Of a stretch of DNA of 64,000 nucleotides, positions 1 through 64,000 are shown piece after piece. The stretch covers positions 1 through 64,000 of the forward strand of contig CACYZM010000017.1 of assembly GCA_902778855.1 (NCBI GenBank), read 5' to 3'. Below the pieces are notes generated by a model. That model had not been told where the DNA came from, ran no database searches, and saw only the letters and a list, made by a program, of their open reading frames with translations. Source of the stretch: an uncultured Bacteroidia bacterium. Lineage in GTDB: Bacteria > Bacteroidota > Bacteroidia > Bacteroidales > UBA932. The translations under genes and the position numbers were made by a program. How positions within the stretch are numbered: the first letter of the stretch is position 1; every line of letters starts with the position of its first letter.

Positions 1-45
1 GTTTCTTTAAAGTTGAACTTACCAGGTTCTTTTTGCACTCTTTAA

Positions 46-300
46 AGTTACAGACTTTTTTCTTTTACCTATTTGGACACACTTTTTGGGATACTATCGA
101 GTTATCGAACTGGGCAGGCAATTCCGCACATTTATTTCAAAGATTACGGAAAAGAAGTTCTCTATTGCCCAGCCTTGGATGACCAGAAACGTCTGGTAAA
201 GGGATTGGAGATGATTGACTCCAAGATTGATATAGAAAGAGCATTGCTTCAAAGCCTTTATTCTGCGAAGGCCTTCTTACTCTATTCAGTGTTTATATAA
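46..300 (+). pseudogene. HsdS C-terminal fragment (type I RM specificity subunit)
   Basis: The frame is open from 46 after a stop at 43-45 and has no good ATG. It encodes the last part of a specificity subunit: a TGQAIPHIYF block, typical of the end of target-recognition domain 2, then a coiled-coil spacer ending in FI. A whole HsdS is about 400 aa; about 85 codons remain here. It converges on the intact hsdS, and the two stop codons share one palindrome. Such spare hsdS pieces act as donor cassettes in phase-variable type I systems, but no recombinase or long inverted repeat is visible, so it may simply be a relic. Copies of TTTAAAGTT lie just upstream. Confidence 0.65.
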
Positions 301-1498
301 ACATCTGTTTTAAGATACCTTGCTTAAGTTGTAATAAGCCATCTGTAATTTTACGTTCTGTAGAAAGGCAACGATTGATAGAAGAAATGATTGCGGCATG
401 TTTATGCTGTACTTGCAATGAAGGGACCTTAATGCGCTCAGACAAAAAATCTTCGGGTGAAACAGCCATCCTTTCATATACCGTACCTTGCTCATATTTA
501 AGCATATACCTCACGAAGTCGGGATTTGTGAGATAATACTCAATATATTCGGGGATATAATTAGTGGCAATTTCGAAGGTTACGTATATCGGAGAAAAAA
601 CCATAGGCCCAATCTTATTCCTAGTGATTACACCAAATTTGAGATTCGCCGGGTTATAGCAAATATCATTGAGCCGAGTTACCTTATACTTTTTCTCTTT
701 ATCACGAACAAGGAAATCTCGATCATAGCGCTCACTTTTTCTATCAACTCCCTCTTTGGAGAGGCTGGCATGGGGATAAGTCCCATCATTTTCACAGTAT
801 TCCTTCCTTTCGCTGAGGATTACCGATAGCTTAATAGATGAAAGAGAAATGTCTTCTCTAACACTCTTAAAATGTCTCTTATTTATTGCCTTAATAAGGG
901 ATTCATATTTCTCAATCACCTTGTTTTGTATTGCAATGCGCTGGTCAATCAGAGATAGTAATGATGATATCTTCTCTTGCTCAGATCTTGACGGATAGTT
1001 TACAGTGATGTGAGAAAGCGCGTTGCCATGTAAATGAACAATAGAAACGCCATGAGCAATTCTTGCTATATCTTTCTTTCTGACGCCGTTAAGTTGATAG
1101 CTGAAAAATCGTCCATCTTGATTGAATAGCCGAATAATATTCAAATCACCGCCCAATAAAACATCATCTTGCAGGACACACCGAGCGGTAGAAATGTCAA
1201 TAGCCGTTTCGCCTGATGCGGGAATAATAATATCGTTGGCTTTGCTTCTTACAAGCCCTGTGGGATCAAGGTTGGTCTTGCTAACAACTTCGTCAATTAT
1301 CTCTGTTAAATACGTCGTGTATAGTTCTCCATATAGAATGCAAGGATTCCCGTCGGAAGATCGCTGGTCTTTTGAGATACCCGCTCCCTTACTGAATTCT
1401 GCAATATCACAAAGCTCGCAAGACTCCCAGTCACCTTCAAATCCCGGGAATCTCAAATTCGGGACATTGAGCTTTGTATGTTTCTGAGTATCACTCAT
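293..1498 (-). CDS. hsdS: Type I restriction-modification specificity subunit HsdS
   Basis: 401 aa, the usual HsdS length. It provides DNA sequence recognition for the methylase (M2S) and restriction (R2M2S) complexes. The layout is two target-recognition domains, each followed by a helical spacer: the first ends near SRSEQEKISSLLSLIDQRI and the second near the C-terminal LLQLKQGILKQMFI. The N-terminal LNVPNLRFPGFEGDWE is typical of Bacteroidales HsdS. It is the last gene of hsdR-hsdM-hsdS, 35 bp after hsdM. It is more A+T-rich than hsdM, as expected for exchangeable specificity genes. The family call is safe; the recognised sequence cannot be read from the gene. Confidence 0.93.
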   Translation of the reverse strand: MSDTQKHTKLNVPNLRFPGFEGDWESCELCDIAEFSKGAGISKDQRSSDGNPCILYGELYTTYLTEIIDEVVSKTNLDPTGLVRSKANDIIIPASGETAIDISTARCVLQDDVLLGGDLNIIRLFNQDGRFFSYQLNGVRKKDIARIAHGVSIVHLHGNALSHITVNYPSRSEQEKISSLLSLIDQRIAIQNKVIEKYESLIKAINKRHFKSVREDISLSSIKLSVILSERKEYCENDGTYPHASLSKEGVDRKSERYDRDFLVRDKEKKYKVTRLNDICYNPANLKFGVITRNKIGPMVFSPIYVTFEIATNYIPEYIEYYLTNPDFVRYMLKYEQGTVYERMAVSPEDFLSERIKVPSLQVQHKHAAIISSINRCLSTERKITDGLLQLKQGILKQMFI

Positions 1499-1533
1499 AA
1501 CGATTGTCTGTCAGTCAAATTCTTGATTAGGGA

Positions 1534-3075
1534 TTAGATGATCCCGAGTTCCTTGAGGTACACATCAATCTGGGCATCCAGTTCGGCACGTTTGGCCTCC
1601 AGTTCCTTGATCTCGGCCATCACAGCCTTAATGTCAATCTCCTCTTCCTCTTCGAAGGTGTCCACGTAGCGAGGAATGTTGAGGTTGTAGTCGTTGTCCT
1701 TGATTTCCTGGAGGGAGGCGCAATGACTATACTTTTCAATTTCCTTACGCTCCCGGTAGGTGCTGACAATCTTCTCAATGTGCTCCTGACGCAGTTTATT
1801 CTGCGTCTTCACCTTCTCGAATTCCTTGCTTGCATCGATGAAAAGAATGTTGTCATCTTCCTTGCGACATTTCTTCATCACTAGAATACAGGTGGGGATG
1901 CTGGTGCCGTAGAAGATGTTGGCCGGGAGACCAATAATGGCATCGATGTAGTTCTTCTTCTCGATGAGGAACTGACGAATCTTGCCTTCTGCAGCACCAC
2001 GGAAAAGGACGCCGTGAGGAGCCACGCAAGCCATTGTACCACCGTCATTGAGGTGGTAAATCATATGGAGGATGAAGGCGTAGTCCGCTTTTGATTTCGG
2101 AGCCAGGACACCGGCCTTGCTGAAACGGTCATCGTTGTTGAACTTGGCATCAGCGGACCACTCGGCCGAGAACGGAGGATTTGCAACCACCGCGTCAAAC
2201 TGGCGGTCTCCGAATTCATCTTTCTCAAGCGTATCGCCGTTCTGGATGTCGAAGTCTTTGTATTTGACGTCGTGCAGCAACATATTCATTCGGGCTAGGT
2301 TGAAGGTGGTAGGGTTCTTTTCCTGACCAAAGATTTCGTCTGCGTTACCTCCACGGGCCGTGCGGAGCAGCAGAGAACCGGAGCCGCAAGTGGGGTCGTA
2401 AACCGTCTTGAGACGAGTCTTGCCGGTAATCACAATCTCGGAAAGGATGGTACTCACCTCCTGCGGCGTGTAGAACTCACCGGCCTTTTTACCGGCTCCT
2501 GCAGCGAACTGGCCAATCATATACTCGTAGGCATCACCCAGGATGTCGATGTCCTGGGCATCCTCCAGCCCAAAGTCGATGCCATTGAGGGCCACCAGCA
2601 CGTCGCTGATGAGCTTGTTTTTGTCATCCGCCGTCTTACCGAGCTTCGGAGAGGCCAGGTCAATGTCGGAAAACAGACCGCCGAAGTCATCGCCGCTCTC
2701 ATGGCCAATGGTGCTGTCCTCAATCTTCTTAAGGCTGCGCTCCAACTGGGGCAGGATGTTTTCCTTGTGGCTGATGCTCTCGATGATGGAAGAATACAGG
2801 AACTCCGGCTCAATGAAATAGCCAAGATCTTCCATGCTGATGCGCTGTATTTCCGCTTTCAGTTCCTCTTCGTCGGAGGCCCAGGCCTGCTTGAAGGTGA
2901 GGCCATCCTCACTGAGCTGGTCGTCGATATATAGCTCAATCTTCTCGGAGAGGTACTTGTAGAAAATGAAACCGAGGGTGAAATACATAAAGTCACCGGC
3001 GGTCATATTTCCCCGGAGTTTATTGGCAACGTCCCAAAGCTGGGCACGGAGTCTCTGTTGCAGTTCTTCGCTCAT
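1534..3075 (-). CDS. hsdM: Type I restriction-modification DNA methyltransferase HsdM
   Basis: 513 aa. It transfers a methyl group from S-adenosylmethionine to adenine in the site chosen by HsdS. It has the N-terminal helical HsdM_N region (LWDVANKLRGNMTAGDF), the SAM-binding motif I as DPTCGSGSLLL, and catalytic motif IV as NPPF (ANPPFSAEWS), which marks an N6-adenine methylase. The C-terminal coiled coil (EEEEEIDIKAVMAEIKELEA) is where HsdM usually packs against HsdS. It lies 14 bp downstream of hsdR and 35 bp upstream of hsdS, so the three are probably co-transcribed. Confidence 0.96.
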   Translation of the reverse strand: MSEELQQRLRAQLWDVANKLRGNMTAGDFMYFTLGFIFYKYLSEKIELYIDDQLSEDGLTFKQAWASDEEELKAEIQRISMEDLGYFIEPEFLYSSIIESISHKENILPQLERSLKKIEDSTIGHESGDDFGGLFSDIDLASPKLGKTADDKNKLISDVLVALNGIDFGLEDAQDIDILGDAYEYMIGQFAAGAGKKAGEFYTPQEVSTILSEIVITGKTRLKTVYDPTCGSGSLLLRTARGGNADEIFGQEKNPTTFNLARMNMLLHDVKYKDFDIQNGDTLEKDEFGDRQFDAVVANPPFSAEWSADAKFNNDDRFSKAGVLAPKSKADYAFILHMIYHLNDGGTMACVAPHGVLFRGAAEGKIRQFLIEKKNYIDAIIGLPANIFYGTSIPTCILVMKKCRKEDDNILFIDASKEFEKVKTQNKLRQEHIEKIVSTYRERKEIEKYSHCASLQEIKDNDYNLNIPRYVDTFEEEEEIDIKAVMAEIKELEAKRAELDAQIDVYLKELGII

Positions 3076-3089
3076 ATTATATTATCCCT

Positions 3090-5915
3090 TTATTCCCAAT
3101 TAAATAGATCAAAAATCTCACGCATCTTCTCAACAATGCGGCGCACGGTCGCGCTTCTGGCCAGCAGGCCCATCTTCTTTTTACGGACGGCTTCCTGGAT
3201 GATTTCTGGCTTCTCGCGGCCCAGGTAATCGTACTCGGACATATATTTGCCAAGAGCCTCAGCATCTACTCCTTCCTCTGATGCTAGTTCTTCCACTGCC
3301 TCTGTCTTCTTCTCAATGATATAATCCTTCAGACGGGTTTCCAAATCCATTGTCCCATCGGCCTTGGCCCGCTTGAAGCCTTCCTTGTCGTAGTCCACGT
3401 TGGCCTTGATAAAGCCGTCGATCAGGCGCGTCTTCTTGCGCATGGTAGCATCCTTGATCATGGTGTCCAGAATCTCCTGACGCTTCTGTTCGTAATCTTC
3501 ATCGGAAGGATTCAGGTTGCTGATGAGGGAGAGGATATAGGCGACGTTGATGACGTCGCTGTGCAACAGTTCAAGGCAGAAGTCAATGTCTTCCAAACGG
3601 CCTCCCTCCCCATATTCGGCCTGTGGCTCCTCCAACAGAAGTGGTTCCTCAGGATTATCTTCCTTGATGAAACCAACGGTCAAATCAAGATACTTGGAAC
3701 GATAGTCGTTGTAGTCTTGCTCAGAGAGGATGAGGCCCGGATCATCCGCAATATAATCCTCATAGATTTGGATCTCTGCGTGTTTTTTGATGATGTCACG
3801 GAAAGCCAGAAGGAACTTTTTCTTGTCATACTCGCTCTTTAGGGCATCTACCGATTCCATAGTAGGATACTTTTGCAGAAATGACTCACTAAGTTCGTTC
3901 AGCTCCCGTTTTACCTGTTTGAACTCCGGACGCTGGACACCCACATTGGGGTCGCCATCACAGAAGAGTTTCAGGGATTCGTCCACTTTGGCCTTAAGGT
4001 CGCGGAAGCAGAGAATTTTACCGAAGCGCTTCTTCTCATTCAGGATTCGGTTGGTGCGGCTGAAAGCCTGCAGGAGCCCGTGGTACTCCAGGTTCTTATC
4101 TACATAGAGGGTATTGAGTTTCTTGGCGTCGAAGCCGGTGAGGAACATACCCACGACAATCAGCAAGTCAATAGGTTCCATTCCCGCTTTGCGCTTTTTC
4201 ATACGCTCGTTGATGTCATCGTAGTAGGCGCCGAAGTTGTCTGTGGTGAATGCCGTGCCAAAATGAGTGTTGTAGTCATCCATGATGGCCTGCAGCTCAT
4301 CGGCCTGAACGGAATCGGTTTCAAAGCCCTGGTTCATTCCGGTCTTGGCGTCATCCTGACTGACGTTGGGCGAGTAGGTGAAGATGGCGGCTATCTTGAT
4401 GTTCGGCTGCAGGTCTTTGAAGATCTTGTAGTATTTGAGCAGCATCGGGACGGACTGCACAGCAAAGAGGGCGTTGAATTCGCCGTCGAAGGTGGACTTG
4501 CGGAAGTTGTTGACGATGAATTCCGCAATGGTCTTCATACGGATCTCGCTCTGCTCATTGGAGTCCAACTTGCCCTGGTAATACTCTACAAGGAAGCCAA
4601 GGACGTTTTCATCCGCGATGGCGTCCTTGATCATGTACTTATGGAGGCATTCGCCAAAGACCTCGAACGTTGTGATGTCCTGCTTGGCGTTCTCCGGGAA
4701 GATGGGTGTGCCGGTGAAACCGAATATCTGGAGATTCCTGAAGAAATTGACGATGTTGCGGTGGTACTCACCGAAATGGCTGCGGTGGCACTCATCGAAA
4801 ATCATCACAATCTTCTTGTCCCGAAGGTCCTGAATCCGCTTGTTGTAGAAGTCCTTCTTAATGGCGTTATTCAGCTTCTGGATGGTTGTGAGGATGATTT
4901 TTTTATCTGAATTCAATCGCTTTACCAGCTCGTAGGTGTCATCGGTGCCATCAACAGCGCCAGGCTCGAAAGCTTCGTATTCACTCTTGGTCTGGGTGTC
5001 CAGGTCATGGCGGTCCACGACGAAGAGAACTTTATCGATACCGTCCAATTCAGCGACCAGCTGCGCTGCCTTGAAGGACGTCAGCGTCTTACCGGCGCCG
5101 GTGGTGTGCCAAATATATCCGTTCTTATTGGTGTTTTGTACACGGTCCAGGATCTTCTCTACAGCGTAGTACTGGTACGGGCGGAGGACCATCAGGCATT
5201 TGTCTCCCTCATGCATGACGATGTACTTGGAGATCATCTTGCCCAGGGTGCATTTGTCAAAGAAGTGGGTCGCGAATTGGCTGAGGTCGTTTACCGGCTC
5301 ATTGTTGATGAGGGTCCAATTGAAAGTGAACTTATAACCGCAATTCGGGTTATTGGCGAAATAACGGGTGTTGACACCATTGGAAATGACGAAGATCTGG
5401 ATGTAATCAAACAATCCCCGGAAAGAGGTCTTCTGATAGCGCTGGACCTGATTGTATGCCTGCTTCAGTTCTACGCCGCGTTTCTTGAGCTCAATTTGTA
5501 CAAGCGGAAGGCCATTAATGAGAATAGTGACGTCATAACGACAGGTTTTACGTCCTTCGACGGTAATCTGGTTAGAAACCTGAAACTCGTTCTGGCACCA
5601 ACGGTTCTTATTTAAGAATTCTACCCATATGCGATGCTGCCCATCTTCGGTTTCCATCGGAAAGAGGTCGCGGAGTTTCTTTGACTTCTCGAAGAGAGTT
5701 CCCCCTTCCAGATAGATACAAATTTTTTCGAACTCCTTTTCTGTAAATGCCGTGCGGCCAATATCGGCCAGCGCCTTGGAGTTATGTTTTTCCAGTTGCC
5801 TCTTGAAATTGCTGAGCAGATTGGTCTCTTCTTTAATCTGGACATATTCGTAACTCAGTTCCTGCAAGGTAGAGATTAGCCCACTTTCAAGAGCCTGTTC
5901 GCTTTGTACCGTCAT
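3090..5915 (-). CDS. hsdR: Type I restriction endonuclease/translocase HsdR
   Basis: 941 aa. This is the ATP-driven translocase and nuclease subunit, which cuts unmodified DNA away from the recognition site. The N-terminal nuclease core shows D128 and E142-x-K144 (RYDVTILINGLPLVQIELK). Superfamily 2 helicase motifs follow: Walker A TGAGKT near 272-277, DECH near 374-377, and the later block ending in GLLQAFSRTNRILNEKKRFG. The C-terminal helical region ends with MREIFDLFNWE. All catalytic residues I can check are intact. It is the first gene of the operon, with a -7 box at 5954-5961. Confidence 0.96.
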   Translation of the reverse strand: MTVQSEQALESGLISTLQELSYEYVQIKEETNLLSNFKRQLEKHNSKALADIGRTAFTEKEFEKICIYLEGGTLFEKSKKLRDLFPMETEDGQHRIWVEFLNKNRWCQNEFQVSNQITVEGRKTCRYDVTILINGLPLVQIELKKRGVELKQAYNQVQRYQKTSFRGLFDYIQIFVISNGVNTRYFANNPNCGYKFTFNWTLINNEPVNDLSQFATHFFDKCTLGKMISKYIVMHEGDKCLMVLRPYQYYAVEKILDRVQNTNKNGYIWHTTGAGKTLTSFKAAQLVAELDGIDKVLFVVDRHDLDTQTKSEYEAFEPGAVDGTDDTYELVKRLNSDKKIILTTIQKLNNAIKKDFYNKRIQDLRDKKIVMIFDECHRSHFGEYHRNIVNFFRNLQIFGFTGTPIFPENAKQDITTFEVFGECLHKYMIKDAIADENVLGFLVEYYQGKLDSNEQSEIRMKTIAEFIVNNFRKSTFDGEFNALFAVQSVPMLLKYYKIFKDLQPNIKIAAIFTYSPNVSQDDAKTGMNQGFETDSVQADELQAIMDDYNTHFGTAFTTDNFGAYYDDINERMKKRKAGMEPIDLLIVVGMFLTGFDAKKLNTLYVDKNLEYHGLLQAFSRTNRILNEKKRFGKILCFRDLKAKVDESLKLFCDGDPNVGVQRPEFKQVKRELNELSESFLQKYPTMESVDALKSEYDKKKFLLAFRDIIKKHAEIQIYEDYIADDPGLILSEQDYNDYRSKYLDLTVGFIKEDNPEEPLLLEEPQAEYGEGGRLEDIDFCLELLHSDVINVAYILSLISNLNPSDEDYEQKRQEILDTMIKDATMRKKTRLIDGFIKANVDYDKEGFKRAKADGTMDLETRLKDYIIEKKTEAVEELASEEGVDAEALGKYMSEYDYLGREKPEIIQEAVRKKKMGLLARSATVRRIVEKMREIFDLFNWE

Positions 5916-5953
5916 TTTGCTAAATGCAATTAATTAGGGATTTCCATAATTTA

Positions 5954-5961
5954 CAAAGTTA
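5954..5961 (-). promoter_or_regulatory. -7 promoter box upstream of hsdR
   Basis: The minus strand reads TAACTTTG, matching the Bacteroidota -7 consensus TAnnTTTG, 38 bp before the hsdR start. No clear -33 box was assigned. Confidence 0.55.
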
Positions 5962-6088
5962 ACTTTTTAAACGGAACAATGATGAGAAAGTTGCGTTTCC
6001 TTCAGCTCTCCAGAACTGAGTTTCTCTTTTTTTAATAATGAAAAAGCCGTATCCGCACAATCGTATGGCCCCCAAAAATGGATGATAG

Positions 6089-6841
6089 CTAACCGGTTAT
6101 TATTAACTCCTCCCGTCTGATCTTCTCACGCAAACAATTCATAAGACATGCGTGCATGTTGGTCAAAAATCGATCGACAGCTAATAGCGTATTGAAGAGT
6201 TTCGAAGAATCCATCATTACTTTGCTTTCAATGATTTCTTCCTGACGAGAAGCATACAATTCTTCAGCGTCCAAATGTGTTTCGACGTCTCGTTCATCCC
6301 TCCACCATGAGCTAGACTTAGAATGCCTTTCAAGAAGATCCCCCAAATCTGCATATTGCTGCTTTATTACTTCAGGAAAGTACTGAATAAGTGGTGAGAG
6401 CTGATCCCATCTTGATTTCTTCTTTTTCTTTTTCTCAAAACCATACAACTGCTTGAATCCTTCGTTAAGAATAACCATCAACTTGCCACGCATATAACGT
6501 CGGTCATAATCTTTGTCAGCTAAAATGAAGTATTTGCTGGCAACCATACTGTCAATCATAGTTATTAAGACGAATAGCATCACAGAAGCGACTGTACGCT
6601 CGACTTCCTGATATTCGCCTGGCAGCTCCTTAATACTATCTAGTATATCTTTAATCAGAGGCAAGCCATCAGAATAGTCAGAGATTGTCTCATCAATAAC
6701 TGCCACATATTTTTTTCTCTCATCCGCAGTAAGAGTTTTGCCATTGTACTGAACTTCTTCGAAGTACGTGGCGTACTTGTAATCCCGAATCGGGAAGTAC
6801 TGTAAATTCTCAAGGTTGTCGTTCATCATCACTATATTCAC
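6089..6841 (-). CDS. Uncharacterised 250-aa protein with HEPN-like RX4H motif
   Basis: Not recognised with confidence. It is largely helical and charged, with a hydrophobic helix around 83-100, a run of lysines at 137-142, and R184-DVET-H189 inside a charged helical segment. RX4-6H is the catalytic signature of HEPN ribonucleases, so a HEPN-like fold is possible but unproven. The start may be residue 1 or the second methionine pair (6829). It sits between hsdR and a STAND-type nuclease gene on the same strand, and is A+T-rich like that gene. A role in phage defence is inferred only from this setting. A 9-bp inverted repeat (TCCTTGAAT/ATTCAAGGA) lies just upstream. Confidence 0.75.
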   Translation of the reverse strand: MNIVMMNDNLENLQYFPIRDYKYATYFEEVQYNGKTLTADERKKYVAVIDETISDYSDGLPLIKDILDSIKELPGEYQEVERTVASVMLFVLITMIDSMVASKYFILADKDYDRRYMRGKLMVILNEGFKQLYGFEKKKKKKSRWDQLSPLIQYFPEVIKQQYADLGDLLERHSKSSSWWRDERDVETHLDAEELYASRQEEIIESKVMMDSSKLFNTLLAVDRFLTNMHACLMNCLREKIRREELIITG

Positions 6842-6962
6842 TTTATAACAAATCCTTGAATGGCAGAGGCTATAACTAATTCCAGCTCACAATTCAAGGA
6901 TCCTCTTCATTCAATAACCCAGCGGAACTACAAGCCGCCATAAATAAAGAATATCCAGGGGT

Positions 6963-9900
6963 TCAAGATTCAAGATACCTTATTTGCTTTATGATATTTA
7001 TCTGACCGCGATAATATGCGATTCTTTCATTGATATATGACAAGTATAACTGTTTACGCGTGTTCTTAATGGCATCGAAACTTGTTTTAACTTTAATCCA
7101 CATTGCAAGATGATCCTCATTCGGATCCTCATTCATGTATACGCTTTTGTGGTAAATCCAGTCAATACTTTTAAAGTCATCCAGCGTTGGTTTTATCTCT
7201 ATGTAGTTGCTTATTGCTTTTGGCAATAAATCCGGGAAAAGCTGGTTAATAATGCAGACAACCATATCCACAATTCTTGTGTCTGTTGAGAATCTCGTGA
7301 CCAATGAACACAAATATTCTCGTGCTTTAGTTTGAACAGACGTATCTATATCTCTAAAGAAAGAATTGAAAATACTATCGTGAGCAATTGCATACTCATT
7401 ATTCGCGAGATATTTCAATATGTCATTCAATTCGAGTTCGATTCCATCTATATTCCACACCCTACCAAGAGATAACGCATCAAAACCAGAATAATACTTC
7501 TGGGAGGAATCAATCATCGCTTTGATATATTCGAGCAGAAAGGACAAATCGCTTTCCATTATCTTAAATAGAAGTTCCTCAATAAAAAGACCGTCTCTCG
7601 ATAGCCTTATCTTCTGAATATATATTCTCCTTAATAAGCTCGGGTATGGTTTCAAGTATTCATATGAATCGGGATACAGGTGAATATCAATGATTTGCTC
7701 ATCTGCTGCTGAGTTGATAACATAGGCACTCTCCACAACTTTTGATACGAAATCAGGATATTTAAAGAATAACCCCTTGTAATGACCGGGAACGAAAACA
7801 TATCCTTTATGCCATTTCTTGACTATCTCTAAAAATCTCGTTTTATCAATCTCAGAGAGATAATCTTCTTTTGCGGACTGGAATAAGGCCAACTCCCACC
7901 GCCATGTATCGGCCGGAATAGTCTTTATCACATTCCAGAATCGTTCATAGGACTCCTTGTTAACAATATACTCTTTAAAAACCCGATATGGGATATAATC
8001 TGTGAAATTATTCGAACGAATATACTTCAAGGCGTTAAAGCCACATTCCTCATTTACAGCAAATGCACTTTGTACTAAAACCGATACAACCTCAGCTATG
8101 CCCCACCTCTTTCTATCTCTTAGCGTATAGAATATTTCTTCTATTGACTCATAAGTTGTGACAAACGAATCAAAGGAGTTTATCGAGAGAATTGAGGCTA
8201 TCCGGTTTTCTTCATCAGCGGTGATTACTCTTGCAGGGGTCTCCCAATGTATGTCCTTATAGAATCGATAAAGTTTACATGAAAAGCGCTGCCCTAGGCT
8301 ATTAAATTCCTCTCTTTCTATTGAAAGACTTTTAGCAAGACTAATTATTGAATGCACTATCAAACAATCACGCAATTCGTTATCTTGGAGTGTTGTTTCT
8401 ATAAGATCGATAATATCATTTAAATCATTTGAAATGATCCTCGGATCTGCACCGATTGAGATATCGGTATATGTCTCCAAAATGCATAATACTGTCTCGC
8501 GATTGAGCTCTTTCATAATATGCCAAACTGCAGTTCGAAGATCTCTTATACAATTATCTTCCTTTATCTCAATCGTGAAAAAAGTCAGGGCATTGCCCGA
8601 AGACTGAGTTGTTGTAAATCTATATTCTAGTAATTTAGGTGCTATATTTTCAAAGGCAAGACTAAGTGGATACCCTTCCGTTGGAGCGTTTGAAAAAAAA
8701 TCTACCAATTTTATCTGCCGGTTCAATTTCGCCGAATAATCGTCATAGGATATCTCTATGTGCTCTCTGATCCCTTTGATCCATTCACCAAAGACTGAAG
8801 GATGTCTCTTTGAATATTGATAGCCTATAGCTAAAGCCTGCTCTATGTAGTCAGCATAATGATATACCTTATTGAGAATTCTCAATATAGGATCAGAATT
8901 GTAATATAAAACAGGATCGTCACAGTCAATCGAATACTGTGTGTTATCCTCTTGAGGAACACCATCGACAATTTCAGATAGATATCTAATTGCTTCGTCC
9001 GGAATAAAGATCCATACCTTTTCAAGTAAAAGAAGGCTGTCATTTATATTAGATTTGATCACGGAGAAATATGCTAGAATATCATCATGAATTGCAGCTT
9101 TAACTTTCTGATATCCAAATAAATTATTGGTAGAGATTATTAGATCTTCGAATGCCGATTGATTATTCGCATAAAACCGTTCGAGAAGTATTTTAAAGGA
9201 CAGGACTTTTTTATCCAGAAACGCATGGTAGAAAATGTAATCACGCAGATTCTGCTCAGGGATTCTTGCTATGCCATTTATAAGGTAGACAATCTCAGAA
9301 TTGTTCAATTGTTCTAGCACTTCATTGAAGTCAGAGGTTTCTACGCCAAAGGCTTTCAGAACGGAAATCAGGGAGTCGTTCCCCAGATATTGTAAGTTAC
9401 CAAAAAAAGCGACAACACCTGCAACTCGAAGTTTATCATTGTCCTTTAGGATACTTGTTTCTTCTGCGAAGGACTTAAAGTATGCCTCAATTAATTCCCC
9501 TATGCTGTATAATGAGCCTATTGGACGTAACTTGGCATATTGGGCTGCCATAATTGCCAAACGAGGAGAGCCTTTTGCTATAGTAGTTATTCGTTGTTGA
9601 TATCTTTCGTTTTTGATATTGTACGGTTCTTCCTTGATGATATCTACTATGGCCTCATTACTTAACTTGTTGATTTGGATCGGATTTATCTTTCTGTTAC
9701 CGACAGTAGCTAATATATCCTCGTAAGCATAGTCTCGAACTGTCATAACAAGTTTCAAAAGTCCAATTTCCAAAGCATCTGTATAAGCAATAATCTGCTT
9801 TAGACAATCTAGTCTATTGGCATCATCAATGAAAAGTACAACCTTGTTGTTATAGTGACAGAGAGTTGAGAGGTCTTCCAAAAGGCTCACCTCTTGATTG

Positions 9901-10631
9901 TACACACACACAACCTTACTGCCTGGGCTTTCCTCAGAAAAATGAATTAATGCCTCGATACATATTCGAGTCTTACCTAATCCTTGCGAGCCACTAACTA
10001 TAGTAAAATCATTTGCTCGAATTGATGAGACAACAGCTCCGACTTCATCTTCTCTCCTAACAAAAGGGTTGTCTAACGGTGTCCCTATTTTGGAATTTGC
10101 CTTTCCATACCGCTTCTTAAATTCATCAACAGGAACAATTTGACCAGATCCCAAAGGTATTCCGAGATATCTATTAGCCAAATCTGAATGTTTCGTGGCA
10201 ATTTTTGTTGATAGCCAATCAATAGAGCGTAACTCTAGGCTGATGCCATCCGGGACCTTACTTTTCAGTGATTCTGCCTCAGAAGTCGAAAGTTTAAAAT
10301 TAAAGCAAAGGATTATCTTGTCTATATCCTCGAGTTTCACTCCTGTTATGCTAGCGTCCAGACATTTCCCGATATCCTCAGATAATTTTTTTGCTTTTGC
10401 GGTTAAATTAGTAGAATGCTCAACAAAAACATAGTGACCACGGGAATTCATGAAAAAGGTATCCGGTGTCCCCTTTCTTGTTTTATCTCGACCAAGTACA
10501 CTACCAATTTTTGAAACGAGTTGCCATTCCGTTTCTTCTAAGAATAGAATGTGGTCACACAGCTCTTGAAAAACCGCATCGCCAATTTTGTGTAGTTTTT
10601 GTTCTATCTGATGAATATCGCTCATATACAC
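6963..10631 (-). CDS. STAND-type NTPase with N-terminal nuclease-like domain (Avs-like defence protein)
   Basis: 1222 aa. Residues about 45-80 contain a PD-(D/E)XK-like core: GTPDTFF followed by YVFVEHST, with D57 and E71 as candidate metal ligands. In place of the usual E-x-K the protein has E-H-S/T. A P-loop NTPase follows: Walker A GSQGLGKT near 214-221 and Walker B VVLFIDD near 264-270. About 700 residues of helical, repeat-like sequence fill the C terminus. Nuclease, STAND NTPase and helical sensor is the layout of the Avs/NACHT-like antiphage sensors, in which the C-terminal part recognises a phage protein. The gene starts 22 bp after the AAA_14 gene and is strongly A+T-rich. The family call is by architecture; trigger and target are unknown. 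Confidence 0.8.
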   Translation of the reverse strand: MYMSDIHQIEQKLHKIGDAVFQELCDHILFLEETEWQLVSKIGSVLGRDKTRKGTPDTFFMNSRGHYVFVEHSTNLTAKAKKLSEDIGKCLDASITGVKLEDIDKIILCFNFKLSTSEAESLKSKVPDGISLELRSIDWLSTKIATKHSDLANRYLGIPLGSGQIVPVDEFKKRYGKANSKIGTPLDNPFVRREDEVGAVVSSIRANDFTIVSGSQGLGKTRICIEALIHFSEESPGSKVVCVYNQEVSLLEDLSTLCHYNNKVVLFIDDANRLDCLKQIIAYTDALEIGLLKLVMTVRDYAYEDILATVGNRKINPIQINKLSNEAIVDIIKEEPYNIKNERYQQRITTIAKGSPRLAIMAAQYAKLRPIGSLYSIGELIEAYFKSFAEETSILKDNDKLRVAGVVAFFGNLQYLGNDSLISVLKAFGVETSDFNEVLEQLNNSEIVYLINGIARIPEQNLRDYIFYHAFLDKKVLSFKILLERFYANNQSAFEDLIISTNNLFGYQKVKAAIHDDILAYFSVIKSNINDSLLLLEKVWIFIPDEAIRYLSEIVDGVPQEDNTQYSIDCDDPVLYYNSDPILRILNKVYHYADYIEQALAIGYQYSKRHPSVFGEWIKGIREHIEISYDDYSAKLNRQIKLVDFFSNAPTEGYPLSLAFENIAPKLLEYRFTTTQSSGNALTFFTIEIKEDNCIRDLRTAVWHIMKELNRETVLCILETYTDISIGADPRIISNDLNDIIDLIETTLQDNELRDCLIVHSIISLAKSLSIEREEFNSLGQRFSCKLYRFYKDIHWETPARVITADEENRIASILSINSFDSFVTTYESIEEIFYTLRDRKRWGIAEVVSVLVQSAFAVNEECGFNALKYIRSNNFTDYIPYRVFKEYIVNKESYERFWNVIKTIPADTWRWELALFQSAKEDYLSEIDKTRFLEIVKKWHKGYVFVPGHYKGLFFKYPDFVSKVVESAYVINSAADEQIIDIHLYPDSYEYLKPYPSLLRRIYIQKIRLSRDGLFIEELLFKIMESDLSFLLEYIKAMIDSSQKYYSGFDALSLGRVWNIDGIELELNDILKYLANNEYAIAHDSIFNSFFRDIDTSVQTKAREYLCSLVTRFSTDTRIVDMVVCIINQLFPDLLPKAISNYIEIKPTLDDFKSIDWIYHKSVYMNEDPNEDHLAMWIKVKTSFDAIKNTRKQLYLSYINERIAYYRGQINIIKQIRYLES

Positions 10632-10653
10632 TTCCCGGGGCTGATAATCTCTT

Positions 10654-12087
10654 TTACTGATCCAGTATTTCTCTTGCCAGAGAATTCACTGCACCTGCAT
10701 CCATAGGTTCTATAATGAATTCTTCCGGTTCCAAATCCAGCAGAAACTGCATATAGGAAGGAAGAGTCAGCAGTTGACCTTCCCGGCCAACATTATAGTC
10801 ACCGAATTTGATGATCTGCTTTACTCCATATTTGTCCGGATGCTTTAAAACTGTCTGAGCGCTTTTCGCCTGAGAGGTCCTCGCTTTGACTTCTAGTGGC
10901 ACACATTCGCCTTTCATGCGGACAAGAAAGTCCAGTTCAAGCCCGGAGTCTTTTTGGAAGTAGTATAAGTTCTGACGTTTCTTGTGAAGCGTATCGGCCA
11001 TGAGGTTCTCAAAGATGGCGCCTTTGAATCCTCCAAGATTGCCCTGCAGGATGTCTGCACGTATTCCCGGGCCAAGCATCTCGATAAGGAGTCCGATGTC
11101 TGCCGTATAGACCTTGAAAACATTGTCCTTTGCGTTTCCTTCCATCGGGAGGCCCGTGATGTCAGTATTATAGCAACGGCAGATAATCCCGGCATCTTGC
11201 AGCCACTGGAGAGATCCGGCAAAAGCTTCTCCACGTCCACCTGGTTTGATCTTACTATATTGGAATTTTTTATTCTCCTTGGCTAGTTGTTTGGGGATGG
11301 AGTTGAAACACTCCCGTATGTGAGGTTTGTCCTTATCCGGAGCATACTTGATCATATCATCGCGGTACTCCTTCAAAATGGCCTGATATTCTTCGCTTAC
11401 AGCATTCATATTGTTGGTGGCCAGGAAAGCATTGACAGGAGCGGGAAGACCGCCTATAGCAACATAGAGATTCAAGTAATTCTTCATGGCCACATGTATC
11501 CCGGCCGGGACCGGCGTCTCTTCTTTATAAAATTTCCGGAGAGCCTCAATGACTTCCGGGTTCACCCCGTTTGCCCAAAGAAACTCTTCGAAATCCAGCG
11601 GATACATCTCGACAATCTCTTCACTTCCAACGGGGACAGAGTTTATTCCTAAATCTTCTTTGCGGACCAACTTACGGCACCTTCTCCTTAGTTCGTCACC
11701 GTAGCCTTGAACTCCCAGCAGTGAACCGGTGGCAATTACATCAAAACGTCCATCCTCCTTAAAGAACTTGAGCGACGTTCTTGCCTCCGGACATTCCTGG
11801 ATTTCATCGAAGATAAGACAGGTTTCTCCTGGGATAAACTTGACACCTTGAATCTGGGCGGAAAGATTGAGCAGAATCTTATCCACGTCCTTCGAACCGA
11901 CAAACGCGTTAATGCGTTCCGGTTCTTTGATGAAGTTCATATAAACGACACTCTTGTAGTTCTCTGCAGCGAAATGTTGTGCGATGAAAGTCTTTCCGCA
12001 CTGGCGGACGCCCATTATCACCAAGGGCTTGTGTCCCGTTTTGTTTTTCCACTTGGTCAGGGTGTCTTCAATCTTCCTTTTCAGCAT
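10654..12087 (-). CDS. AAA_14 ATPase with C-terminal DUF4143 domain
   Basis: 477 aa from the ATG at 12087. Walker A is GVRQCGKT at about 26-33, Walker B is TCLIFDEIQEC, and a sensor-like ATGS follows. The C-terminal DUF4143 part has a nuclease-like ELDFLV...PLEVKA pattern. These ATPases occur in many copies in Bacteroidales genomes and their role is unclear. I chose 12087 because a -7 box (minus TATATTTG, 12110-12117) lies 23 bp upstream. The frame stays open to 12252, but that extension merely reads a 33-bp repeat array as 11-residue repeats. It is followed after 22 bp by the STAND nuclease gene, so the two may share a transcript. Confidence 0.9.
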   Translation of the reverse strand: MLKRKIEDTLTKWKNKTGHKPLVIMGVRQCGKTFIAQHFAAENYKSVVYMNFIKEPERINAFVGSKDVDKILLNLSAQIQGVKFIPGETCLIFDEIQECPEARTSLKFFKEDGRFDVIATGSLLGVQGYGDELRRRCRKLVRKEDLGINSVPVGSEEIVEMYPLDFEEFLWANGVNPEVIEALRKFYKEETPVPAGIHVAMKNYLNLYVAIGGLPAPVNAFLATNNMNAVSEEYQAILKEYRDDMIKYAPDKDKPHIRECFNSIPKQLAKENKKFQYSKIKPGGRGEAFAGSLQWLQDAGIICRCYNTDITGLPMEGNAKDNVFKVYTADIGLLIEMLGPGIRADILQGNLGGFKGAIFENLMADTLHKKRQNLYYFQKDSGLELDFLVRMKGECVPLEVKARTSQAKSAQTVLKHPDKYGVKQIIKFGDYNVGREGQLLTLPSYMQFLLDLEPEEFIIEPMDAGAVNSLAREILDQ

Positions 12088-12109
12088 ATTATGACGTATT
12101 ATCTGGCAA

Positions 12110-12117
12110 CAAATATA
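12110..12117 (-). promoter_or_regulatory. -7 box of the AAA_14 gene
   Basis: The minus strand reads TATATTTG (TAnnTTTG). A possible -33 TTG lies about 22 bp upstream, and repeat unit 1 of the 33-bp array falls between the two boxes. Confidence 0.55.
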
Positions 12118-12234
12118 CATTTTTCCAACGACTATTTTGCAATCTGTCGCATTTTTTCCAACGACTTTTGAATATTTCGTCGTAATTTTTCCAACGACTT
12201 TTGGGCGCTCCGACGCATTTTTTGGAACGAGTTT
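12118..12234. repeat. Four-unit 33-bp tandem repeat array on the AAA_14 promoter
   Basis: The core on the minus strand is AAAAGTCGTTGGAAAAA. The CCAACGAC core on the plus strand starts at 12125, 12158 and 12191. A changed fourth copy (GGAACGAG) starts at 12224. All spacings are exactly 33 bp, about three helical turns, so cores would sit on nearly the same DNA face. Sequence between cores is not conserved, which favours protein-binding sites over a simple satellite. Confidence 0.85.
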
Positions 12235-12281
12235 ACTAATTACCGGATTCATCGCGGATAAATCCGGACCGACCCCACCCC

Positions 12282-12415
12282 GGGCACGATTTCGCGCCTA
12301 CCCGTGCCCCGGAGCCGCAAAATCGGCACTTGGGGCACGGATTTGCCCATTTCCGTGCCTCAGAGCTACAATTTGCGTGGTTGGGGCACGCTGGGGCCCT
12401 GATTCGTGCCCGCGC
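12282..12415. repeat. 51-bp imperfect tandem repeats
   Basis: GGGCACG starts at 12282, 12333 and 12384, a period of exactly 51 bp. Two full units share the order GGGCACG - ATTT - CCGTGCC - GAGC - CAA - TTGGG. A partial third unit ends near GTGCCC at 12405-12411. Each unit has GCACG/CGTGC inverted pairs. The rest of 12253-12504 holds only the promoter of the next gene. Confidence 0.7.
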
Positions 12416-12473
12416 GCCGCGGCAACGCTCTCTTTCCAGCAGATATGCGAGCCGATTATGATGAAAAACGATT

Positions 12474-12481
12474 AACTTTGT
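12474..12481 (+). promoter_or_regulatory. -7 box upstream of small lipoprotein gene
   Basis: TAACTTTG, matching TAnnTTTG, 23 bp before the ATG at 12505. Confidence 0.55.
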
Positions 12482-12504
12482 AGAAACAATCCTTCGCCTT
12501 CCCT

Positions 12505-12897
12505 ATGAAAAGAACTCATTCAATTTTCGTCATAATGGCCTTCGTGGTCGCAGCCTTATGCTTAGCATCTTGCGAGGAAACAACCCCTGTTGTGGGAAGC
12601 GCAGAAGGGTTGCATGGAAATTGGAAATGCACCGCTTCTACCACTCCTCCGGAAGGTGCCACTTTCTGGATTCGGAAGGGTGAAACAATTATCATCAGTG
12701 ATCAAAGCTATGATTTGGATCATGGCGATGGTACAGCAGAGCGCGGAATTTGCGTGTGGAGTACGAATGAAATCCGTTTTAAACCCAAAACGCAGCGCGA
12801 TTATTTCGTTTTCAAATATTATACTGGTACTTACTCTATTACACTTCGTTATTCAAGGGACCACCAAATCCGGCTCGAAAGATTTTATGCAGACTAA
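12505..12897 (+). CDS. Small lipoprotein, function unknown
   Basis: 130 aa. It has a signal peptide with a lipobox ending in LASC at about 20-23, so it is probably anchored in the outer membrane or exported. The mature part has alternating beta-rich segments (GNWKCTAST, IIISDQSYDLD, TYSITLRYSRD, IRLERFY), resembling small lipocalin-like Bacteroidales lipoproteins. I recognise no specific family. A -7 box lies at 12474-12481. The next gene starts 24 bp after the stop. Confidence 0.8.
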   Translation: MKRTHSIFVIMAFVVAALCLASCEETTPVVGSAEGLHGNWKCTASTTPPEGATFWIRKGETIIISDQSYDLDHGDGTAERGICVWSTNEIRFKPKTQRDYFVFKYYTGTYSITLRYSRDHQIRLERFYAD

Positions 12898-12921
12898 ACG
12901 CCATCGTCAGGTTTCCACCCA

Positions 12922-13236
12922 ATGAAAAAGCATCGCCTCCATCCCGCCATATTCCTGGCAGATCATCGCGACGAGGAGCGCCTCGAGTATGCGAAATTAT
13001 ACCTGTGCTTCTCGGACGAAGGCGCTTATCTGCTGGAGGATGTCTATACCCCGGGATGGTCCGCCGGCAACTATGGCGGCGGGACAGTCCGGACCGACCT
13101 GCCGGCCGATTTCTACAAGGGCCAGACACCCGAAACCTTCGCCGCGCATTTCGGCGAACGCTTCCGCGACCAAATCCGCCACAACGCCGAACTCGCCGCC
13201 TTCCTCGAAGAGGCCAATCGCGAAACAGAAAAGTAA
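12922..13236 (+). CDS. Hypothetical protein, 104 aa
   Basis: Not recognised. It is a soluble, acidic protein with no signal peptide or membrane segment. It has an N-terminal beta-like part (AKLYLCFSDEGAYLLED), a glycine-rich stretch (WSAGNYGGGTVRTDLP) and a helical C terminus (FGERFRDQIRHNAELAAFLEEANRE). Its codon use fits the G+C-rich host, unlike the lipoprotein gene before it. It follows that gene by 24 bp and may be co-transcribed. Confidence 0.7.
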   Translation: MKKHRLHPAIFLADHRDEERLEYAKLYLCFSDEGAYLLEDVYTPGWSAGNYGGGTVRTDLPADFYKGQTPETFAAHFGERFRDQIRHNAELAAFLEEANRETEK

Positions 13237-13290
13237 CGGCGCCAACGATCCTTCTTGGCTTTGATCTTTAGATCTTGCGCCCATCCGGGC

Positions 13291-14082
13291 TCATAAATCC
13301 CTGTTAAGCACTTCGCTGACCTCCCGCGTTTCCGGCAGTGCTTGCCAGCTGCTCATCAGTTCACAGACCACCACTCCCTCCGTATTCGTAAGCATATGGA
13401 GATACCTTCCATCATCCAGGCGCGACATGCGGCACGTCAGCGTTTCATCGAGATAGGTCTCGTGCAGCCAGTGAACGGTCACTGACGTCAATGACTGCGA
13501 GGAAAGCACTTCATCGGGCATGGTCAGCAGGGCAATGCTGACATAGCTGCGGTTGCTGACGTGGAAATTGAAGTCAAGGTCAAGCCGGGTGGCCCGATGC
13601 TCCATCTGCATGTCAACCCCCTGCGCTTTCGGGAACCGTATTTTCTTATGACTGCCCGTCATCAGTTCGGGCACCACCGTCAGCTTGCCGGCAAGGAACT
13701 CGGTTGTTTCCAGCCGCTTGGTGTCGAGATTGAGAATGTTCCACTGACTTGTGCCGGATGCGATCAGTTGCCCGTTATCTTTTCGGACAATGCGGAAGTC
13801 GCAGTAGATGCGCAGTGATGTCAACTCACTCACCCAAAGCTCGACGGTAAACTCCTCCGACCAGAATGTGACCGCAGGCTGAATGTCCAACTGAACCTCC
13901 GTGATGACCCACATCCTGTGCTGCTTGACGATGTCGAACGCCGCGAAATGATGGACAGTCATCATCCGCGCAAAACTGTCCTGAAAATACATCAACAAGG
14001 CATTGGGAGTAACCCTGTACAAGGGCGTGATGTCCGAGGCCGTTGATGTGTACGTATGCCTGTATTTTCCTTTTTCGTACAT
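13291..14082 (-). CDS. Acyl-ACP thioesterase (FatA/FatB-type)
   Basis: 263 aa, the usual length of bacterial acyl-ACP thioesterases. It hydrolyses acyl-acyl carrier protein to release free fatty acid in the cytoplasm. The sequence suggests two hot-dog domains: the N-terminal one (TPNALLMYFQDSFARMM ... WVITEVQLDIQP ... SLRIYCDFRI) and the C-terminal one beginning near LDLDFNFHVSNRSYVSIAL. W-x(n)-N-x-D appears as WNILNLDTKRL, as in the family. The start is supported by a -7 box at 14102-14109. It stands alone, divergent from mntA-hepT. Confidence 0.88.
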   Translation of the reverse strand: MYEKGKYRHTYTSTASDITPLYRVTPNALLMYFQDSFARMMTVHHFAAFDIVKQHRMWVITEVQLDIQPAVTFWSEEFTVELWVSELTSLRIYCDFRIVRKDNGQLIASGTSQWNILNLDTKRLETTEFLAGKLTVVPELMTGSHKKIRFPKAQGVDMQMEHRATRLDLDFNFHVSNRSYVSIALLTMPDEVLSSQSLTSVTVHWLHETYLDETLTCRMSRLDDGRYLHMLTNTEGVVVCELMSSWQALPETREVSEVLNRDL

Positions 14083-14101
14083 TTTTCCCGATTAATCAGC
14101 A

Positions 14102-14109
14102 CAAAGATA
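14102..14109 (-). promoter_or_regulatory. -7 box of the acyl-ACP thioesterase gene
   Basis: The minus strand reads TATCTTTG, 19 bp before the start codon. Confidence 0.6.
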
Positions 14110-14119
14110 CGAATAATCT

Positions 14120-14147
14120 GGAAGCCCTACTTCCCGACAGGGCTTCC
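14120..14147. repeat. Minimal hairpin matching the outer ends of element A
   Basis: GGAAGCCCT (14120-14128) pairs with AGGGCTTCC (14139-14147) around a 10-nt loop. The left half matches the first 11 bases of element A at 15362. The right half matches the last bases of that element (TTCCCGACAGGGCTTTCC) apart from one missing T. It looks like an empty or collapsed A site. Confidence 0.65.
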
Positions 14148-14156
14148 CCCGATTCA

Positions 14157-14185
14157 TTTGGCAATTTATTTGAAATATTGCCAAA
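14157..14185. promoter_or_regulatory. Putative operator of mntA-hepT
   Basis: Perfect inverted repeat TTTGGCAAT (14157-14165) and ATTGCCAAA (14177-14185) with an 11-bp spacer, ending 6 bp before the -7 box TATCTTTG (14192-14199). It covers the -33 region, as expected for an autoregulatory toxin-antitoxin operator. Confidence 0.55.
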
Positions 14186-14191
14186 ATAATA

Positions 14192-14199
14192 TATCTTTG
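14192..14199 (+). promoter_or_regulatory. -7 box of mntA-hepT
   Basis: TATCTTTG, 17 bp before the ATG at 14217, so the leader is very short. Confidence 0.65.
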
Positions 14200-14216
14200 C
14201 ACAGAAAGCTGACGCA

Positions 14217-14987
14217 ATGGATTATAAGAGCCATATATCGCCAATCATGCGGGCTGTCTCGGAGGTTTTGATGGATTCCTTCGTGGGAATGGATCATTGC
14301 ATTACCGACACACGTAAGAATATCATCGTAGAAGTTCCCAAAGGAATGTGCGACGATGTCCGTACTGTGCTGAAGCGCCATTTCCCGGATGTGGCCCTCA
14401 TCCGTAATGCCTACCCCATGATGGAAGACCTGCACGATTTCATCCTGGTCAAGCCCCTCATTTCAGAATCGCCGGTCTTTGAAGACAACGGCGTGTCCGT
14501 CCCGGAATTGGAGAAACTGCTGGTAGACCGCGATTCCGACAAGGAATACGCCTCCCTGGGCGACGCCGAAATCCAAAAAGAGTTCCAGCGCGCATTCGAA
14601 CTGTATCCCGTCAACAAGTCCCGCCTTCTCCGCTATGCCGGCAGAAAAGGGAAAAAAGAAGAAATCCAAAACCGCCTGGCACGGGTCGACACCCAACGCG
14701 TCGCAACCATCCATTCCATCCAGGACTATTTCCGCCAAGCGCCCGTACTGCGAGCCTGGATCTTCGGCTCCTTCTCCCGAATGGAAGAAAAGCCCAACAG
14801 CGACATCGACATCCTGATCGACCTCGACCCATCCGTCTCCTTGGGCCTCTTGCAATATGCCGCCATGATCAACCGCCTGGAAGACCTCCTCGGACGCAAA
14901 GTCGACCTCGTAGCCACCGGCACCGTCAAACCCTTCGCCCAACAAACCATCAACCGCGATAAAGTCCTGATCTATGAGAGACCCTGA
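14217..14987 (+). CDS. mntA: MntA-type nucleotidyltransferase antitoxin with N-terminal extension
   Basis: 256 aa. The C-terminal third is a minimal nucleotidyltransferase: GSF at 184-186, then SDID with D196 and D198, and a third acidic position in KVDLV. In studied MntA/HepT pairs this enzyme AMPylates the HepT toxin on a tyrosine and so silences it. The first 170 residues or so are extra compared with the usual MntA of about 100-140 aa and are not recognised. Its stop overlaps the hepT start by 14 bp, so translation is probably coupled. A palindrome covers its promoter. Confidence 0.85.
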   Translation: MDYKSHISPIMRAVSEVLMDSFVGMDHCITDTRKNIIVEVPKGMCDDVRTVLKRHFPDVALIRNAYPMMEDLHDFILVKPLISESPVFEDNGVSVPELEKLLVDRDSDKEYASLGDAEIQKEFQRAFELYPVNKSRLLRYAGRKGKKEEIQNRLARVDTQRVATIHSIQDYFRQAPVLRAWIFGSFSRMEEKPNSDIDILIDLDPSVSLGLLQYAAMINRLEDLLGRKVDLVATGTVKPFAQQTINRDKVLIYERP

Positions 14988-15327
14988 CCGCGATTATGGA
15001 CGTCTTCGAGACATCATCCAGGCTGCCGACCACATAGCTGCGTTTACCGAAGGATACTCCCAGGAACAACTCATGGCCGATAAGCTACGGTATTTCGCCG
15101 TCGTCAAAAATGTCGAAATCATCGGAGAAGCTGCCTTTATGCTATCTCTCGAATTCAAAGAAAAGCATAGCCAGATGCCTTGGAACGACATTATCCGAAT
15201 GCGCCACGTATTAGTCCACGGCTACGCCACCATCCTCCCGGAACTACTTTGGCAAACCGCCCTTGTGGACGTTCCAATCCTAAAGAAACAAGTGGAAGCC
15301 ATCGTCAATTCCCTGCCCAACAATTAG
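14974..15327 (+). CDS. hepT: HepT-like HEPN ribonuclease toxin
   Basis: 117 aa, typical HepT length. It has a four-helix HEPN fold with the catalytic/target motif RX4HXY as R77-HVLV-H82-G-Y84. Other family marks are FAVVKNVEIIGEAA (helix 2) and MPWNDIIRMRHVLVHGY. In the known system, R and H cleave RNA and the tyrosine is AMPylated by the neighbouring MntA. The 14-bp overlap with mntA and the intact motifs argue for a working toxin-antitoxin pair. Confidence 0.9.
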   Translation: MRDPDRDYGRLRDIIQAADHIAAFTEGYSQEQLMADKLRYFAVVKNVEIIGEAAFMLSLEFKEKHSQMPWNDIIRMRHVLVHGYATILPELLWQTALVDVPILKKQVEAIVNSLPNN

Positions 15328-15361
15328 ACTGAAAAGGAATCAGGCACCTACTGATGACTCC

Positions 15362-15630
15362 GGAAGCCCTACGGAGGGAAGGAACAATTCCGGAGCGAAT
15401 TGGCGAAAAAGGGACGTGCGTGGGCCCGTGCAGGGAGCGGTGGCCGTAGAAAGCGGGCCGCAGGGCTCAGTCCCTGCGGCCCGCTCGAGGCCATGACGGC
15501 GTTCTGTTTGACGACCGTTAGACTCGCTTTAGCGAGGCTAAAAGGGAGAAGTTCGCCGTCAAGCTCCCGATGCCGCTCCCTTTTTCGCCATCCTGAGCGG
15601 AGGAATTGTTCCTTCCCGACAGGGCTTTCC
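15362..15630. repeat. Palindromic element A, copy 1
   Basis: 269 bp with nested inverted repeats. Ends: GGAAGCCCT / AGGGCTTTCC. Perfect 16-bp arms at 15376-15391 and 15602-15617 (GGGAAGGAACAATTCC). Perfect 14-bp arms at 15401-15414 and 15577-15590 (TGGCGAAAAAGGGA). 7-bp arms at 15495-15501 and 15554-15560. Two internal hairpins: 15453-15484 (13-bp stem) and 15518-15541. A second copy is at 25617-25880. The internal stems differ in sequence between copies but still pair. It starts 34 bp after hepT. No convincing gene lies inside. Confidence 0.85.
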
Positions 15631-15646
15631 CAAAAGATACGGCAAA

Positions 15647-15790
15647 CCGAAAATCACAGAGCGCCTAAATCGACGAAATAGTGCAGGAGACGGCTATCGC
15701 CGCGCTCCGTGCGGCCATTTGGCCTCGCGGCGCGCGGGAATGGGCCAACGAGGGCCCAGGAAAGGGGCCACCGCGCTCCGTGAATATCGG
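15647..15790. repeat. Palindromic element B, copy 1
   Basis: 144 bp. Left end CCGAAAATCACAGAGCGC (15647-15664); right end is its near-complement (15773-15790). An internal GCGCTCCGTG and a GGCC-ATTT-GGCC hairpin are conserved in all three copies (also 19043-19187 and 25896-26040). It follows element A by 16 bp, as copy 3 does by 15 bp. Confidence 0.85.
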
Positions 15791-15878
15791 GTTGCGACAA
15801 AATTGCCCGGCGGAGAATGATGCGGCTAATAAACCGCAAATTTTGCGGCTAAATAGCTGCAAACAGACCGAAAAACAT

Positions 15879-15886
15879 TATCTTTG
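15879..15886 (+). promoter_or_regulatory. -7 box of the Fic gene
   Basis: TATCTTTG. It overlaps an upstream ATG at 15884, which therefore cannot be the start; the ATG at 15902 fits. Confidence 0.65.
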
Positions 15887-15901
15887 CGAAAAAGACACGT
15901 A

Positions 15902-17032
15902 ATGAAGTATATCTACGACACCCCACAATGGCCGCATTTTTCTTGGGACCACGAGCAGGTTTCCGATGCATTGGCCCGGGTCAATAAGGAGGCGGGCTTC
16001 CTGGCAGGCAGGCTCAGTGCAATCGGTTTGGATGCACGGATGGGGGCGGTCGTTGAGACCGTCACCCACGATATTGTGTCTTCTTCCGAAATAGAGGGGG
16101 TTGTTTTGAACACCGACGAAGTGCGTTCTTCAGTGGCCCGTCGTCTTGGGGTTGACATCCCGCAGAGCAGGGACTCTTCCCGGTACATCGACGGTATCGT
16201 GGACATGATGTTGGATGCCACGGTCCATTACAAGGAGCCACTTACCCACGGCCGCCTATTTGCGTGGCACAACACGTTATTCCCGAACGGGCGCAGCGGA
16301 TTGGCGGTCATCGATGTAGCCAAGTACCGCTCAGGAGAAATGAGTGTCGTTTCCGGTATGCTCGGGAAGGAAAAGGTCCATTATGTCGCACCGTCTCCGG
16401 ACAGGATAGAGAAAGAGATGGACGTTTTCCTGGATTGGTTCAATGCGGAGAGTACGCCCAAGACGTATCTCAAATCAGCCATCTCGCATCTATGGTTCGT
16501 CTGCATCCACCCCTTTGACGATGGGAACGGACGCATCGGCAGGGCCATTGCCGACATGTCGCTTTCGCAGTCCGACGACAGCCAGATGCGGTTTTTCAGC
16601 ATGTCCCGGCAGATCAATGCCGACAAGAAATCCTATTACGAAATCCTGGAACATACCCAGAAACAGGACGGAAACATAACCGCATGGTTGTTATGGTATC
16701 TGGACTGTATGTCCAGGGCCATTCACGCCTCCGACGAACTCCTTTCCCGTGTTCTTTGCAAAGCGGTTTTCTGGCAGACACATGCAGGCATTCCGTTCTC
16801 AGATCGGGAGCTGCAGGTCTTGAATGTCTATCTGGATGGTTATGAAGGCAAGTTGACCGCTAAGAATTGGGCAAAACTTTCAAAAGTATCTTTGGACACC
16901 GCGGCAAGAGACATCAAGCATTTGGTTGAGGCCGGAATTCTCATTCCCCAGCCGGGAAGGTTGCGCGACGTGTCCTATGGTATTCGTTGCGCAAAGGATT
17001 CGATGGTGATCCCCGGGCCGAAACAGTCTTGA
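15902..17032 (+). CDS. Fic family protein (putative AMP transferase)
   Basis: 376 aa. It has the full Fic motif HPFDDGNGRIGR starting near residue 203, so the catalytic histidine and phosphate-binding loop are intact. Fic enzymes usually transfer AMP from ATP to a protein hydroxyl. An N-terminal inhibitory motif (S/T)xxxE(G/N) is present as SSEIEG near 61-66, which places it among self-inhibited class II Fic proteins. The N terminus resembles DUF4172, and the C terminus looks like a winged helix (LTAKNWAKLSKVSLDTAARDIKHLVEAGIL). The start is set by the promoter at 15879-15886. It may act alone; no antitoxin gene is next to it. Confidence 0.92.
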   Translation: MKYIYDTPQWPHFSWDHEQVSDALARVNKEAGFLAGRLSAIGLDARMGAVVETVTHDIVSSSEIEGVVLNTDEVRSSVARRLGVDIPQSRDSSRYIDGIVDMMLDATVHYKEPLTHGRLFAWHNTLFPNGRSGLAVIDVAKYRSGEMSVVSGMLGKEKVHYVAPSPDRIEKEMDVFLDWFNAESTPKTYLKSAISHLWFVCIHPFDDGNGRIGRAIADMSLSQSDDSQMRFFSMSRQINADKKSYYEILEHTQKQDGNITAWLLWYLDCMSRAIHASDELLSRVLCKAVFWQTHAGIPFSDRELQVLNVYLDGYEGKLTAKNWAKLSKVSLDTAARDIKHLVEAGILIPQPGRLRDVSYGIRCAKDSMVIPGPKQS

Positions 17033-17084
17033 TCGCATACGGCTGCAAGCCTTGCACCCATTTGCGCCCCCGCCCCCGCCCCCA

Positions 17085-17092
17085 TATCTTTG
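17085..17092 (+). promoter_or_regulatory. -7 box of the vWA gene
   Basis: TATCTTTG, 26 bp before the ATG at 17119, preceded by a C/G-only stretch at 17065-17083. Confidence 0.6.
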
Positions 17093-17118
17093 CGATGTAA
17101 TTCTAAAAACATCGCGCC

Positions 17119-17757
17119 ATGAACATCTACAATGTGATCATTCTGGACGAGAGCGGGAGCATGTCGTCCATCTACAAGGAAACGCTGCAGAGCATCAACG
17201 AGGTGCTGGGCGGGATTCGGAAGAATCAGGAGGAGCACCCCGAGCAGCGGCACAATGCAACCCTAGTGACCTTCGAGGGCAATGGCATCAGCGGCGTCAA
17301 GACGCGGCGCGACCGCGTGCCCATCGAGAAGATCGACAATCTCACGGAGAAAGACTACCGCCCGGGCGGCTGCACCCCGCTTTACGATGCGATGGGCCAG
17401 ACGCTCAACCGCCTGGAAGGCCTGGTGGCGGAAGGCGACAAAGTGATGGCCACGATCATTACCGACGGATATGAGAATGCCTCGGAAGAGTACTCCGGCA
17501 AGACCGTCAAGGCACTCGTCTCGCGACTGCGCGAGAAGGGCTGGGTATTCGCCTACATCGGCGCCAACCAGGACGCGGTGGAAGTGGCGCGCGACCTGAA
17601 TATCGCCAACGCCCTGAACTACGACGCCACGCCGGAAGGGATGGTATCGATGCGCTTCAGCTTCAAGAAGGCGAACCGCAAGATGGCCGAATTCGTGGCC
17701 CGCTGCGCAGAACCCGAAATGTACGAGACGCTGTTCGAAGACGATGACAAGGCGTAG
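17119..17757 (+). CDS. von Willebrand factor A domain protein
   Basis: 212 aa, almost entirely one vWA domain with a complete metal-ion-dependent adhesion site: DESGSM near 10-15, T in GGCTPLYDAMG, and D in TDGYENAS. It has no signal peptide, so it is cytoplasmic. It is clearly related to the N-terminal half of the vWA-macro protein at 36027-37079: both share LDESGSM, TPLYDAMG, TDGYENAS and GWVF-YIGANQD. The last 40 residues are helical and end acidic (EDDDKA). Function unknown; cytoplasmic vWA proteins often bind partner proteins. Confidence 0.85.
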   Translation: MNIYNVIILDESGSMSSIYKETLQSINEVLGGIRKNQEEHPEQRHNATLVTFEGNGISGVKTRRDRVPIEKIDNLTEKDYRPGGCTPLYDAMGQTLNRLEGLVAEGDKVMATIITDGYENASEEYSGKTVKALVSRLREKGWVFAYIGANQDAVEVARDLNIANALNYDATPEGMVSMRFSFKKANRKMAEFVARCAEPEMYETLFEDDDKA

Positions 17758-17786
17758 CAATACTTGTCATTGACGGCCGAATTCGT

Positions 17787-17794
17787 TACATTTG
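17787..17794 (+). promoter_or_regulatory. -7 box of the 405-aa gene
   Basis: TACATTTG (TAnnTTTG), 9 bp before the ATG at 17804. TTG triplets around 17764-17772 could serve as the -33 box. Confidence 0.5.
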
Positions 17795-17803
17795 TAGTTA
17801 CTT

Positions 17804-19021
17804 ATGCGAAACGAAGAAGACCGTCCGATCCACCTTCCCGTCCCCTTCCTGAAGGAAGGCACAGTCCTTTTTGTCAGCCCCGACGCCGCGGACGCGGCCA
17901 CGCCCATGCCCCCGTCCGCGGATGCTGACGCGGACGCATCCGCGTCCGCGCCCGCGCCCGGCCGGCGGCCCGACAGGAAGGGCTGTCTGTCATTGACCGA
18001 CCTCGCCGCTTCGCTCTCCCCCGAGCTCCGCGCCTACTTCTTCCCGGGCGTCGAGGCCGACCTGTCGGCTGCTGCACTGTACCAGCGCCTACAGGAGCTC
18101 GCCGGCCTCGGCGACTCAGCCAACGCCGCCGCTGATGGCCTCGGCGGCCAGCCCGGCCTCCTCTACCGGCGGGACGGCACACTCTACTTCCACCCGCTGC
18201 CCGAGGGCATACGGCCCGACGCCGAGGCCGCGGGCGCGGCCGCTCTGCCGAGCCGCCCGCCGCAGTCCGAGCCCGCACTTTCGGGCCGCCCGCCTCGCTC
18301 CGTGGCCGAGAAATCCCGGCTCCGCGGCTTCCGCCGCAGCCGGGCCCCGCGAATCGAAGCGATGCCCTGCGAAGAGCCGCTAATCGACGAGGAATCGATT
18401 CTTTTTTCGGATACTGAGGAGAACGAGCGCAACCAGGTCGCGGCGCCGCAGGAGGCCCTCGGGAAAGAAGCCCCGGAGGCCGCTCGAGAGACAGCCCGGG
18501 AAACGGCCCGGGAGGAGGCGCAGGATCCCCGCGTCCAGGCCATCCTCGATGCCTGGGAAAAGATCGAACGCGAGTTCGGCATAACGATAGAAGACCTTCA
18601 GGTACTCCTCGGTTATCAGGTGAAACTCAGCCGCTTGAGCATCACCACGTCCAACCGGATTTTCCTAACCGACTTCGACAATCGCGAAGTCAAAATGGAC
18701 GACCTCACCAAAGCCCTCTACTTCTTCTTCCTCCGCCACCCGGAAGGCGCCCGCCTCAAGGAACTCCAGGACCACGAACCCGAAATCCTCCGCATCTACT
18801 CCGGCATCACCGGCCGCGACGACCCCGCCAAAATCCGCGAAAGCGTCCACAACCTCCTCGACCCCTTCGCCAACAACCTCAACGTCTCCCTCTCCCGCAT
18901 CAAAAAAGCCTTCCGCGACGTCGTCGGCGACCGCATCGCCCGCTTCTACTACATCTCCGGCTCCCCCGCCCAACCCCGCACCCTCCCCCTCGACCGCGAC
19001 CTCGTCCTCTGGGCCCATTGA
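17804..19021 (+). CDS. Hypothetical protein with conserved C-terminal domain
   Basis: 405 aa. The middle (about 30-55 and 140-240) is low-complexity Ala/Asp/Ser/Pro/Arg sequence that looks like a flexible linker. The last 150 residues look globular and conserved: KLSRLSITTSNRIFLTDFD, then LTKALYFFFLRHPEGARLKEL, IYSGITGRDDPAKI and RFYYISG. I have seen similar tails in other Bacteroidota proteins of unknown role, but this is from memory only. No signal peptide or catalytic motif is evident. Element B copy 2 starts 21 bp after its stop. Confidence 0.75.
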   Translation: MRNEEDRPIHLPVPFLKEGTVLFVSPDAADAATPMPPSADADADASASAPAPGRRPDRKGCLSLTDLAASLSPELRAYFFPGVEADLSAAALYQRLQELAGLGDSANAAADGLGGQPGLLYRRDGTLYFHPLPEGIRPDAEAAGAAALPSRPPQSEPALSGRPPRSVAEKSRLRGFRRSRAPRIEAMPCEEPLIDEESILFSDTEENERNQVAAPQEALGKEAPEAARETARETAREEAQDPRVQAILDAWEKIEREFGITIEDLQVLLGYQVKLSRLSITTSNRIFLTDFDNREVKMDDLTKALYFFFLRHPEGARLKELQDHEPEILRIYSGITGRDDPAKIRESVHNLLDPFANNLNVSLSRIKKAFRDVVGDRIARFYYISGSPAQPRTLPLDRDLVLWAH

Positions 19022-19042
19022 ATCCCGGACGAAACCCACAAG

Positions 19043-19187
19043 CCGAAAATCGCGGAGCGCAGGAATCGATGAAATATGCGTACAGACAGCTATCACCGCG
19101 CTCCGTGAGGCCATTTGGCCTCGCAGAGCGCAAGAATGGGCCGAAGAGAGGCCCAGGAAAGGGGCCGCCGCGCTCCGTGATTATCGG
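19043..19187. repeat. Palindromic element B, copy 2 (solo)
   Basis: 145 bp. CCGAAAATCGCGGAGCGC (19043-19060) pairs with GCGCTCCGTGATTATCGG (19170-19187). The internal GCGCTCCGTG and GGCC-ATTT-GGCC hairpin match copies 1 and 3. No element A lies next to this copy. Confidence 0.85.
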
Positions 19188-19208
19188 GTTGCGTCAAACA
19201 CGCCCACC

Positions 19209-19343
19209 TCACAACACATCCATCAGCAACCACCCCTGCCAATACCGCAACTACCCGGAAGACAGAAACAACAGCGCGCCGATGATGACAACACCCAGCA
19301 GAAACTTGCTGATTGCCTGAATGAAGAGATGATTCTTTACCAT
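19209..19343 (-). pseudogene. Remnant of an isoprenylcysteine methyltransferase-like gene
   Basis: From the ATG at 19343 the minus strand reads MVKNHLFIQAISKFLLGVV and continues as a membrane helix to a TAG at 19251-19253. The same frame then goes on as LRYWQGWLLMDVL before a second stop. The helix followed by YWxGWLL is how many ICMT-family membrane methyltransferases begin; a full gene would run about 150-200 residues. Only the N terminus, with one internal stop, is left. This is one of several gene remnants in 19-25 kb. Confidence 0.6.
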
Positions 19344-19353
19344 AAACACCCCG

Positions 19354-20091
19354 CTATTCCGCATCCGGCTGCTGCCCGTCGTGCGCCTTCCAGGCACATT
19401 CCGTGATCTTCAGGTCCGTAAATACGGCCGTGAAGGAAGATTCTTCCGGCGAACAGGCGTAGATGCCGAAACGGATGGCGTCCGTGGCGGCGTACATATG
19501 GCACACACGCATCTGGCTGAAATCCACGCCATTGGCGGAGCACTCGATGCAAAAATCATCGTCCCTGCGCGAGAAACGGTACCACATCGTCTTCACATCG
19601 GCCGGAATGGCCGTCGTGGCCCAGTCCGAGTAGCCGTTGTTGGTGGCCACGCTGCCCAGATGCTGGAACGCCTCGTTCTCAAACTCCACGGAACCCTTGA
19701 GCCAGTTGTCGCTGTCCAGATACATCACAATGCCGCACTGGTCGAAGCGCTGATGACTCTGCGTAAAATCGGTCTTCACCACGAAACTGAAGAACTTCTC
19801 CCGGGTCTGCATCTGCAAAACCGGGGCATTGTCATTCCTGAAATGATAGTACGTCCGCTGCCACAGATCCGTGTGCGGTGCCGTCGTGATGGCAATGGTG
19901 CCGTCCTTGATCTCACAAGCCGCAGGCTCGCGCGTCCACTGCAGCTGGCTCAAATCAATCTGGCCACCGTTGGCAAGCGCCTCGGCCACACTGTCCGTAA
20001 AATCTGTATCTGCTTCCTTCTGAGCAGGCTTGCCACAGGCCACCGCACACAGGCAGAGTCCCAGGCATAGAAGTTTTGAAATCTTGTCCAT
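19354..20091 (-). CDS. DUF1349-type lipoprotein
   Basis: 245 aa from the ATG at 20091; the longer frame begins with TTG. It has a signal peptide with a lipobox ending VACG. The mature part is a concanavalin-like beta sandwich of the DUF1349 type: FFSFVVKTDFTQSHQRFDQCGIVMYLDSDNWLKGSVEFEN, then MWYRFSRRDDDFCIECSANGVDF and IRFGIYACSPEESSFTAVFTDLKI. Such proteins probably bind or act on glycans outside the cell; that is inference. The last 45 bp of the gene recur at 23012-23056. A short-leader promoter module lies at 20098-20128. Confidence 0.85.
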   Translation of the reverse strand: MDKISKLLCLGLCLCAVACGKPAQKEADTDFTDSVAEALANGGQIDLSQLQWTREPAACEIKDGTIAITTAPHTDLWQRTYYHFRNDNAPVLQMQTREKFFSFVVKTDFTQSHQRFDQCGIVMYLDSDNWLKGSVEFENEAFQHLGSVATNNGYSDWATTAIPADVKTMWYRFSRRDDDFCIECSANGVDFSQMRVCHMYAATDAIRFGIYACSPEESSFTAVFTDLKITECAWKAHDGQQPDAE

Positions 20092-20097
20092 AGACAA

Positions 20098-20128
20098 CGA
20101 AGATACGAAAAAACATTCGCATCTTACT
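20098..20128 (-). promoter_or_regulatory. 31-bp promoter module, copy 1 (divergent member)
   Basis: Minus -7 box TATCTTCG (20098-20105). The block aligns without gaps to the modules at 20350, 21403, 22827 and 24078, but its middle and -33 part are changed. It drives the DUF1349 lipoprotein gene. Confidence 0.5.
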
Positions 20129-20327
20129 CCTTGTCTTTCTTCAATTGCTTGATCCCTCCCGAAAGGATAAGCACAGCGGCCGCAAATGAGACGGCAAAGA
20201 AGATCCAGCGTTTCAATTCATGAATGCCCGCTACAATAAGCTTGATGAGCAGGATGCAACTGGCAATAATGAGGAGGACGGAGACGACAATCATCACGAT
20301 CGTTTGCGTTCTTTTCTTCTTTTCCAT
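20124..20327 (-). CDS. Small two-helix membrane protein
   Basis: 67 aa. It has two hydrophobic segments, about 9-33 (IVMIVVSVLLIIASCILLIKLIV) and 40-58 (WIFFAVSFAAAVLILSGG), with lysine-rich ends (MEKKKR, KQLKKDKE), so both termini are probably cytoplasmic. It is not recognised and has no motif for a function. Its promoter module is at 20350-20380, and the DUF1349 lipoprotein gene follows on the same strand after 32 bp. Confidence 0.7.
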   Translation of the reverse strand: MEKKKRTQTIVMIVVSVLLIIASCILLIKLIVAGIHELKRWIFFAVSFAAAVLILSGGIKQLKKDKE

Positions 20328-20349
20328 ACCAATACCGATTTTATTGTCA

Positions 20350-20380
20350 CGAAGTTACGAATAACCCGCCGCATCTGCAA
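20350..20380 (-). promoter_or_regulatory. 31-bp promoter module, copy 2
   Basis: Minus -7 box TAACTTCG (20350-20357) and -33 TTGC (ending 20380), with GATGCGGCGGGTTATTCG between them. The same intervening sequence recurs in copies 3-5. It drives the 67-aa membrane protein gene. Confidence 0.65.
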
Positions 20381-20439
20381 GCGGGTTTGAATCATGGCGG
20401 GAATTCACTATTTTTACATACTAATAAATGTCAATTCCT

Positions 20440-20640
20440 ATGAACCGACCGAAATTCCTACGCTTTCTGTTAGGCCTTTCCATCGTACTGACCGTGATCT
20501 TTCTCATCGGGATCATTGTGGACGACAGTAGCAACAATCTGCTCGGCCGAATCGGACTCTGGTGCGGCTTTATTTCACAGCTACTGCTGGCTGTGACTAT
20601 GTTTCTGGAGATTCGAAGGGAAAAGAAAAAGCAGGATTAG
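20440..20640 (+). CDS. Small two-helix membrane protein
   Basis: 66 aa from the ATG at 20440; an in-frame ATG lies 12 bp upstream. Two membrane segments: FLLGLSIVLTVIFLIGIIV and IGLWCGFISQLLLAVTMFLEI, ending in RREKKKQD. I chose 20440 because a damaged copy at 22893-23010 has only that ATG. Family unknown. It is followed by the large hairpin element C, which separates it from the convergent GNAT gene. Confidence 0.65.
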   Translation: MNRPKFLRFLLGLSIVLTVIFLIGIIVDDSSNNLLGRIGLWCGFISQLLLAVTMFLEIRREKKKQD

Positions 20641-20678
20641 CCGCCATGGCGCTTGCCGCGATATCCCAGCCTCATCAT

Positions 20679-20804
20679 CTTTTGACGCGACAGGATCGGA
20701 GAGGCGGTATTTAGTCCTGTGGTGGCGGCTTTTTGGGCGAAATCGCCCAAATCTCCGCCACCACAGGACCGTCACAGCCTCCCGGAATCCTGTCGCGTCA
20801 AAAG
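20679..20804. repeat. Palindromic element C (126-bp nested hairpin)
   Basis: Three nested perfect inverted repeats: CTTTTGACGCGACAGGAT (20679-20696 with 20787-20804), GTCCTGTGGTGGCGG (20714-20728 with 20755-20769) and TTGGGCGA (20733-20740 with 20743-20750). It lies between convergent genes and may end transcription from both sides, but it is far larger than a normal terminator. Confidence 0.85.
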
Positions 20805-20828
20805 TCCGCCCCCGAAGAGCCTCTCTTG

Positions 20829-21386
20829 TCAGTTGATTTCTTTCCGAAAAACGAACATCTCGTCGTCTGCGCTCCAGTTGCCTTCCTCGGCTTCCGGAAC
20901 GGCCGGACCGTGGTGATACTTGTTCCAGAATTCGACGATATGGAACCCGCAGCGGTTCACGTAGAAATGGATGTTGCGCTTTTCGAAATACGGGGTGATG
21001 GTTTCCCATACCCTGATCTCCGGATGCATCGCTTCCACCGCTCTCCAAGCCGCCTGGCCGATACCCTTGCTGTGGATTTCCGGTAACACGAACAACAACT
21101 CCAGTTCGCCCTTGGCCGCCCCCGCGTCGATGCGAAGGACAACGCCGCCGACTTTATTCCCATCAAGAACGATTCGATATGTCTCGGCATTCTCCCCATC
21201 GATGGACTCCTCGATGGTCTTGCGGGAAATGACTTCCTCCCCTTCCTCGCAACGCTCATCCCGCATCCCAAACTCCTGCTGGGCCCCATACTTGAACGCC
21301 CACTGATTATCAAGGATAAACTGTTCCCGGTCATCGGGTTGTAAAGGAAGGAGTATGACTTCCGGTAATTTCATAGATGCCGACAT
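20829..21386 (-). CDS. GNAT family N-acetyltransferase
   Basis: 185 aa. The acetyl-CoA-binding motif A is visible as LELLFVLPEIHSKGIGQAAW, with the Q/RxxGxG/A-like SKGIGQ, followed by motif B as YFEKRNIHFYVNRCGFHIVEFWN. The N terminus (ILLPLQPDDREQFILDNQWAFKYG) resembles GNATs of unknown substrate. It transfers an acetyl group from acetyl-CoA to an amine; the target cannot be told. Promoter module copy 3 lies 16 bp upstream. Confidence 0.88.
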   Translation of the reverse strand: MSASMKLPEVILLPLQPDDREQFILDNQWAFKYGAQQEFGMRDERCEEGEEVISRKTIEESIDGENAETYRIVLDGNKVGGVVLRIDAGAAKGELELLFVLPEIHSKGIGQAAWRAVEAMHPEIRVWETITPYFEKRNIHFYVNRCGFHIVEFWNKYHHGPAVPEAEEGNWSADDEMFVFRKEIN

Positions 21387-21402
21387 ATCTCGATTGACGG
21401 CC

Positions 21403-21433
21403 CAAAGTTACAAAGAACCCGCCGCATCTGCAA
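21403..21433 (-). promoter_or_regulatory. 31-bp promoter module, copy 3
   Basis: Minus -7 box TAACTTTG (21403-21410) and -33 TTG (ending 21433) with GATGCGGCGGGTT between, as in copies 2, 4 and 5. It drives the GNAT gene. Confidence 0.65.
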
Positions 21434-21461
21434 AACAGTCCTTCCTGTCCAATCACTGCCT

Positions 21462-21572
21462 TTACTTCAGATTCGACCTGAAGAAGTCCTCCATCTTGTC
21501 GTACGGGACGACGCCGGCCTCACGCCGACCGAGTTCCTGGGATAGCCATTCGATCAATTGAGCCCCCGGGCG
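21462..21572 (-). pseudogene. C-terminal remnant of an unidentified gene
   Basis: The minus strand between a TGA at 21573-21575 and a TAA at 21462-21464 encodes about 36 residues with a natural composition (AQLIEWLSQELGRR, then VVPYDKMEDFFRSNLK). It has no start codon in a suitable place. It begins 6 bp after the stop of the alpha/beta-hydrolase gene. I read it as the tail of a lost gene; the family is not recognised. Confidence 0.45.
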
Positions 21573-21578
21573 TCAAAT

Positions 21579-22316
21579 CTAACTGTCAATGGCTATCAAT
21601 CTTTTCGCCACCTCTTCCGGGTGGTCGATCAGAAACTGTCCGTGATTCATTCCGGGGAACACCGCAACGTGCGTATCGGGGTGGAGAGAGCATAAATGCT
21701 TGGCCTGCGGTTTGGCGACGAAGGCCTCTTTGGTTCCGTACCAGAAGTGGATATCGGCCCCGTGAATGGATTCCAATTTATGAGTATAGACATCTTTGTA
21801 TCCATCGCGTACGGCTTTTCCTTTGCCGTAAGGCCACACTTTTCGACATTCATCCAGCAGCACGTCGAAGTAATGGGAATGGAACACCCATCGCCAGAAA
21901 CCAGTCCAGTGGTAGCAGGTCCAGACATTCAGACTCTGATAGTAGCGCAGCGGATCCACACTCCATTTGGGAAGCGGCAACAGCGGTGCGGCGTCCATAA
22001 TAGCGTGGTCGATGACAATCTCGTTCCTCTCCATGATGCGGGAGAGAATTTTCCCGCCGAGCGACAGCCCGTAGGCGACGTCCAAGTGGCCGCCCATGTT
22101 TCCCTGAACATATCTAATGATCTGCCCGGCCTGGTCGTCAACCGAAGTAAAGGATGATTCCTTCCCAAGCAGGAAACCATCAATCCCGGCCGCAACAATA
22201 TGGAAGCGGTCTTTCAAAATGTCGATGAGCGGCAGGAATATCTCGTACGATACCCCCAGCCCGGGAATCAGGAGCAAACTAGGATTCCCTTCGTCTCCGT
22301 ACGTGTTGAATGTCAT
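21579..22316 (-). CDS. Alpha/beta hydrolase
   Basis: 245 aa. The oxyanion region is LLLIPGLGVSYEIF near 15-28. The nucleophile elbow is GLSLGG (serine in GxSxG), and a late histidine lies in GMNHGQF. These complete a likely Ser-His-Asp triad. There is no signal peptide, so it is cytoplasmic. The substrate is unknown. Its start overlaps the stop of the upstream methyltransferase-like gene by 4 bp (ATGA), so the two are translationally coupled and driven from promoter module copy 4. Confidence 0.85.
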   Translation of the reverse strand: MTFNTYGDEGNPSLLLIPGLGVSYEIFLPLIDILKDRFHIVAAGIDGFLLGKESSFTSVDDQAGQIIRYVQGNMGGHLDVAYGLSLGGKILSRIMERNEIVIDHAIMDAAPLLPLPKWSVDPLRYYQSLNVWTCYHWTGFWRWVFHSHYFDVLLDECRKVWPYGKGKAVRDGYKDVYTHKLESIHGADIHFWYGTKEAFVAKPQAKHLCSLHPDTHVAVFPGMNHGQFLIDHPEEVAKRLIAIDS

Positions 22317-22798
22317 TTCCTTAAAGTGATAAACCGCCCCGTGCGTTTCTTGTATTCCAGATACTCATCGCCGAAATCGGCCTCGAGACGCTTCTCTTCC
22401 GAACGGACCTGCAGCGACATCAACCCGGCCACGACGGCAAAAACCAGTAGCGTCCACCCGCTCCAAAGCGCAACGACAATGCCGGCATAATACAGATAGG
22501 TCCCCGACAGCATCGGATTCCTAGACAGCTTATACGGCCCGTCCGTCATCAGATGTTTGGTCCTTGGCGCCACCTCGTGTCCCATCGCATCAAAAGGGTT
22601 GCCCTTCCCCACGCGCTTCATATACACGATACTCCACACGCTGAGCGTAAGCCCTGCCAATGCAATGAGCGCCGATATCCACAGACGCCCCGTCGGAATA
22701 TCCGCAAAGCCCGGCCTCCCGGCAACCAGCCACATCAACGTCGGAATCCCGACAATGAAAATGGCAAAACCCAGAAAAAAACCCAGAACCTGTTTCAC
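22313..22798 (-). CDS. Isoprenylcysteine methyltransferase-like membrane protein
   Basis: 161 aa with about four hydrophobic segments. The C-terminal half has the phospholipid/isoprenylcysteine methyltransferase pattern: LMTDGPYKLSRNPMLSGTYL, then EEKRLEADFGDEYLEYKKRTGRF. Proteins of this group are membrane enzymes that use S-adenosylmethionine; bacterial substrates are mostly unknown. It is the first gene of a pair with the alpha/beta hydrolase (4-bp overlap). Promoter module copy 4 is at 22827-22857. Confidence 0.85.
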   Translation of the reverse strand: MKQVLGFFLGFAIFIVGIPTLMWLVAGRPGFADIPTGRLWISALIALAGLTLSVWSIVYMKRVGKGNPFDAMGHEVAPRTKHLMTDGPYKLSRNPMLSGTYLYYAGIVVALWSGWTLLVFAVVAGLMSLQVRSEEKRLEADFGDEYLEYKKRTGRFITLRK

Positions 22799-22826
22799 GG
22801 CATCTATAAACTACGATTTATCGATA

Positions 22827-22857
22827 CGAAGTTACGAAGATCCCGCCGCATATGCAA
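22827..22857 (-). promoter_or_regulatory. 31-bp promoter module, copy 4
   Basis: Minus -7 box TAACTTCG (22827-22834) and -33 TTGC (ending 22857); the middle GCGGCGGGATCTTCG is nearly identical to copy 2. It drives the methyltransferase-like/hydrolase pair. Confidence 0.65.
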
Positions 22858-22892
22858 GCGGGTTTGAATTATGGCGGGAATTCACTTTTTTT

Positions 22893-23056
22893 ACATACTA
22901 TGAACCGACCGAAATCCCTACGCATTTTATTTGTGGACGGCAGAAGCAACAATTTGCTCGGCCGAATCGGCCTGTGGTGCGGCTTTATCTCACAGTTTCT
23001 GCTGGCTGTAACTATTCCGCATCCGGCAGCTGCCCGTCGTGTGCCTTCCAGGCACA
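22893..23056 (+). pseudogene. Damaged copy of the 20440 membrane-protein gene fused to a lipoprotein gene tail
   Basis: 22852-23010 is a close copy of the region around 20380-20605, including the upstream sequence. It has lost 17 bp of leader and about 60 bp of the first membrane helix, so it reads MNRPKSLRILFVDGRSNN and goes on. At 23012 it joins a 45-bp copy (two mismatches) of the 3' end of the DUF1349 lipoprotein gene, in the opposite sense. The join falls at a shared CTATT/ACTAT. It looks like the scar of an old tandem duplication. Confidence 0.75.
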
Positions 23057-23060
23057 CAAA

Positions 23061-24002
23061 TTATTGCTTAAATAGCCAATCCCTGACTGCGGCAATCTTA
23101 TAACCATAGTCGAACGAGGCCATGTGCTCCATTCCACGGCCTGTTTCAGGCAGCACGCTGCCAGTCTCCCATTTGATAAAGTTGATGTCGCCGCCCCGGG
23201 CAATCAATTCTTCTGCCAGTCGCTCCTGCTCTTGATCGGGAAGCTTGGCACTCCAAGAGGCGGTTTCGATGCGGGCATTATGCGCCTCCAGCACATTGGT
23301 CAGGTCTTGCATGCCGCCATAGGCTTTCTGGTCGCCACCGGCTACGATATAGAAAAACGTCTTGGTGCCAAAGTCCTGCATCTTCGAAGTGTCCCACTGG
23401 CTGCTGACGAACAGTGAGGCGGCAAAAAGGTCGGGATGGGTGATGTTGAAATAGAACGACATCATGCCTCCCATCGACTGCCCGGTGGTATACAGGTGTT
23501 TGGTGTCTACATTGTATTCCTTGCAGACGGATTCCAGCAGGCGGATTGTCATTTCCACCTCATCGGTGGTGCTCCAATCATCCTGTACGGCCCAATCCGT
23601 GTATTGGGGAACCAGCACGAACGATGGATGCAACTGCTGGTCCCGGTCTGAGGCAAACTCCAGTGCACCGTAACCCTGCGTAAGCGGAGCCGTCACTTCC
23701 TTACCCACGGTGCTGGCATCAGCCATAAACAGCACCAAGGGGAGTTTCTCGCCATCCTTGATACCGCTGGGAACGAACAGGTTGTATTCCATCGTCTTGC
23801 CCGTCTGCGTGTCGTTGAACGTCAATTGCTTGAACTTTCCCAGCGTCTCTTGCTTCAATGCCACGAAAACACTGTCAGAATCTTTGTTGATCACCATATG
23901 GCCACCCTGGCGAGGACCACGTTCACCGCCCTTTTTCTGGTTCTGGGCACAGGCTGTCAGGCACAACACTCCGACCGCCCAAAAAAACAATACTTTCTTC
24001 AT
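23061..24002 (-). CDS. Esterase-like lipoprotein (alpha/beta hydrolase)
   Basis: 313 aa. It has a signal peptide with a lipobox ending LTAC. The mature protein is an alpha/beta hydrolase of the PHB-depolymerase/feruloyl-esterase kind: EYNLFVPSGIKDGEKLPLVLFM, then the nucleophile elbow GQSMGG in TGQSMGGMMSFYF, an acid in AGGDQKAYGG, and a late histidine in GRGMEHMASFDYG. It is probably a surface or periplasmic esterase acting on plant or other polymer esters; that substrate is inferred. Promoter copy 5 lies about 76 bp upstream. Confidence 0.85.
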   Translation of the reverse strand: MKKVLFFWAVGVLCLTACAQNQKKGGERGPRQGGHMVINKDSDSVFVALKQETLGKFKQLTFNDTQTGKTMEYNLFVPSGIKDGEKLPLVLFMADASTVGKEVTAPLTQGYGALEFASDRDQQLHPSFVLVPQYTDWAVQDDWSTTDEVEMTIRLLESVCKEYNVDTKHLYTTGQSMGGMMSFYFNITHPDLFAASLFVSSQWDTSKMQDFGTKTFFYIVAGGDQKAYGGMQDLTNVLEAHNARIETASWSAKLPDQEQERLAEELIARGGDINFIKWETGSVLPETGRGMEHMASFDYGYKIAAVRDWLFKQ

Positions 24003-24077
24003 TTTTCTATGGAGTGTTTCGAGTCGAAGCTCTGGTCTCTGCCAAGACCTTTCAAATGAATGATTATGATTTAATAA

Positions 24078-24108
24078 CGAAGATACGAATAATCCGCCGC
24101 ATCTGCAA
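24078..24108 (-). promoter_or_regulatory. 31-bp promoter module, copy 5
   Basis: Minus -7 box TATCTTCG (24078-24085) and -33 TTGC (ending 24108), with GATGCGGCGGATTATTCG between. It drives the esterase-like lipoprotein gene. Confidence 0.65.
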
Positions 24109-24151
24109 ACAGGAAAGAACCTATCGACCGATTAAGACCGACAACCCGTTC

Positions 24152-24230
24152 CTTCCGGTCCAAATGCTGGACCGGAAGAAGCAAATACCGGCCGAAACCG
24201 CGTCCTCCGGTCCAACGGCGGGACCGGAGG
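24152..24230. repeat. Two tandem hairpins with GGTCC arms
   Basis: CTTCCGGTCCA/TGGACCGGAAG (24152-24162, 24168-24178; 5-nt loop) and CCTCCGGTCC/GGACCGGAGG (24204-24213, 24221-24230; 7-nt loop). The arms are related but differ in the outer bases, which change in a paired way. They lie downstream of the CarboxypepD-like gene and could stop its transcription, although there is no T-run. Confidence 0.7.
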
Positions 24231-24259
24231 GAACACACCCGATCGATTAAGTATACTGA

Positions 24260-25168
24260 TTACTGATACTCCAGCCCCTTGACCGAAACGCCGATGTTGA
24301 CGGGGATCTTCATCATTTTCCCCATCGCGGTATAACGTTCGTAGCTGCTCTTGAAATAGAGCGCCGTGGCCATATGAAGGGCGCGGGGATTCCGTTCCGA
24401 TTCGGGCGTTTCCAGAATCTTCTGTACCGCCGCATCATCGGTCGAAACAATCTGTAATGCAACGAAATACTTGCCCGGCTCCAGCAAAATGGTCTCCTCC
24501 GGCTGAATGTCATAATCCCTGGGAGTTTCAGACTCGACGATATGGCAATACATCGGCTTGTGCAACACGTTGACAAATTCCTCCGTATCTTCCTCGATCC
24601 GGTACACATTGATGGCCGCCACGCATCCCGGGATGTAATTGTTCAGGATGGTAAACTGAATGTCCTGGATCAGGAACGGCTTCCGAACCTTCGCAATACA
24701 GCCCAACTCCGCGCCTTTTCCGCCCCCGCCCGGCCGATAGAAATCGGCACCGCCGATCCGCTCGCTGATTTTTACGCCCGGCTTGACCAGATACTTCTCC
24801 TTCGTATCGCCCCCAATGAACACCGCCGGCGGCAACTCCTGCTCACGCAGAACAATAACCACATCCTCCGCCGCCCCCGTCACCGGATAAGCCGCCACCT
24901 GATACGACACGTGGAAAAATTCCAGCGTATCCAACGGCATCGCAATCTCAAACTGCCCATCCACCGTGGAAATCGTCCCGATCTGCAACCTCGGCACTCC
25001 CACCTGCACATACTCCACCGCCTCCCCCTGCTCATTGACAATCCGTCCCTTAACCGTAACCCGCTCCCCAAGCGGCTCCCGGACCTGCACATGCTCCCCC
25101 TCCTGCGCAAAAACCCCCACAGGCAAAACCAGCACCATCAGCAGCGCCAACAAAAATCTCATTTTCAT
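24260..25168 (-). CDS. CarboxypepD_reg-like domain protein
   Basis: 302 aa. It has a cleavable signal peptide (MKMRFLLALLMVLVLPVGVFAQ). Residues about 38-110 are a carboxypeptidase-D regulatory-like beta sandwich: VTVKGRIVNEQGEAVEYVQVGVP ... GTISTVDGQFEIAMP, the same domain found at the start of many TonB-dependent transporters. The remaining 190 residues are beta-rich and not recognised (PFLIQDIQFTILNNYIPGC, LLEPGKYFVALQIVS). It is probably periplasmic or on the outer membrane. No TonB partner lies nearby. Confidence 0.85.
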   Translation of the reverse strand: MKMRFLLALLMVLVLPVGVFAQEGEHVQVREPLGERVTVKGRIVNEQGEAVEYVQVGVPRLQIGTISTVDGQFEIAMPLDTLEFFHVSYQVAAYPVTGAAEDVVIVLREQELPPAVFIGGDTKEKYLVKPGVKISERIGGADFYRPGGGGKGAELGCIAKVRKPFLIQDIQFTILNNYIPGCVAAINVYRIEEDTEEFVNVLHKPMYCHIVESETPRDYDIQPEETILLEPGKYFVALQIVSTDDAAVQKILETPESERNPRALHMATALYFKSSYERYTAMGKMMKIPVNIGVSVKGLEYQ

Positions 25169-25182
25169 ACCCTAATTCAATT

Positions 25183-25520
25183 GACGCCGGAAGAGGTCAA
25201 AGATAGTGCCAATGGAAACACAAGGGGCCCCATAAGGATTGTTATATTCAATAAAAAAACATGGTTCAAATCGCGAAGATTTACGAGGTCAGATCCCAAT
25301 TACCTGCCAAGATCTTTTGAGAATTCCCGATATCGTTTCAGACTACGATTCACTAAGTACCGACAAAAACAAGAGAGGGCAGGATTTGATTATCTACTCG
25401 AAATCTTTCGATCAGGATAACACCTACTATGTCGAAGAGATAAGACTTGGACGGCACGAGCTAGCCGCCTGCAGTATCTATAAAAAGAAAAAGGATGACT
25501 CACCGACGCAAATAGACTAA
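25183..25520 (+). pseudogene. Degraded PBECR-type (phage barnase/EndoU-like) nuclease domain
   Basis: Two overlapping frames together resemble the C-terminal nuclease domain of MuF-type phage or polymorphic toxins. One frame reads LTPEEVKDSANGNTRGPIR (25188 on); the other reads IKKHGSNREDL, then ITCQDLLRIPDIVSDYDSL, IIYSK and YYVEEIRLGRHELAACSIY, ending 25520. The usual N-terminal part is missing, there is no proper start, and a frameshift lies near 25240-25260. The family call is from memory of these motifs. Elements A and B follow it closely. Confidence 0.5.
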
Positions 25521-25616
25521 ACTACGCAGATTTCGGATTTGTCTCCTTTCCTGCAAAGATAGTACAAATGATTCAATTTACAAATTAATTCGCAATCACT
25601 AAAACCAGATGATTCA

Positions 25617-25880
25617 GGAAGCCCAAGGCGGGAAGGAACAATTCCGGAGCGAATTGGCGAAAAAGGGACGTGGGAGGGCCTGTGCAGGGAGCGGTGGCCG
25701 TAGAAGAAGGGGCCGCAGGGTTTCCTGCGGGCCCTTTCGAGGCCATGACGGCGCTTTGTTCGACGAACGTTCCGGGCCCTTGCGGCCCGGATAAGGAGGA
25801 GTTCGCCGTCAAGCGACCGGTGCCGCTCCCTTTTTCGCCAGCCTGAGCGGAGGAATTGTTCCTTCCCGCCAGGGCTTGCC
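25617..25880. repeat. Palindromic element A, copy 2
   Basis: 264 bp. Same arms as copy 1: GGGAAGGAACAATTCC at 25630-25645 with 25852-25867, and TGGCGAAAAAGGGA at 25655-25668 with 25827-25840. The two internal hairpins (25705-25739 and 25771-25791) have stems different from copy 1 but still complementary. Conserved single-stranded blocks include GTGCAGGGAGCGGTGGCCGT and GAGGCCATGACGGCG. Confidence 0.85.
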
Positions 25881-25895
25881 CATAGTGAAGGCAAA

Positions 25896-26040
25896 CCGAA
25901 AATCACAGAGCGCAGAAATCGATGGAATAGGCCGAGAAATGGCTATTGCTGCGCTCCGTGCGGCCATTTAGCCTCGCAGCGTGCGGGAATGGGCCAGCGA
26001 GAGGTTAAGAAATGGGAAGACCGCGCTCCGTGATTTTCGG
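25896..26040. repeat. Palindromic element B, copy 3
   Basis: 145 bp. CCGAAAATCACAGAGCGC (25896-25913) pairs with GCGCTCCGTGATTTTCGG (26023-26040), one mismatch in 18. It sits 15 bp after element A copy 2, the same order, orientation and spacing as at 15362-15790. Confidence 0.85.
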
Positions 26041-26280
26041 GTACGTCAGAGAGGCTGCCAGCTGACTTTGCTACGGTTGGTTGACAGCTGGAAAGTGTCA
26101 AATGGGCTCTTCCGCGGGCAAGGTCTCATTTGAGGCCCGACACCTTGCCCGACCGAATGGCATCCTACGGCTGTCTGGGGCAGATTGCCCGGGCAAGGTC
26201 TGCCATCTCAAATGAGACCTTGCCCATTTTGCCCCAGGACTTACCCCGTTTTGCCCCAGAACTTACCCCATTCCACTCCA
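26041..26280. repeat. Hairpin-rich intergenic segment E
   Basis: Perfect 19-bp inverted repeat GGGCAAGGTCTCATTTGAG (26116-26134 with 26207-26225). Extra copies of the GGGCAAGGT motif lie inside (26139-26149 reversed, 26191-26199). CCAGCTG/CAGCTGG pair at 26058-26064 and 26085-26091. TTTTGCCCCAG-ACTTACCCC is repeated twice in tandem (about 22-bp period, 26227-26271). No gene was found here. Confidence 0.75.
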
Positions 26281-26877
26281 TTACCACTTCACGCTGTCAA
26301 TGATCGCCGCCGCCATCATCCGCGCCCCGGCAGCTTGGGGATGGACGCCGTCGAAGCAATGGTGGGCGTCGGGGAAAAGGTCGACCAGGTCGATGAGCTC
26401 AAGGCCAGCAGCCGCAGCGACAGCGCGAATCGTCGGCCGAATCCCTTCTTCCAGGATCTCCGGCGAAAGCCCCATAAAGGTCTCGCCCATCACGCGATGA
26501 ATGCGGGGAGGCGCGATCAAACAAATGCGCGGAGCCGACGGAAGCCCCCGATATGCCGCGACGATATGCTCATAATCGCGGCGAAAAGCATCCGGATCCC
26601 AATCATACGGCGAAGCATCGTTGGAACCGAGCATCAGCAGCACGATGTCAGGATCCCACGCCAGACTGCTGCGAAAGACCGAGGTATCGACATAGCCCGC
26701 ATACGAATCCGCCCGGACCGAAGCCCCGTTGCACCCGAAATTCCGGACCTCGTACCCCTCGCCCACCTTCTCGCGAAGCATCTCCTGCAACACCGCCGGA
26801 TAACTCTCCCGCCAGGGATCCGCCAACGCAAATCCCCACGTAAGACTGTCTCCGATGCAAGCTACGCGTATTGCCAT
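26281..26877 (-). CDS. SGNH/GDSL-type esterase
   Basis: 198 aa. All family blocks are present: GDSLTWG near 9-15 (nucleophile serine), the glycine of block II in NFGCNGAS, LMLGSND (block III asparagine), and DGVHP (block V aspartate and histidine). It hydrolyses esters or removes acetyl groups; the exact substrate is unknown. No signal peptide. It is divergent from the GH63-like gene, and the two face-to-face promoters (26886-26893 and 26927-26934) suggest joint control. Confidence 0.92.
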   Translation of the reverse strand: MAIRVACIGDSLTWGFALADPWRESYPAVLQEMLREKVGEGYEVRNFGCNGASVRADSYAGYVDTSVFRSSLAWDPDIVLLMLGSNDASPYDWDPDAFRRDYEHIVAAYRGLPSAPRICLIAPPRIHRVMGETFMGLSPEILEEGIRPTIRAVAAAAGLELIDLVDLFPDAHHCFDGVHPQAAGARMMAAAIIDSVKW

Positions 26878-26885
26878 TTCGCCTA

Positions 26886-26893
26886 CAAAGATA
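26886..26893 (-). promoter_or_regulatory. -7 box of the GDSL esterase gene
   Basis: The minus strand reads TATCTTTG, 9 bp before the start codon at 26877. Confidence 0.6.
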
Positions 26894-26926
26894 GGTTTTC
26901 TTTTTTGCCATTCCCGCCAAAAGCGC

Positions 26927-26934
26927 TATCTTTG
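26927..26934 (+). promoter_or_regulatory. -7 box of the GH63-like gene
   Basis: TATCTTTG, 25 bp before the ATG at 26959. Confidence 0.6.
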
Positions 26935-26958
26935 ATAAGCTAAGCGCTCTTCTCAACC

Positions 26959-28245
26959 ATGAAAAACCTCCTCCTCCTGACTATGATCTGTTTTGCCTTA
27001 GGCCTTACCGGCTGTAAACCGCAGTCGGCGCGGCAGAATCCGGCCGGCCACGCCGCGGCGCAATCCGATGCGGAATTGCAGCAAGTGCTGACGCAGCTAT
27101 CCGGCGAATTTGAACGGATTTCGCCGCGGGTCATCCGGCCGGCGGAGGGATTTCTGAAGTATCCGTATCTGATCCCGGCGGGCTTTTACCAGCAGATGTG
27201 GGACTGGGACGGGTACTTTATGGGCACCTGGTTCATCGAAAAGGGAAAACCTGAGTATATGAAATATTGGGCGCTGAACTTCCTGGAAGGGATGAATGAG
27301 AACGGATACGTCGCGGGCTGCATGACCACGGAAGGGCCGCGGGTCAAACGCGGCACCTTCTTCATGAAGCCTTTCCTCTCGCAGGGCGTGCTGCGGGCCA
27401 GCGAGGCGATGGGCGACTTCGAGTGGATCCGCCCCTGGTACGACCGGCTCTGCCGCATCCTCGCCTACCGCGACTCCACCCAGCGCGATGCGGCCACCGG
27501 CCTCTACTTCTGGGAGATGGCCTTCCAGAGCGGCGCCGACAACAACCCCGCCCTCAACTACTTTGCCGACGACACGCGTTCCTTCCTGGCCTGCGACTGC
27601 TCCACGATGCAGATGCTGGAATTCCAGGCGCAGGCGAAAATCGCCGCGGCGTTGGGCCTGGCCGAGGATGCGGCCGCCTACGAAGCCCGCGCCCAGGCGC
27701 TCGCCGATGCGATCCGCGACATCCTCTGGTGCCCCATCAACCAATGCTTCTATAATGTGGACCGGGAAACCGGCGCCCATTACCATCGGATCAGCTATTC
27801 CTGCTTCTGGCCGCTCTACGCCGGCCTGGCTTCGCAAGAAGACGGCCGGGCGATGATCCAACGTTACCTCCTCGACGAAGCGCATCTGCGCTCGCCCCAT
27901 GGCTTGCGTTCCCTGTCGGCCTCCGACCCGGACTATAACAATCGGAATATCATCCTCCCCTTCTCCAATTGGCAAGGGCCCATCTGGATTCCTGCGCTGG
28001 TGGTCTATGCCGGCGGCATGCTCAACTATGGCTTCCGCGATGAACTGCGTCCCATCGCCCTCGCAACGGCCCGCCTCCTCCTCGCCGACCTCGAGGCCTA
28101 CGACACCATGCACGAAAACTACCACGCCGAAACCGGCGTCGGCCTCGCCCCGGCCCCCGACTACGTCGATCCCGACACCGGCCGGTTCATCGGCTTCATC
28201 AGTTGGAACCTCTGCGCCGAATCTGTCCTCAGGGCCTGTCAGTAA
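26959..28245 (+). CDS. GH63/trehalase-like glycoside hydrolase, lipoprotein
   Basis: 428 aa. It has a signal peptide with a lipobox ending LTGC. The mature part is an (alpha/alpha)6 barrel of the mannosylglycerate-hydrolase/glucosidase kind: QMWDWDGYFMGTW near 80-92, NENGYVAG, YNNRNIILPFSNWQGPIWIP and the final acidic-aromatic block MHENYHAETG. These families cleave alpha-glucosyl or mannosyl bonds; the acid/base pair cannot be fixed by eye. It is probably tethered at the cell surface or periplasm. No SusC/SusD pair is nearby, so it is not part of a classical utilisation locus. Confidence 0.8.
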   Translation: MKNLLLLTMICFALGLTGCKPQSARQNPAGHAAAQSDAELQQVLTQLSGEFERISPRVIRPAEGFLKYPYLIPAGFYQQMWDWDGYFMGTWFIEKGKPEYMKYWALNFLEGMNENGYVAGCMTTEGPRVKRGTFFMKPFLSQGVLRASEAMGDFEWIRPWYDRLCRILAYRDSTQRDAATGLYFWEMAFQSGADNNPALNYFADDTRSFLACDCSTMQMLEFQAQAKIAAALGLAEDAAAYEARAQALADAIRDILWCPINQCFYNVDRETGAHYHRISYSCFWPLYAGLASQEDGRAMIQRYLLDEAHLRSPHGLRSLSASDPDYNNRNIILPFSNWQGPIWIPALVVYAGGMLNYGFRDELRPIALATARLLLADLEAYDTMHENYHAETGVGLAPAPDYVDPDTGRFIGFISWNLCAESVLRACQ

Positions 28246-28254
28246 GAATCTTCT

Positions 28255-28467
28255 TTACCCCTTCTTCTCGACAATCATCTCCGCCGACCCGTCTTCCAGC
28301 GAATCGTAGGCGTCGTAATGGATATGACTGCCGGCGGATTCATAGGCCAGGGCGGTCAGCTGTTGCGCCAGAGAGATTAAGCCTTCTTTGTTGGCGGAGA
28401 TCACCACCGTGGCGCCGCCCTCGACTTTCACTTCGATCGTGAATCCGTCTACCCATCCGATTTTCAT
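28255..28467 (-). CDS. Imm32-type immunity protein
   Basis: 70 aa from the ATG at 28467; the longer frame above it runs back through the divergent transporter gene and is not real. The sequence MKIGWVDGFTIEVKVEGG, then ISANKEGLISLAQQL, GSHIHYDAYDSLEDGS and EMIVEKK fits the Imm32 immunity family, which protects against polymorphic toxins. No toxin gene is adjacent, so it is an orphan here. A -7 box (minus TATCTTTA, 28491-28498) precedes it. It may protect against toxins made by neighbours. Confidence 0.8.
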   Translation of the reverse strand: MKIGWVDGFTIEVKVEGGATVVISANKEGLISLAQQLTALAYESAGSHIHYDAYDSLEDGSAEMIVEKKG

Positions 28468-28510
28468 AACGACTGATTTGATTGGACAGATAAAGATAGT
28501 GGAAAAAGCG

Positions 28511-28518
28511 TATCTTTG
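28511..28518 (+). promoter_or_regulatory. -7 box of the EamA gene
   Basis: TATCTTTG, 22 bp before the GTG at 28541. It excludes the much longer reading frame that opens at 28388. Confidence 0.6.
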
Positions 28519-28540
28519 CCGCCCGAATCCAAAAAAAAGC

Positions 28541-29449
28541 GTGAAAACGAAGGTCCATATCGACAAAAGACGCCTCCTCGGGTATATCGCGGGCATTACG
28601 GCGGGGGTGTCGTATGGGATGAATCCGCTGTTTGGGAAGGCGTTGATGGAGAGCGGGGTGCCGGTGATGGTGATGCTGTTTTTCCGGTATGGGTTTGCCG
28701 CCGTTTTTACGGCGATCCTGATGCTGGCCCGGAAAGAATCCTTCCGGGTGGGCAAACGGGAGATCGGCCTGCTGATCCTGCTGGGCCTGCTGTTCGCAGG
28801 AAGCAGCATCACGCTGTTTACTTCCTATGCCTATATCCCTTCGGGACTGGCCACGACGCTGGTTTATCTTTATCCGGTGTTCGTCGCCCTGATCATGGTT
28901 TTTCTTCGGATCTATCCCAGCTGGCAGACCTGGCTGTCGATCCTGGCTACCTTTGCCGGCATCCTGCTGCTTTCAGCCCCGTCGGGCAATGCGGAAATCC
29001 GGCTGGCCGGCATCCTGCTGGCCATCGGGGCGGCGCTCTGCTACTCGTTCTACCTGGTCATCGTGAACCGGAGCAAACGCATCAAGAAGGTTTCGGAACA
29101 GACCCTTACACTCTACTCGCTGATCACCGGCGCCGTCCTCTTCGCCGTCATCCTCGCCTTCCAGGGCGAGTATTTCCTCGAAGGCCTCGATACGCCGGCC
29201 GACTGGGGAATCCTGATGGGCCTGGCCATCGTCCCCACGATGATCGCCACCCTCACCCTGGCCATCTCCTCCCGCTATATCGGCCCGACCAAGACCGCCA
29301 TCCTCGGCGTCTTCGAGCCGCTCACGGCCATCCTCATCGGCACCCTCTTCTTCAGCGAGCCGCTGACGTTCAAAATGGCCCTCGGCATCGCCATCTGCGT
29401 GGCGGCCGTCGTCTTTATGATCCTGAAGCCCGGAAAGAAAAAGAATTGA
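28541..29449 (+). CDS. EamA/RhaT family drug-metabolite transporter
   Basis: 302 aa from the GTG at 28541. It has ten predicted membrane helices in two EamA repeats, the usual DMT layout. Repeat 1 begins LLGYIAGITAGVSYGMNPLFGKAL; repeat 2 has IRLAGILLAIGAALCYSFYLVIVNRS; and the last pairs read FEPLTAILIGTLFFSEPLTFKMALG, a strong EamA hallmark. It moves an unknown small metabolite across the inner membrane. The next gene converges on it with a 2-bp gap. Confidence 0.9.
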   Translation: MKTKVHIDKRRLLGYIAGITAGVSYGMNPLFGKALMESGVPVMVMLFFRYGFAAVFTAILMLARKESFRVGKREIGLLILLGLLFAGSSITLFTSYAYIPSGLATTLVYLYPVFVALIMVFLRIYPSWQTWLSILATFAGILLLSAPSGNAEIRLAGILLAIGAALCYSFYLVIVNRSKRIKKVSEQTLTLYSLITGAVLFAVILAFQGEYFLEGLDTPADWGILMGLAIVPTMIATLTLAISSRYIGPTKTAILGVFEPLTAILIGTLFFSEPLTFKMALGIAICVAAVVFMILKPGKKKN

Positions 29450-29451
29450 GG

Positions 29452-29865
29452 CTACGAGAGCGCCTCGATCACGGCGACCCAATCGGTTTCGGGATCGAAA
29501 CCGAACTTGTCGTCGATGCCCACGTTGAAATAAAGCTTCTTGCTGAAATCCTGGAAAGTTGAGTTGCCGACTTCCGGATTTTCGTTGAGATAGTCGAAAT
29601 GGATGCCGTCCTGCGCGAAACGCTGCCGGTAGGCCTCCATCCGCTCGGGATAGCAGCCGCTCCAGAGAATCAGACAGATGTCGTCGCGACTCGACATCAG
29701 CTGCAGCGCAGACCGGGCATACGGCATATAATCGTAGGTCTCTTCGTTCTGGTAGCAGGCGTGCAGGATCGTGTCGTGGATGTCCACCACGACGTAGATC
29801 TTCTCCCAGCCTTTCTCCTCCTTGCGCCGGAAGGCGGCTTCAAATGCTTTTGCGATGCTGCTCAT
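29452..29865 (-). CDS. HAD-like phosphatase domain protein
   Basis: 137 aa. Motif I reads VVVDIHDTIL (D-x-H-D-T in place of D-x-D-x-T/V), motif II is the serine in LILWSGCY, and motif IV is GIDDKFGFD. It is short for a HAD protein and lacks a cap domain. The histidine inside motif I is a conservative departure that may change activity. It was called from the ATG at 29865, with a -7 box (minus TATCTTTG) at 29870-29877. It is divergent from the AlkZ-like gene. Confidence 0.8.
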   Translation of the reverse strand: MSSIAKAFEAAFRRKEEKGWEKIYVVVDIHDTILHACYQNEETYDYMPYARSALQLMSSRDDICLILWSGCYPERMEAYRQRFAQDGIHFDYLNENPEVGNSTFQDFSKKLYFNVGIDDKFGFDPETDWVAVIEALS

Positions 29866-29869
29866 AACA

Positions 29870-29906
29870 CAAAGATAGGAAAAAGCCGCGGAAATCACTA
29901 TCTTCG
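29870..29906. promoter_or_regulatory. Back-to-back -7 boxes of the HAD-like and AlkZ-like genes
   Basis: Minus TATCTTTG at 29870-29877 and plus TATCTTCG at 29899-29906. Both leaders are 5-10 nt or shorter, so translation starts almost at the transcript end. Confidence 0.55.
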
Positions 29907-29911
29907 CACTG

Positions 29912-30955
29912 ATGAATCCCGTTTCCGCCCGTCTGTTGAGCCAGCAGCTCGTCGCCCCCGAATTCAAAGATCCGGCGGACGTCGTCGCGTGGTTCGGCGC
30001 CATGCAGGCGCAGGAGTATAAGGCGATGCGCTGGGCCGTGGCGATGCGGACGCGGAAGCCTTCGTTCAAGGCCTTCGAGAAAGCCTTCAACGAAGGCCGG
30101 ATCATCCGCACGCACCTGCTGCGCACCACCTGGCAGCTGGTCGCGCGCGAAGATTTCCCCTGGATGCTGACACTCTGCCGCAACAAGGCCCTGGCCGGCC
30201 TGCGGGGCTGGATGCATGCCAATGGCATCGATATCCCCGACACCGAAAAAGGCCGCATCCAGGAACTGTTCGCCGAATATATGGCCGGGAAACGCTGCGT
30301 CCTCAAAGAGGATCTCGACCGGGCCCTGAAGGAGAAAGGCATCGCGATGGAAGACCATCGCCTGTCGTACCATCTCCGCCTCGCCGAGTTTGACGGCCTC
30401 GTCTGCTCCGGCGATCTCCACCCGACGAAACGCACCCTGGCGCTCGTCTCCGAAAAGGTCGGTCCGCAGCCAAAGCCAGCCCCGGACGAAGCACTCGCGC
30501 TCTTCGCCCGGAAGTACTTCCGCAGCCACTCCCCGGCCACGCTGGAAGACTTCGTGTGGTGGTCGGGCCTCAACATCAGCGACTGCCGACGCGGCATCGC
30601 CGCCCTCGGCGACGAACTCGCCGTCGTCCGCCATAAAGGGAAGGAATTCTATTGCCACCGTGACGCCCGCACCCGGGGCTTCCGCAGCGGAACGCTGCTG
30701 CTGATCCCGGCATTCGATGAATATCTCATCGGCTATAAGAGCCGCCACGTCGTCCTCCATCCGCACCATGCGGCCAAGGCCCACAACCAGTCGGGCCTGT
30801 TCTACAACGTCGTCGCCCTCGACGGAGAGATCGTGGGCAACTGGCACCCGGCAAAAGCTGACTGCGGCATCTCGATCTTCAAGGAAGGAGTTACCCTTCC
30901 GGAGGAAGCCCTCCGGAAGGAAATCAACCGCTTCCGGCTCGCCCAGAAACGATAA
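29912..30955 (+). CDS. AlkZ/YcaQ-like (HTH_42) DNA glycosylase
   Basis: 347 aa. It belongs to the winged-helix HTH_42 group. AlkZ-type members of this group unhook interstrand crosslinks or remove alkylated bases, using a Q-x-Q catalytic motif. That motif is seen near residues 32-36 in FGAMQAQEYKAMRWAVAMR. Further family blocks are RIIRTHLLRTTWQLVAREDF, SPATLEDFVWWSGL, LLIPAFDEYLIGYKSR and VALDGEIVGNWH. Crosslink unhooking by this protein is inferred. It is not next to an antibiotic cluster, so a general repair role is more likely than self-resistance. Confidence 0.85.
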   Translation: MNPVSARLLSQQLVAPEFKDPADVVAWFGAMQAQEYKAMRWAVAMRTRKPSFKAFEKAFNEGRIIRTHLLRTTWQLVAREDFPWMLTLCRNKALAGLRGWMHANGIDIPDTEKGRIQELFAEYMAGKRCVLKEDLDRALKEKGIAMEDHRLSYHLRLAEFDGLVCSGDLHPTKRTLALVSEKVGPQPKPAPDEALALFARKYFRSHSPATLEDFVWWSGLNISDCRRGIAALGDELAVVRHKGKEFYCHRDARTRGFRSGTLLLIPAFDEYLIGYKSRHVVLHPHHAAKAHNQSGLFYNVVALDGEIVGNWHPAKADCGISIFKEGVTLPEEALRKEINRFRLAQKR

Positions 30956-30958
30956 GGC

Positions 30959-31618
30959 TTACTTGAGTTTTTGAAGAAACCGGCCCGTGTTGACGACGAA
31001 CCGCGTGTGCGTGCCTTCGCCGATCAGCGTTTCGCCCTGACGGGCTTCCAGCCGGAACGTAAACTTCCGCCCTTCGGTGCGCTCCAGCACGGCCGTGGCC
31101 GTGACCTCGGCGCCGACGGGCGACGGGGCGAGATGCCGCAGGCAGATCTCGCCGCCCACCGTCGTGTCGCCGTCCTCCAGGATCGGCGCCACGGCCTCAT
31201 AGGCGGCGTTCTCCATCAACGCCGCCAGCCGCGGCGTCGCCAGCACCGGCAGGCTGCCGGACCCCATCGCCCGGGCCGTGTCCTGCTCGGACACGACCAG
31301 CGCGCTGGTGTGCGTCAGCCCCGACGCGAACGCCACTTTCACGATCTCATCGGGAATCCAGGCCTTGTAGAAACCCTGCTGGTTCTCCTTGGCCATCTCT
31401 TTCTCCAGCTCATCCATCAGCGGCTCCGCCGCATCGTTGAGCTTATTGTAGAGCGCCGGGCAGGACTCTTCCAGCACGGAATTGTAGATGTCGGGCTCCT
31501 GCTCCACCGCCCGCAGGAAATGGATCAGCGCGGCCACTTCCTCTTCGGAAAGGGCCAGCGGCTTCTCGCGATAGCGGCCGGTATAATATTCTTCGACCCG
31601 AAAGGTATAGTCTGCCAT
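30959..31618 (-). CDS. FlK-like hot-dog thioesterase with N-terminal helical extension
   Basis: 219 aa. The last 130 residues are a hot-dog thioesterase of the fluoroacetyl-CoA thioesterase (FlK) kind: ALVVSEQDTARAMGSGSLPVLATPRLAALMENAAYEAV, then HLAPSPVGAEVTATAVL and GEGTHTRFVV. The first 90 residues are helical and acidic and not usual for the family. It probably cleaves an acyl-CoA in the cytoplasm. Its stop is 3 bp from that of the convergent AlkZ-like gene. Confidence 0.85.
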   Translation of the reverse strand: MADYTFRVEEYYTGRYREKPLALSEEEVAALIHFLRAVEQEPDIYNSVLEESCPALYNKLNDAAEPLMDELEKEMAKENQQGFYKAWIPDEIVKVAFASGLTHTSALVVSEQDTARAMGSGSLPVLATPRLAALMENAAYEAVAPILEDGDTTVGGEICLRHLAPSPVGAEVTATAVLERTEGRKFTFRLEARQGETLIGEGTHTRFVVNTGRFLQKLK

Positions 31619-31629
31619 AAAACGACGGA

Positions 31630-33315
31630 TCAGTGGCGGCCGAGTGACTCGAGATAACCGATCAGGAATTCCGGCCGGTCGGTCTGGATGATGGACGTGC
31701 CCAGATCGAGGATCGGGCCGTACACCGTGCCGGGATCGTCGGCCGCGAAGGCCGCATTGTCTTCATAGCCACCGCAGAGCGAGGCCCACAGCGTATTGAC
31801 CCACAGCTTGGCGCCGGAGTCGAGAATCTTCGCGGCCACGCCCTTCGCGTTGTCGTTCAGATCGGTAAAGCAGAGCTCATAGGCCAGCTGCGGCTTGGGA
31901 TCGGACACATAGCCCTGGAACAGCGGCGATTCGCCGTCCTGGGCGCCGCTGATGATGGGCATATACAGCAGGTTCCGGGGATGCGAAGCGAGCTTCTCCT
32001 TCACCTCCGGCCAGGGCTGGCCGCTCTTGATGAGGATCTGGTCGGTCACGCCCAGCTCCTCGGCCATGGCGAGCACCCGGTCGTAGTATTCGTAGCCCTG
32101 GTCCACATTCACCAGGATGCGGTCCTTGCACGCTTCGAGGGCCTGGCGCAACGTCGGCATCTTGATGCCGGGGCACGGCTCGCCCTGGCTCGATTTCAGG
32201 CTGAGCGACAGGATCTGATCGTAGGTATAGTCGCTGATGCGGCCGTTGCCGGTCGTGCAGCGGTTGAGCGTATGGTCGTGGCTCAGCACCAGCACGCTGT
32301 CCTTGGTCTGCTTGAGATCGAGCTCGATCATATCGACGCCCATCCGGATGCACGACTCGATGGCCGGCAGCGAATTCTCGGGATTGTTGCGCCAGTCGCT
32401 GCGATGCGCCACCACCATCACATACTTGGAAGCCGGATCGTGGAGCGCCGCCAGGGACTTCTCTACTCGCCCCGTCTTGGGCGCCAGGGCGGCCTCGTCG
32501 GCGACCACATCGTTGAACGTGCGGAAGCCGTAGCCGCGCGCCCGCAGGGTATCGATGATCTCGCCAAGATGGTTGTAAGGCCGCTCAACCTCCTGCTTCT
32601 CGGGATAGTTCATCGCGTGGATCAGCAGGATCAGGCCGTTGAGCCCTTCGGTCTCCTCCATCTCCCACAGGCGGTCGAGCATCTGGTCGATGGTCGTGTA
32701 GGAATCCATATCGGGCGTGGTCCAGTCGAGGCCGAAGAGCGGGCCGGCGGAAGGATTGAGCAACTTGTAGCCGAGGTTCTCGATGTTCTGGCGCGATTCG
32801 GCGTTGCAGGTCTCATACGGTGGAATCATCCAGTAGTACTGCTTCTTCTCCAGCCCGAAGCGTGCGAGCTGCGCCTCCATCTTCGCGAAATCCTTCGCCA
32901 GCGAGTCGGCCGTCACCAGCGTCTGGCCGTTCTCGCAGAGCACCAGATGCGCGTAGGAATGCGCCGAGAGATAGTGCCCCTCGTCGATGATCCGCCGGAT
33001 GGGCTCTTCATACTGCGGCTGCGCGAAGCAGACGCCCGTGGGGAAGAACGAGCCCTTGACGCCCTTTTCCTTCAGCGTGTTGAGCACCGGCACGAGGCCG
33101 TCGAAATTCTCGAAATAGCCCTGGTCGTTTTCGCTGTAATGGGCCGTGAACACGAGATAGACATTCTTTTCTTCGGGATTCACCCGACGCACGATGCCGC
33201 TGTCGTCATAGACGAAGACGGGTTCGTGGGTCTGGACCGGCTTGTTGCAGGCCGCGAGCAGAAAAGCCGCAGCGACGACCGTCGCCGCGCGCAACAGATT
33301 ATTGATTCTTGTCAT
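31630..33315 (-). CDS. Polysaccharide deacetylase - glycerophosphodiesterase fusion lipoprotein
   Basis: 561 aa from the ATG at 33315. The lipobox ends LAAC. Residues about 50-290 are NodB-like: VYLVFTAH, SFFPTGVCF, SAHSYAHLVL (H-S-x-x-H metal ligands), IPPYETCN, GLDWTTPDMDSY and LLIHAMNYP. The first aspartate motif is altered (FTAH instead of FDDG), as in a known Bacteroidales subgroup. Residues about 320-560 are a GDPD domain: VAHRSDWRNNPENSLPAIE, MIELDLKQTKDS and LSHDHTLNRCTTGNG, with the HR, E-x-D and HD ligands intact. One exported protein could thus deacetylate a glycan and cleave a phosphodiester. It overlaps the hydrolase gene before it by 17 bp. Confidence 0.88.
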   Translation of the reverse strand: MTRINNLLRAATVVAAAFLLAACNKPVQTHEPVFVYDDSGIVRRVNPEEKNVYLVFTAHYSENDQGYFENFDGLVPVLNTLKEKGVKGSFFPTGVCFAQPQYEEPIRRIIDEGHYLSAHSYAHLVLCENGQTLVTADSLAKDFAKMEAQLARFGLEKKQYYWMIPPYETCNAESRQNIENLGYKLLNPSAGPLFGLDWTTPDMDSYTTIDQMLDRLWEMEETEGLNGLILLIHAMNYPEKQEVERPYNHLGEIIDTLRARGYGFRTFNDVVADEAALAPKTGRVEKSLAALHDPASKYVMVVAHRSDWRNNPENSLPAIESCIRMGVDMIELDLKQTKDSVLVLSHDHTLNRCTTGNGRISDYTYDQILSLSLKSSQGEPCPGIKMPTLRQALEACKDRILVNVDQGYEYYDRVLAMAEELGVTDQILIKSGQPWPEVKEKLASHPRNLLYMPIISGAQDGESPLFQGYVSDPKPQLAYELCFTDLNDNAKGVAAKILDSGAKLWVNTLWASLCGGYEDNAAFAADDPGTVYGPILDLGTSIIQTDRPEFLIGYLESLGRH

Positions 33316-34979
33316 AAACAATGGATAAAGTTTCAGCGAGATAGTCGGCAATGCGTTCGAGCCAGGTGTAGCTGCCGGTGCCGGGCGAGGCATACTCCTG
33401 GAAACAGTGCTTGCGCGTGGCCAGGATATGGAGTTCGCTCTGGACGCCCATGGCGCGCATCTTTTCCCACACTTTCACGGAAAGCATCGGGGTGTCGGGG
33501 TCAGCGTCGCCATGCAGGAACAGCATCGGTGCGGTGCCGAGGTCGAAGGAGAATTCCGGCGGCATCGGTTCCGCGTCGTAGGCGGGATAGATGCCGATGC
33601 CCCACTGGACCTGGCAGGAAATCGTATCGCGCGCATCGATGGGCCGGTAGGCACGGTGGCGCGACGAAGTGACACCCATCAGGGTCAGATGACCGCCGGC
33701 GGAAGAGCCCATCAGGCCGATCTTGTTCGGATCGAGGCCGTAATCCGCGGCCTGGCTCCGCACCAGCCGGATGGCCCGCTGGAGGTCCTGCCACGCCGTG
33801 GTGTGCATAGACAGCCCCTTCGGGCGCGGGGTGCGGTATTTCATCGTGACGACGGTGATTCCTTTCGCATTGAGATAGCGCCGCGCGGGCAGCACCTCGA
33901 AACTCCCGGGGCCGTTGCCCACGTAGTCACCGCCGGAGTAAATGATCTGGATGGCATCGGTCGTCCGGTGCTCCGGAATGTACCATTCCAGATAAGGCGT
34001 GCACTGATGGTCCTGCGCATCAGGCATCCGGCCTTCCGGCCAGATGTTTTCCTTGTGGTAGCTTGTGGCGACCAAGTCTTCCGGAAAGCGCTCCTGCAAG
34101 CTGACTTCGGGCTCCAGCGGGCCCAGCCAGCCCATCTGCCGCATAAACTCCACGCCGCGCTCGAAGCCGAAGGCGCCGTGCCCCTTTCCGGGATACAGAT
34201 GCAGCTCGACCGGCACGCCCATCTCGTGCAGCTTGCGGTAGACCAGCGTCGAGCCGTTCGGCGAATAGGGATCCAGGCCGCCGTGGTGCAGGCTCATCGG
34301 GCAGGTCTTCGCATCGAAGGGGAAGACGGCGCTCAACGCTACGTCGGTCCCGTAGCCATCGCGGGTGGCCGGCGTGCCGGTTTCGCCGTCGGTCGTCACA
34401 TAGGCCGGCGCGTTGACGATGGCCCAGTTGATATGACAGGGAATATCGTCGTACCAGTCGATCTTCGGATAAGTTTCGGTCAGGGAGCCCGTCGCCAGCA
34501 AGAGTGCCAGATGCGAACCGGCCGACATCGAGACCACGCCGATCTTCTCCGGATCGAAACCCCGCGCGGCCGCCTGGCTGCGCACCAGCCGGACGGCCCG
34601 CTGCCTCCGGGCGCGGCGTGCGATACACGAAATTCACGCATTGCACGCCCAGGCGCGTCAATTCCTCTTTCCAATACTGGATCAGCCCCACATCGCAGCA
34701 GTTGACATACGCACCGCCCGAAATGAGGATCATACAAACATCCTTCTTCACGTCGTCCGCCGGCGCCGGAAACCACTCGAGATACGGAATCCGATGCGCC
34801 TCCGGCAGAAACCCCGGCGCCTCAACCTCATCGGTCATCGCCGCAATCTGCCCCACCTGCGCATCCGGCATCCGCCCCGCCGGCCAAATATACTCCCGTT
34901 GCTGCGCCGCCAGTGGCAGGCAGGTCAAAACGAGAAGAAAACAAAGAAACAAACGTCTGAAAGAGGTATGACCAAACAT
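33299..34979 (-). pseudogene. Tandem-duplicated alpha/beta-hydrolase (esterase/lipase) gene with frameshift
   Basis: It starts at 34979 with a signal peptide (LFLCFLLVLTCLPLAAQQ). Two similar halves follow, each with a WP.GRMPDAQ block, YLEW, an oxyanion motif (ILISGGAYVN / IIYSGGDYVG), YRTPRP, a nucleophile elbow (SMSAGS / GSSAGG) and a late histidine (GKGHGAFG / TRKHCFQ). In half 1, right after YRTPRP (about 34608), the frame shifts and about 13 residues present in half 2 are missing, so the two parts lie in different frames. The remainder reads through to 33299. It is either a real lesion or an assembly error. Half 2 alone would lack a signal peptide. Confidence 0.8.
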
Positions 34980-35036
34980 AGCCGCAACGGATTTATCTTC
35001 AAAGTTACGGATTATTTTGGAAATTCCGCTGCAAAG

Positions 35037-35177
35037 TGACCCCCTGCGTCCCTTCGCAAACTGACCCCCTCGTCCGCTTGAAAATGACCCCCTGGTCCTA
35101 AAGACGAAAACCCAATTTTAGATTCTGATGAAGGAAAAAGATAACGGGGGTCAATTAGGAGCGGATTGAGGGGGTCA
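35037..35177. mobile_element. IS21-like end repeats (MITE or IS remnant)
   Basis: TGACCCCCT at 35037, 35062 and 35085 (spacing 25 and 23). The inverse GGGGGTCA is at 35146 and 35170 (spacing 24). Only about 50 bp lie between the two ends and no transposase is present. Multiple short end repeats facing inwards are typical of IS21-family ends. The rest of 34980-35340 holds no gene; A+T-rich sequence precedes the toxin gene. Confidence 0.6.
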
Positions 35178-35340
35178 ATTTAGTGCGGATTCTCCAATAA
35201 ACCACACAACCTCCTGTTATTCAGTTACTAAAAAATTGCTTTTTCGTCGGTTCGCTGTGGAATGTTTTGCGTTCCTTTGCAAGCATTGAATAATAGATAT
35301 TATTTGGAATTTGTTTACTAATTAGTTAACTTCGTGCCGA

Positions 35341-35703
35341 ATGAAGAAGGAGTTTGTGAGACAGGTAGTCGTATTTGAGGATCACTTCAAGGAGTTCAGA
35401 AAGACACTAAACAAAGACACGCTCAAAAAGCTATATCAGGTGCTAACCTTAATAATGCTGGTGGAAGAAATTCCAGCGAAGTTTCTGAGAGCAATCGTGG
35501 GAAGAAAAGGACTCTTTGAGATACGAATAGAACACGGAAACGACATCTATCGGGTATTCTGCTGCTTTGATGAAGACAAACTGTTAATCCTGTTCAATGG
35601 TTTCAAAAAGAAGACGCAAAAGACACCCGCAGAGCAATTGGATAAAGCAGAAGCCCTGATGAAGAAGTATTATGACCAGAAAAGCAACCGAACAAATGGA
35701 TAA
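35341..35703 (+). CDS. RelE/HigB-type toxin
   Basis: 120 aa, of the phage-derived Gp49/HigB group. Visible blocks are IPAKFLRAIVGRKGLFEIRIEHGNDIYRVFCCFDEDKLLILFNGFKKKTQKTP, the usual core of a ribosome-dependent mRNA interferase, with basic residues R and K in the strands. The C terminus is helical (AEALMKKYYDQKS). It is encoded before its antitoxin, the order typical of higBA, and overlaps it by 32 bp. Confidence 0.9.
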   Translation: MKKEFVRQVVVFEDHFKEFRKTLNKDTLKKLYQVLTLIMLVEEIPAKFLRAIVGRKGLFEIRIEHGNDIYRVFCCFDEDKLLILFNGFKKKTQKTPAEQLDKAEALMKKYYDQKSNRTNG

Positions 35704-36007
35704 GAAAGACCTCAAAAAGATGAATCTGACCCCCATCGAAGACCTCATTGAAGAGGACTTCGGTGCCGTGGGGACGGCGGAACGGGACCAGTTCGAGATG
35801 GAGTGCGATGTCTTCGTAATCGGCGAGCAGTTGAAGAATGAGCGCCTCAAAGCCGGTCTCACGCAAGAACAGTTGGCAGAGAAGATCGGCACCAAGAAGA
35901 GTTTCATCTCCCGAGTGGAGAGAGGCCACGCCGACATTCAGCTCTCTACCCTCGCCAAGTTATTTCGAGGGCTGGGACGCCAAGTACGCATACGAGTCCT
36001 CTTCTAG
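35672..36007 (+). CDS. HigA-type antitoxin (XRE helix-turn-helix)
   Basis: 111 aa. The C-terminal half is an XRE-family helix-turn-helix: LKNERLKAGLTQEQLAEKIGTKKSFISRVERGHADIQLSTLAKLFRGLG (about 54-102). The N-terminal 45 residues are probably the toxin-binding part. It should bind both HigB and the higBA promoter. A start at 35672 gives a 32-bp overlap with the toxin; another ATG at 35696 overlaps the toxin stop as ATGGATAA and is equally plausible. Confidence 0.88.
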   Translation: MTRKATEQMDKKDLKKMNLTPIEDLIEEDFGAVGTAERDQFEMECDVFVIGEQLKNERLKAGLTQEQLAEKIGTKKSFISRVERGHADIQLSTLAKLFRGLGRQVRIRVLF

Positions 36008-36026
36008 GACATAGTTCTCGCCACCC

Positions 36027-37079
36027 CTACCCCAGCACCTCCCAAAACTCCTTCGGCAGAAACACATTCGGCAGATTGTAGGCGAGGCCGAAGAGCGGGG
36101 CGATTTGTTGGGCGGTGAAGCCGGCATTGCCGCAGCCGATGGGGGTGACGAGGAAAGTCTTTTCGGGATGTATGTCGGCGAAGCGGATGAATTCGTCGAC
36201 TTCGCGGGCGATAGTTTCGAGGGAGGCGCCCATCGTGGGGATGGCGTAGCTGCGGCCTTGGAGACCACGGCCCTGGCCGTAGACGGCGCCGAAGCGTTTG
36301 AGGGCGAGGCGGGCGGCGCCGCCGTCGTGGTGACCGGCCGCGTTGCTGCCGAAGACGAAGATCTGGCCGTCGCGGAGGGAATCGATACGTGGCGGCGTCA
36401 CACGGGTCAGGGCCTGGCGCGAAGCGAAGAAGTCGTCTTCAAAGTCGATCCGTTCGCCCGATGCCTGGGCTCGTCGCACTTTCTTATAGTATTCTCGGCG
36501 GCTGGAGTGGACCCGGTCCCACATCACCGATGAGCCCTCGATGGTGGCTTTGAAATCCATCGTGCACTTGATACCCAGGCCTTTGGCAGTCCGCGCGGAG
36601 TCCTGATTGGCTCCGATATAGGTGAAGACCCAGCCCTTGGCGGAGAGACTGTCCACCAGTTCTTTGATCATGGCGCCCGTGTAGTGGCGCGATGCGTTCT
36701 CATAGCCGTCGGTGACGATGGTAACCAGCACGTGGTCCCCTTCCTTCACCACTTTCTGCAGACGGGTGATGGACTCCCCCATCGCGTCGTAAAGCGGAGT
36801 CATTCCGTACGGGTTGTACTGTTCCGGTTTGACGTCCTGCACGTTTTCGATCTTCTGGTTGTCGATGATCAGCCGTACGTCGGGGCGGTCGCCGCCCTGG
36901 TCGAACGTGACGAAGCTGAGCATCTGGTTGTCGGCGGGGTTCTCTTTCTGCGCCTGACGGATGGTCTGGATGGTTTCATTGACACCGGTAAGCGCCTGTT
37001 CTCGAATGTCGTCCATGGACCCGCTTTCGTCCAGGACAATGAGATTGTAGATACGCGTTTCTGCAGCTGTCTGGTTCAT
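36027..37079 (-). CDS. vWA - macro-like domain fusion protein
   Basis: 350 aa. Residues about 10-190 are a vWA domain with a complete MIDAS (LDESGSM; T in MTPLYDAMG; D in TDGYENAS), close to the separate vWA protein at 17119-17757. Residues about 235-345 match a macro-like ADP-ribose-binding fold seen in phage proteins: IFVFGSNAAGHHDGGAARLALKRFGAVYGQGRGLQGRSYAIPTM, then TFLVTPIGCGNAGFTAQQIAPLF. No signal peptide. It is divergent from a NUDIX-type regulator; TGTGTA palindromes and both promoters lie in the 139-bp gap. The role is unknown; a link to NAD or ADP-ribose is inferred from the macro domain and the NUDIX neighbour. Confidence 0.85.
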   Translation of the reverse strand: MNQTAAETRIYNLIVLDESGSMDDIREQALTGVNETIQTIRQAQKENPADNQMLSFVTFDQGGDRPDVRLIIDNQKIENVQDVKPEQYNPYGMTPLYDAMGESITRLQKVVKEGDHVLVTIVTDGYENASRHYTGAMIKELVDSLSAKGWVFTYIGANQDSARTAKGLGIKCTMDFKATIEGSSVMWDRVHSSRREYYKKVRRAQASGERIDFEDDFFASRQALTRVTPPRIDSLRDGQIFVFGSNAAGHHDGGAARLALKRFGAVYGQGRGLQGRSYAIPTMGASLETIAREVDEFIRFADIHPEKTFLVTPIGCGNAGFTAQQIAPLFGLAYNLPNVFLPKEFWEVLG

Positions 37080-37092
37080 AACGATAAGGTTT

Positions 37093-37111
37093 TTGTGTAA
37101 TTTTTACGCAA
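37093..37111. promoter_or_regulatory. Palindromic operator O1
   Basis: TTGTGTAATTTTTACGCAA: arms TTGTGTAA and TTACGCAA, 7 of 8 positions paired. It overlaps the minus -7 box TATCTTTG (37109-37116) of the vWA-macro gene, so binding here should repress that gene. Confidence 0.5.
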
Positions 37112-37116
37112 AGATA
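37109..37116 (-). promoter_or_regulatory. -7 box of the vWA-macro gene
   Basis: The minus strand reads TATCTTTG, 29 bp before the start codon. Confidence 0.6.
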
Positions 37117-37145
37117 AGGGGCAAATTTCTATTCTCCAAATTTTT

Positions 37146-37162
37146 TGTGTAAAAAATACACA
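37146..37162. promoter_or_regulatory. Palindromic operator O2
   Basis: TGTGTA-AAAAA-TACACA, a perfect palindrome with a 5-bp spacer. It lies just upstream of the likely -33 region (TTG, 37165-37171) of the NUDIX regulator gene and shares the TGTGTA half-site with O1. Confidence 0.5.
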
Positions 37163-37191
37163 TATTGCTTGCACGCGCGCCTGAATTACCT

Positions 37192-37199
37192 TATCTTTG
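37192..37199 (+). promoter_or_regulatory. -7 box of the NUDIX regulator gene
   Basis: TATCTTTG, 19 bp before the ATG at 37219. It excludes the in-frame start at 37165. Confidence 0.65.
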
Positions 37200-37218
37200 C
37201 AGAAACAAAGCAGAACAA

Positions 37219-37944
37219 ATGGCGACAAAAGGAAAATACATTTACGAGTATCCGCATCCGGCCGTAACAGCGGACTGCGTGGTTTTCGGATACGACGGCA
37301 AGGAGCTCAAGGTGCTCCTGATCAAGCGCGGTAAGGAGCCGGAAGCCAGCGCCACAGCATATGTCGGCGAGTGGGCGTTGCCGGGCGGATTTCTCGAAGT
37401 GGAGAAAGATAAAACCATCGCACACACGGCCGCGCGCGAACTGAAAGAGGAGACGGGGCTCCGGCTCACCGTCAAGGATTTCAAGGAAGTCGGTACCTTC
37501 AGCGACATCCATCGCGACCCGCGCGAGCGCGTGATCACCATCGCACACTATGCCCTGGTTAAGCTCGCCCAGGTTGAGGCCAGCACCGATGCCGACCGGG
37601 CCGACTGGTTCAGTTGGAACGATATCCCCCACCTGGCCTTCGACCACGACAAGATCCTCCGCGTTGCCTTCTCGCGCCTCAAGCGCGACATCCACTTCGA
37701 GCCCGTGGGCTTCGACCTCCTACCCGAGGTCTTTACCCTGCCCCAGCTCCAGAACCTCTACGAATCCATCCTCGAAGTGAAATTCGACCGCCGCAACTTC
37801 GCCAACAAGATGAAGCACTATGCAATCCTCACCGAAGTCGAATCCCCCACACCCCGTCGCGGTACCCGCACCCCCGTCCTTTACCGCTTCTACAAAGAGA
37901 ACTACGACCGCCTGAAAGGAAGCGGTTTTCAACTGGAGTTCTAA
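37219..37944 (+). CDS. NUDIX-type transcriptional regulator (NrtR/AraR-like)
   Basis: 241 aa. The N-terminal NUDIX domain has ALPGGFLEVEKDKTIAHTAARELKEETGL: the REL-KEETGL end of the box is kept, but two extra residues stand between G and R and the first glutamate is lost, so catalysis is doubtful. The C-terminal 90 residues (EVFTLPQLQNLYESILEVKFDRRNFANKMKHYAIL ... RTPVLYRFYKENYDRL) are the winged helix of NrtR/AraR-like regulators, which bind an ADP-ribose or sugar ligand instead of cleaving it. It probably controls itself and the divergent vWA-macro gene through O1 and O2; this is inferred from position. Confidence 0.88.
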   Translation: MATKGKYIYEYPHPAVTADCVVFGYDGKELKVLLIKRGKEPEASATAYVGEWALPGGFLEVEKDKTIAHTAARELKEETGLRLTVKDFKEVGTFSDIHRDPRERVITIAHYALVKLAQVEASTDADRADWFSWNDIPHLAFDHDKILRVAFSRLKRDIHFEPVGFDLLPEVFTLPQLQNLYESILEVKFDRRNFANKMKHYAILTEVESPTPRRGTRTPVLYRFYKENYDRLKGSGFQLEF

Positions 37945-37981
37945 TCCGGATATGACCGACGGGTCTTGATTTCATTCCCTA

Positions 37982-38095
37982 GCAACGAAAGGGACGGTTT
38001 ATCTATCTCGTCCCTTTCGCTGCCATTAATGCGGGGATTTGGGCTAATTCTGGCAACGAAAGGGATCAAGCGGCGCCCCTATGGATTTCGCTGCC
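37982..38095. repeat. Two tandem related hairpins (F1, F2)
   Basis: GCAACGAAAGGGACG (37982-37996) pairs with 38009-38023 except at one base. A second unit at 38052-38095 starts GGCAACGAAAGGGAT and ends TTTCGCTGCC. The outer arms are shared; the loops are unrelated. No T-run follows. The remainder of 37945-38275 has no gene, apart from the -7-like TATTTTCG at 38245-38252 for the next gene. Confidence 0.65.
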
Positions 38096-38275
38096 ACCAC
38101 AGCGCCGCATAACCATACTCTGCCGAAAGATCTTGGGCGGAAGATAATCTTTTGGCCCCACAACGTCGCCGGCAGGATGGACGCTCGATCAATCATTCAT
38201 CCATCTCGTGGCACAGGTTGAGCAAGAATCTTGAATCAAACACTTATTTTCGGAGCATCAGAAAATAAGTTGATT

Positions 38276-38560
38276 ATGAAAGTTTTTATCTCGCTTTTCG
38301 CCCAAACGCTTCTCTCTGTTTTCGTTATCATCGCGGCCCCTGTCATTGGGGTTATTCTTCTGGTTTGGTGGATTGTTGCCGGGATCATAGGGGTTGTTTT
38401 TCCGAAGGTAAACCTTTTTCCGTTAGGAAGGATGTACCGAAAAGCTACCAAATGGATGAAAGCGCATATCGGCGAGGATCTCTCCGCGTACCGGATTGTT
38501 TTCTCCTTGTTTCTGATGTTCTTCGAAGGATTCCGGAAAATACGCAAATTGATTCGCTAA
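38276..38560 (+). CDS. Small membrane protein
   Basis: 94 aa from the ATG at 38276, chosen because a -7-like box TATTTTCG lies at 38245-38252, inside the longer frame. It has one long hydrophobic stretch of about 40 residues, probably two helices (FAQTLLSVFVIIAAPVIGVILLVWWIVAGIIGVVF), followed by a basic amphipathic tail (RMYRKATKWMKAH, FRKIRKLIR). Not recognised. Confidence 0.65.
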   Translation: MKVFISLFAQTLLSVFVIIAAPVIGVILLVWWIVAGIIGVVFPKVNLFPLGRMYRKATKWMKAHIGEDLSAYRIVFSLFLMFFEGFRKIRKLIR

Positions 38561-38617
38561 GTAGGTGAAAGATTTTGAGGGCTCCGTGGTATATGTAGGT
38601 GTAAACGCAAAAGCCCA

Positions 38618-38959
38618 ATGGATATGACGCTGAGGATGGAACAGTGGACGCCCGAGAAGTGGCAGTCCGAAATCGACCGGATGGCAGGCCAGAGCCTGGA
38701 TGAAGAACGCCAGGAGATGATTTCACAAATCTACGGCCTGCCGCTGCGCATCAAGCTTGACCAGCTCGGCGAAACATACACGATGGAAGCCGACGACAAG
38801 TTCATCACGGTCAACATCAACCTGAAACCCGACCGCTGCCTCCACTTTTGCGTCCGCTCGGAGAAGGCGCCCGAAATGGCCGACAAAATTGAAGGCCTCA
38901 TCGCCGCTGCCAACACCCTCAACCAGGAATTCTGGGACACCGGTATGCGCATAGAATAA
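38618..38959 (+). CDS. Hypothetical protein, 113 aa
   Basis: Not recognised. It is soluble and has no signal peptide. The N terminus is helical (PEKWQSEIDRMAGQSLDEERQEMISQIYGL), followed by a beta-rich middle (TYTMEADDKFITVNINLKPDRCLHFCVRS) and a C-terminal helix. Its composition fits the host. A strong hairpin (38960-38991) begins right at its stop codon and separates it from the convergent M16 peptidase gene. Confidence 0.7.
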   Translation: MDMTLRMEQWTPEKWQSEIDRMAGQSLDEERQEMISQIYGLPLRIKLDQLGETYTMEADDKFITVNINLKPDRCLHFCVRSEKAPEMADKIEGLIAAANTLNQEFWDTGMRIE

Positions 38960-38991
38960 GCCGCCGGACCTTTCGAAAAAGATCCGGCGGC
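38960..38991. terminator. Bidirectional terminator-like hairpin
   Basis: GCCGCCGGA (38960-38968) pairs with TCCGGCGGC (38983-38991) around a 14-nt loop, between two convergent genes. It lacks a clear T-run, so it is a probable, not certain, terminator. Confidence 0.55.
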
Positions 38992-39018
38992 TGCGGCTTA
39001 AGCGAACGAGGTTCGCGA

Positions 39019-41796
39019 TTAGATGGCCTTGATCATCTTGGCGCCGGGGACGTTCTTGAACTGGGTGGCGGCGTCGCCGACGACGACCACGATCATGTTG
39101 TCGACATTGAGATACTGGGCCGCTTCGGCCTTGATGTCGTCGAGGGTCATGTTATTGACGACGGCTTCTTCCAGAGCGATGTAGTTGTCGGGCAATTTGT
39201 AGTTCCGGATGCGGGAGAGCATGCCCACCAGGCTCATAGAGGTCTCGAAAGCCGAAGCGTTCGAGCGCAACATAGCGTCTTTCACGCCGTCGAGTTTCTC
39301 CTGGGTGTACTCGTCGCCGAAGTCGCCGATGATCTCGCGGAACAGCGACACCGATTCCTTGGTCGAGCTGCCCTGCACGCTCGAAGCGGCGTGGAAGTAG
39401 CCGGTCTCCAGGTTCTTGGTAAAGCCGGAGCTGGCGCCATAGGTGTAGCCGCGCTGGAGGCGGAGCACCTCGAAGAGGCGGCCGGCGGAGCCGGCGCCGA
39501 GCTTCTCGTTCAGCACGTCGAGCTTGTAGTAGTCAGGATCGCTGATCTTCTTGCCGGGGCCGATGAGATAGATGTAGGACTGCTTGGAACCCGGGAAATC
39601 GATGAAGTAGGTGCCGGGGGCGGCGCTCTCGCCTACTGCGATTTCGGGCACGGCAACCGCATCGCCTTCCCATCCTTCCAGCGCGGCCAGGGCCTTCTTG
39701 AGGGTCGGGAGGTCGATGTCACCCGCAATGTCGATATGGGCGTTCTTCGGCGTCAGCGTGGCGTAGTAGGCCTTGACGTCATCCATCGTGATCGCGTCGA
39801 TGCTCTCGTTGGTCGGGAAGTCGGTATAGACGCAGTCGCCGAGCCAGAGCTTCGTCGCGGCGCGGGAGCCCAGCGACGTGATGCTCGTCATGGCGCTGCG
39901 GATGGCGGATTTCTCGACCTTCACGGCACGGGTGAAGGCTTCCTCGTCGAAGCGCGGCTTGGTGAGCATCTCGCAGACGATATCCATCACTTCCGGGAGG
40001 TTCTTGGAGAGCGCGCTCACGGAGATGGTGGTCGCCTTGGTGCCGGCATTGACACGAGCGGTGGCGCCGAGTTTCTTGAGCGCCTGCTCGAGTTCGACGG
40101 CCGTGTGCTCGGACGTGCCTTCGTTCATCATACTCGCGTTGACCGAAGCCGTTCCGCGCTTGCCGGCCGGATCGAGGATCGCACCACCGTCGATCGAGAG
40201 GGTCAGATTGACCATCGGGATCTCGTTCTGGGTGATGCCGGCCACATCGATGCCGTTGGAAAGCGTCGTCCGCCAGATATTGGGGATATTTGTCTTGGGG
40301 GCATTGGTCAAATAAGCGGGCTCGACGCTGCGGTCGATCTTAGAAGGCGTCCGCTCATAATCGTCGTCAACCACGGCACCGGCCACGCTGCGCATGGTCT
40401 GCTTGCTCTGGTCTTCCATCACGAGATTCGCGGGCACGCTGCTTTCAGTAGACAGCTCAACCTGTCCTTTCGGCACGGCCACCACGGCCACGTAGTTCTT
40501 GCCTTTCACATATTTCTCGTAAACGCGCATCACGTCGTCGGCCGTCACCTTGTTGAAGTCTTCGATGTCATCGATGAACTTGTCGGCCTTGCCGTAGAAC
40601 TCCTTGCTGCGGGCGAGCATCTGCGCCTTGCCGAGCACGCTGCCGAGCCGGCGGTAGGCGGAAGTCTCGTTCTCGGCCTTGATCGTGGCGAGTTCCTCCT
40701 CGTCCACGCCATCGCGCTCGAAGTCGGCCATGGCCTGCTCGACGGCCGCCATGATCAGGTCGATATCCACGCCGGGATACGCCGTGGTGCTGATGGTGAC
40801 CTGGCCTGCGCTTTCGCGCGACCGGTTGCTGGCCATCACCCGCGGAGCGAGATTCTTCTCCACGATGTTCTTGTAGAGCGGCGAATTCTTGCCGCGGCCG
40901 AACAGACTGCAGAAGGCGTCGAGCGCCGCCTCGTCATCGGCGCCGTCGGCAACAGCCGACCAGGCGATATTGACGGCGGGCATGCTGGCAAACTGATCCT
41001 CGTAGTACAGTTCCTTCGTCTGGTCGAGCGTTACGTCCCAGACGGCAGGTTTCTCCACGGGATGGCTGGGAATCTCGCCAAAGTATTTCTGGATGAGTTC
41101 CTTCGCTTCCTTGGGATCGAAGTCACCGGCAATGCAGAGGGTGGCGTTCGAAGGCACGTAGTAGGTTCTGTAGAACTCCTTCACGTCCTCGACGGTCGCC
41201 GACTTGATGTCGTCGAATTCGCCGATCACGGTCCAGCTGTAGGGATGCTTTTTCGGGAAGAAGTTCTTGCACATCACGTCGTTCATCATGCCGTAGGCGT
41301 TGTTCACCTCGGTCTGGCGCTTCTCGTTGCAGATGACGTCGATCTCGCGCTCGAGGCCGCTCTGGGTAACGGTATTGATGAAGAAGCCCATCCGGTCGGA
41401 TTCCATCCACAGGATCTTCTCGAGGGCATCGCGGGGAACGCACTCGTAGTAGATCGTGTAGTCGTTGGACGTACCGCCGTTGAAGTCGCCGCCCATCGCG
41501 GCGATCTTGTTGAAGAAGGCGTTGCGCGGAAGGTTCTCGGAGCGCTGGAAGAGCATATGCTCGAAGAAGTGGGCGAAACCGGTCTTCCCTTCCTTCTCGC
41601 GGGCGCTGCCCACGTGGAAGGCGATCGCCTGGGCGACGATCGGGTCGCTGTGGTCCTCGTGAAGGATCACCTTGAGCCCGTTGTCGAGGGTGTACTCCTC
41701 GTAGTCGATGTGCATCCCCTCCTCGTTGCTCTTGCACGAGACGAGGGCACCGATGACCGCAAAGGCGGCCACAAGTAATCTGACGGCGTATTTCAT
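39019..41796 (-). CDS. M16 family zinc metallopeptidase, lipoprotein
   Basis: 925 aa, a double-length M16 protein (pitrilysin/processing-protease type). It has a signal peptide with a lipobox ending LVSC at residue 21. The inverted zinc motif HFFEH (H76, E79, H80) sits in the first half, and the second half is the catalytically dead partner of the clamshell. Further family blocks are NDYTIYYECVPRDALEKILWMESDRM and RGYTYGASSGF. It degrades peptides in the periplasm or at the outer membrane. It lies 15 bp downstream of the S46 peptidase gene, so the two likely work together in peptide breakdown. Confidence 0.94.
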   Translation of the reverse strand: MKYAVRLLVAAFAVIGALVSCKSNEEGMHIDYEEYTLDNGLKVILHEDHSDPIVAQAIAFHVGSAREKEGKTGFAHFFEHMLFQRSENLPRNAFFNKIAAMGGDFNGGTSNDYTIYYECVPRDALEKILWMESDRMGFFINTVTQSGLEREIDVICNEKRQTEVNNAYGMMNDVMCKNFFPKKHPYSWTVIGEFDDIKSATVEDVKEFYRTYYVPSNATLCIAGDFDPKEAKELIQKYFGEIPSHPVEKPAVWDVTLDQTKELYYEDQFASMPAVNIAWSAVADGADDEAALDAFCSLFGRGKNSPLYKNIVEKNLAPRVMASNRSRESAGQVTISTTAYPGVDIDLIMAAVEQAMADFERDGVDEEELATIKAENETSAYRRLGSVLGKAQMLARSKEFYGKADKFIDDIEDFNKVTADDVMRVYEKYVKGKNYVAVVAVPKGQVELSTESSVPANLVMEDQSKQTMRSVAGAVVDDDYERTPSKIDRSVEPAYLTNAPKTNIPNIWRTTLSNGIDVAGITQNEIPMVNLTLSIDGGAILDPAGKRGTASVNASMMNEGTSEHTAVELEQALKKLGATARVNAGTKATTISVSALSKNLPEVMDIVCEMLTKPRFDEEAFTRAVKVEKSAIRSAMTSITSLGSRAATKLWLGDCVYTDFPTNESIDAITMDDVKAYYATLTPKNAHIDIAGDIDLPTLKKALAALEGWEGDAVAVPEIAVGESAAPGTYFIDFPGSKQSYIYLIGPGKKISDPDYYKLDVLNEKLGAGSAGRLFEVLRLQRGYTYGASSGFTKNLETGYFHAASSVQGSSTKESVSLFREIIGDFGDEYTQEKLDGVKDAMLRSNASAFETSMSLVGMLSRIRNYKLPDNYIALEEAVVNNMTLDDIKAEAAQYLNVDNMIVVVVGDAATQFKNVPGAKMIKAI

Positions 41797-41811
41797 AATG
41801 TCTGATTGGTC

Positions 41812-43902
41812 CTACTTCACGTAGGTGAGTTCATTGATCAGGTTCGTGGCGCCGCCGTATTTCTCGACCATCCAGAGGACGTAGCGGATGTCGACGCAGA
41901 TGCAGCGCTGCAGGTCGGGTTCGAACATCACGTCGGAGCTCATGCTCTCCCAGTTGCCGTCGAAGGCCAGACCGAGGAGGTTGCCCCGGGCGTCGAGCAC
42001 CGGCGAACCGGAGTTGCCGCCCGTGATGTCGTTGTTGGTGAGGAAGCAGGTGTGGAGCGTGCCGTCGGCGTCGGCCCAGCGGCCGTAGTCGCCGGCTTCA
42101 TAGAGCTGTTTTACCTTGGCGGGAACGATGAATTCCGGATTGGTGGGATCCTCTTTCTCCATCACACCCTTGAGCGTGGTGTAGTGCAGATACTTCAGAC
42201 CGTCTTTCGGCGAGTACGGGAGCACGTGGCCGTAGGTCAGACGCATCGTGGAGTTGGCATCCGGATACATGGCCTGGCCTTTCTGCCATTCCATCAGGGC
42301 GGCGGCGAAGTTCTTGCAGGCTTTGTCGAATGCGGTCGCATCGCTGGCATACATCGCGTTGTAGTGCGGCGTCAGTTTGCCCATGATCGCGTAGTAGAGG
42401 CCGGCGGCGGGATCGGCGAAGATCTCGTCTTTCGAAGCGGCGGCCACCTTGTCATAGTCGGTGAACATCGTCTTGTCGAAGAGGTCGGCCACGTAGGCGT
42501 TCAGATCCATCGTCGCGAAATCCTGTTCCGGAATCTCGGGGAAGTCTTCGGGCTTGGCATTCTGGCGATAGAAGTCGAGCAGCGCCACGGCTTCCTTGCG
42601 GTCGAGGTCCACGACGTAGTCGCGGTAGGTGCGCTGGATGCGCTTCTTGGCGGTGTTCAGGGCGGTTTCGTCATCCACACCGCGCTGCAGTTCGCGCGAA
42701 TAGGTGCTCATCAGGTTGCCGAACAGGCCCACCAGCTCGATGCGGTACGGGGCTTCCGTGATCAGGCTCACGGCGCGGCGGTCGGGGGCATTCTTGTGCA
42801 CGTAGGCGGCGATGTCTTCGATGGGCGTGCCGTATTTCGCCTTGCGGGCCGGGTCGGCCTCGATCCAGGCTTTCAGCGCGGCCTCTTTCTGCTCTTCACG
42901 CTCGATGATGCCGAGGTTCTTGAACGCGAGCTCCTCGCCCTGCCACTTCTTCCAGCCATTGGCGCTGCCGGCATACTTGCTGGCATACTTCAGCTGCACG
43001 GAAGGATCGGCGCACATGGCATCCCACATAATGTTCTGGCGGACGGTGCGGGCGTCGATGGCGATGCGGTTGCCGGCGATCATCTGCTTGAGCTGCTCGG
43101 CGGTCTGGTAGCGCTGCGTGCGGCCGGGATAGCCCATAATCATGGCGTAGTCGTTCTCCTGCGGGCCCTTGAGGGAGATCTTCAGGCTCTTGGCGGGGCG
43201 GTACGGCACATTGTCGAGGCTGTAGTCGGCGGGGAGGTTGTTCTTGTCGGCATACACGCGGAACATCGAGAAGTCGCAGGTGTGGCGGGGCCACATCCAG
43301 TTGTCGGTCTCGCCGCCGAACTTGCCCATCGTGGCCGGCGGAGCGGCGACGAAGCGGATGTCGGTATAGGTGCGATAGAGAATCAGATAGAACACGTTCT
43401 CGTTGTAGAAGCCCGTTACCACGCCGCGGCTGCCGGGATTCTTGGCCACGGCCGCGTCGATGAGCTGTTTCTTCACTTCTTCGGGCTTCTCGGCCGATTC
43501 GACCTGGGCGGTGACGTCTTCCATCGAGAGGAGGAACGTGACGGTCAGGCCCGGGACGGGAAGTTCTTCGGCGCGTTCATTGGCCCAGTAGCCTTCCATC
43601 AGATAGTTATGTTCGTCGGTGGAGAGGCCCTGGATGCTGCCGTAGCCGCAGTGGTGGTTGGTCACCAGCAGGCCCTGGTTGGAGATCATCTCTCCGGTGC
43701 AGCCGCCGCCGAAATGCACGATGGCGTCTTTCAGCGAAGACTTGTTGATGGCATAGATTTCCTGGGGCGTGAGCTTGCAGCCCGCCTCTTTCAGGTCTTT
43801 CTTGTTCATTTGCTGGATCAGTGGCAGGAGCCACATACCCTCATCGGCGGCGGCGCTGAACGCCAGCGACAGCGCGGCCAGGAAGACAACGATTCTTTTC
43901 AT
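41812..43902 (-). CDS. S46 dipeptidyl-peptidase, DPP7-type
   Basis: 696 aa. It has a signal peptide (MKRIVVFLAALSLAFSAAA), so it is periplasmic. The chymotrypsin-like catalytic histidine is in VTNHHCGY (H84 by analogy) and the serine in GGNSGSP (S631). The residue 18 positions after the serine sets specificity in this family: glycine for DPP7 (hydrophobic P1) and arginine for DPP11 (acidic P1). Here it is glycine (G649 in AFDGNWE), so DPP7-like activity is predicted. It removes dipeptides from oligopeptides for amino-acid use. A -7 box (43923-43930) lies 20 bp upstream. Confidence 0.94.
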   Translation of the reverse strand: MKRIVVFLAALSLAFSAAADEGMWLLPLIQQMNKKDLKEAGCKLTPQEIYAINKSSLKDAIVHFGGGCTGEMISNQGLLVTNHHCGYGSIQGLSTDEHNYLMEGYWANERAEELPVPGLTVTFLLSMEDVTAQVESAEKPEEVKKQLIDAAVAKNPGSRGVVTGFYNENVFYLILYRTYTDIRFVAAPPATMGKFGGETDNWMWPRHTCDFSMFRVYADKNNLPADYSLDNVPYRPAKSLKISLKGPQENDYAMIMGYPGRTQRYQTAEQLKQMIAGNRIAIDARTVRQNIMWDAMCADPSVQLKYASKYAGSANGWKKWQGEELAFKNLGIIEREEQKEAALKAWIEADPARKAKYGTPIEDIAAYVHKNAPDRRAVSLITEAPYRIELVGLFGNLMSTYSRELQRGVDDETALNTAKKRIQRTYRDYVVDLDRKEAVALLDFYRQNAKPEDFPEIPEQDFATMDLNAYVADLFDKTMFTDYDKVAAASKDEIFADPAAGLYYAIMGKLTPHYNAMYASDATAFDKACKNFAAALMEWQKGQAMYPDANSTMRLTYGHVLPYSPKDGLKYLHYTTLKGVMEKEDPTNPEFIVPAKVKQLYEAGDYGRWADADGTLHTCFLTNNDITGGNSGSPVLDARGNLLGLAFDGNWESMSSDVMFEPDLQRCICVDIRYVLWMVEKYGGATNLINELTYVK

Positions 43903-43922
43903 AGAAGTATGTTTGAATTTGA

Positions 43923-43930
43923 CAAAGTTA
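43923..43930 (-). promoter_or_regulatory. -7 box of the S46-M16 peptidase operon
   Basis: The minus strand reads TAACTTTG, 20 bp before the S46 start; it touches the end of hrpB. Confidence 0.55.
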
Positions 43931-46462
43931 ATACTTTTTTCTTACGCCGCGCACCGGGTCGGAAGAAAGCGGATCATCGGGCCACGCGTGCTTGGGGTAG
44001 CGCCGCCTGAGCTCCTTCCGGACCTCGAAATACGTTGTGTTCCAGAAGCTGGCCAGATCGCTGGTCAGCTGGACGGGTTTGTAGCCCGGCGAGAGCAGTT
44101 CCATCAGCACCGGACGCTTGCCGTCGTCGACCCGGGGTGTGTCGATAAGTCCGAAACACTCCTGCAGGCGAACCCGCAGGACAGGCGCTTCGGCGCCTTG
44201 CCGATATTCCAGCCGGATGCGGCTGCCGGTGGGCACGACGATATGGGAAGGGGCGATCTGTTCGACGGCTTGTTGCTGGTCGTAGGAGAGCTGGCCCCAC
44301 ATCACGGTGCAGAGGTCGACCTTCCGCAGCTGCGCGACGGAGGTGGCTTTGCCCGCGTAAAGCGGCAGCCACTCCGCGGCCCGCGCGAGGAAGGCGTCGG
44401 TCGAAAGGTCGGGCAGTTCCAGCTCGGGATGCCAGGCCCGGACGGTGGCGACGCGCCGCTGGAGATCCGATACGGCATCGGAAAAACCGAACATCGAACG
44501 GCCTTCTTTGGCGGCGGCTTCGCAGAGGATCTGCTGCACCTGCGCCTGCAGGTCGCCGGAAAGGGGTTTGGCGTCGAGCAGATGGACGCCCAGCCGCCGT
44601 TCGCGGCGGGCGATGACGCTGCCGGAGCGGCTGTCCCAGACGAGATTGTCCTGGGTACGGGTCAGGGGTTCGAGATCTTTGGGATCGACGGGGGCGGCCA
44701 GGAAGATGCGGCCGACGCCGCCGCTGCGGGTATGGACGCTGGCGACAGCCAGCCAGTCCAGGCCGGCGAGCGCGTCGGCGGCGTCGGCGGCCACCTGGTC
44801 GCCGCTGGCGAGCAGGAAGCGCCCGGCGCCTTCTTTCCAGGCCTTGGCGATCCGTTCAGGATAGGCGGCAGCCACCAGGGCACCGATGTCATAAGGATGG
44901 GCCGTCGAATTGTCTTCAGCCGCGCCGGCAAGCTGGCGGTATTGCGCGGCGATGCGCGCAATCCGCGCCCAGGCGGCGGGGCGGCCGCAGCTGCGCGCTT
45001 CGCGCAGCGCGTTGATGCGTAAGTCGATCGAACACTCCGTCTCGGTCGACAGCGGGTCTTTTTCTTCGAGGAGGGCGGCGATGTCGGCCGCCAGCGCCTG
45101 GCCGGCTTCCGTCTCTGCCGTCAGGAGCATCTTGGCCACGCGGGGATGGCAGGGCAGCTTCGCCATGGCGCGGCCGGCGGGCGTGAGGCGCCCGACTTCG
45201 TCGAGGGCGCCGAGCGACTGGAGCAGCGCCCGGGCGGCGCGAAGCGCCTGCCCCGGCGGCGGCGTCAGCCACGGCAGCCGGCCGGGCTCGGGCTCGCCGA
45301 AAGCCGCGATCTGCAGCACCAGCGGCGCGAGATCCGCTTCGAGGATCTCGGGCGTCCGAATCTCAGCCATCCGGCTTTCGGCCGCCTCCGACCACAGGCG
45401 GTAGCACACGCCGGGCGCCACGCGCCCCGCACGTCCCGCCCGCTGCGTCGCCATATCCTTGCTGATACGAACTGTTTCCAAATGCTCCAACGCCGTCCGC
45501 GGGTCAAACACCGGCTTCCGACACACACCGCCGTCCACCACGATGCGGACCCCTTCGATCGTCAACGACGTTTCAGCCACCGGCGTCGCCAGCACAATCT
45601 TCCGCTCCCCCAGCCCGCTCGGCGCAATCGCCCGCCGCTGTTCCTCCAGCGGCAGCATCCCGTAAAGCGGACACACGCGCGTGGGCACGGAGGCATCGGC
45701 CACGCCCGCGCTGTTTCGCGCCGGCGCTAGTGAACCACCGAGCGACCCGCCGAGCGATCCGCCAAGCCGCTCCGCCACACGGCGGATCTCCCCTTCTCCT
45801 GGCAGGAAGGCCAGGATATCGCCTTCCTCCGTCCGATGGGCCATCCGGATCGTCTGAACGACCACATCTTCGATCTGTGCAGGCGGGACATCGCCCGTAT
45901 GGATGATTTTCACGGGAAACATCTTCCCGGGACAATCGATATGCTTGGCGCCGAGCGTCCGGCACAGGCCTTCTGCGTCGATCGTAGCCGACAAAAGCAC
46001 CAGCTTAAGGTCGGGCCGGAGAACGGCCTGCGACTCGCGGCAAAGCGCGAGCGCCAGGTCGGTCTGCAGGCTGCGTTCGTGAAATTCGTCGAAAAGAACG
46101 GCCGACACGCCTTCCAGCGACGGATCGTCGATCAGGATCCGCGTCAGCACACCCTCCGTGAGCACCTCGATCCGCGTCCGGCGGCTCACCCGCTTCTCAA
46201 AGCGGATGCGATAGCCGACGGTCTCCCCCACTTCCTCACCGAGCAGCGCGGCCATGCGCCCGGCGATCTGCCGGGCGGCGATCCGCCGCGGTTCCAACAT
46301 CAGAATTTTTCCTTCGGGAAAGGCCTCCAGCATCGTCAGCGGCAGAACGGTCGACTTGCCGGCACCCGGCGGCGCCGTCACGACCAGCGCCGACTCCGTG
46401 GCCAGCAGCCGGTTCACCTCCGGCACAATGGCCCACACAGGCAGATGGTCTTCGCGGATCAT
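43928..46462 (-). CDS. hrpB: ATP-dependent RNA helicase HrpB
   Basis: 844 aa, typical HrpB length. DEAH-box helicase motifs are intact: Walker A APPGAGKST near 35-43, DEFHERS (motif II), LSATIDAEGL (motif III), and ATPVAETSLTIEGVRIVVDGG and QRAGRAGRVAPG (motifs V and VI). The HrpB-specific C terminus follows, with LDTPRV-like FGLIDTPRVDDGKRPVLMELLSPGYKPVQLTSDLASFW at the end. Its precise cellular role is not settled in any species. It is 21 bp downstream of the TerB-DnaJ gene on the same strand. Confidence 0.95.
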   Translation of the reverse strand: MIREDHLPVWAIVPEVNRLLATESALVVTAPPGAGKSTVLPLTMLEAFPEGKILMLEPRRIAARQIAGRMAALLGEEVGETVGYRIRFEKRVSRRTRIEVLTEGVLTRILIDDPSLEGVSAVLFDEFHERSLQTDLALALCRESQAVLRPDLKLVLLSATIDAEGLCRTLGAKHIDCPGKMFPVKIIHTGDVPPAQIEDVVVQTIRMAHRTEEGDILAFLPGEGEIRRVAERLGGSLGGSLGGSLAPARNSAGVADASVPTRVCPLYGMLPLEEQRRAIAPSGLGERKIVLATPVAETSLTIEGVRIVVDGGVCRKPVFDPRTALEHLETVRISKDMATQRAGRAGRVAPGVCYRLWSEAAESRMAEIRTPEILEADLAPLVLQIAAFGEPEPGRLPWLTPPPGQALRAARALLQSLGALDEVGRLTPAGRAMAKLPCHPRVAKMLLTAETEAGQALAADIAALLEEKDPLSTETECSIDLRINALREARSCGRPAAWARIARIAAQYRQLAGAAEDNSTAHPYDIGALVAAAYPERIAKAWKEGAGRFLLASGDQVAADAADALAGLDWLAVASVHTRSGGVGRIFLAAPVDPKDLEPLTRTQDNLVWDSRSGSVIARRERRLGVHLLDAKPLSGDLQAQVQQILCEAAAKEGRSMFGFSDAVSDLQRRVATVRAWHPELELPDLSTDAFLARAAEWLPLYAGKATSVAQLRKVDLCTVMWGQLSYDQQQAVEQIAPSHIVVPTGSRIRLEYRQGAEAPVLRVRLQECFGLIDTPRVDDGKRPVLMELLSPGYKPVQLTSDLASFWNTTYFEVRKELRRRYPKHAWPDDPLSSDPVRGVRKKY

Positions 46463-46483
46463 GGCGCCGTCCTGTCAGGCCCG

Positions 46484-47305
46484 TCAGCTGATGCCGCGTT
46501 CCTGCTTGATGGTTTCGTAGGCTTCCTGAATCTTGCGGAACTTTTCCGCCGCCGCTTTCTGGACCTCGGGGCCCAGCGTCGCGACCTTGTCGGGATGATG
46601 CTTCATCGCCATCCGGCGATAGGCCGACTTAACTTCGTCGTCGGTCGCCGAAGGAGAAATCTCGAGCACCTCATAGGCCGACTCCTTCTCCTTGTAATAC
46701 ATGGCCAGCACCGACGCCGCATCGGAAGAAGAAAGATTGATGGCCGATGCAATCACCTGCAGCACATCGCGTTCCGACACCGTAAAATCGCCGTCTGCAT
46801 TGGCGATGCCCGCCAGATAGTGGAACAGCTGCAGCCGCTGCGAATAGTTCATGTTCGCAGCAATCTGCGCACCCACCGAATAGATATCCACCGACTGCCG
46901 GTTCAATCCGTCGAGAATCCGCATGGCCTCATCCTCCAGCTGCGCGCCGAAGTTGGAACGGATAAACTGCCGCACATAATTCAACTCGATCTGCCGGACC
47001 TGCCCGTCGGCCCGAATCACGGCCGACGACAACACCAGCAGACTCATAAAGAAACTGTTCCGCTGCTCGGCATTCGTATATCTGCCCCGGCTGCTCCCGC
47101 CGCTGGTCGTCCCCGTGCGAGTATAGCCCCCACGCGTGTACCCCCCGCGGCCGCTGTTCTCCGCCGCATCGGCTTCATCCTGCGAATATATCTTGATCGA
47201 CCCGATCCGGTCGACGACAGCCCCCACGGCAAACCCGATCAGAGCCCCGATCGGCCCCCACGCCGCCCAACCGAGCAGCCCGGCTATCCATTTTGCTGAT
47301 CCCAT
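46484..47305 (-). CDS. TerB-like and DnaJ domain protein (DjlA-like)
   Basis: 273 aa. The N-terminal glycine/alanine-rich helix (WIAGLLGWAAWGPIGALIGFAVGAVV) probably sits in the membrane. A Gly/Arg/Tyr/Thr-rich linker follows. The middle (about 85-195) is TerB-like (LLVLSSAVIRADGQVRQIELNYVRQFI, IANADGDFTVSERDVL). The C-terminal J domain contains the HPD signature (MKHHPDKVA). This is the DjlA layout: a membrane-tethered co-chaperone for DnaK. A -7 box (minus TACTTTTG, 47364-47371) is upstream; hrpB follows after 21 bp. Confidence 0.9.
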   Translation of the reverse strand: MGSAKWIAGLLGWAAWGPIGALIGFAVGAVVDRIGSIKIYSQDEADAAENSGRGGYTRGGYTRTGTTSGGSSRGRYTNAEQRNSFFMSLLVLSSAVIRADGQVRQIELNYVRQFIRSNFGAQLEDEAMRILDGLNRQSVDIYSVGAQIAANMNYSQRLQLFHYLAGIANADGDFTVSERDVLQVIASAINLSSSDAASVLAMYYKEKESAYEVLEISPSATDDEVKSAYRRMAMKHHPDKVATLGPEVQKAAAEKFRKIQEAYETIKQERGIS

Positions 47306-47363
47306 AGCTTTCTCCTAATTCTCTGCTTTCTCGCTGCATCCATCCACGCAGACGATTCCCTCA

Positions 47364-47371
47364 CAAAAGTA
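47364..47371 (-). promoter_or_regulatory. -7 box of the TerB-DnaJ gene
   Basis: The minus strand reads TACTTTTG (TAnnTTTG), 58 bp before the start codon. Confidence 0.45.
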
Positions 47372-47449
47372 GCGTTTTTTTCAATACCCCGTAAGAAAAA
47401 GCCCTCACCCCGCCCTTCACACCCTCCCATCACCCCCATCGCCACAAAA

Positions 47450-47708
47450 GCGCTGCAATGTACACATCAGTCATTCAGCCGATTACGCAAACTGATCCCC
47501 CTCAATTCCGAGGGGATCACTTCTCATAATCAACTGACTTTCAAAAGCGTACATTACAGCACCTTTCAGGCTTCCGACCCCAAAGCCGCAAGGAAAGGAG
47601 CCGTGGCACTTATCGTCCTGACAGACTGCCAATTCCCGATAATCGTGTGCGCATTTTTACGCACACGATTATCAACAACAACCTGATACACAAACACATA
47701 CGTGCCAC
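47450..47708. repeat. Cluster of inverted repeats, gene-free
   Basis: GCTGCAATGTAC near 47452-47463 pairs (one mismatch) with GTACATTACAGC near 47549-47560. Between them is a GATCCCCCTC/GAGGGGATC hairpin (47493-47518). Then comes a perfect 14-bp hairpin GATAATCGTGTGCG (47638-47651 with 47660-47673), itself inside GTGGCAC/GTGCCAC (47603-47609, 47702-47708). No reading frame looks real. Confidence 0.65.
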
Positions 47709-47741
47709 AGCCGGTCAGCCACATCGATGAATTCCTGTTCA

Positions 47742-47824
47742 CCGATGCACATCTGATCCGCCAATGCACATCTAGTCCGCCGATGAACATCTGGTCCGCC
47801 CATGAATATCTGGTCCGCCGATGG
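47742..47824. repeat. 19-bp tandem repeats, four copies plus a part
   Basis: Units start at 47742, 47761, 47780 and 47799, with a 7-bp start of a fifth at 47818. The consensus is CCGATGAACATCTGGTCCG, and each unit differs by 1-4 bases. The period is not a multiple of three, so this is not a protein repeat, and it is too short and uninterrupted for CRISPR. Confidence 0.8.
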
Positions 47825-47870
47825 CTTCAGATGCGCTGGAAGCTATGTCGTTGGGGTAGAGGCATTAATG

Positions 47871-47906
47871 AAAAGTCGCCCTCCCTAGGACAGAGGGGGC
47901 GACTTT
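47871..47906 (-). terminator. Terminator of the fimbrial operon
   Basis: AAAGTCGCC (47872-47880) pairs with GGCGACTTT (47898-47906), extended by CTC/GAG pairs. On the minus strand the stem ends in TTTT. It lies about 105 bp past the stop of the tip-adhesin gene. Confidence 0.65.
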
Positions 47907-47953
47907 ACGTTAGCCACTATGAATCAGCGAGATAGCCTTCAGCCGATGGGGTA

Positions 47954-48011
47954 CCGGATCCGGGAGCGTTGCCGGATCCGGGGATTGCCGGATCCGGAGG
48001 GGATTGCCGGA
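47954..48011. repeat. CCGGATCCGG palindrome cluster
   Basis: CCGGATCCGG at 47954, 47972 and 47988, separated by 6-8 bp that include ATTGCC or GTTGC, with a partial GCCGGATT at 48006-48013 next to the true stop of the tip-adhesin gene. Confidence 0.65.
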
Positions 48012-50878
48012 TTAGTCGCGCCAGGTGATGTGGCGGTTGGCGTCGCAGAGGACGGTGATCTGGCGTTGGGCGGTGAGGCCGTCGCGGGTGTAGCGGAAGG
48101 TAATGGTGCCGGTGACGGGATCGGTTCCGGGTGTGGCGGATGACGTGAAGTGGAGGAGCCAGCCGCGATCGGAACGGTAACCGTCGGAGACGACGGGGCC
48201 GTGAGGACTTTCTGGAGTTTGACGTCGAGGGCGTCGATGATGAACTCGAGGGCGGTGTTGTCCTGGCTTTCAAGATGAAGGCCGGTCAGGCCGACGGGAA
48301 CTTCGAGATCTTCGGCGGAATAGCTGGCAGTCGTCGTCTTTGAACCATAGGTCGCCGTCAGCGTCTTGTTGTTACAAGGCGCCGTGGCCTGCAGCAAGCC
48401 CGAGGCGGCTTTGATGGTCAGGCAGCCCATATCGGTGTAAGTCGCTTTGGCCGTGACGTCAACGGTCGTGCCGTTGTCATAGTGGGCTGTCACGGTAAAG
48501 GGACGGGACGTATGGACCTGACCACCGGAGATCCAGACAAGGGCATAATGCGACTGATTGAAAGTCAGGTCGGTCAGCACCGGATCGGGATCAGGGCCAG
48601 GGCCGGGGCCTGGACCTGGGCCGGGCTCTGCGCCGGCAACTTCCAGGTCAGCAAAGCCGCTGACCGAAGGGGTCACGCCGGAATAGGATCCTGTGATCCG
48701 GACAGTCGCCGCATTCTCATCGGTATTGCAACCCGTTACCGCTCCGGAGGCGCTGATTTTAGCTACCGACGGATTGCTGCTCGCCCAGCTTACCTCGGAA
48801 GTCACTTCCCGGACTCTTGTCCAAGTCTCTCCCCCATCGGTGCTTTCCTGCAGCCAGGCTTTCGCCTGGGCAGTTCCGTCGCAGGCGATCGACGCCGGCG
48901 TCACCGACACTTGCAGCCGGTAGATTGTCTCCACCGGAATGTCGGCCACGCGCAGCAACGCATTCGCGCTGCCGGCGTCGGGCCACCAGGGTGACACCGT
49001 GATGGTTGTCTCCAGATAGCTGTTGCCATGGCGGGTATTCACGCCTTTTGCGATGTTTTTGTTCATGACGGCAGCCGATGGATTGCTGCTGGTCCAGTCG
49101 GCCAGCTTCGTCGCCAGCCGGGTTTCCCGGTAGAAGCAGTCCGTGTGAGCCGCATCGCGATAGAGGTGGAGCGTCGCCGTATAGGTCTGCCGGCCATCGG
49201 CGGCAATGCTGGCTTCTTCAGGTTCCACCGTCACCCGGTAGTAAACCGGATAGATGTCCTTGCGGCGGTAGAACGGGAGTTGCTCCAGATCGACGAAGCA
49301 TTCCAGGTCATAGGTCGTATTGTAGATCCGGATACGGCCCTTGACCGATCCGGCGGTCTCATTGTCCGCGACCGGATAGACCATGAAAGATCCGTTCCCC
49401 GTACCTGACGAGGAGGTCAGTTTGAAATCGGATGCGCCCGACACCAGTTTCGCCTGCCAGGCGACATTCGATGAAACCGTGACGCTCCGCGACACCGAGC
49501 CGCCATGTTCGTCATAGTCCCACCGCAGCGTGTTGACGCTGACTTCCAGATAGGGCTGGAACGGTGCACGGACCTTGAGTTCGGATGTCGCCTTGTAGGT
49601 CTCTCCCTTATAAACGAACTTGGCCGAAACAGTGCCGCTGACGGCCCGCTCTGTCGTATTGTTGCCTTCCACGCGGAAATGCATCGAAGTCGTGGTGACC
49701 GCAGCCAGACGGTTATCGACTGACCATTCACATTCATAACTGACATCTTCGCGGCCGGCTTCCCGGCCGTTGACGAATGTTACCCATTCCGCCGTAAACC
49801 AACAGTTTCCGTCGCAGGCGATCTCGGCTCTCGCAGGGGTAATCTCCAGGGAATGTTCCACATAGGATCCGACATCGATCTTCCAGGAAGGTTCGGTGCG
49901 TTCGATCACCGCATCGCTCAGCAGGAGCGTCACGGTGTAGACCCGGTTGCGGATCACGTCGAAATCCGACACGGCGTTCGCGCCCAGACAGAAACGGTAT
50001 TTCACGGGAAACGACACCCCGCTTCCGTCGGTCGTGGCCGCCTGGCCGGCGAGTTCGATGTAACTGGGCCGGGCGTCGGACGGCAGGTTGCCGGGCACCT
50101 TGGCCCAGGGATCGGTATTGCCGGGCAGCAGTTCGCCCCAGCGGTTTTCCAACGGATAGAAATGCGCAGCACGGCCGGCGGATAGTGCGGCCAGATCGGC
50201 CGCCACGGCATAGTCGGTCTGGACGGCGTCGGCCCGCGAGCGGGAATCCGCGAACGGCGAAACCGCCGCGGGGCCGCACAGCGAAAGCGAAGTCGGCGTG
50301 AACGAATAACGCTCCAGCGCGGTCCGGTCGATCACGATGTCATATTGGGCGACCAGCCGTTTCAGGCGGACCGGCAGGTGCGCCCCGGTGAGCAACTGCG
50401 CCCGGGAAAACACCAGGCCGCAGTCCTGCCACGACATGGGAAGCCCCGCCGCGCCGGCCACCGGCGCCGGGAGCGACCAGCCGGCCAGGTCCGCTTCGCG
50501 GGAAACCCCGACCGTGAAGGCGCCGGTCACATCGCCCAGATTGGCCACACAGAAATAATCGCGGGGCCGGCCGGCCGGGACGCTCAGGACCAGGTCGTCA
50601 CTCCCCGCGTGATAGTATTTGGCCGCCAGGACGCCTTCGTCGAAAACCAGCAGACTGTAATTGTTCACCGCATCGTCCGAGCCGGTAAAGGCACTTTTCG
50701 TCAACGTCGGGTCGTCGGGCGGCGTCACCGTCACGGCCACCGGCATCGTCCGCTCCGGCCGCAGGAAGCCTGCGGCGCCGCCGCCAGCCGGGTCCGGCTG
50801 GCAGCCCGCGGCCGCCGTCCCCAGCCCCAGGAGCAACGCCCAACGGCCGAGGACATTCAGGAATATGTTCTTTTTCAT
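48012..50878 (-). CDS. Fimbrial tip-like adhesin lipoprotein (BACON and Ig-like domains), frameshifted near the end
   Basis: About 955 aa. The lipobox ends AAGC (C26). The N-terminal 380 residues look like an Mfa/FimE-type accessory fimbrillin (VNNYSLLVFDEGVLAAKYY, YDIVIDRTALERYSF, RNRVYTVTLLL). A BACON-like domain follows (LEVSVNTLRWDYDEHGG ... SSNVAWQAK), then Ig-like (Big_2) repeats with WTSSNPSAAV and WASSNPSVAKIS and a (GP)n linker. At 48209-48211 an A seems to be missing from an AAA run. With it restored, the frame continues VVSDGYRSDRGWLLHFTSS to ITVLCDANRHITWRD and a stop at 48012. Without it the frame runs into poor sequence to 47939. It is the last gene of the fimbrial operon. Confidence 0.8.
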
Positions 50879-50889
50879 CAGCTAGCAAC

Positions 50890-51711
50890 TTATTCGTAAA
50901 GGCCATACACCCGCACTTCCTCCCAGTCGACAATGCGCAGGAAGACCAGCGCCCGCCGGAAATCGATGCGGAACTCATAGTCCGGCAGTTCTTCGGCCGC
51001 CGGATCGTAGCCGGCGTCGAAGATTCTGAGGCCCAGCGGACTGGAAAAGAGTTTCAGACGGGATTCCTTGTCCCAGAATTCCAGCACCAGATCGTCACGC
51101 ATCTGGCGGGGAATCCGGACGCTGATGCGTCCGGCCCCGTCGTATTCCTGCACCGTGTACCAGTAAGGCCCCTCCAGTGCCGCACAGTCGGCCGCGTCGA
51201 AGCCGCAGGTCGTGCCGCGGATTACCAGATGGTACTGCCGGCACAGGTCGCCGTCTTCTTCGTCGGTGATGAAGATCGTGGAGAACTGCTTGTGCGGGCG
51301 CAGGACCGTCCGGGCCTCTTCCCCGGTGCAGTTCACTTCCTCCGTATGGACGTAGAGCGAATCGATCTGGTTGCCGGGCTCGTAGCGGATCTCAGTGCCT
51401 TCGTCGAGGAAGCCGCGCAGCGGCCGGTCGTGGACCAGGCCGACGACCCGGATCCGGGCCTTGTCGACGGTCACCTCCTCGAGCTCGGGACAGTCGTCGA
51501 GCCGATGGCGCTGCGTCCAGCCGGGCTCGGGCGCGAACAATTTCACGTCGACCACGCCGCCGGGCATCTCCGCCCGGTCGCCCGTCGCCACTTCACGGTA
51601 GTCCACATCGAGGTAGCAGGGACAGGGAACGCGGTTTTCCAGAACCGTGCAGCCCGCCACGACCGGAAAAAGGATCAGGAGCCGGAGGCCCCGGAAAACA
51701 GACCGTGCCAT
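50890..51711 (-). CDS. Mfa2/FimB-type fimbrial anchor lipoprotein
   Basis: 273 aa. The lipobox ends VAGC, and the family hallmark CxCYLDVDY follows at about 32-40 (CPCYLDVDYREV). Two beta-sandwich domains are expected; SLYVHTEEVNCTGEEARTVLRPHKQFSTIFI is typical of the first. In Porphyromonas, Mfa2 and FimB hold the fimbria to the outer membrane and limit its length. It lies between the fimbrillin-like gene (13 bp) and the tip gene (11 bp) in one operon. Confidence 0.88.
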   Translation of the reverse strand: MARSVFRGLRLLILFPVVAGCTVLENRVPCPCYLDVDYREVATGDRAEMPGGVVDVKLFAPEPGWTQRHRLDDCPELEEVTVDKARIRVVGLVHDRPLRGFLDEGTEIRYEPGNQIDSLYVHTEEVNCTGEEARTVLRPHKQFSTIFITDEEDGDLCRQYHLVIRGTTCGFDAADCAALEGPYWYTVQEYDGAGRISVRIPRQMRDDLVLEFWDKESRLKLFSSPLGLRIFDAGYDPAAEELPDYEFRIDFRRALVFLRIVDWEEVRVYGLYE

Positions 51712-51724
51712 CGCTTCGTACTGT

Positions 51725-52777
51725 TTAGAATTCTTCCGTATAATTGCCGCCGTCGCCCCAGGGATCCACCGTGACGACGACCGTCAGGTTGCCGTTCTCC
51801 ACTTTCTGGTTCGGATCGGGCGAGCCGGGGCCGTGGATGATGAAGGCCACGTCGTAGGTCTTGTTGCGCTCGAGGTTCTCGATCGTCACGGGATAGTACC
51901 AGCTCTGCGAGCCGCCCTCCCCGTACGAGGCCTTCAGCACGAGTCGGGCGCAGGCCGCCTGGTCGGTGGGACCGCTGAAATGGTCGTCCGCCGCCCGGTT
52001 CTTGTTGGGGAAGGTATAGAACGGATTGTTGAGCGTCAGGGTCTGGCCGTTGGCCACCTGCCGGCCGATCGACTGGAACGTCAGCGTCGGCGCCTCGGCA
52101 TCGGAAGCCGCGCCGATGAAATCGGACGGATTGGTCGACGTGCTGCGGCCCTTCTTGCGGCCGGCGTAGTTCACATAGCCGGAAGGATCGCCGGAAGCCC
52201 CGCAGGTCCAGTTCCCGAAGCCGTTCTCCAGGAAAGCGAACGAGAGCGTGAGCGCCCCGTACGATGACGGAATGCCGTTCTGGACCGTCGTCAGCCGCAC
52301 ACGGCCGACGAGGCGGCGCACGGTGATGTCGGCCCGTACGGGCGACGTCGCCCCGCCCGTCACGGTCACCGGCGAATCGGTGGAACCGAACATCACGAAG
52401 CCCACGTCCACCTTGTTGTCGCCCAGCGTGACCGCCGCCTGCAGCAGGTCCTGCTTCTTCTGGATACTCGTCAGCGCCGGCCCGTTGACCAGGGCGGCGA
52501 TCTCATAGGTACCGGCCTTAACGCGGTCGAGCGAACGGGACGTCCCGCTTCCTTCGAACGCCTCGCGCCGGTACAGGGAGCCGTCGGCGGAGAACAGGAA
52601 GAGTTGCAGGTCGTGGACGGCCGCGTCGTTCCCGATGGGATTGACGTCGGCTTTCGTGGCGCCGTCGTGCAGCGCGATGAGCAAGGTTCCCTCGTCCGCC
52701 GCGTTGGGCTTTTCCAGGGTTTGGCAAGCGGCCAGCCCCAGCAGGCCGCAAGCGAGCATAAACATAGTTCTTTTCAT
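51725..52777 (-). CDS. FimA/Mfa1-type major fimbrillin-like lipoprotein
   Basis: 350 aa from the ATG at 52777; the longer frame has no lipoprotein signal. The lipobox ends LAAC. The mature N-terminal domain reads LLIALHDGATKADVNPIGNDAAVHDLQLFLFSADGSLYR ... AGTYEIAALVNGP, the standard fimbrillin beginning. The C-terminal half ends in KTYDVAFIIHGPGSPDPNQ ... VTVDPWGDGGNYTEEF, the donor-strand region. Removal of the N-terminal strand by an Rgp-like protease allows polymerisation in the known system; no such protease is in this window. Confidence 0.85.
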   Translation of the reverse strand: MKRTMFMLACGLLGLAACQTLEKPNAADEGTLLIALHDGATKADVNPIGNDAAVHDLQLFLFSADGSLYRREAFEGSGTSRSLDRVKAGTYEIAALVNGPALTSIQKKQDLLQAAVTLGDNKVDVGFVMFGSTDSPVTVTGGATSPVRADITVRRLVGRVRLTTVQNGIPSSYGALTLSFAFLENGFGNWTCGASGDPSGYVNYAGRKKGRSTSTNPSDFIGAASDAEAPTLTFQSIGRQVANGQTLTLNNPFYTFPNKNRAADDHFSGPTDQAACARLVLKASYGEGGSQSWYYPVTIENLERNKTYDVAFIIHGPGSPDPNQKVENGNLTVVVTVDPWGDGGNYTEEF

Positions 52778-52803
52778 ATGACAAACAATAAGAGGTAGAT
52801 CGT

Positions 52804-53778
52804 CTAATAGAGTCCTTCCAGCGAGCCCCCGTCGTCCCACGGGACGACCGTCACGCTCGGCAGCACATTCGCATAGTCGCTCAGCCGGTCTTCCGGATGT
52901 TCCACGCCGTAGCCGGCCACCGTCAGATCGACGAGATAGTGCCGGTTGGGCAGCACCGGATCCAGCGTCACCGGATAATAGGTCAGCCGGTCGCCCAGCC
53001 GCGCCCGGACCACCAGGCGCGTGCAGCGGGCCGACCACGCCTCCCGGCCGTGGTCGTCGGCGCACGCATTGGGATAGGCATACAGGCTCACGCCGGCATC
53101 GAAGCTCTCGTCCGGCCCCATCGTCCGGCCGATCTGCTTGAAAATCAAATCATACGGAACGTCTTCACCCGGCCCTTCCGCATCCATTTTATTATACCAG
53201 ATGGAAGACGCATCGGGCGTCAGGTCGGCGAGCGACAGGAGCTGCGCGCCCGCCACGTTGGTCAGATAGATGGCGTCGATCTCGAAGGGCAGCGCGGCCA
53301 GCCGTTCCGGGAAGGCCGTGTGCACGACACAGCTCACCTTGGCGGCAATCCGCTGCACCTCGACCGTGATTTTCTCGTCGGTCTCGATGCGGTGCGCGTC
53401 GAGCGCGCCGCGCATCACCAGGTGGTCCGGCGCGTTCTCCGCCAGCGTGGTCAAGGTCTGCAGCAACTGCGTCCGGGTTACCCCCGCCGTCGGCAGATCC
53501 GCCTTGTTGACCACCGCCTCGAAATCGTAGACGTCGTCGGTCAGGAAAAAGTCGAAGGCCCCTTCCACAGCGGCGTGACAGCCGATCAGTTCGCCCGTCG
53601 GGCCGAACACGTAGAGCAGGCTTTCCCCCACCCGGTGATCCTCCCCGTCGCTTTCCGATTCGAAAACCACGTGACGGATTTCCGCTTCTTCCTCCTGGCA
53701 GGCGGCGCACGGCTCCTTGTCGCAGCCGGCGGCAGCGGCAAGGAGGGCACCGATCACAAATACAAAACGTTTATTCAT
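52804..53778 (-). CDS. Fimbrillin-like lipoprotein
   Basis: 324 aa from the ATG at 53778, which overlaps the stop of the gene before it (ATGAATAA). The lipobox ends AAGC. It resembles the neighbouring fimbrillin in order of blocks: SLLYVFGPTGELIG, DDVYDFEAVVNKADLP, KVSCVVHTAFPERL, YYPVTLDPVLPNRHYLVDLTVAGYGVEHPED and SVTVVPWDDGGSLEGLY. The W-DDGG ending matches the WGDGG ending of the next gene, so the two are probably paralogous pilins, one of them perhaps an accessory subunit. Confidence 0.82.
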   Translation of the reverse strand: MNKRFVFVIGALLAAAAGCDKEPCAACQEEEAEIRHVVFESESDGEDHRVGESLLYVFGPTGELIGCHAAVEGAFDFFLTDDVYDFEAVVNKADLPTAGVTRTQLLQTLTTLAENAPDHLVMRGALDAHRIETDEKITVEVQRIAAKVSCVVHTAFPERLAALPFEIDAIYLTNVAGAQLLSLADLTPDASSIWYNKMDAEGPGEDVPYDLIFKQIGRTMGPDESFDAGVSLYAYPNACADDHGREAWSARCTRLVVRARLGDRLTYYPVTLDPVLPNRHYLVDLTVAGYGVEHPEDRLSDYANVLPSVTVVPWDDGGSLEGLY

Positions 53779-55744
53779 TGGTTTCCGGTATTTCAACGTG
53801 AAGCCCGTAGTTCCGGATCAGCGCGCTGATCTCGGGATCGAGATTGCCCCGGTGGACGAAGCTGCCGTTCAAGGCGCAGGCGCGCCGATAGCAGTCCACC
53901 GCCTTCCGGTCGTCGCCCTGCCGGGCATACACCAGCGCCAGCATATACGACACTTCGGCGGTCGGCTCCAGCCCTTCCAGGACCGACAGTGCGCTGGCAT
54001 TGTAGTCGAGGCAGCAATAGGCAATCGCCGTATTGAAATCCGCATAAGGCCGCAGCAGCGTCAGGGCCCGCTTGTAGTCGCGGTCCCGGAGCGCCTGCAC
54101 GCCGGCCATATAGCTGGTATCGAGCATCGTGGTATGGACCGTATCCTGCTGCATGTCGCGGCGGTGGAGTCGGAAGTCGAACACCACGTTGCGCAGGCGG
54201 GGATACAGTTCCCGGCTGATGTACGCATACGAGGCGTCGCGCCGCATCGCCAGCTCGCGCAGGTCCGCGTCCGGCTCCTGTCGGCGCTCCCGATAGCGCT
54301 CCTTATCGGCATCGTCGAGGAACGTGTCTTCCTCGACCAGCCGGTCGAGCAGCGGCCAGTTCTCCGGCAGCGCATAGCTGCTGAAGCGGATGGGCTGCTT
54401 CCGCCGGGACTCCGGATCGGCCAGCGTCCCGTCGAGCCGCAGGAAAACGCCCCGCTCCCGGTCCACGGAGTCGGCGTAGCGCTGCATCCACGCGGCGAAA
54501 TACTGGCCCACGCTGCGGCTGCGGCGCTGCGACAGCGCCCCGTTGGCGTGCCACGAGCCTTCCGGCGACGCGTTCGCCGTCACCACAATGCTGTCGAGTA
54601 CGAACTCGCGATCGTCGAGCAGCGAGGCGAGCCGGGCGCGGATGCGCCCGATCTCGGCCCGGTTGTCGGCCAGCTCCTCCCGCACGGCGTCTTCGCCCAC
54701 GGCGAAGACCAGCCGCGCCTCCTCCTGCAGATCCACCCGCCGCGAGATCACCCGGTCGAGATAGCGCTCCCGGCCGTCCACGAAACTGGTCAGCGAACTG
54801 ATATAGAAACTCAGCGGATCGCTCTCGGGAATGCCGTACACGGTCTTGTCATAGTCCATGACTTCGCCCGACAGGCGGATGTCCACCTTCCGGAGTTTGG
54901 GCCGTGTGGCGATGGTCTGCACATAGTTGTAGATGAACGTGCCGTTCTCGTCGACAATCAGCGTGTCGAGCCGCAGCCGCTCGGTCTGCAGCGGCGCCTT
55001 CACATAGCGCCGGAACATCTTGTCGCGGTCGCGGAGCTTGCGCTCGTTGCGGCGCACGAGCAGCGCATAGGTATAGTAATCGATCGCCTGGCGCTCCGTC
55101 ACGCCGTAGATCGAGGCGAAAGCCTCGTCCGACACGACAGCGGAGTCGCGGCGAAGGGCATAAAGTCTGGGGATATTTCGCTCGATGAAAATCTCGAGCT
55201 GATGCCGGTCCATCAGGCGTGTGGAATCGGTGATGATGGAGCGCAGGAAGCGCTCGTACTGCTGGTAGCCCCGCAGCTGCGCTTTCCGGTAATCGCGGCC
55301 CGTGATCAGGATGTCGTCGAGCGGCACCGTCTCGCCGAGCAGTTCCATCCGCGGATGGAAGCGGACCTGCCAGCGGCTGTCCTGCATCACGGCCGGGACG
55401 ATGACCTGGAAGGCCAGGTCCACCCGGCCGTGCCGCTCGGCCACGTTGCGGAACCGCGCCGTCACGCGCGCCGCTTCCAGCGTCTCGTTGGCCACCATCT
55501 CGCCGCTCACCGAGTCGCGCACGGCGTTCATCACGATGACCTCGCGTCTCTGGAATTCGTGCGCTGCGGCGCTGTCCTGCGCCAGCGTGGGCAGGTCGAT
55601 CTCGCGGAACGAAGTGGTGTACTGTTCGGGCAGGGCGAGCACGGCGGCCGGTTTTCCGGCCTGCAGCTGCTCGGCCTTGCGGGAAGTCGCGCAGGCGCAG
55701 ACGACCAGCGTCAGCAGCGCCCAGATGGGAAGAAAGCTTTTCAT
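53771..55744 (-). CDS. OmpA-like/TPR lipoprotein of the fimbrial operon
   Basis: 657 aa from the ATG at 55744. The lipobox ends VCAC. The middle contains an OmpA-like peptidoglycan-binding segment (DSIVVTANASPEGSWHANGALSQRRSRSVGQYF), and the last 120 residues are TPR-like (MAGVQALRDRDYKRALTLLRPY, AEVSYMLALVYARQGDDRKAVDCYRRACAL). The N-terminal 300 residues are unassigned. It probably ties the assembly site to the cell wall. The 3' end overlaps the next gene by 8 bp. Confidence 0.78.
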   Translation of the reverse strand: MKSFLPIWALLTLVVCACATSRKAEQLQAGKPAAVLALPEQYTTSFREIDLPTLAQDSAAAHEFQRREVIVMNAVRDSVSGEMVANETLEAARVTARFRNVAERHGRVDLAFQVIVPAVMQDSRWQVRFHPRMELLGETVPLDDILITGRDYRKAQLRGYQQYERFLRSIITDSTRLMDRHQLEIFIERNIPRLYALRRDSAVVSDEAFASIYGVTERQAIDYYTYALLVRRNERKLRDRDKMFRRYVKAPLQTERLRLDTLIVDENGTFIYNYVQTIATRPKLRKVDIRLSGEVMDYDKTVYGIPESDPLSFYISSLTSFVDGRERYLDRVISRRVDLQEEARLVFAVGEDAVREELADNRAEIGRIRARLASLLDDREFVLDSIVVTANASPEGSWHANGALSQRRSRSVGQYFAAWMQRYADSVDRERGVFLRLDGTLADPESRRKQPIRFSSYALPENWPLLDRLVEEDTFLDDADKERYRERRQEPDADLRELAMRRDASYAYISRELYPRLRNVVFDFRLHRRDMQQDTVHTTMLDTSYMAGVQALRDRDYKRALTLLRPYADFNTAIAYCCLDYNASALSVLEGLEPTAEVSYMLALVYARQGDDRKAVDCYRRACALNGSFVHRGNLDPEISALIRNYGLHVEIPETNE

Positions 55745-55748
55745 CGGT

Positions 55749-56312
55749 TCAGAAGACATAGACGATGCTGATCTGGGTCGCGTTGGAAGGCAGGATAAAC
55801 CATTTCGTCTCATTGGCCTGCAGCACCCGGCCGCAGCGGGGACAGCGGTACTGCGTGTACCACGCCCGACCGGCCCAGACGCCGAGGCCGAAGTCGAGAT
55901 TCCAGTGTTTCGACAGCATCCGGTTATACCCCAGCGAGAAGCCCGCTCCGACGGCGCTCCCCTCCTCGGTCGTCGGCCGCCGCAGCAGCCCGCCCCGGTT
56001 ATACTCCTCCACTTGCGCCCGCGCGCCGAACCACCACGAAGAATACACGTTCCACGGCCAGTACCGCACGCCGAGCCAGGCCGTGCGGGCCCGGTTCTGG
56101 AACGGATTGCCCCGCTCCACCGAACCGTAATTCCAATTGTTGTAGCGTCCGCCCGCGTGCAGCGACAGATGCCGGCTGAAGGAACAGCCTGCCTGCAGGT
56201 TGACCGTGCCCAGGTTCGCCCAGTCCAGCAGATTGGAGGAAAGCGACAGTTCCTGCGCCGGCAGCAGACAAGCCAGGTGGACCAGCAAGACCGAAAGAAT
56301 GCATTTTTTCAT
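55749..56312 (-). CDS. DUF3575 outer-membrane beta-barrel protein
   Basis: 187 aa. It has a signal peptide (MKKCILSVLLVHLACLLPAQ). It consists of amphipathic strands rich in aromatic residues: LSLSSNLLDWANLGTVNLQAGCSFSRHLSLHAGGRYNNW, ARTAWLGVRYWPWNVYSSWW and GAGFSLGYNRMLSKHWNLDFGLGVW, ending with ISIVYVF, the usual C-terminal outer-membrane signal. YTQYRCPRCGRVL is a CxxC insertion in a loop. DUF3575 genes commonly open Bacteroidales fimbrial operons. A -7 box lies at 56338-56345, and the next gene starts 4 bp after the stop. Confidence 0.87.
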   Translation of the reverse strand: MKKCILSVLLVHLACLLPAQELSLSSNLLDWANLGTVNLQAGCSFSRHLSLHAGGRYNNWNYGSVERGNPFQNRARTAWLGVRYWPWNVYSSWWFGARAQVEEYNRGGLLRRPTTEEGSAVGAGFSLGYNRMLSKHWNLDFGLGVWAGRAWYTQYRCPRCGRVLQANETKWFILPSNATQISIVYVF

Positions 56313-56337
56313 GATGCCCCGTCATTGGTTTCGGACG

Positions 56338-56345
56338 CAAAGCTA
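56338..56345 (-). promoter_or_regulatory. -7 box of the fimbrial operon
   Basis: The minus strand reads TAGCTTTG (TAnnTTTG), 25 bp before the DUF3575 start. Confidence 0.55.
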
Positions 56346-56481
56346 ATGCGCCCCCACACCGGGAAAAAACCCCGAACACGAATCCGGTGAAAGTTTTCAG
56401 CATCCCGAAAAAACGCGGAAAAATGCAGATTAGTCAGGCCTCGGACGGCCTTTTCGGAGCCGTTTTATGAAAAACTGACAT

Positions 56482-56511
56482 TTTGTCGGACGGCCGGCGC
56501 TGGTATCTTTT
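56482..56511 (+). promoter_or_regulatory. htpG promoter
   Basis: -33 TTTG (56482-56485), an 18-bp spacer, then TATCTTTT (56504-56511), close to the Bacteroidota consensus. The leader is about 40 nt. Confidence 0.6.
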
Positions 56512-56557
56512 TTGATTTTATGGGTCCGTTCAACGACAAAAACAAAAAAACATAACC

Positions 56558-58420
56558 ATGACGAAAGGAAAAATCGGTGTGACAACGGAAAATATCTTTC
56601 CGGTCATCAAAAAATTCTTGTATTCCGACCACGACATCTTTATGCGTGAGCTCGTGGCCAACGCCGTCGATGCGACGCAGAAACTGAAAGCCCTCGCCGG
56701 AACGGGCGATTTCAAGGGCGAACTGGGCGACCTGACCATCCGCGTGGACGTCGACGACAAAGCCAAAACCATCACCATCACCGACCGCGGCATCGGCATG
56801 ACCGCGGAGGAAGTCGACAAGTACATCAACCAGATCGCCTTCTCCTCGGCAGGCGAATTCCTGGAGAAATATAAGGACAAGGCCGGCAACATCATCGGCC
56901 ACTTCGGCCTGGGCTTCTACTCGGCCTTCATGGTGTCGCAGAAAGTGCGCATCGAGACGCTCTCCTGGCAGGAAGGCGCCAAAGCAGTCAAATGGGAATG
57001 CCTGGGCGAACCCGACTTCACGATGACCGATTCGAAGAAGACGGACCGCGGCACCACCATCACCCTCTTCCTCGACGCCGACAGCGAAGAATTCGCCCAG
57101 GAGGCGAAGATCGGCGCGCTGCTCAATAAGTACTGCAAGTTCATGCCCGTCCCCGTGTGCATGGGCAAGCAGAAAGAGTGGAAAGACGGCAAGTATGTCG
57201 ATACCGACAAGGACAACATCATCAACGACACGGAGCCCCTGTGGACCCGCAAGCCCAGCGAGCTCAAGGACGAGGACTACCTCACCTTCTACAACAAGCT
57301 CTACCCGATGCAGGAAGATCCCCTCTTCCACATCCACCTCAACGTCGACTACCCGTTCAACCTGACCGGCATTCTCTACTTCCCGAAGATCAAGGACCGT
57401 CTCGAGGTCACGCGCAACAAGATCCAGCTCTACTGCAACCAGATGTTCGTCACCGACTCCGTGGAGAACATCGTGCCCGAGTTCCTCACCCTGCTCCACG
57501 GCGTGATCGACTCGCCCGACATCCCGCTGAACGTTTCGCGCAGCTACCTGCAGGAAGACGCCAACGTGAAGAAGATCTCCTCCTACATCACCAAGAAGGT
57601 GGCCGACCGGCTCGAGGAAATCGCCAAGAGCAAGAAGGAGGAATTCGAGCAGAAGTGGGACAACCTGAAGCTCTTCATCGAATACGGCATGCTGACCGAC
57701 GAGAAGTTCTGCGAGCGCGCCATGAAGTTCGCCCTCCTCAAGAACACCGAAGGCAAGTTCTTCAAATACGACGAGTACGCCGAGAAGATCAAGGAAGCCC
57801 AGACCAACAAGGACAAGAAGGTCGTTTACCTCTACTGCACCGATCCCGTGGCCCAGTATCCGCAGGTGGAAGCCGCGCACGCCAAGGGCTACGACGTGCT
57901 GGTGTTCGACTGCCCGCTCGACGCGCACTTCGTGAACCTGCTGGAATCCCGGCTGAAAGACACGGTCTTCAAACGCGTCGACGCCGAGGCGATCGACCGC
58001 CTGGTGGAGAAAGACGAACGCGCCAAGTTCGAGATCTCGGAAGACGACGCCAAGTACGTGACCAGCGTGTTTGAGGAAATCCTCCCCAAGGAGAACAAAT
58101 ATGAGGTGAAAGTGGAGAACCTGGGCGAGACGGAAGCCCCGATCCTGATCACGCAGAGCGAATTCATGCGCCGCTACCGCGACATGGCGGCCCTGGGTGG
58201 CGGCATGAACTTCTACGGCGAACTCCCCGACAGCTACAACATCACGGTCAACGCCGAGAACGCGGTGATCAAGAAGATTCTGGGAGACACCGGCGTGAAG
58301 GCCTTCACGGCCGACAACACCCTGCTCAAGCAGGTCACCGACCTGGCCCTGCTGGCCAACGGCATGCTGAAGGGCAAGGCGCTGGCCGACTTCATCAAAC
58401 GGAGCGAAGAACTGCTATAG
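56558..58420 (+). CDS. htpG: Molecular chaperone HtpG (Hsp90)
   Basis: 620 aa, full Hsp90 length for bacteria. The GHKL ATPase domain is intact: FMRELVANAVDATQKL (helix with the catalytic glutamate and asparagine), TDRGIGMTAEEV, GEFLEKYKDKAGNIIGHFGLGFYSAFMVS (the lid) and GTTITLFL. The middle domain has NVSRSYLQED, with the catalytic arginine. The C-terminal dimerisation domain ends near LADFIKRSEELL. It is an ATP-driven chaperone for client proteins in the cytoplasm. Its stop codon lies inside a strong terminator. Confidence 0.97.
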   Translation: MTKGKIGVTTENIFPVIKKFLYSDHDIFMRELVANAVDATQKLKALAGTGDFKGELGDLTIRVDVDDKAKTITITDRGIGMTAEEVDKYINQIAFSSAGEFLEKYKDKAGNIIGHFGLGFYSAFMVSQKVRIETLSWQEGAKAVKWECLGEPDFTMTDSKKTDRGTTITLFLDADSEEFAQEAKIGALLNKYCKFMPVPVCMGKQKEWKDGKYVDTDKDNIINDTEPLWTRKPSELKDEDYLTFYNKLYPMQEDPLFHIHLNVDYPFNLTGILYFPKIKDRLEVTRNKIQLYCNQMFVTDSVENIVPEFLTLLHGVIDSPDIPLNVSRSYLQEDANVKKISSYITKKVADRLEEIAKSKKEEFEQKWDNLKLFIEYGMLTDEKFCERAMKFALLKNTEGKFFKYDEYAEKIKEAQTNKDKKVVYLYCTDPVAQYPQVEAAHAKGYDVLVFDCPLDAHFVNLLESRLKDTVFKRVDAEAIDRLVEKDERAKFEISEDDAKYVTSVFEEILPKENKYEVKVENLGETEAPILITQSEFMRRYRDMAALGGGMNFYGELPDSYNITVNAENAVIKKILGDTGVKAFTADNTLLKQVTDLALLANGMLKGKALADFIKRSEELL

Positions 58421-58435
58421 TTCTTCGTTTTTTTT
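58405..58435 (+). terminator. Rho-independent terminator of htpG
   Basis: CGAAGAAC (58405-58412) pairs with GTTCTTCG (58420-58427), a 7-nt loop, followed by eight T. The stem includes the last htpG codons and its stop. Confidence 0.85.
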
Positions 58436-58437
58436 CT

Positions 58438-58445
58438 TATCTTTA
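58438..58445 (+). promoter_or_regulatory. -7 box of rmuC
   Basis: TATCTTTA, starting 2 bp after the htpG terminator and 18 bp before the rmuC ATG. Confidence 0.5.
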
Positions 58446-58463
58446 CAAGGTTATACCTGACCC

Positions 58464-59789
58464 ATGTCCACGACTACGCTGATAATCCTGATCGCCGCGG
58501 TGGTTGCGCTGGTGCTCGCCATCATCCTGACGCGCGCCCTGACGCGCTCCTCGCTGCTGGCCGACCGGGAGCGCCTAGAGACCATCCTCGATGTCCCCGC
58601 CCGCATTGAAAAGGCGGTGCAGGACACCGAAAAGGCCAAGGACGCCGTGATGGCCGCCCGCGACGAGGCGCACGAAGCGGCCATGCAGACGATGAAGGAG
58701 CAGTTCGCCGAAGCCATGGGCCAGATGAAAGACCAGGTCAAGAACGCCACCGACGAACTCCTGAAGGCCCGCCAGAAAGAGTTCAAGGAATCCAGCAGCG
58801 AAGCCCTCGGCACCCTCCTCTCGCCCGTCAAGGAAAAGATGGAGGAACTCCGCAAGGAGATGAACGCCAACAGCGACGTCCACAAGACCGCCCAGAGCGC
58901 CATCAAGAGCGACGTGGAGAACCTGATGCGCTACACCGGCCGCGTGGCGCGCAGCACCGACCAGCTCGCCGCCGCCTTCAAATACGGCAACAAACTCCAG
59001 GGCACCTGGGGCGAGACCATCCTCGAAGAGCTTCTCTCCTCACAAGGCCTCACCAAAGGTGTCCATTTCGACGTCCAGCCGACCATCGTCGACGCCGACG
59101 GCAAGACCGTCAAAAACGAAGACGGCTCCGCGATGCGCCCCGACGTGATCATCCACCTGGACCGCCGCCGCGAAGTCATCGTCGACGCCAAGACCTCCCT
59201 GGCCGATTACGTGAGCTACGTCAACGCCGAGAACGAGGAAGACCGCGTCCGCTACCTGCGGGCCCACATCGAGAGCATCAAGAAGCACGTAAAGGAGCTG
59301 GCCCGGAAGGACTATGCTTCCTATGTGCAGCCGCCGAAGATGTCGGCCGGCTACGTCATTATGTTCGTCCCCAATATGGGCGCCCTCTGGACGGCGCTCA
59401 ACGCCGAGCCCGACCTCTGGCGCTGGGCGGCCGAGCAGAACGTCTATATCGCCGACGAGCAGTCGCTCTACGGCGCCATCCGCATCGTCCAGCTCACCTG
59501 GACCCAGGTGCAGCAGGCCGAAAACCACGAAAAGGTCTATGCCCTGGCCGGCGAGATGATGGACCGCGTGGAGAAATTCCTCGCCTCCTACGACGATATG
59601 GGCGCCGCGCTCGACAAAGCGATGAAGGCCTATGGCGAAGCCGGCAAGAAACTGGCGCCGAACGGCCAGAGCATCACCACCACCGCCATCAAGCTCGCCA
59701 AAATGGGCGCGCGGAAAGGCAAACACATTGAACGCGCCCTGCAGGACGTCGACGAGATCGGCGCCCTGGAAGAAGGCGACCGCGAATGA
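58464..59789 (+). CDS. rmuC: DNA recombination protein RmuC
   Basis: 441 aa. It has an N-terminal membrane helix ([17 protein letters not shown]), then a long coiled coil (about 40-140). The RmuC core follows: [44 protein letters not shown] (restriction-nuclease-like D...D-x-K), then [20 protein letters not shown]. The protein is thought to limit DNA rearrangement between repeats. It overlaps deoD by 4 bp if deoD starts at 59786. Confidence 0.93.
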
Positions 59790-59806
59790 AAAAACAAAAC
59801 ATACCT

Positions 59807-60514
59807 ATGGCAGATACCCCCACCCCCCACATCGGAGCACAATACGGCGAGATCGCCGAGACCGTGCTGATGGCCGGCGACCCGCTTCGCGCGAAATTCA
59901 TCGCCGACAATTTCCTGACCAACCCCGTCCAGTTCAACGAAGTCCGCGGGATGCTGGGCTACACCGGCACCTACGGCGGCAAGCGCGTCAGCGTGATGGG
60001 CCACGGCATGGGCATTCCCTCGATCGGCATCTACTCCTACGAGCTCTATAACTTCTACGGCGTGAAGACCATCATCCGCGTCGGTTCCGCCGGGTCCTAC
60101 CACCCCGACCTGAAACTCGGCGACCTGGTCATCGCGCAAGGCGCCTGCACCGACTCGAACTACGGCGCGCAGTTCGGTCTGCCGGGCACCTTCGCCCCGA
60201 TCGCCGACTTCGACCTGCTGCGCAAAGCCGCCGCGGCCTGCGAGGAACGCGGCCTCCACTATATGGTGGGCAACATCCTCTCGTCCGACGTCTTCTACTC
60301 CGACAATCCGCAGTCCGAAAGCTGGCGGAAGATGGGCGTGCTGGCCGTGGAGATGGAAGCCGCCGCGCTCTATATGAACGCAGCCCGCTCGGGCAAACGC
60401 GCGCTGGTCATCTGCACGATCTCCGACCACATCCTTACCGGTGAAGAGATGTCCGCCGACGAGCGGCGGACCACCTTCACCAATATGATGGAAGTCGCAC
60501 TTTCCCTTATTTGA
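59807..60514 (+). CDS. deoD: Purine-nucleoside phosphorylase DeoD
   Basis: 235 aa from the ATG at 59807, which gives [11 protein letters not shown], aligned with the usual DeoD start; an ATG at 59786 overlapping the rmuC stop (ATGA) is also possible. Family blocks are [62 protein letters not shown] and [14 protein letters not shown]. It is a hexameric trimer-of-dimers enzyme that splits purine nucleosides with phosphate for salvage. Its end overlaps the convergent GH78 gene by 8 bp. Confidence 0.95.
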
Positions 60515-63500
60515 TCACGAAGGAATAGCGTCCGGAAGGAAGCGTATAACGTCCGGGGCGATCTCCGGCAGCGGCGTAAGCCGCGCCGAGCGTCACCCGG
60601 ACGTCGCTGTCTTCCGACACGGGCAGCGTGAGTTCGGCCGTCGTATTGGCCGGCACCGCGAAGTCGAAGCGGAGCGATCCGTCTTCGAGCCACTGCCAGC
60701 CGCTCTCAATCCGGCCGTAGATCGAATCATAGTGTCCGCGGACGAAGTCGAACGATCCGCCCACGCGCGGCGTAAGCGTGAAGCTGTGGTAGCCCGGATC
60801 CTCTTCGACCGGCTGGATGCCGAGCATCCACGAGAACATCCATTCTTCGATGGCGCCGAAGGCGTAGTGGTTGAAGGAATTCATATCCACCGGGCCGAAA
60901 CCCTGGCGGATGGTATAGGAGTTCCAGCGCTCCCACATCGTCGTGGCGCCCTGCAGCACGGGATAGAGCCAGGACGGGTATTCCCGCTGCTCGAACAGTT
61001 CGTACGCCACATTGTCGAAGCCGTTGCGCGAAAGCACGAGATTGATGTACGGCGTGCCGATGAAACCGGTCGTCAGCTTGTAGCCGTGCGCCGCCACGTT
61101 CTCCACCAGATTCTGGAGCGCCAGCGGCTTGTGGGCGTCGTCGAACAGCTCGGCCTGGAGCGGCACGACGTAAGAGGTCTGCGTATTGGCCTTGAATGAG
61201 GCGTCGGCGCTGCCGGCGATCCATTCGTTGTAGGGCGGCACATGCTTGCTTTCCTTCGTCACGCCGTCGGGCCCCACGAACTCGCGGTTGAAGGCGGCCT
61301 TGATCCGTTCATAGAGTTCTTTCCACTTGGCCGCATCGGCATATTTGCCCAGCGCCGTCGCCACCTTCTCCATCAGGAGCGCATCGTAGGCGTAGTAAGC
61401 CGTGTTGGTGAGCGGCGAATTGGTATGCTCGAGCGCCACCCAGTCGCCATAGCCTTCGCCGGGCTGGATGTCCCCCACCGCCCGCTTCTGCAGGAAGCCC
61501 ATATACGCCACCATCGAATCATAGTGGTCGCGCAGGAACTTTGAGTCGGCGTACTGGAGATAGAGCTGCCAGGGGATGATGATGCCGGCTTCCATCCAGC
61601 CCATCGCTCCGCCGCCCGGATTCGCGCCGCGCGGCGGCGCCGCGATGTTGGGGATGATGTTGGGATAGCTGCCGTCGTCGCCCTGGATGTCGCGGATCGA
61701 CTGGAACCAGCGGGTAAAGAACGGATCGACGTTCATATTGTAGGTGGCCGAACGCGAGAACACCTGCGCGTCGCCGGTCCAGCCCAGGCGCTCGTCGCGT
61801 TGCGGGCAGTCGGTCGGGATGGAGAGGAAATTGCCGCGCTGGCCCCACACGATGTTTTCGTAGAGCCGGTTCACGTCGGCGTCGGAGGTCTCGAAGCCGC
61901 TGGTCTGCGCGCCGACCGATTCGAGCACCAGGCCTTCCACGCTCTCGAGCGGCAGGGCCTTGTCGAGGCCGTGGATCTCGAGGTAGCGGAAACCGTGGAA
62001 GGTAAAATGCGGCTGGAAGACTTCTCCCCCGCCTTTGAGGATATAGTGGTCGGTCGCCAGAGCACCGCGGTAATTTTCGTTATAGACGCGGCCTTTGTTG
62101 GCCTCATACACGTCGGCGGTCAGCGGCGGAAGCGGATCCTCGGGCACTTCGGCCGGATAGATCATCTCGCCGTAGCGCACGGTGATTTCGGTTCCCGCTT
62201 TGCCCGAGAGCTTGATGCGCGGCACGCCCACCATGTTCTGGCCCAGATCGTAAACGAACACGCCGGGCGCTGGCTCGGTCACGGAAACGGCCTTCAGGAC
62301 GATATGGTTCCGGACGGGCGAACCGATGTAACTCGCAATCAGGATGCTGTCGGCCGGCGCTTCCACCACCTTCGCGGCATCCCAGCCCGAATCGTCGAAG
62401 CGGGCCTTGCTCCAGCCCGGCACTTCGCGCCGCGCGTCGTAATCCTCACCGTTCTGGAAACTGTCGCTGAGGATCGGGCCACCGCTGAAGGTTTTCCAGC
62501 TGTCATCGGAAACGATGACCTCCTGCGTGCCGTCGGTATAGGTCAGCACGAGCTTGGCCAGCAGGGACAGGTCGATGCCGTACTGGTCCTGCCAGTTCGT
62601 CGCGAAACCCGTGAAATCGCTCCACCAGCCGGCGCCCAGCTGCGCGCCGAGGGCGTTGGCGCCTTTGCGCAGCAACGGCGTCACGTCGTAGGTCTGATAC
62701 AGGATGCGGTAGCGGTAGTCGGTGCAGCCGGGATTAAACCAGTCGTCGGCCATCCGCTGGCCATTGATTTCATATTCATAGATGCCGCGGGCCGTGGTAT
62801 AGAGCCGCGCGGAGGCCAGCGGCTTGCTCACCTCGAACGCTTTGCGGAGCATCGGCGCGCCAGTGATTTCGGCCGGCGAGAGCAGGCACCGCTCGCCGCC
62901 CGGCACTTCGTGGACCTCTTCGCTCCGATAGAGCGTGCTGTGCCACACTTCCTCCGTCACGGTCAGATTCGAGAACGTGGCGGTGCTGCCGGCCGGCTGG
63001 ATCAGGCCCAGCTTGTTGAACCGGCAATATGGCTTCCACACGTCATCGGGATACGGCGCCACGGAAAACTGTTCCTTGACCAGCTCCTTGCCGTCGAAGT
63101 ACGGCTTGATGTAATAGCCGCGAGCATAGTGGTGTCCCCAGATCTTCAGCGTCAGGTGATGCGGCTTCCGCAGGTCCGCCGCGCGGACGCCGGCCAGGGG
63201 CTTCTCCCAATCGAGCGTCTCCACGCCGTCGGTGACGTGGGAGATGCCGAGCGTAACGGGAGAACCCGCCGTGAGGCGCGCGCGGACGAAATTGCCTTCA
63301 TCGAGCCAGCTCAGCACGAAATCGGCCTCCTGCGCACCTTCGGCCAGGCACAGGTCGAAATCGAGGGTATAGTGGGAACGGTATTTCGAAAAATGCGGCT
63401 GCCCGTCGGAAATCCATTGCGCCCCCGACCAGCCGCTGTCCATCAGGCCGGTCTCGAACCACGATTCGGCGCGGACCGTCTCGTCCCGGTCATTCTTCAC

Positions 63501-63836
63501 CTCCACCGACCAATTGTAGCGCGTGCAGGGTTTCAGCGGCTCGCCCCGGTAGACCACGCCGACCGATACATCGGACGGAAGGGTGCCGTCGGCATCGGAA
63601 TCCCATACGGGGGTATCCTTCCCCGCTTCCGCGACGACGACCCGGTAGGCAACCTGGTGCTGGTCGTAACGGTCGCTGACCATTTTCCAGCTGAAGCTCG
63701 GCGACGGGGTGTCGATGCCCAGCGGGGTCACTTGATAATCCACGAGCAAATCCGTGACCTGGAACGGTCCTGCGGGTTCGCGGTGGCAGGCCAGCAGGGC
63801 GCAGAGCACCAGCGTGGCTGCAAACAGTTTTTTCAT
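60507..63836 (-). CDS. Alpha-L-rhamnosidase, GH78, lipoprotein
   Basis: 1109 aa. The lipobox ends LLAC. The order is an N-terminal beta domain ([21 protein letters not shown]), a carbohydrate-binding insertion with [11 protein letters not shown], then the rhamnosidase beta domains ([18 protein letters not shown]), and an (alpha/alpha)6 catalytic barrel with [19 protein letters not shown] (general acid glutamate in DERLGW) and [18 protein letters not shown]-terminal beta domain follows. It releases rhamnose from glycans such as pectin side chains. It overlaps the end of the kinase gene upstream by 4 bp (ATGA), so sugar release and phosphorylation are coupled. Confidence 0.94.
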
Positions 63837-64000
63837 CGGAGTAGGCGCAAATAGTGTTGATAGCCTTTGTACCAGGCCGTGGTGTTGCCCGGCGTATAGA
63901 TCTCCACGGGCACGCTCGCCGCGATCAGGGAGCGCATCCGGGGCAGGTCGGGGACGAGCCCCGCCGCATAGGCCTGCAACATGACGTTGCCGATGGCCGT
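63833..64000 (-). CDS. rhaB: Rhamnulokinase RhaB (C-terminal end, cut by the window)
   Basis: The last 55 codons are in the window. The frame reads TAIGNVMLQAYAAGLVPDLP, then RMRSLIAASVPVEIYTP, the C-terminal block of FGGY-family rhamnulokinases. These phosphorylate L-rhamnulose in the rhamnose pathway. Its TGA overlaps the ATG of the rhamnosidase gene, so the two form an operon. The call is limited by the short piece; another FGGY sugar kinase is possible but less likely next to a GH78 enzyme. Confidence 0.75.
   Translation of the reverse strand, partial: TAIGNVMLQAYAAGLVPDLPRMRSLIAASVPVEIYTPGNTTAWYKGYQHYLRLLR

What the first reader, a model, noticed from the sequence alone, without database searches (positions are those of the whole stretch)
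15362..15790. Composite A+B palindromic element, conserved in order and spacing at two loci
A (about 265 bp) and B (about 145 bp) occur together at 15362-15790 and 25617-26040, same orientation, 15-16 bp apart with the linker ending GGCAAA. Within A, the arms are identical while two inner stems differ in sequence but remain paired (for example GCGGGCCGCAGGG against GGGGCCGCAGG). Such compensatory change points to selection on structure: a non-coding RNA or a hairpin recognised by a transposase. Both loci follow toxin-like genes (hepT; a PBECR-type relic).
Basis: seen in the sequence. Interest (0 to 1): 0.8.

Follow-up and report, generated by a model that had tools for sequence, protein, structure and literature searches.

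The report
Order-wide family of folded intergenic repeats
The two matching palindromes are copies of a dispersed repeat that belongs to a previously uncatalogued family of folding, non-coding sequences found in scattered Bacteroidales; its unpaired loops stay the same across bacterial families while its stems change in matched pairs, so evolution is preserving a folded single strand, and the copies mark places where neighbouring genes, here toxin-like ones, have been exchanged.

Summary
Confirmed and extended. A (15362-15627) and B (15646-15792) recur at 25617-25877 and 25895-26042, same orientation, 17-18 bp apart. The genome holds 14-15 A and about 9 B copies; five lie side by side. A is the local form of a much wider family: a 70-nt core (outer helix, asymmetric internal loop CGAMCGTTA...AAAAGGNAGNAGTT, apical hairpin) occurs in 21 of 40 genus genomes and in other Bacteroidales families. 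An exact-pattern scan of 84,980 species found 83 stretches, all with Bacteroidales-type record names. Core stems covary strongly (alignment-free 508 of 670 pairs versus 321 +/- 11 shuffled) while loops stay fixed; G-U exceeds A-C, favouring folding of the + strand. No Rfam family, ORF or linked transposase was found. Y1 transposases co-occur but carry their own repeats; reverse transcriptases show no association. Against sister genome G018, A and B coincide with rearrangement junctions: in G000 an A remnant (14120-14147) and MntA-HepT separate A+B from the flank it adjoins in G018. Best reading: a non-autonomous, structure-conserved mobile repeat, analogous to bcr1 or ERIC but order-wide. Transcription, mobilising enzyme and target duplication are unproven. 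The toxin association is local, not general.

The parts
15362..15627 (+). element A, copy 1 (long imperfect palindrome, ends GGAAGCCC ... GGGCTT)
15453..15484 (+). first inner stem-loop of A copy 1 (GCGGGCCGCAGGG/CCCTGCGGCCCGC)
15494..15564 (+). family core of copy 1: outer helix GACGGC/GCCGTC, conserved internal loop, covarying apical hairpin
   Evidence: CM matches; pair counts
15646..15792 (+). element B, copy 1 (ends ACCGAAAATC ... ATCGGGT)
19039..19197 (+). B alone; with 15646-15792 it brackets the Fic-VWA-ORF segment as direct repeats
25617..25877 (+). element A, copy 2
25746..25814 (+). family core of copy 2 (hairpin replaced: CCGGGCCC/GGCCCGG)
25895..26042 (+). element B, copy 2
14120..14147 (+). 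A remnant: first 11 and last 17 nt of A joined (GGAAGCCCTAC|TTCCCGACAGGGCTTCC) at the site where G018 has a full A
14148..15361 (+). segment with MNT-type nucleotidyltransferase (14217-14987) and HepT (14974-15327), absent between flank and A in G018
15800..19038 (+). segment with Fic (DUF4172-Fic), VWA protein and an ORF of no known family, bracketed by B; no counterpart after B on the G018 contig

Best explanation
A is a member of a Bacteroidales family of structure-conserved, protein-free intergenic repeats. SHOWN: multi-copy and dispersed; core of conserved internal loop plus covarying helices across several families; lineage-specific stems and near-identical copies inside one genome; presence/absence between sister species; no ORF. 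INFERRED: the + strand acts as a folded single strand (RNA more likely than ssDNA) recognised by a trans-acting factor that copies or moves the element; this explains why loops are fixed while even the terminal arms change in matched pairs. INFERRED from one locus: after insertion the palindrome tends to lose its interior (remnants at 14120-14147 and on contig C30) and its copies act as homology or break points that exchange neighbouring genes. B is a second palindrome, seen only in this species and its sister (one weak partial match elsewhere), which travels with or joins A at a fixed distance, giving a BIME/BOX-like mosaic.
For: 14-15 A and about 9 B copies in G000. Core in 21 of 40 genus genomes, up to 14 copies; 9-15 copies in G217, G386, Rikenellaceae MAGs and Ca. 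Cryptobacteroides onthequi. 83 stretches, all Bacteroidales-type titles, in the whole GTDB collection; 0 in IMG/VR. Covariation: 92.8% pairs versus 72.1% shuffled, score 0.354 versus 0.092, every slid register at most 0.060; alignment-free hairpin 508/670 versus mean 321, maximum 358 of 1000 shuffles; type I outer arms also covary. Wobble asymmetry G-T:A-C 30:2 core, 16:4 type I, 19:5 anchored. Turnover: G018 intergenic regions lack A or hold a 35-nt remnant; G034 lacks copies present in G004 at orthologous genes, with a common element end GGATCACCGCC. Breakpoint coincidence with G018. Orientation to genes 27 convergent, 29 tandem, 15 divergent: no fixed cis position.
Against: No mobilising enzyme, autonomous relative or target duplication was found. 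Empty sites differ in neighbouring sequence, so insertion was not separated cleanly from deletion. Covariation in a DNA palindrome can also come from hairpin-templated mutation. The wobble bias is absent in the P4 helix (4:6) and weak in own-genome A copies (22:12, with 6:7 in the outer arms). No transcript data. The pair alignment was fitted to the model structure. Only one locus shows the gene exchange.
Confidence: 0.6

Rival explanations
1. A stand-alone structured regulatory RNA (sRNA or ribozyme-like) whose gene has simply been duplicated; dispersal is a by-product and the RNA has a host function.
For: Invariant internal loops across families with covarying stems and, in AT-rich members, a shared 3' part: GCGG, about 8 nt, then a UUUUUGGUUACUUUUU/AAAAAGUAAC-type hairpin. 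Low copy number (1-2) in free-living genomes such as Ancylomarina and Puteibacter.
Against: Absent from 19 of 40 genomes of the same genus and nearly all of a class-wide sample; no conserved neighbour gene seen, no consistent orientation; 10-15 copies in several genomes.
Confidence: 0.2
2. REP/TIR-type repeats mobilised as ssDNA by Y1 (RAYT/TIRYT) tyrosine transposases.
For: Y1_Tnp genes in 19 of 21 element-bearing and 8 of 19 element-free genus genomes.
Against: The Y1 genes whose flanks were read carry their own unrelated long inverted repeats; one exception (G024:C148) has an element 370 bp away. No GTAG/CGTC end. Association is confounded by phylogeny.
Confidence: 0.12
3. Palindromes that act only as bidirectional terminators or mRNA 3' stabilisers in cis, spread by recombination.
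For: Mild excess between convergent genes (27 of 71); very stable hairpins.
Against: Does not explain invariant internal loops or a 70-nt core kept across families; also found upstream of promoters, for example at the thioesterase gene.
Confidence: 0.05
4. Compensatory changes come from hairpin-templated (quasi-palindrome) mutation, without selection on structure.
For: Outer arms of own-genome A copies show no wobble bias (6:7); interior deletions show cruciform-type instability.
Against: Would perfect whole palindromes, not keep an asymmetric unpaired loop constant across families; G-U excess in the core.
Confidence: 0.03

Closest known systems
bcr1 of the Bacillus cereus group
   Same: about 150-bp dispersed intergenic repeat with a conserved structure, no ORF (listed as Bcr1, structured, in PMC2267715)
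   Different: to my knowledge confined to one species group; this family spans Bacteroidales families with only the core kept
ERIC / YPAL / Nemis (Correia) elements
   Same: intergenic palindromes of 100-170 bp that can fold in transcripts (PMC2267715)
   Different: ERIC is described there as one long stem-loop; A has an internal loop and inner hairpins that covary
BIME / BOX mosaics
   Same: modules (A, B, a third palindrome) joined at fixed spacing in several combinations
   Different: modules are larger and A has relatives in other families
REP-RAYT / TIR-TIRYT systems (PMC3733652)
   Same: palindromic repeats co-occurring with Y1 transposase genes
   Different: Y1 genes are flanked by other repeats; no GTAG or CGTC tag
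Porphyromonas gingivalis MITEs (PMC4596501)
   Same: non-autonomous repeats in a Bacteroidales species
   Different: sequences were not compared here; that element is described as containing a minisatellite

Membership tests
MITE | short non-coding element with terminal inverted repeats in many copies | tested here: met
   ends GGAAGCCC/GGGCTT in G000 copies
MITE | target-site duplication | tested here: inconclusive
   no duplication visible beside G000 copies; orthologous sites too diverged
MITE | ends shared with an autonomous transposon | tested here: not met
   every copy of the G004 element end lay beside the core; no gene-bearing copy met
REP/RAYT | 20-40 nt hairpin tagged GTAG or CGTC | tested here: not met
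   A is 265 nt with other ends
REP/RAYT | Y1 transposase gene flanked by the same repeat | tested here: not met
   (one non-adjacent exception)
Integron attC | cassette array in which the site separates same-strand genes | tested here: not met
   ordinary gene order with mixed strands around copies; integrase not searched
Any Rfam 15 family | match at gathering score | tested here: not met
Retroelement RNA / retron | associated reverse transcriptase | tested here: not met
   RVT_1 in 6 of 21 carriers and 6 of 19 non-carriers
Structured RNA | covarying helices with conserved loops | tested here: met
Structured RNA | transcribed | not testable with these tools
   no expression data
BIME/BOX mosaic | distinct modules joined in recurrent combinations | tested here: met
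   A-B in five places of G000 and in G018, A with another palindrome in C10 and C21

The most novel reading that the evidence does not exclude
An undescribed class of structured RNA, old within Bacteroidales, that spreads as a selfish or dual-use mobile RNA: its fixed internal loops are the binding site for a trans-acting factor that copies it, its stems drift freely in matched pairs, and its copies then serve as portable homology that shuffles toxin and defence genes.
Probability: 0.3. Interest if true: 0.8.

Novelty: new variant of a known kind. Interest (0 to 1): 0.6.

Why it matters
Known structured bacterial repeats (bcr1, ERIC, Nemis) are usually discussed within a genus or species group. 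A family whose core structure is traceable across families of an order, while sequence and copy number turn over within a genus, points to an RNA-level (or ssDNA-level) recognition event that has persisted and has no known enzyme. It gives a ready covariance model for Bacteroidales annotation, a concrete target for RNA-seq and pull-down, and an explanation for some gene-exchange junctions next to toxin-like genes in gut and rumen Bacteroidales.

Tried and rejected
Integron-like cassette arrays, suggested by 1.5-2 kb spacing of copies in G004/G034: the genes between are dnaJ, grpE, anmK and similar on mixed strands. Y1/RAYT transposase as mobiliser: statistical co-occurrence but other repeats beside the genes. 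Reverse transcriptase: no association. Autonomous element with the same end in G004/G034: none. Rfam at relaxed threshold: only chance-level matches far below gathering. Clean empty sites and target duplications: not resolved. A Shine-Dalgarno-like reading of the AAGGAGG in the 3' loop: variants GAGAAG, GAGCAG and GACGAG break it. One Pfam batch failed because guessed frames held stops and was not repeated. Literature searches for a described Bacteroidales family gave none in the held library.

Full report
WHAT IS THERE. The composite is real. A copy 1 spans 15362-15627 and B copy 1 15646-15792; A copy 2 25617-25877 and B copy 2 25895-26042; a B alone lies at 19039-19197. Linkers are 18 and 17 bp. 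Arms are 92-93% identical rather than identical. Predicted folding is far better than shuffled sequence for A (z -9.5) and better for B (z -4.1). The own genome (a 2.41 Mb draft in 79 contigs) holds 14-15 A copies and about 9 B copies on many contigs. A and B are adjacent in the same order at C17 (twice), C26 and C35, and with B on the other arm of A at C10:35344-35761; a further palindrome follows A at C10 and C21. So the A-B pairing is a recurrent module combination, as in BIME or BOX mosaics, and A also occurs without B.

A WIDER FAMILY. A blast of A against relatives found copies in 16 of 61 genomes, all in the genus. Reading them showed two shells around one core: the shell of A (type II) and a second shell (type I: GACGATTTGTGAGCGGCAGG ... 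CCTGCCGCGAACCATGAGGAGCAGCC). A covariance model of the 70-nt core, R1, matched 21 of 40 genus genomes and, in 393 Bacteroidales genomes, members of three further families. An exact pattern, CGAMCGTTAG-N(6-36)-CTAAAAGN(1-2)AGNAGTT, scanned on its reverse complement through 84,980 species, gave 83 stretches, whose record titles are all Bacteroidales, Bacteroidia or Rikenellaceae MAGs, Ca. Cryptobacteroides, Ancylomarina or Puteibacter; my rough estimate of the chance expectation is about one match. IMG/VR gave none. A broader model, R2, found 9-15 copies in several non-genus genomes and 1-2 in the free-living ones; a class-wide sample of 395 with strict filters found only the own genome, so the family is patchy. 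AT-rich members share a 3' part: GCGG, a short spacer, then a U-rich stretch and an ACUUUUU/AAAAAGU hairpin.

STRUCTURE IS UNDER SELECTION. On 73 distinct core sequences 92.8% of cells pair (72.1% shuffled), 14 of 16 pairs show changes on both sides, covariation score 0.354 (0.092 shuffled; at most 0.060 when the partner is slid). That alignment was fitted to the model, so I repeated the test without one: hairpins anchored by the flanking motifs pair at 508 of 670 positions, shuffled mean 321, maximum 358 in 1000. The outer arms of type I also covary. Loops on both sides of the hairpin stay nearly constant. On the + strand G-U exceeds A-C (30:2 core, 16:4 type I; 19:5 anchored hairpin), which favours folding of that strand; the P4 helix (4:6) and the outer arms of own-genome copies (6:7) show no bias, so recent arm changes may be DNA-level. 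Shuffles do not correct for relatedness; R-scape was not available.

MOBILITY AND NEIGHBOURS. Copies lie between ordinary genes without fixed orientation (27 convergent, 29 tandem, 15 divergent of 71; gene calls are longest ORFs and approximate). Against sister genome G018, the loci of the C10 copies lack A, and the C6 locus keeps a 35-nt end. Between G004 and G034, three G004 copies are absent beside the orthologous genes, and the G004 element ends each time at GGATCACCGCC. No target duplication was resolved. The mobilising enzyme is unknown: Y1 transposases co-occur (19/21 versus 8/19) but carry other repeats; reverse transcriptases do not associate; no gene-bearing version was met.

THE TOXIN GENES. 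In G018 contig C164 the order is thioesterase flank (97.8% identical to 13818-14130), A (99%), B (about 90%), a radical-SAM-type gene and others, then homologs of 19220-19344 (79%) and 21587-21958 (94%). In the window the thioesterase flank is followed by a 28-nt A remnant (14120-14147), then MntA-HepT, then A+B, then Fic-VWA-ORF, then B again. Two gene modules therefore sit exactly between copies or remnants of A and of B. The simplest account is recombination at the repeats; a different order of events cannot be excluded from two genomes. Pfam confirms MNT, HepT, Fic and a partial PBECR3. Elsewhere A copies adjoin ordinary genes, so toxin genes are not a general partner.

VERDICT. Not an Rfam family, not REP/RAYT by the tested features, formally MITE-like but without a demonstrated target duplication or parent transposon. 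It works most like bcr1 or ERIC, with a deeper conserved core. Names of families and of literature elements rest on PMC2267715 and PMC3733652 and otherwise on general knowledge.

Noticed in passing
window 26116-26225: Another palindromic cluster (GGGCAAGGTCTCATTTGAG and its inverse) next to A+B copy 2; in sister G018 a relative of it occupies the locus where G000 has A (L130).
   Followed up: partly
L004 480-620, L006 1775-1900, L131: A third palindrome with GGACGCTC/GAGCGTCC half-sites follows A at about 10-15 bp in two loci and a remnant of A in G018.
   Followed up: no
window 12086-12234: Four copies of an AT-rich unit (TTTTTTCCAACGACTTT) spaced exactly 33 bp, inside the start of ORF 10654-12252, giving a peptide repeat around KVVGK.
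   Followed up: no
L255-L274 (Y1 genes): Y1 transposase genes of about 305-340 aa flanked by their own long inverted repeats (for example CGTGTGCG...CGCACACG), like the TIRYT type.
   Followed up: partly
window 20097-24113: Five copies of a 37-nt leader-like repeat (ACGAAGTTACGAATAACCCGCCGCATCTGCAAGCGGG) upstream of genes; A in L007 and the C30 remnant follow a related stretch.
   Followed up: no
L163, L053, L052: Some type I copies carry an extra GC-rich insert of about 80 nt in the 3' strand of the lower stem.
   Followed up: no
G000 contigs C10, C35, C43, C58; G004 contigs C8, C14, C16: Copies often lie at contig ends, so the copy number in drafts is probably underestimated.
   Followed up: no

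Follow-up and report, generated by a model that had tools for sequence, protein, structure and literature searches.

Two genes transcribed away from each other, on contig CACYZM010000017.1 of an uncultured Bacteroidia bacterium, raise the question of what signal might control them and what the larger one might do in response. They lie in the stretch of 64,000 nucleotides analysed here, referred to throughout as the window, and a preliminary description had proposed that they form a self-contained switch responding to an ADP-ribose-type (ADPr) signal. We have examined the two products, the promoters and candidate operators between them, and the related loci of other Bacteroidales, which are cited by our own handles (G035, L187 and the like) where they need to be told apart.

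The two divergent genes and their products

The leftward gene, vWA-macro (36027-37079, minus strand, 350 amino acids), is the predicted output gene of the switch and is divergent, as first described, from a 241-amino-acid NUDIX-winged-helix regulator (37219-37944, plus strand). The regulator probably begins with the ATG at 37219, and the TTG at 37165 given by the open reading frame tool sits upstream of its -7 box.

The N-terminal part of vWA-macro (approximately residues 1-205; 36465-37079, minus strand) is a vWA domain identified by fold matches and alignment: it matches the Pfam VWA model weakly (E 3e-4, below cut-off), and Foldseek aligns the full-length AlphaFold model (pLDDT 89) with many vWA domains. 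The MIDAS motif is intact (D17-x-S19-x-S21, T94 and D124), and of 25 aligned vWA relatives practically all retain its DxSxS, T and D. The C-terminal 120 or so residues (approximately residues 228-350; 36030-36398, minus strand) match NCBIfam A1S_2505 (NF049995, E 2e-40) and PHROG 2072. Modelled alone with AlphaFold (AF2, pLDDT 90.2), this part finds TARG1 as its best PDB match (Z 11.5), with Thermus TTHA0132 (Z 11.4) and DarG (Z 11.1) close behind, and among its top 50 Foldseek/VIA matches nearly every one is a macro domain or a design based on one, with VIA Z values of about 10-11.5. There is no match to the Pfam macro model in the C-terminal part, and a macro-domain profile run against PDB sequences gave chance matches only, so that the assignment rests on fold; by its predicted model the domain has a macro fold and belongs to the macro domain superfamily, in agreement with the macro-like domain fused to vWA that had been described. 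A motif comparison by eye suggests that the catalytic Lys and Asp of TARG1 are absent from this domain, and hydrolysis of ADP-ribose by it is thus not assured.

We note that A1S_2505-type macro domains also stand alone in phages, 405 phage genome records (for example MK637516.2) giving a match; among the matches listed, most are annotated as hypothetical and one as macro. The window also holds a second, stand-alone vWA gene (17119-17757, plus strand), approximately 44% identical to the vWA part of vWA-macro and followed by an open reading frame of about 405 amino acids (17804-19021); a similar vWA gene adjoins a 320-400-amino-acid gene at four other loci (L071, L073, L077 and L078).

The regulator matches both NrtR_WHD (PF21906, E 3e-18) and NUDIX (PF00293, E 2e-16) above cut-off, which bears out its description as a NUDIX-winged-helix protein and places it in the NrtR family. 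Its closest PDB relative by phmmer is BtAraR (5bs6, E 2e-39), SoNrtR (3gz5) also scoring high, and PADLOC gives a weak match of the Nudix region to PDC-S07 and nothing more. The NUDIX box had been called degenerate, suited to sensing only, on account of two extra residues. The extra residues are there (GGFLEVEKDKTIAHTAARELKEETGL), as they are in SoNrtR, and the regulator's clade combines this insertion with loss of the first glutamate position. The functional reading is doubtful, because the metal-binding catalytic core REUxEE is intact in the window regulator and in 93 of 94 related regulators, and 66 of the 94 have the full canonical box GX5EX7REUXEEXGU. Published NrtR and AraR regulators have an impaired Nudix box (PMC4666351; MsNrtR, PMC6800001), which this subfamily does not share; since impairment is typical of these families rather than required, membership in the NrtR family is based on fold and winged helix. 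With its REUxEE intact, the regulator may also hydrolyse its inducer and in this way reset the switch.

Paired operators around the vWA-macro promoter

Two TGTGTA palindromes between the genes had been read as shared operators, and both are real. Operator 1 (TGTGTAATTTTTACGCA, 37094-37110) overlaps the start region of vWA-macro and, as claimed, the end of its -7 box (TATCTTTG, 37109-37116, minus strand; -33 TTG at 37139-37137, spacing 20). Operator 2 (TGTGTAAAAAATACACA, 37146-37162) lies 52 bp from operator 1, between the -33 elements of the two genes, the regulator promoter occupying 37169-37199 on the plus strand (-33 TTG at 37169-37171, -7 box TATCTTTG at 37192-37199). The sandwiched promoter in the window is that of vWA-macro, and palindromic operators are found at both the regulator's own and its target promoter, as is characteristic of the NrtR family. 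Across the 2.4-Mb genome TGTGTAN5TACACA occurs once, and a broader operator consensus with at most one mismatch recovers the two operators plus three G+C-rich, chance-like matches (one match in the reversed control); the two operators are the only convincing copies. They have the core GTGTnA-N3-TnACAC in common with the BtAraR site AGTGTTACTTTTACACC, an operator that was crystallised as a DNA complex and gel-shifted (PMC4666351), and residues R191, R192 and N193 of the regulator correspond to K179, R180 and N181, with which BtAraR contacts DNA. Homology to BtAraR thus supports binding of the regulator to its predicted operators.

The operator motif was initially derived from about a dozen loci and then tested on 80 Bacteroidales regulator loci. 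These are the best 80 of 521, with similarity of the regulator as the sole basis of choice, so that the counts describe the near subfamily. Among these best 80 loci, 44 strict operator sites fall in the 14 kb upstream of regulators and 22 in 839 kb of other sequence, and 37 pairs of operators are spaced 51-56 bp apart, a TAxxTTTG -7 box abutting one operator at a fixed offset in all except one of the pairs (36 of 37). At divergent loci (the window, G035, G093, G085 and others) the promoter between the operators is directed at vWA-macro or an ADP-ribosylglycohydrolase (ARG) gene, opposite to the regulator; at operon-type loci the regulator and the genes after it are transcribed from this promoter. 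In two relatives (G097 and G005) vWA-macro lies on a different contig from the regulator, yet two operators 52 bp apart still surround its upstream -7 box, which indicates that the operator goes with the target gene and not merely with the regulator. Of the extra operator matches in one genome, G007, one (C93) lies directly at the end of a long open reading frame of helicase-like type and was set aside as looking like chance.

Ligand pocket and gene neighbours

Ligand and DNA-contact residues were read off phmmer alignments to SoNrtR and BtAraR, the numbering being shifted by 3, as the residues named in the paper confirm. R37 of the window regulator corresponds to SoNrtR Arg41 and BtAraR Arg34, R99 to BtAraR Arg86, and R102 to SoNrtR Arg98, and all three are invariant in 14 aligned regulators. 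Two further ADPr contacts of SoNrtR, Lys76 and Asn43, are not kept (E78 and K39). As judged from these alignments, the pocket points to ADPr rather than to a pentose. The closeness of the nearest solved structure, the arabinose-responsive BtAraR, and of its nearly identical operator might suggest that the regulator is a sugar sensor like AraR and XylR and that its macro and ARG neighbourhood is coincidental. We regard this as very improbable: the invariant R102 stands where AraR has Gly89 in place of the ADPr-binding arginine, the neighbouring genes are ADPr genes and not sugar genes, and the operator stays with vWA-macro even when the regulator is elsewhere.

Genes in related loci were called by a simple longest-ORF method, and partners were sought by tblastn with few queries, so that the partner counts are lower bounds. 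Fused vWA-macro relatives occur in G035 (76%), G097 (69%), G005 (51%) and G093 (40%), and at L187, L190, L192, L236 and L256; the divergent pair of regulator and vWA-macro, whose conservation had been an issue from the outset, is seen in the window genome, G035, G093, L187 and L192. Within 2 kb of the regulator, at least 48 of the best 80 of 521 loci carry ARG, this macro domain or microbial PARG, and at least 58 carry some ADPr- or NAD-linked gene, counting also vWA, SIR2, DUF1810 and TIR; no such partner was recognised within that distance at 22 of the 80. ARG (31 loci) and macro (29) lead, followed by DUF1810 (14), vWA (10), SIR2 (5), PARG (2) and TIR (2), each a minimum for the same best 80 loci, and partner matches drop sharply beyond 2 kb. 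The arrangements vary: in G015 an ARG-macro fusion adjoins both vWA and the regulator, in G005 ARG comes after vWA-macro, in G085 a regulator of 85% identity diverges from ARG, G130 has a regulator together with PARG and macro, and G031 has a regulator-vWA pair with a divergent ARG. ARG is in the same neighbourhood in four relatives (G005, G028, G031 and G085). Together with the invariant equivalents of SoNrtR Arg41 and Arg98, these neighbours lend support to the ADP-ribose-type signal proposed at the outset. The unit is self-contained in this genome, with its only two operators; elsewhere that description fails, since ARG, PARG, SIR2, DUF1810 and TIR genes are partners and the regulator probably acts on vWA-macro from another contig in some genomes.

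DUF1810 is a repeated partner of the regulator subfamily (L212, L230 and others), which suggests that this uncharacterised family has a role linked to ADP-ribose or NAD. At two loci (L189 and L191) a gene for a TIR-domain protein of about 240 amino acids lies directly downstream of close regulators. The toxin-antitoxin pair said to adjoin the window unit is present, as a Gp49/RelE-type toxin and HTH antitoxin (35341-35703 and 35672-36007, plus strand) convergent towards vWA-macro; it was found in none of the other fetched loci, and we have dropped any link to the switch and consider the pair incidental.

The neighbours bear on two further explanations. One is that the regulator is an NAD-homeostasis NrtR and that vWA-macro assists NAD recycling and not the repair of macromolecules; known NrtRs control NAD synthesis genes (PMC6800001), and in one relative (G007) a regulator homologue accompanies the NAD-salvage genes for nicotinate phosphoribosyltransferase and an isochorismatase-fold, nicotinamidase-like protein. 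We consider this unlikely, as the sole good operators of the window genome are at vWA-macro and the Bacteroidales partners (best 80 of 521 loci) are mostly ARG and macro rather than NAD biosynthesis genes. The other makes vWA-macro the toxic or growth-arresting output of a defence module, produced on an ADPr signal of phage infection, and not a repair factor. TIR and SIR2 genes are occasional partners, and predicted ARG systems sometimes carry effectors (PMC9503650). This appears somewhat less likely still, for PADLOC gives no match to vWA-macro, the protein lacks a nuclease, NADase or pore domain, and a macro domain that stands alone in hundreds of phages fits an ADPr reader or eraser.

A candidate ADP-ribose switch among known systems

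The reading that we favour, to which we assign a probability of roughly two in three, is a two-operator repressor that sandwiches the vWA-macro promoter, is released by ADP-ribose or a close derivative, and so induces a reader or eraser of ADP-ribosylation. Dimers of the NrtR-family repressor would bind the two 17-bp operators 52 bp apart and, from operator 1 over the -7 end and start region and operator 2 just upstream of the -33 element, would keep vWA-macro off, with operator 2 also touching the regulator's own promoter. Free ADP-ribose or a close derivative would rise through NAD cleavage, turnover of ADP-ribosylation, TIR or ART activity, or phage attack; entry of such a ligand into the NUDIX pocket would release the DNA and allow vWA-macro to be made. 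The macro domain would then bind or remove ADP-ribose on macromolecules, and the MIDAS-bearing vWA domain might act as an adaptor that recruits or holds the modified protein, a chaperone or adaptor role taken from the literature (PMC9503650). Hydrolysis of the inducer by the regulator may then reset the switch. We advance more tentatively, and consider rather doubtful, the extended proposal of a catalytic transcription factor that both senses and hydrolyses ADP-ribose, in a self-resetting Bacteroidales ADPr-stress switch. The output of such a switch, vWA-macro here and ARG, PARG, SIR2 or DUF1810 in relatives, would read or remove ADP-ribose marks on host macromolecules, for example during phage attack.

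The locus offers a compact, testable case of the predicted ADP-ribose counter-systems, with one repressor, two operators of conserved spacing and one output protein. If ADP-ribose does release the repressor, the Bacteroidales genes behind the cassette (ARG, PARG, DUF1810 and SIR2) would form a defined ADPr-response regulon, and both DUF1810 and the phage A1S_2505 macro family would gain a likely biochemical setting.

Comparison with known systems places the unit among several of them. With NrtR (SoNrtR, and MsNrtR, PMC6800001) the regulator shares the Nudix and winged-helix domains, the arginines of an ADPr-type pocket and a predicted repressor architecture; NrtR controls NAD biosynthesis and has an impaired box, whereas the window regulator keeps REUxEE and has ADPr-processing genes as predicted targets. 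It resembles BtAraR (PMC4666351) in fold, DNA-contact residues and operator core, but BtAraR is an arabinose-binding protein without catalytic residues, and its nucleotide pocket is filled (Gly89, Phe36 and Leu67). The macro domain of vWA-macro is like TARG1 and DarG in its predicted fold and in an IGCG-type loop motif, at an identity of 9-16%. Literature searches that paired NrtR with vWA or with ADP-ribosylglycohydrolase, or DUF1810 with ADP-ribosylation, yielded nothing specific apart from PMC9503650. There Iyer et al. (2022, section 3.8) predict ARG-centred ADP-ribose counter-systems that are induced by ADPr and combine a Nudix or WYL regulator with vWA chaperones, macro domains and phosphatases; the lineages concerned are actinobacteria, planctomycetes and proteobacteria. 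As in those systems, a Nudix-HTH regulator, vWA, macro, ARG and DSP-type phosphatases recur as neighbours here, and the window unit itself has the Nudix-HTH regulator with a vWA and macro partner; the single ARG of its genome is on another contig, and for want of a linked ARG the unit is a variant and not a strict member. It differs from the ARG-centred systems further in its occurrence in Bacteroidales, in the fusion of vWA to an A1S_2505-type macro domain, in its defined paired operators and in the intact core of its Nudix box.
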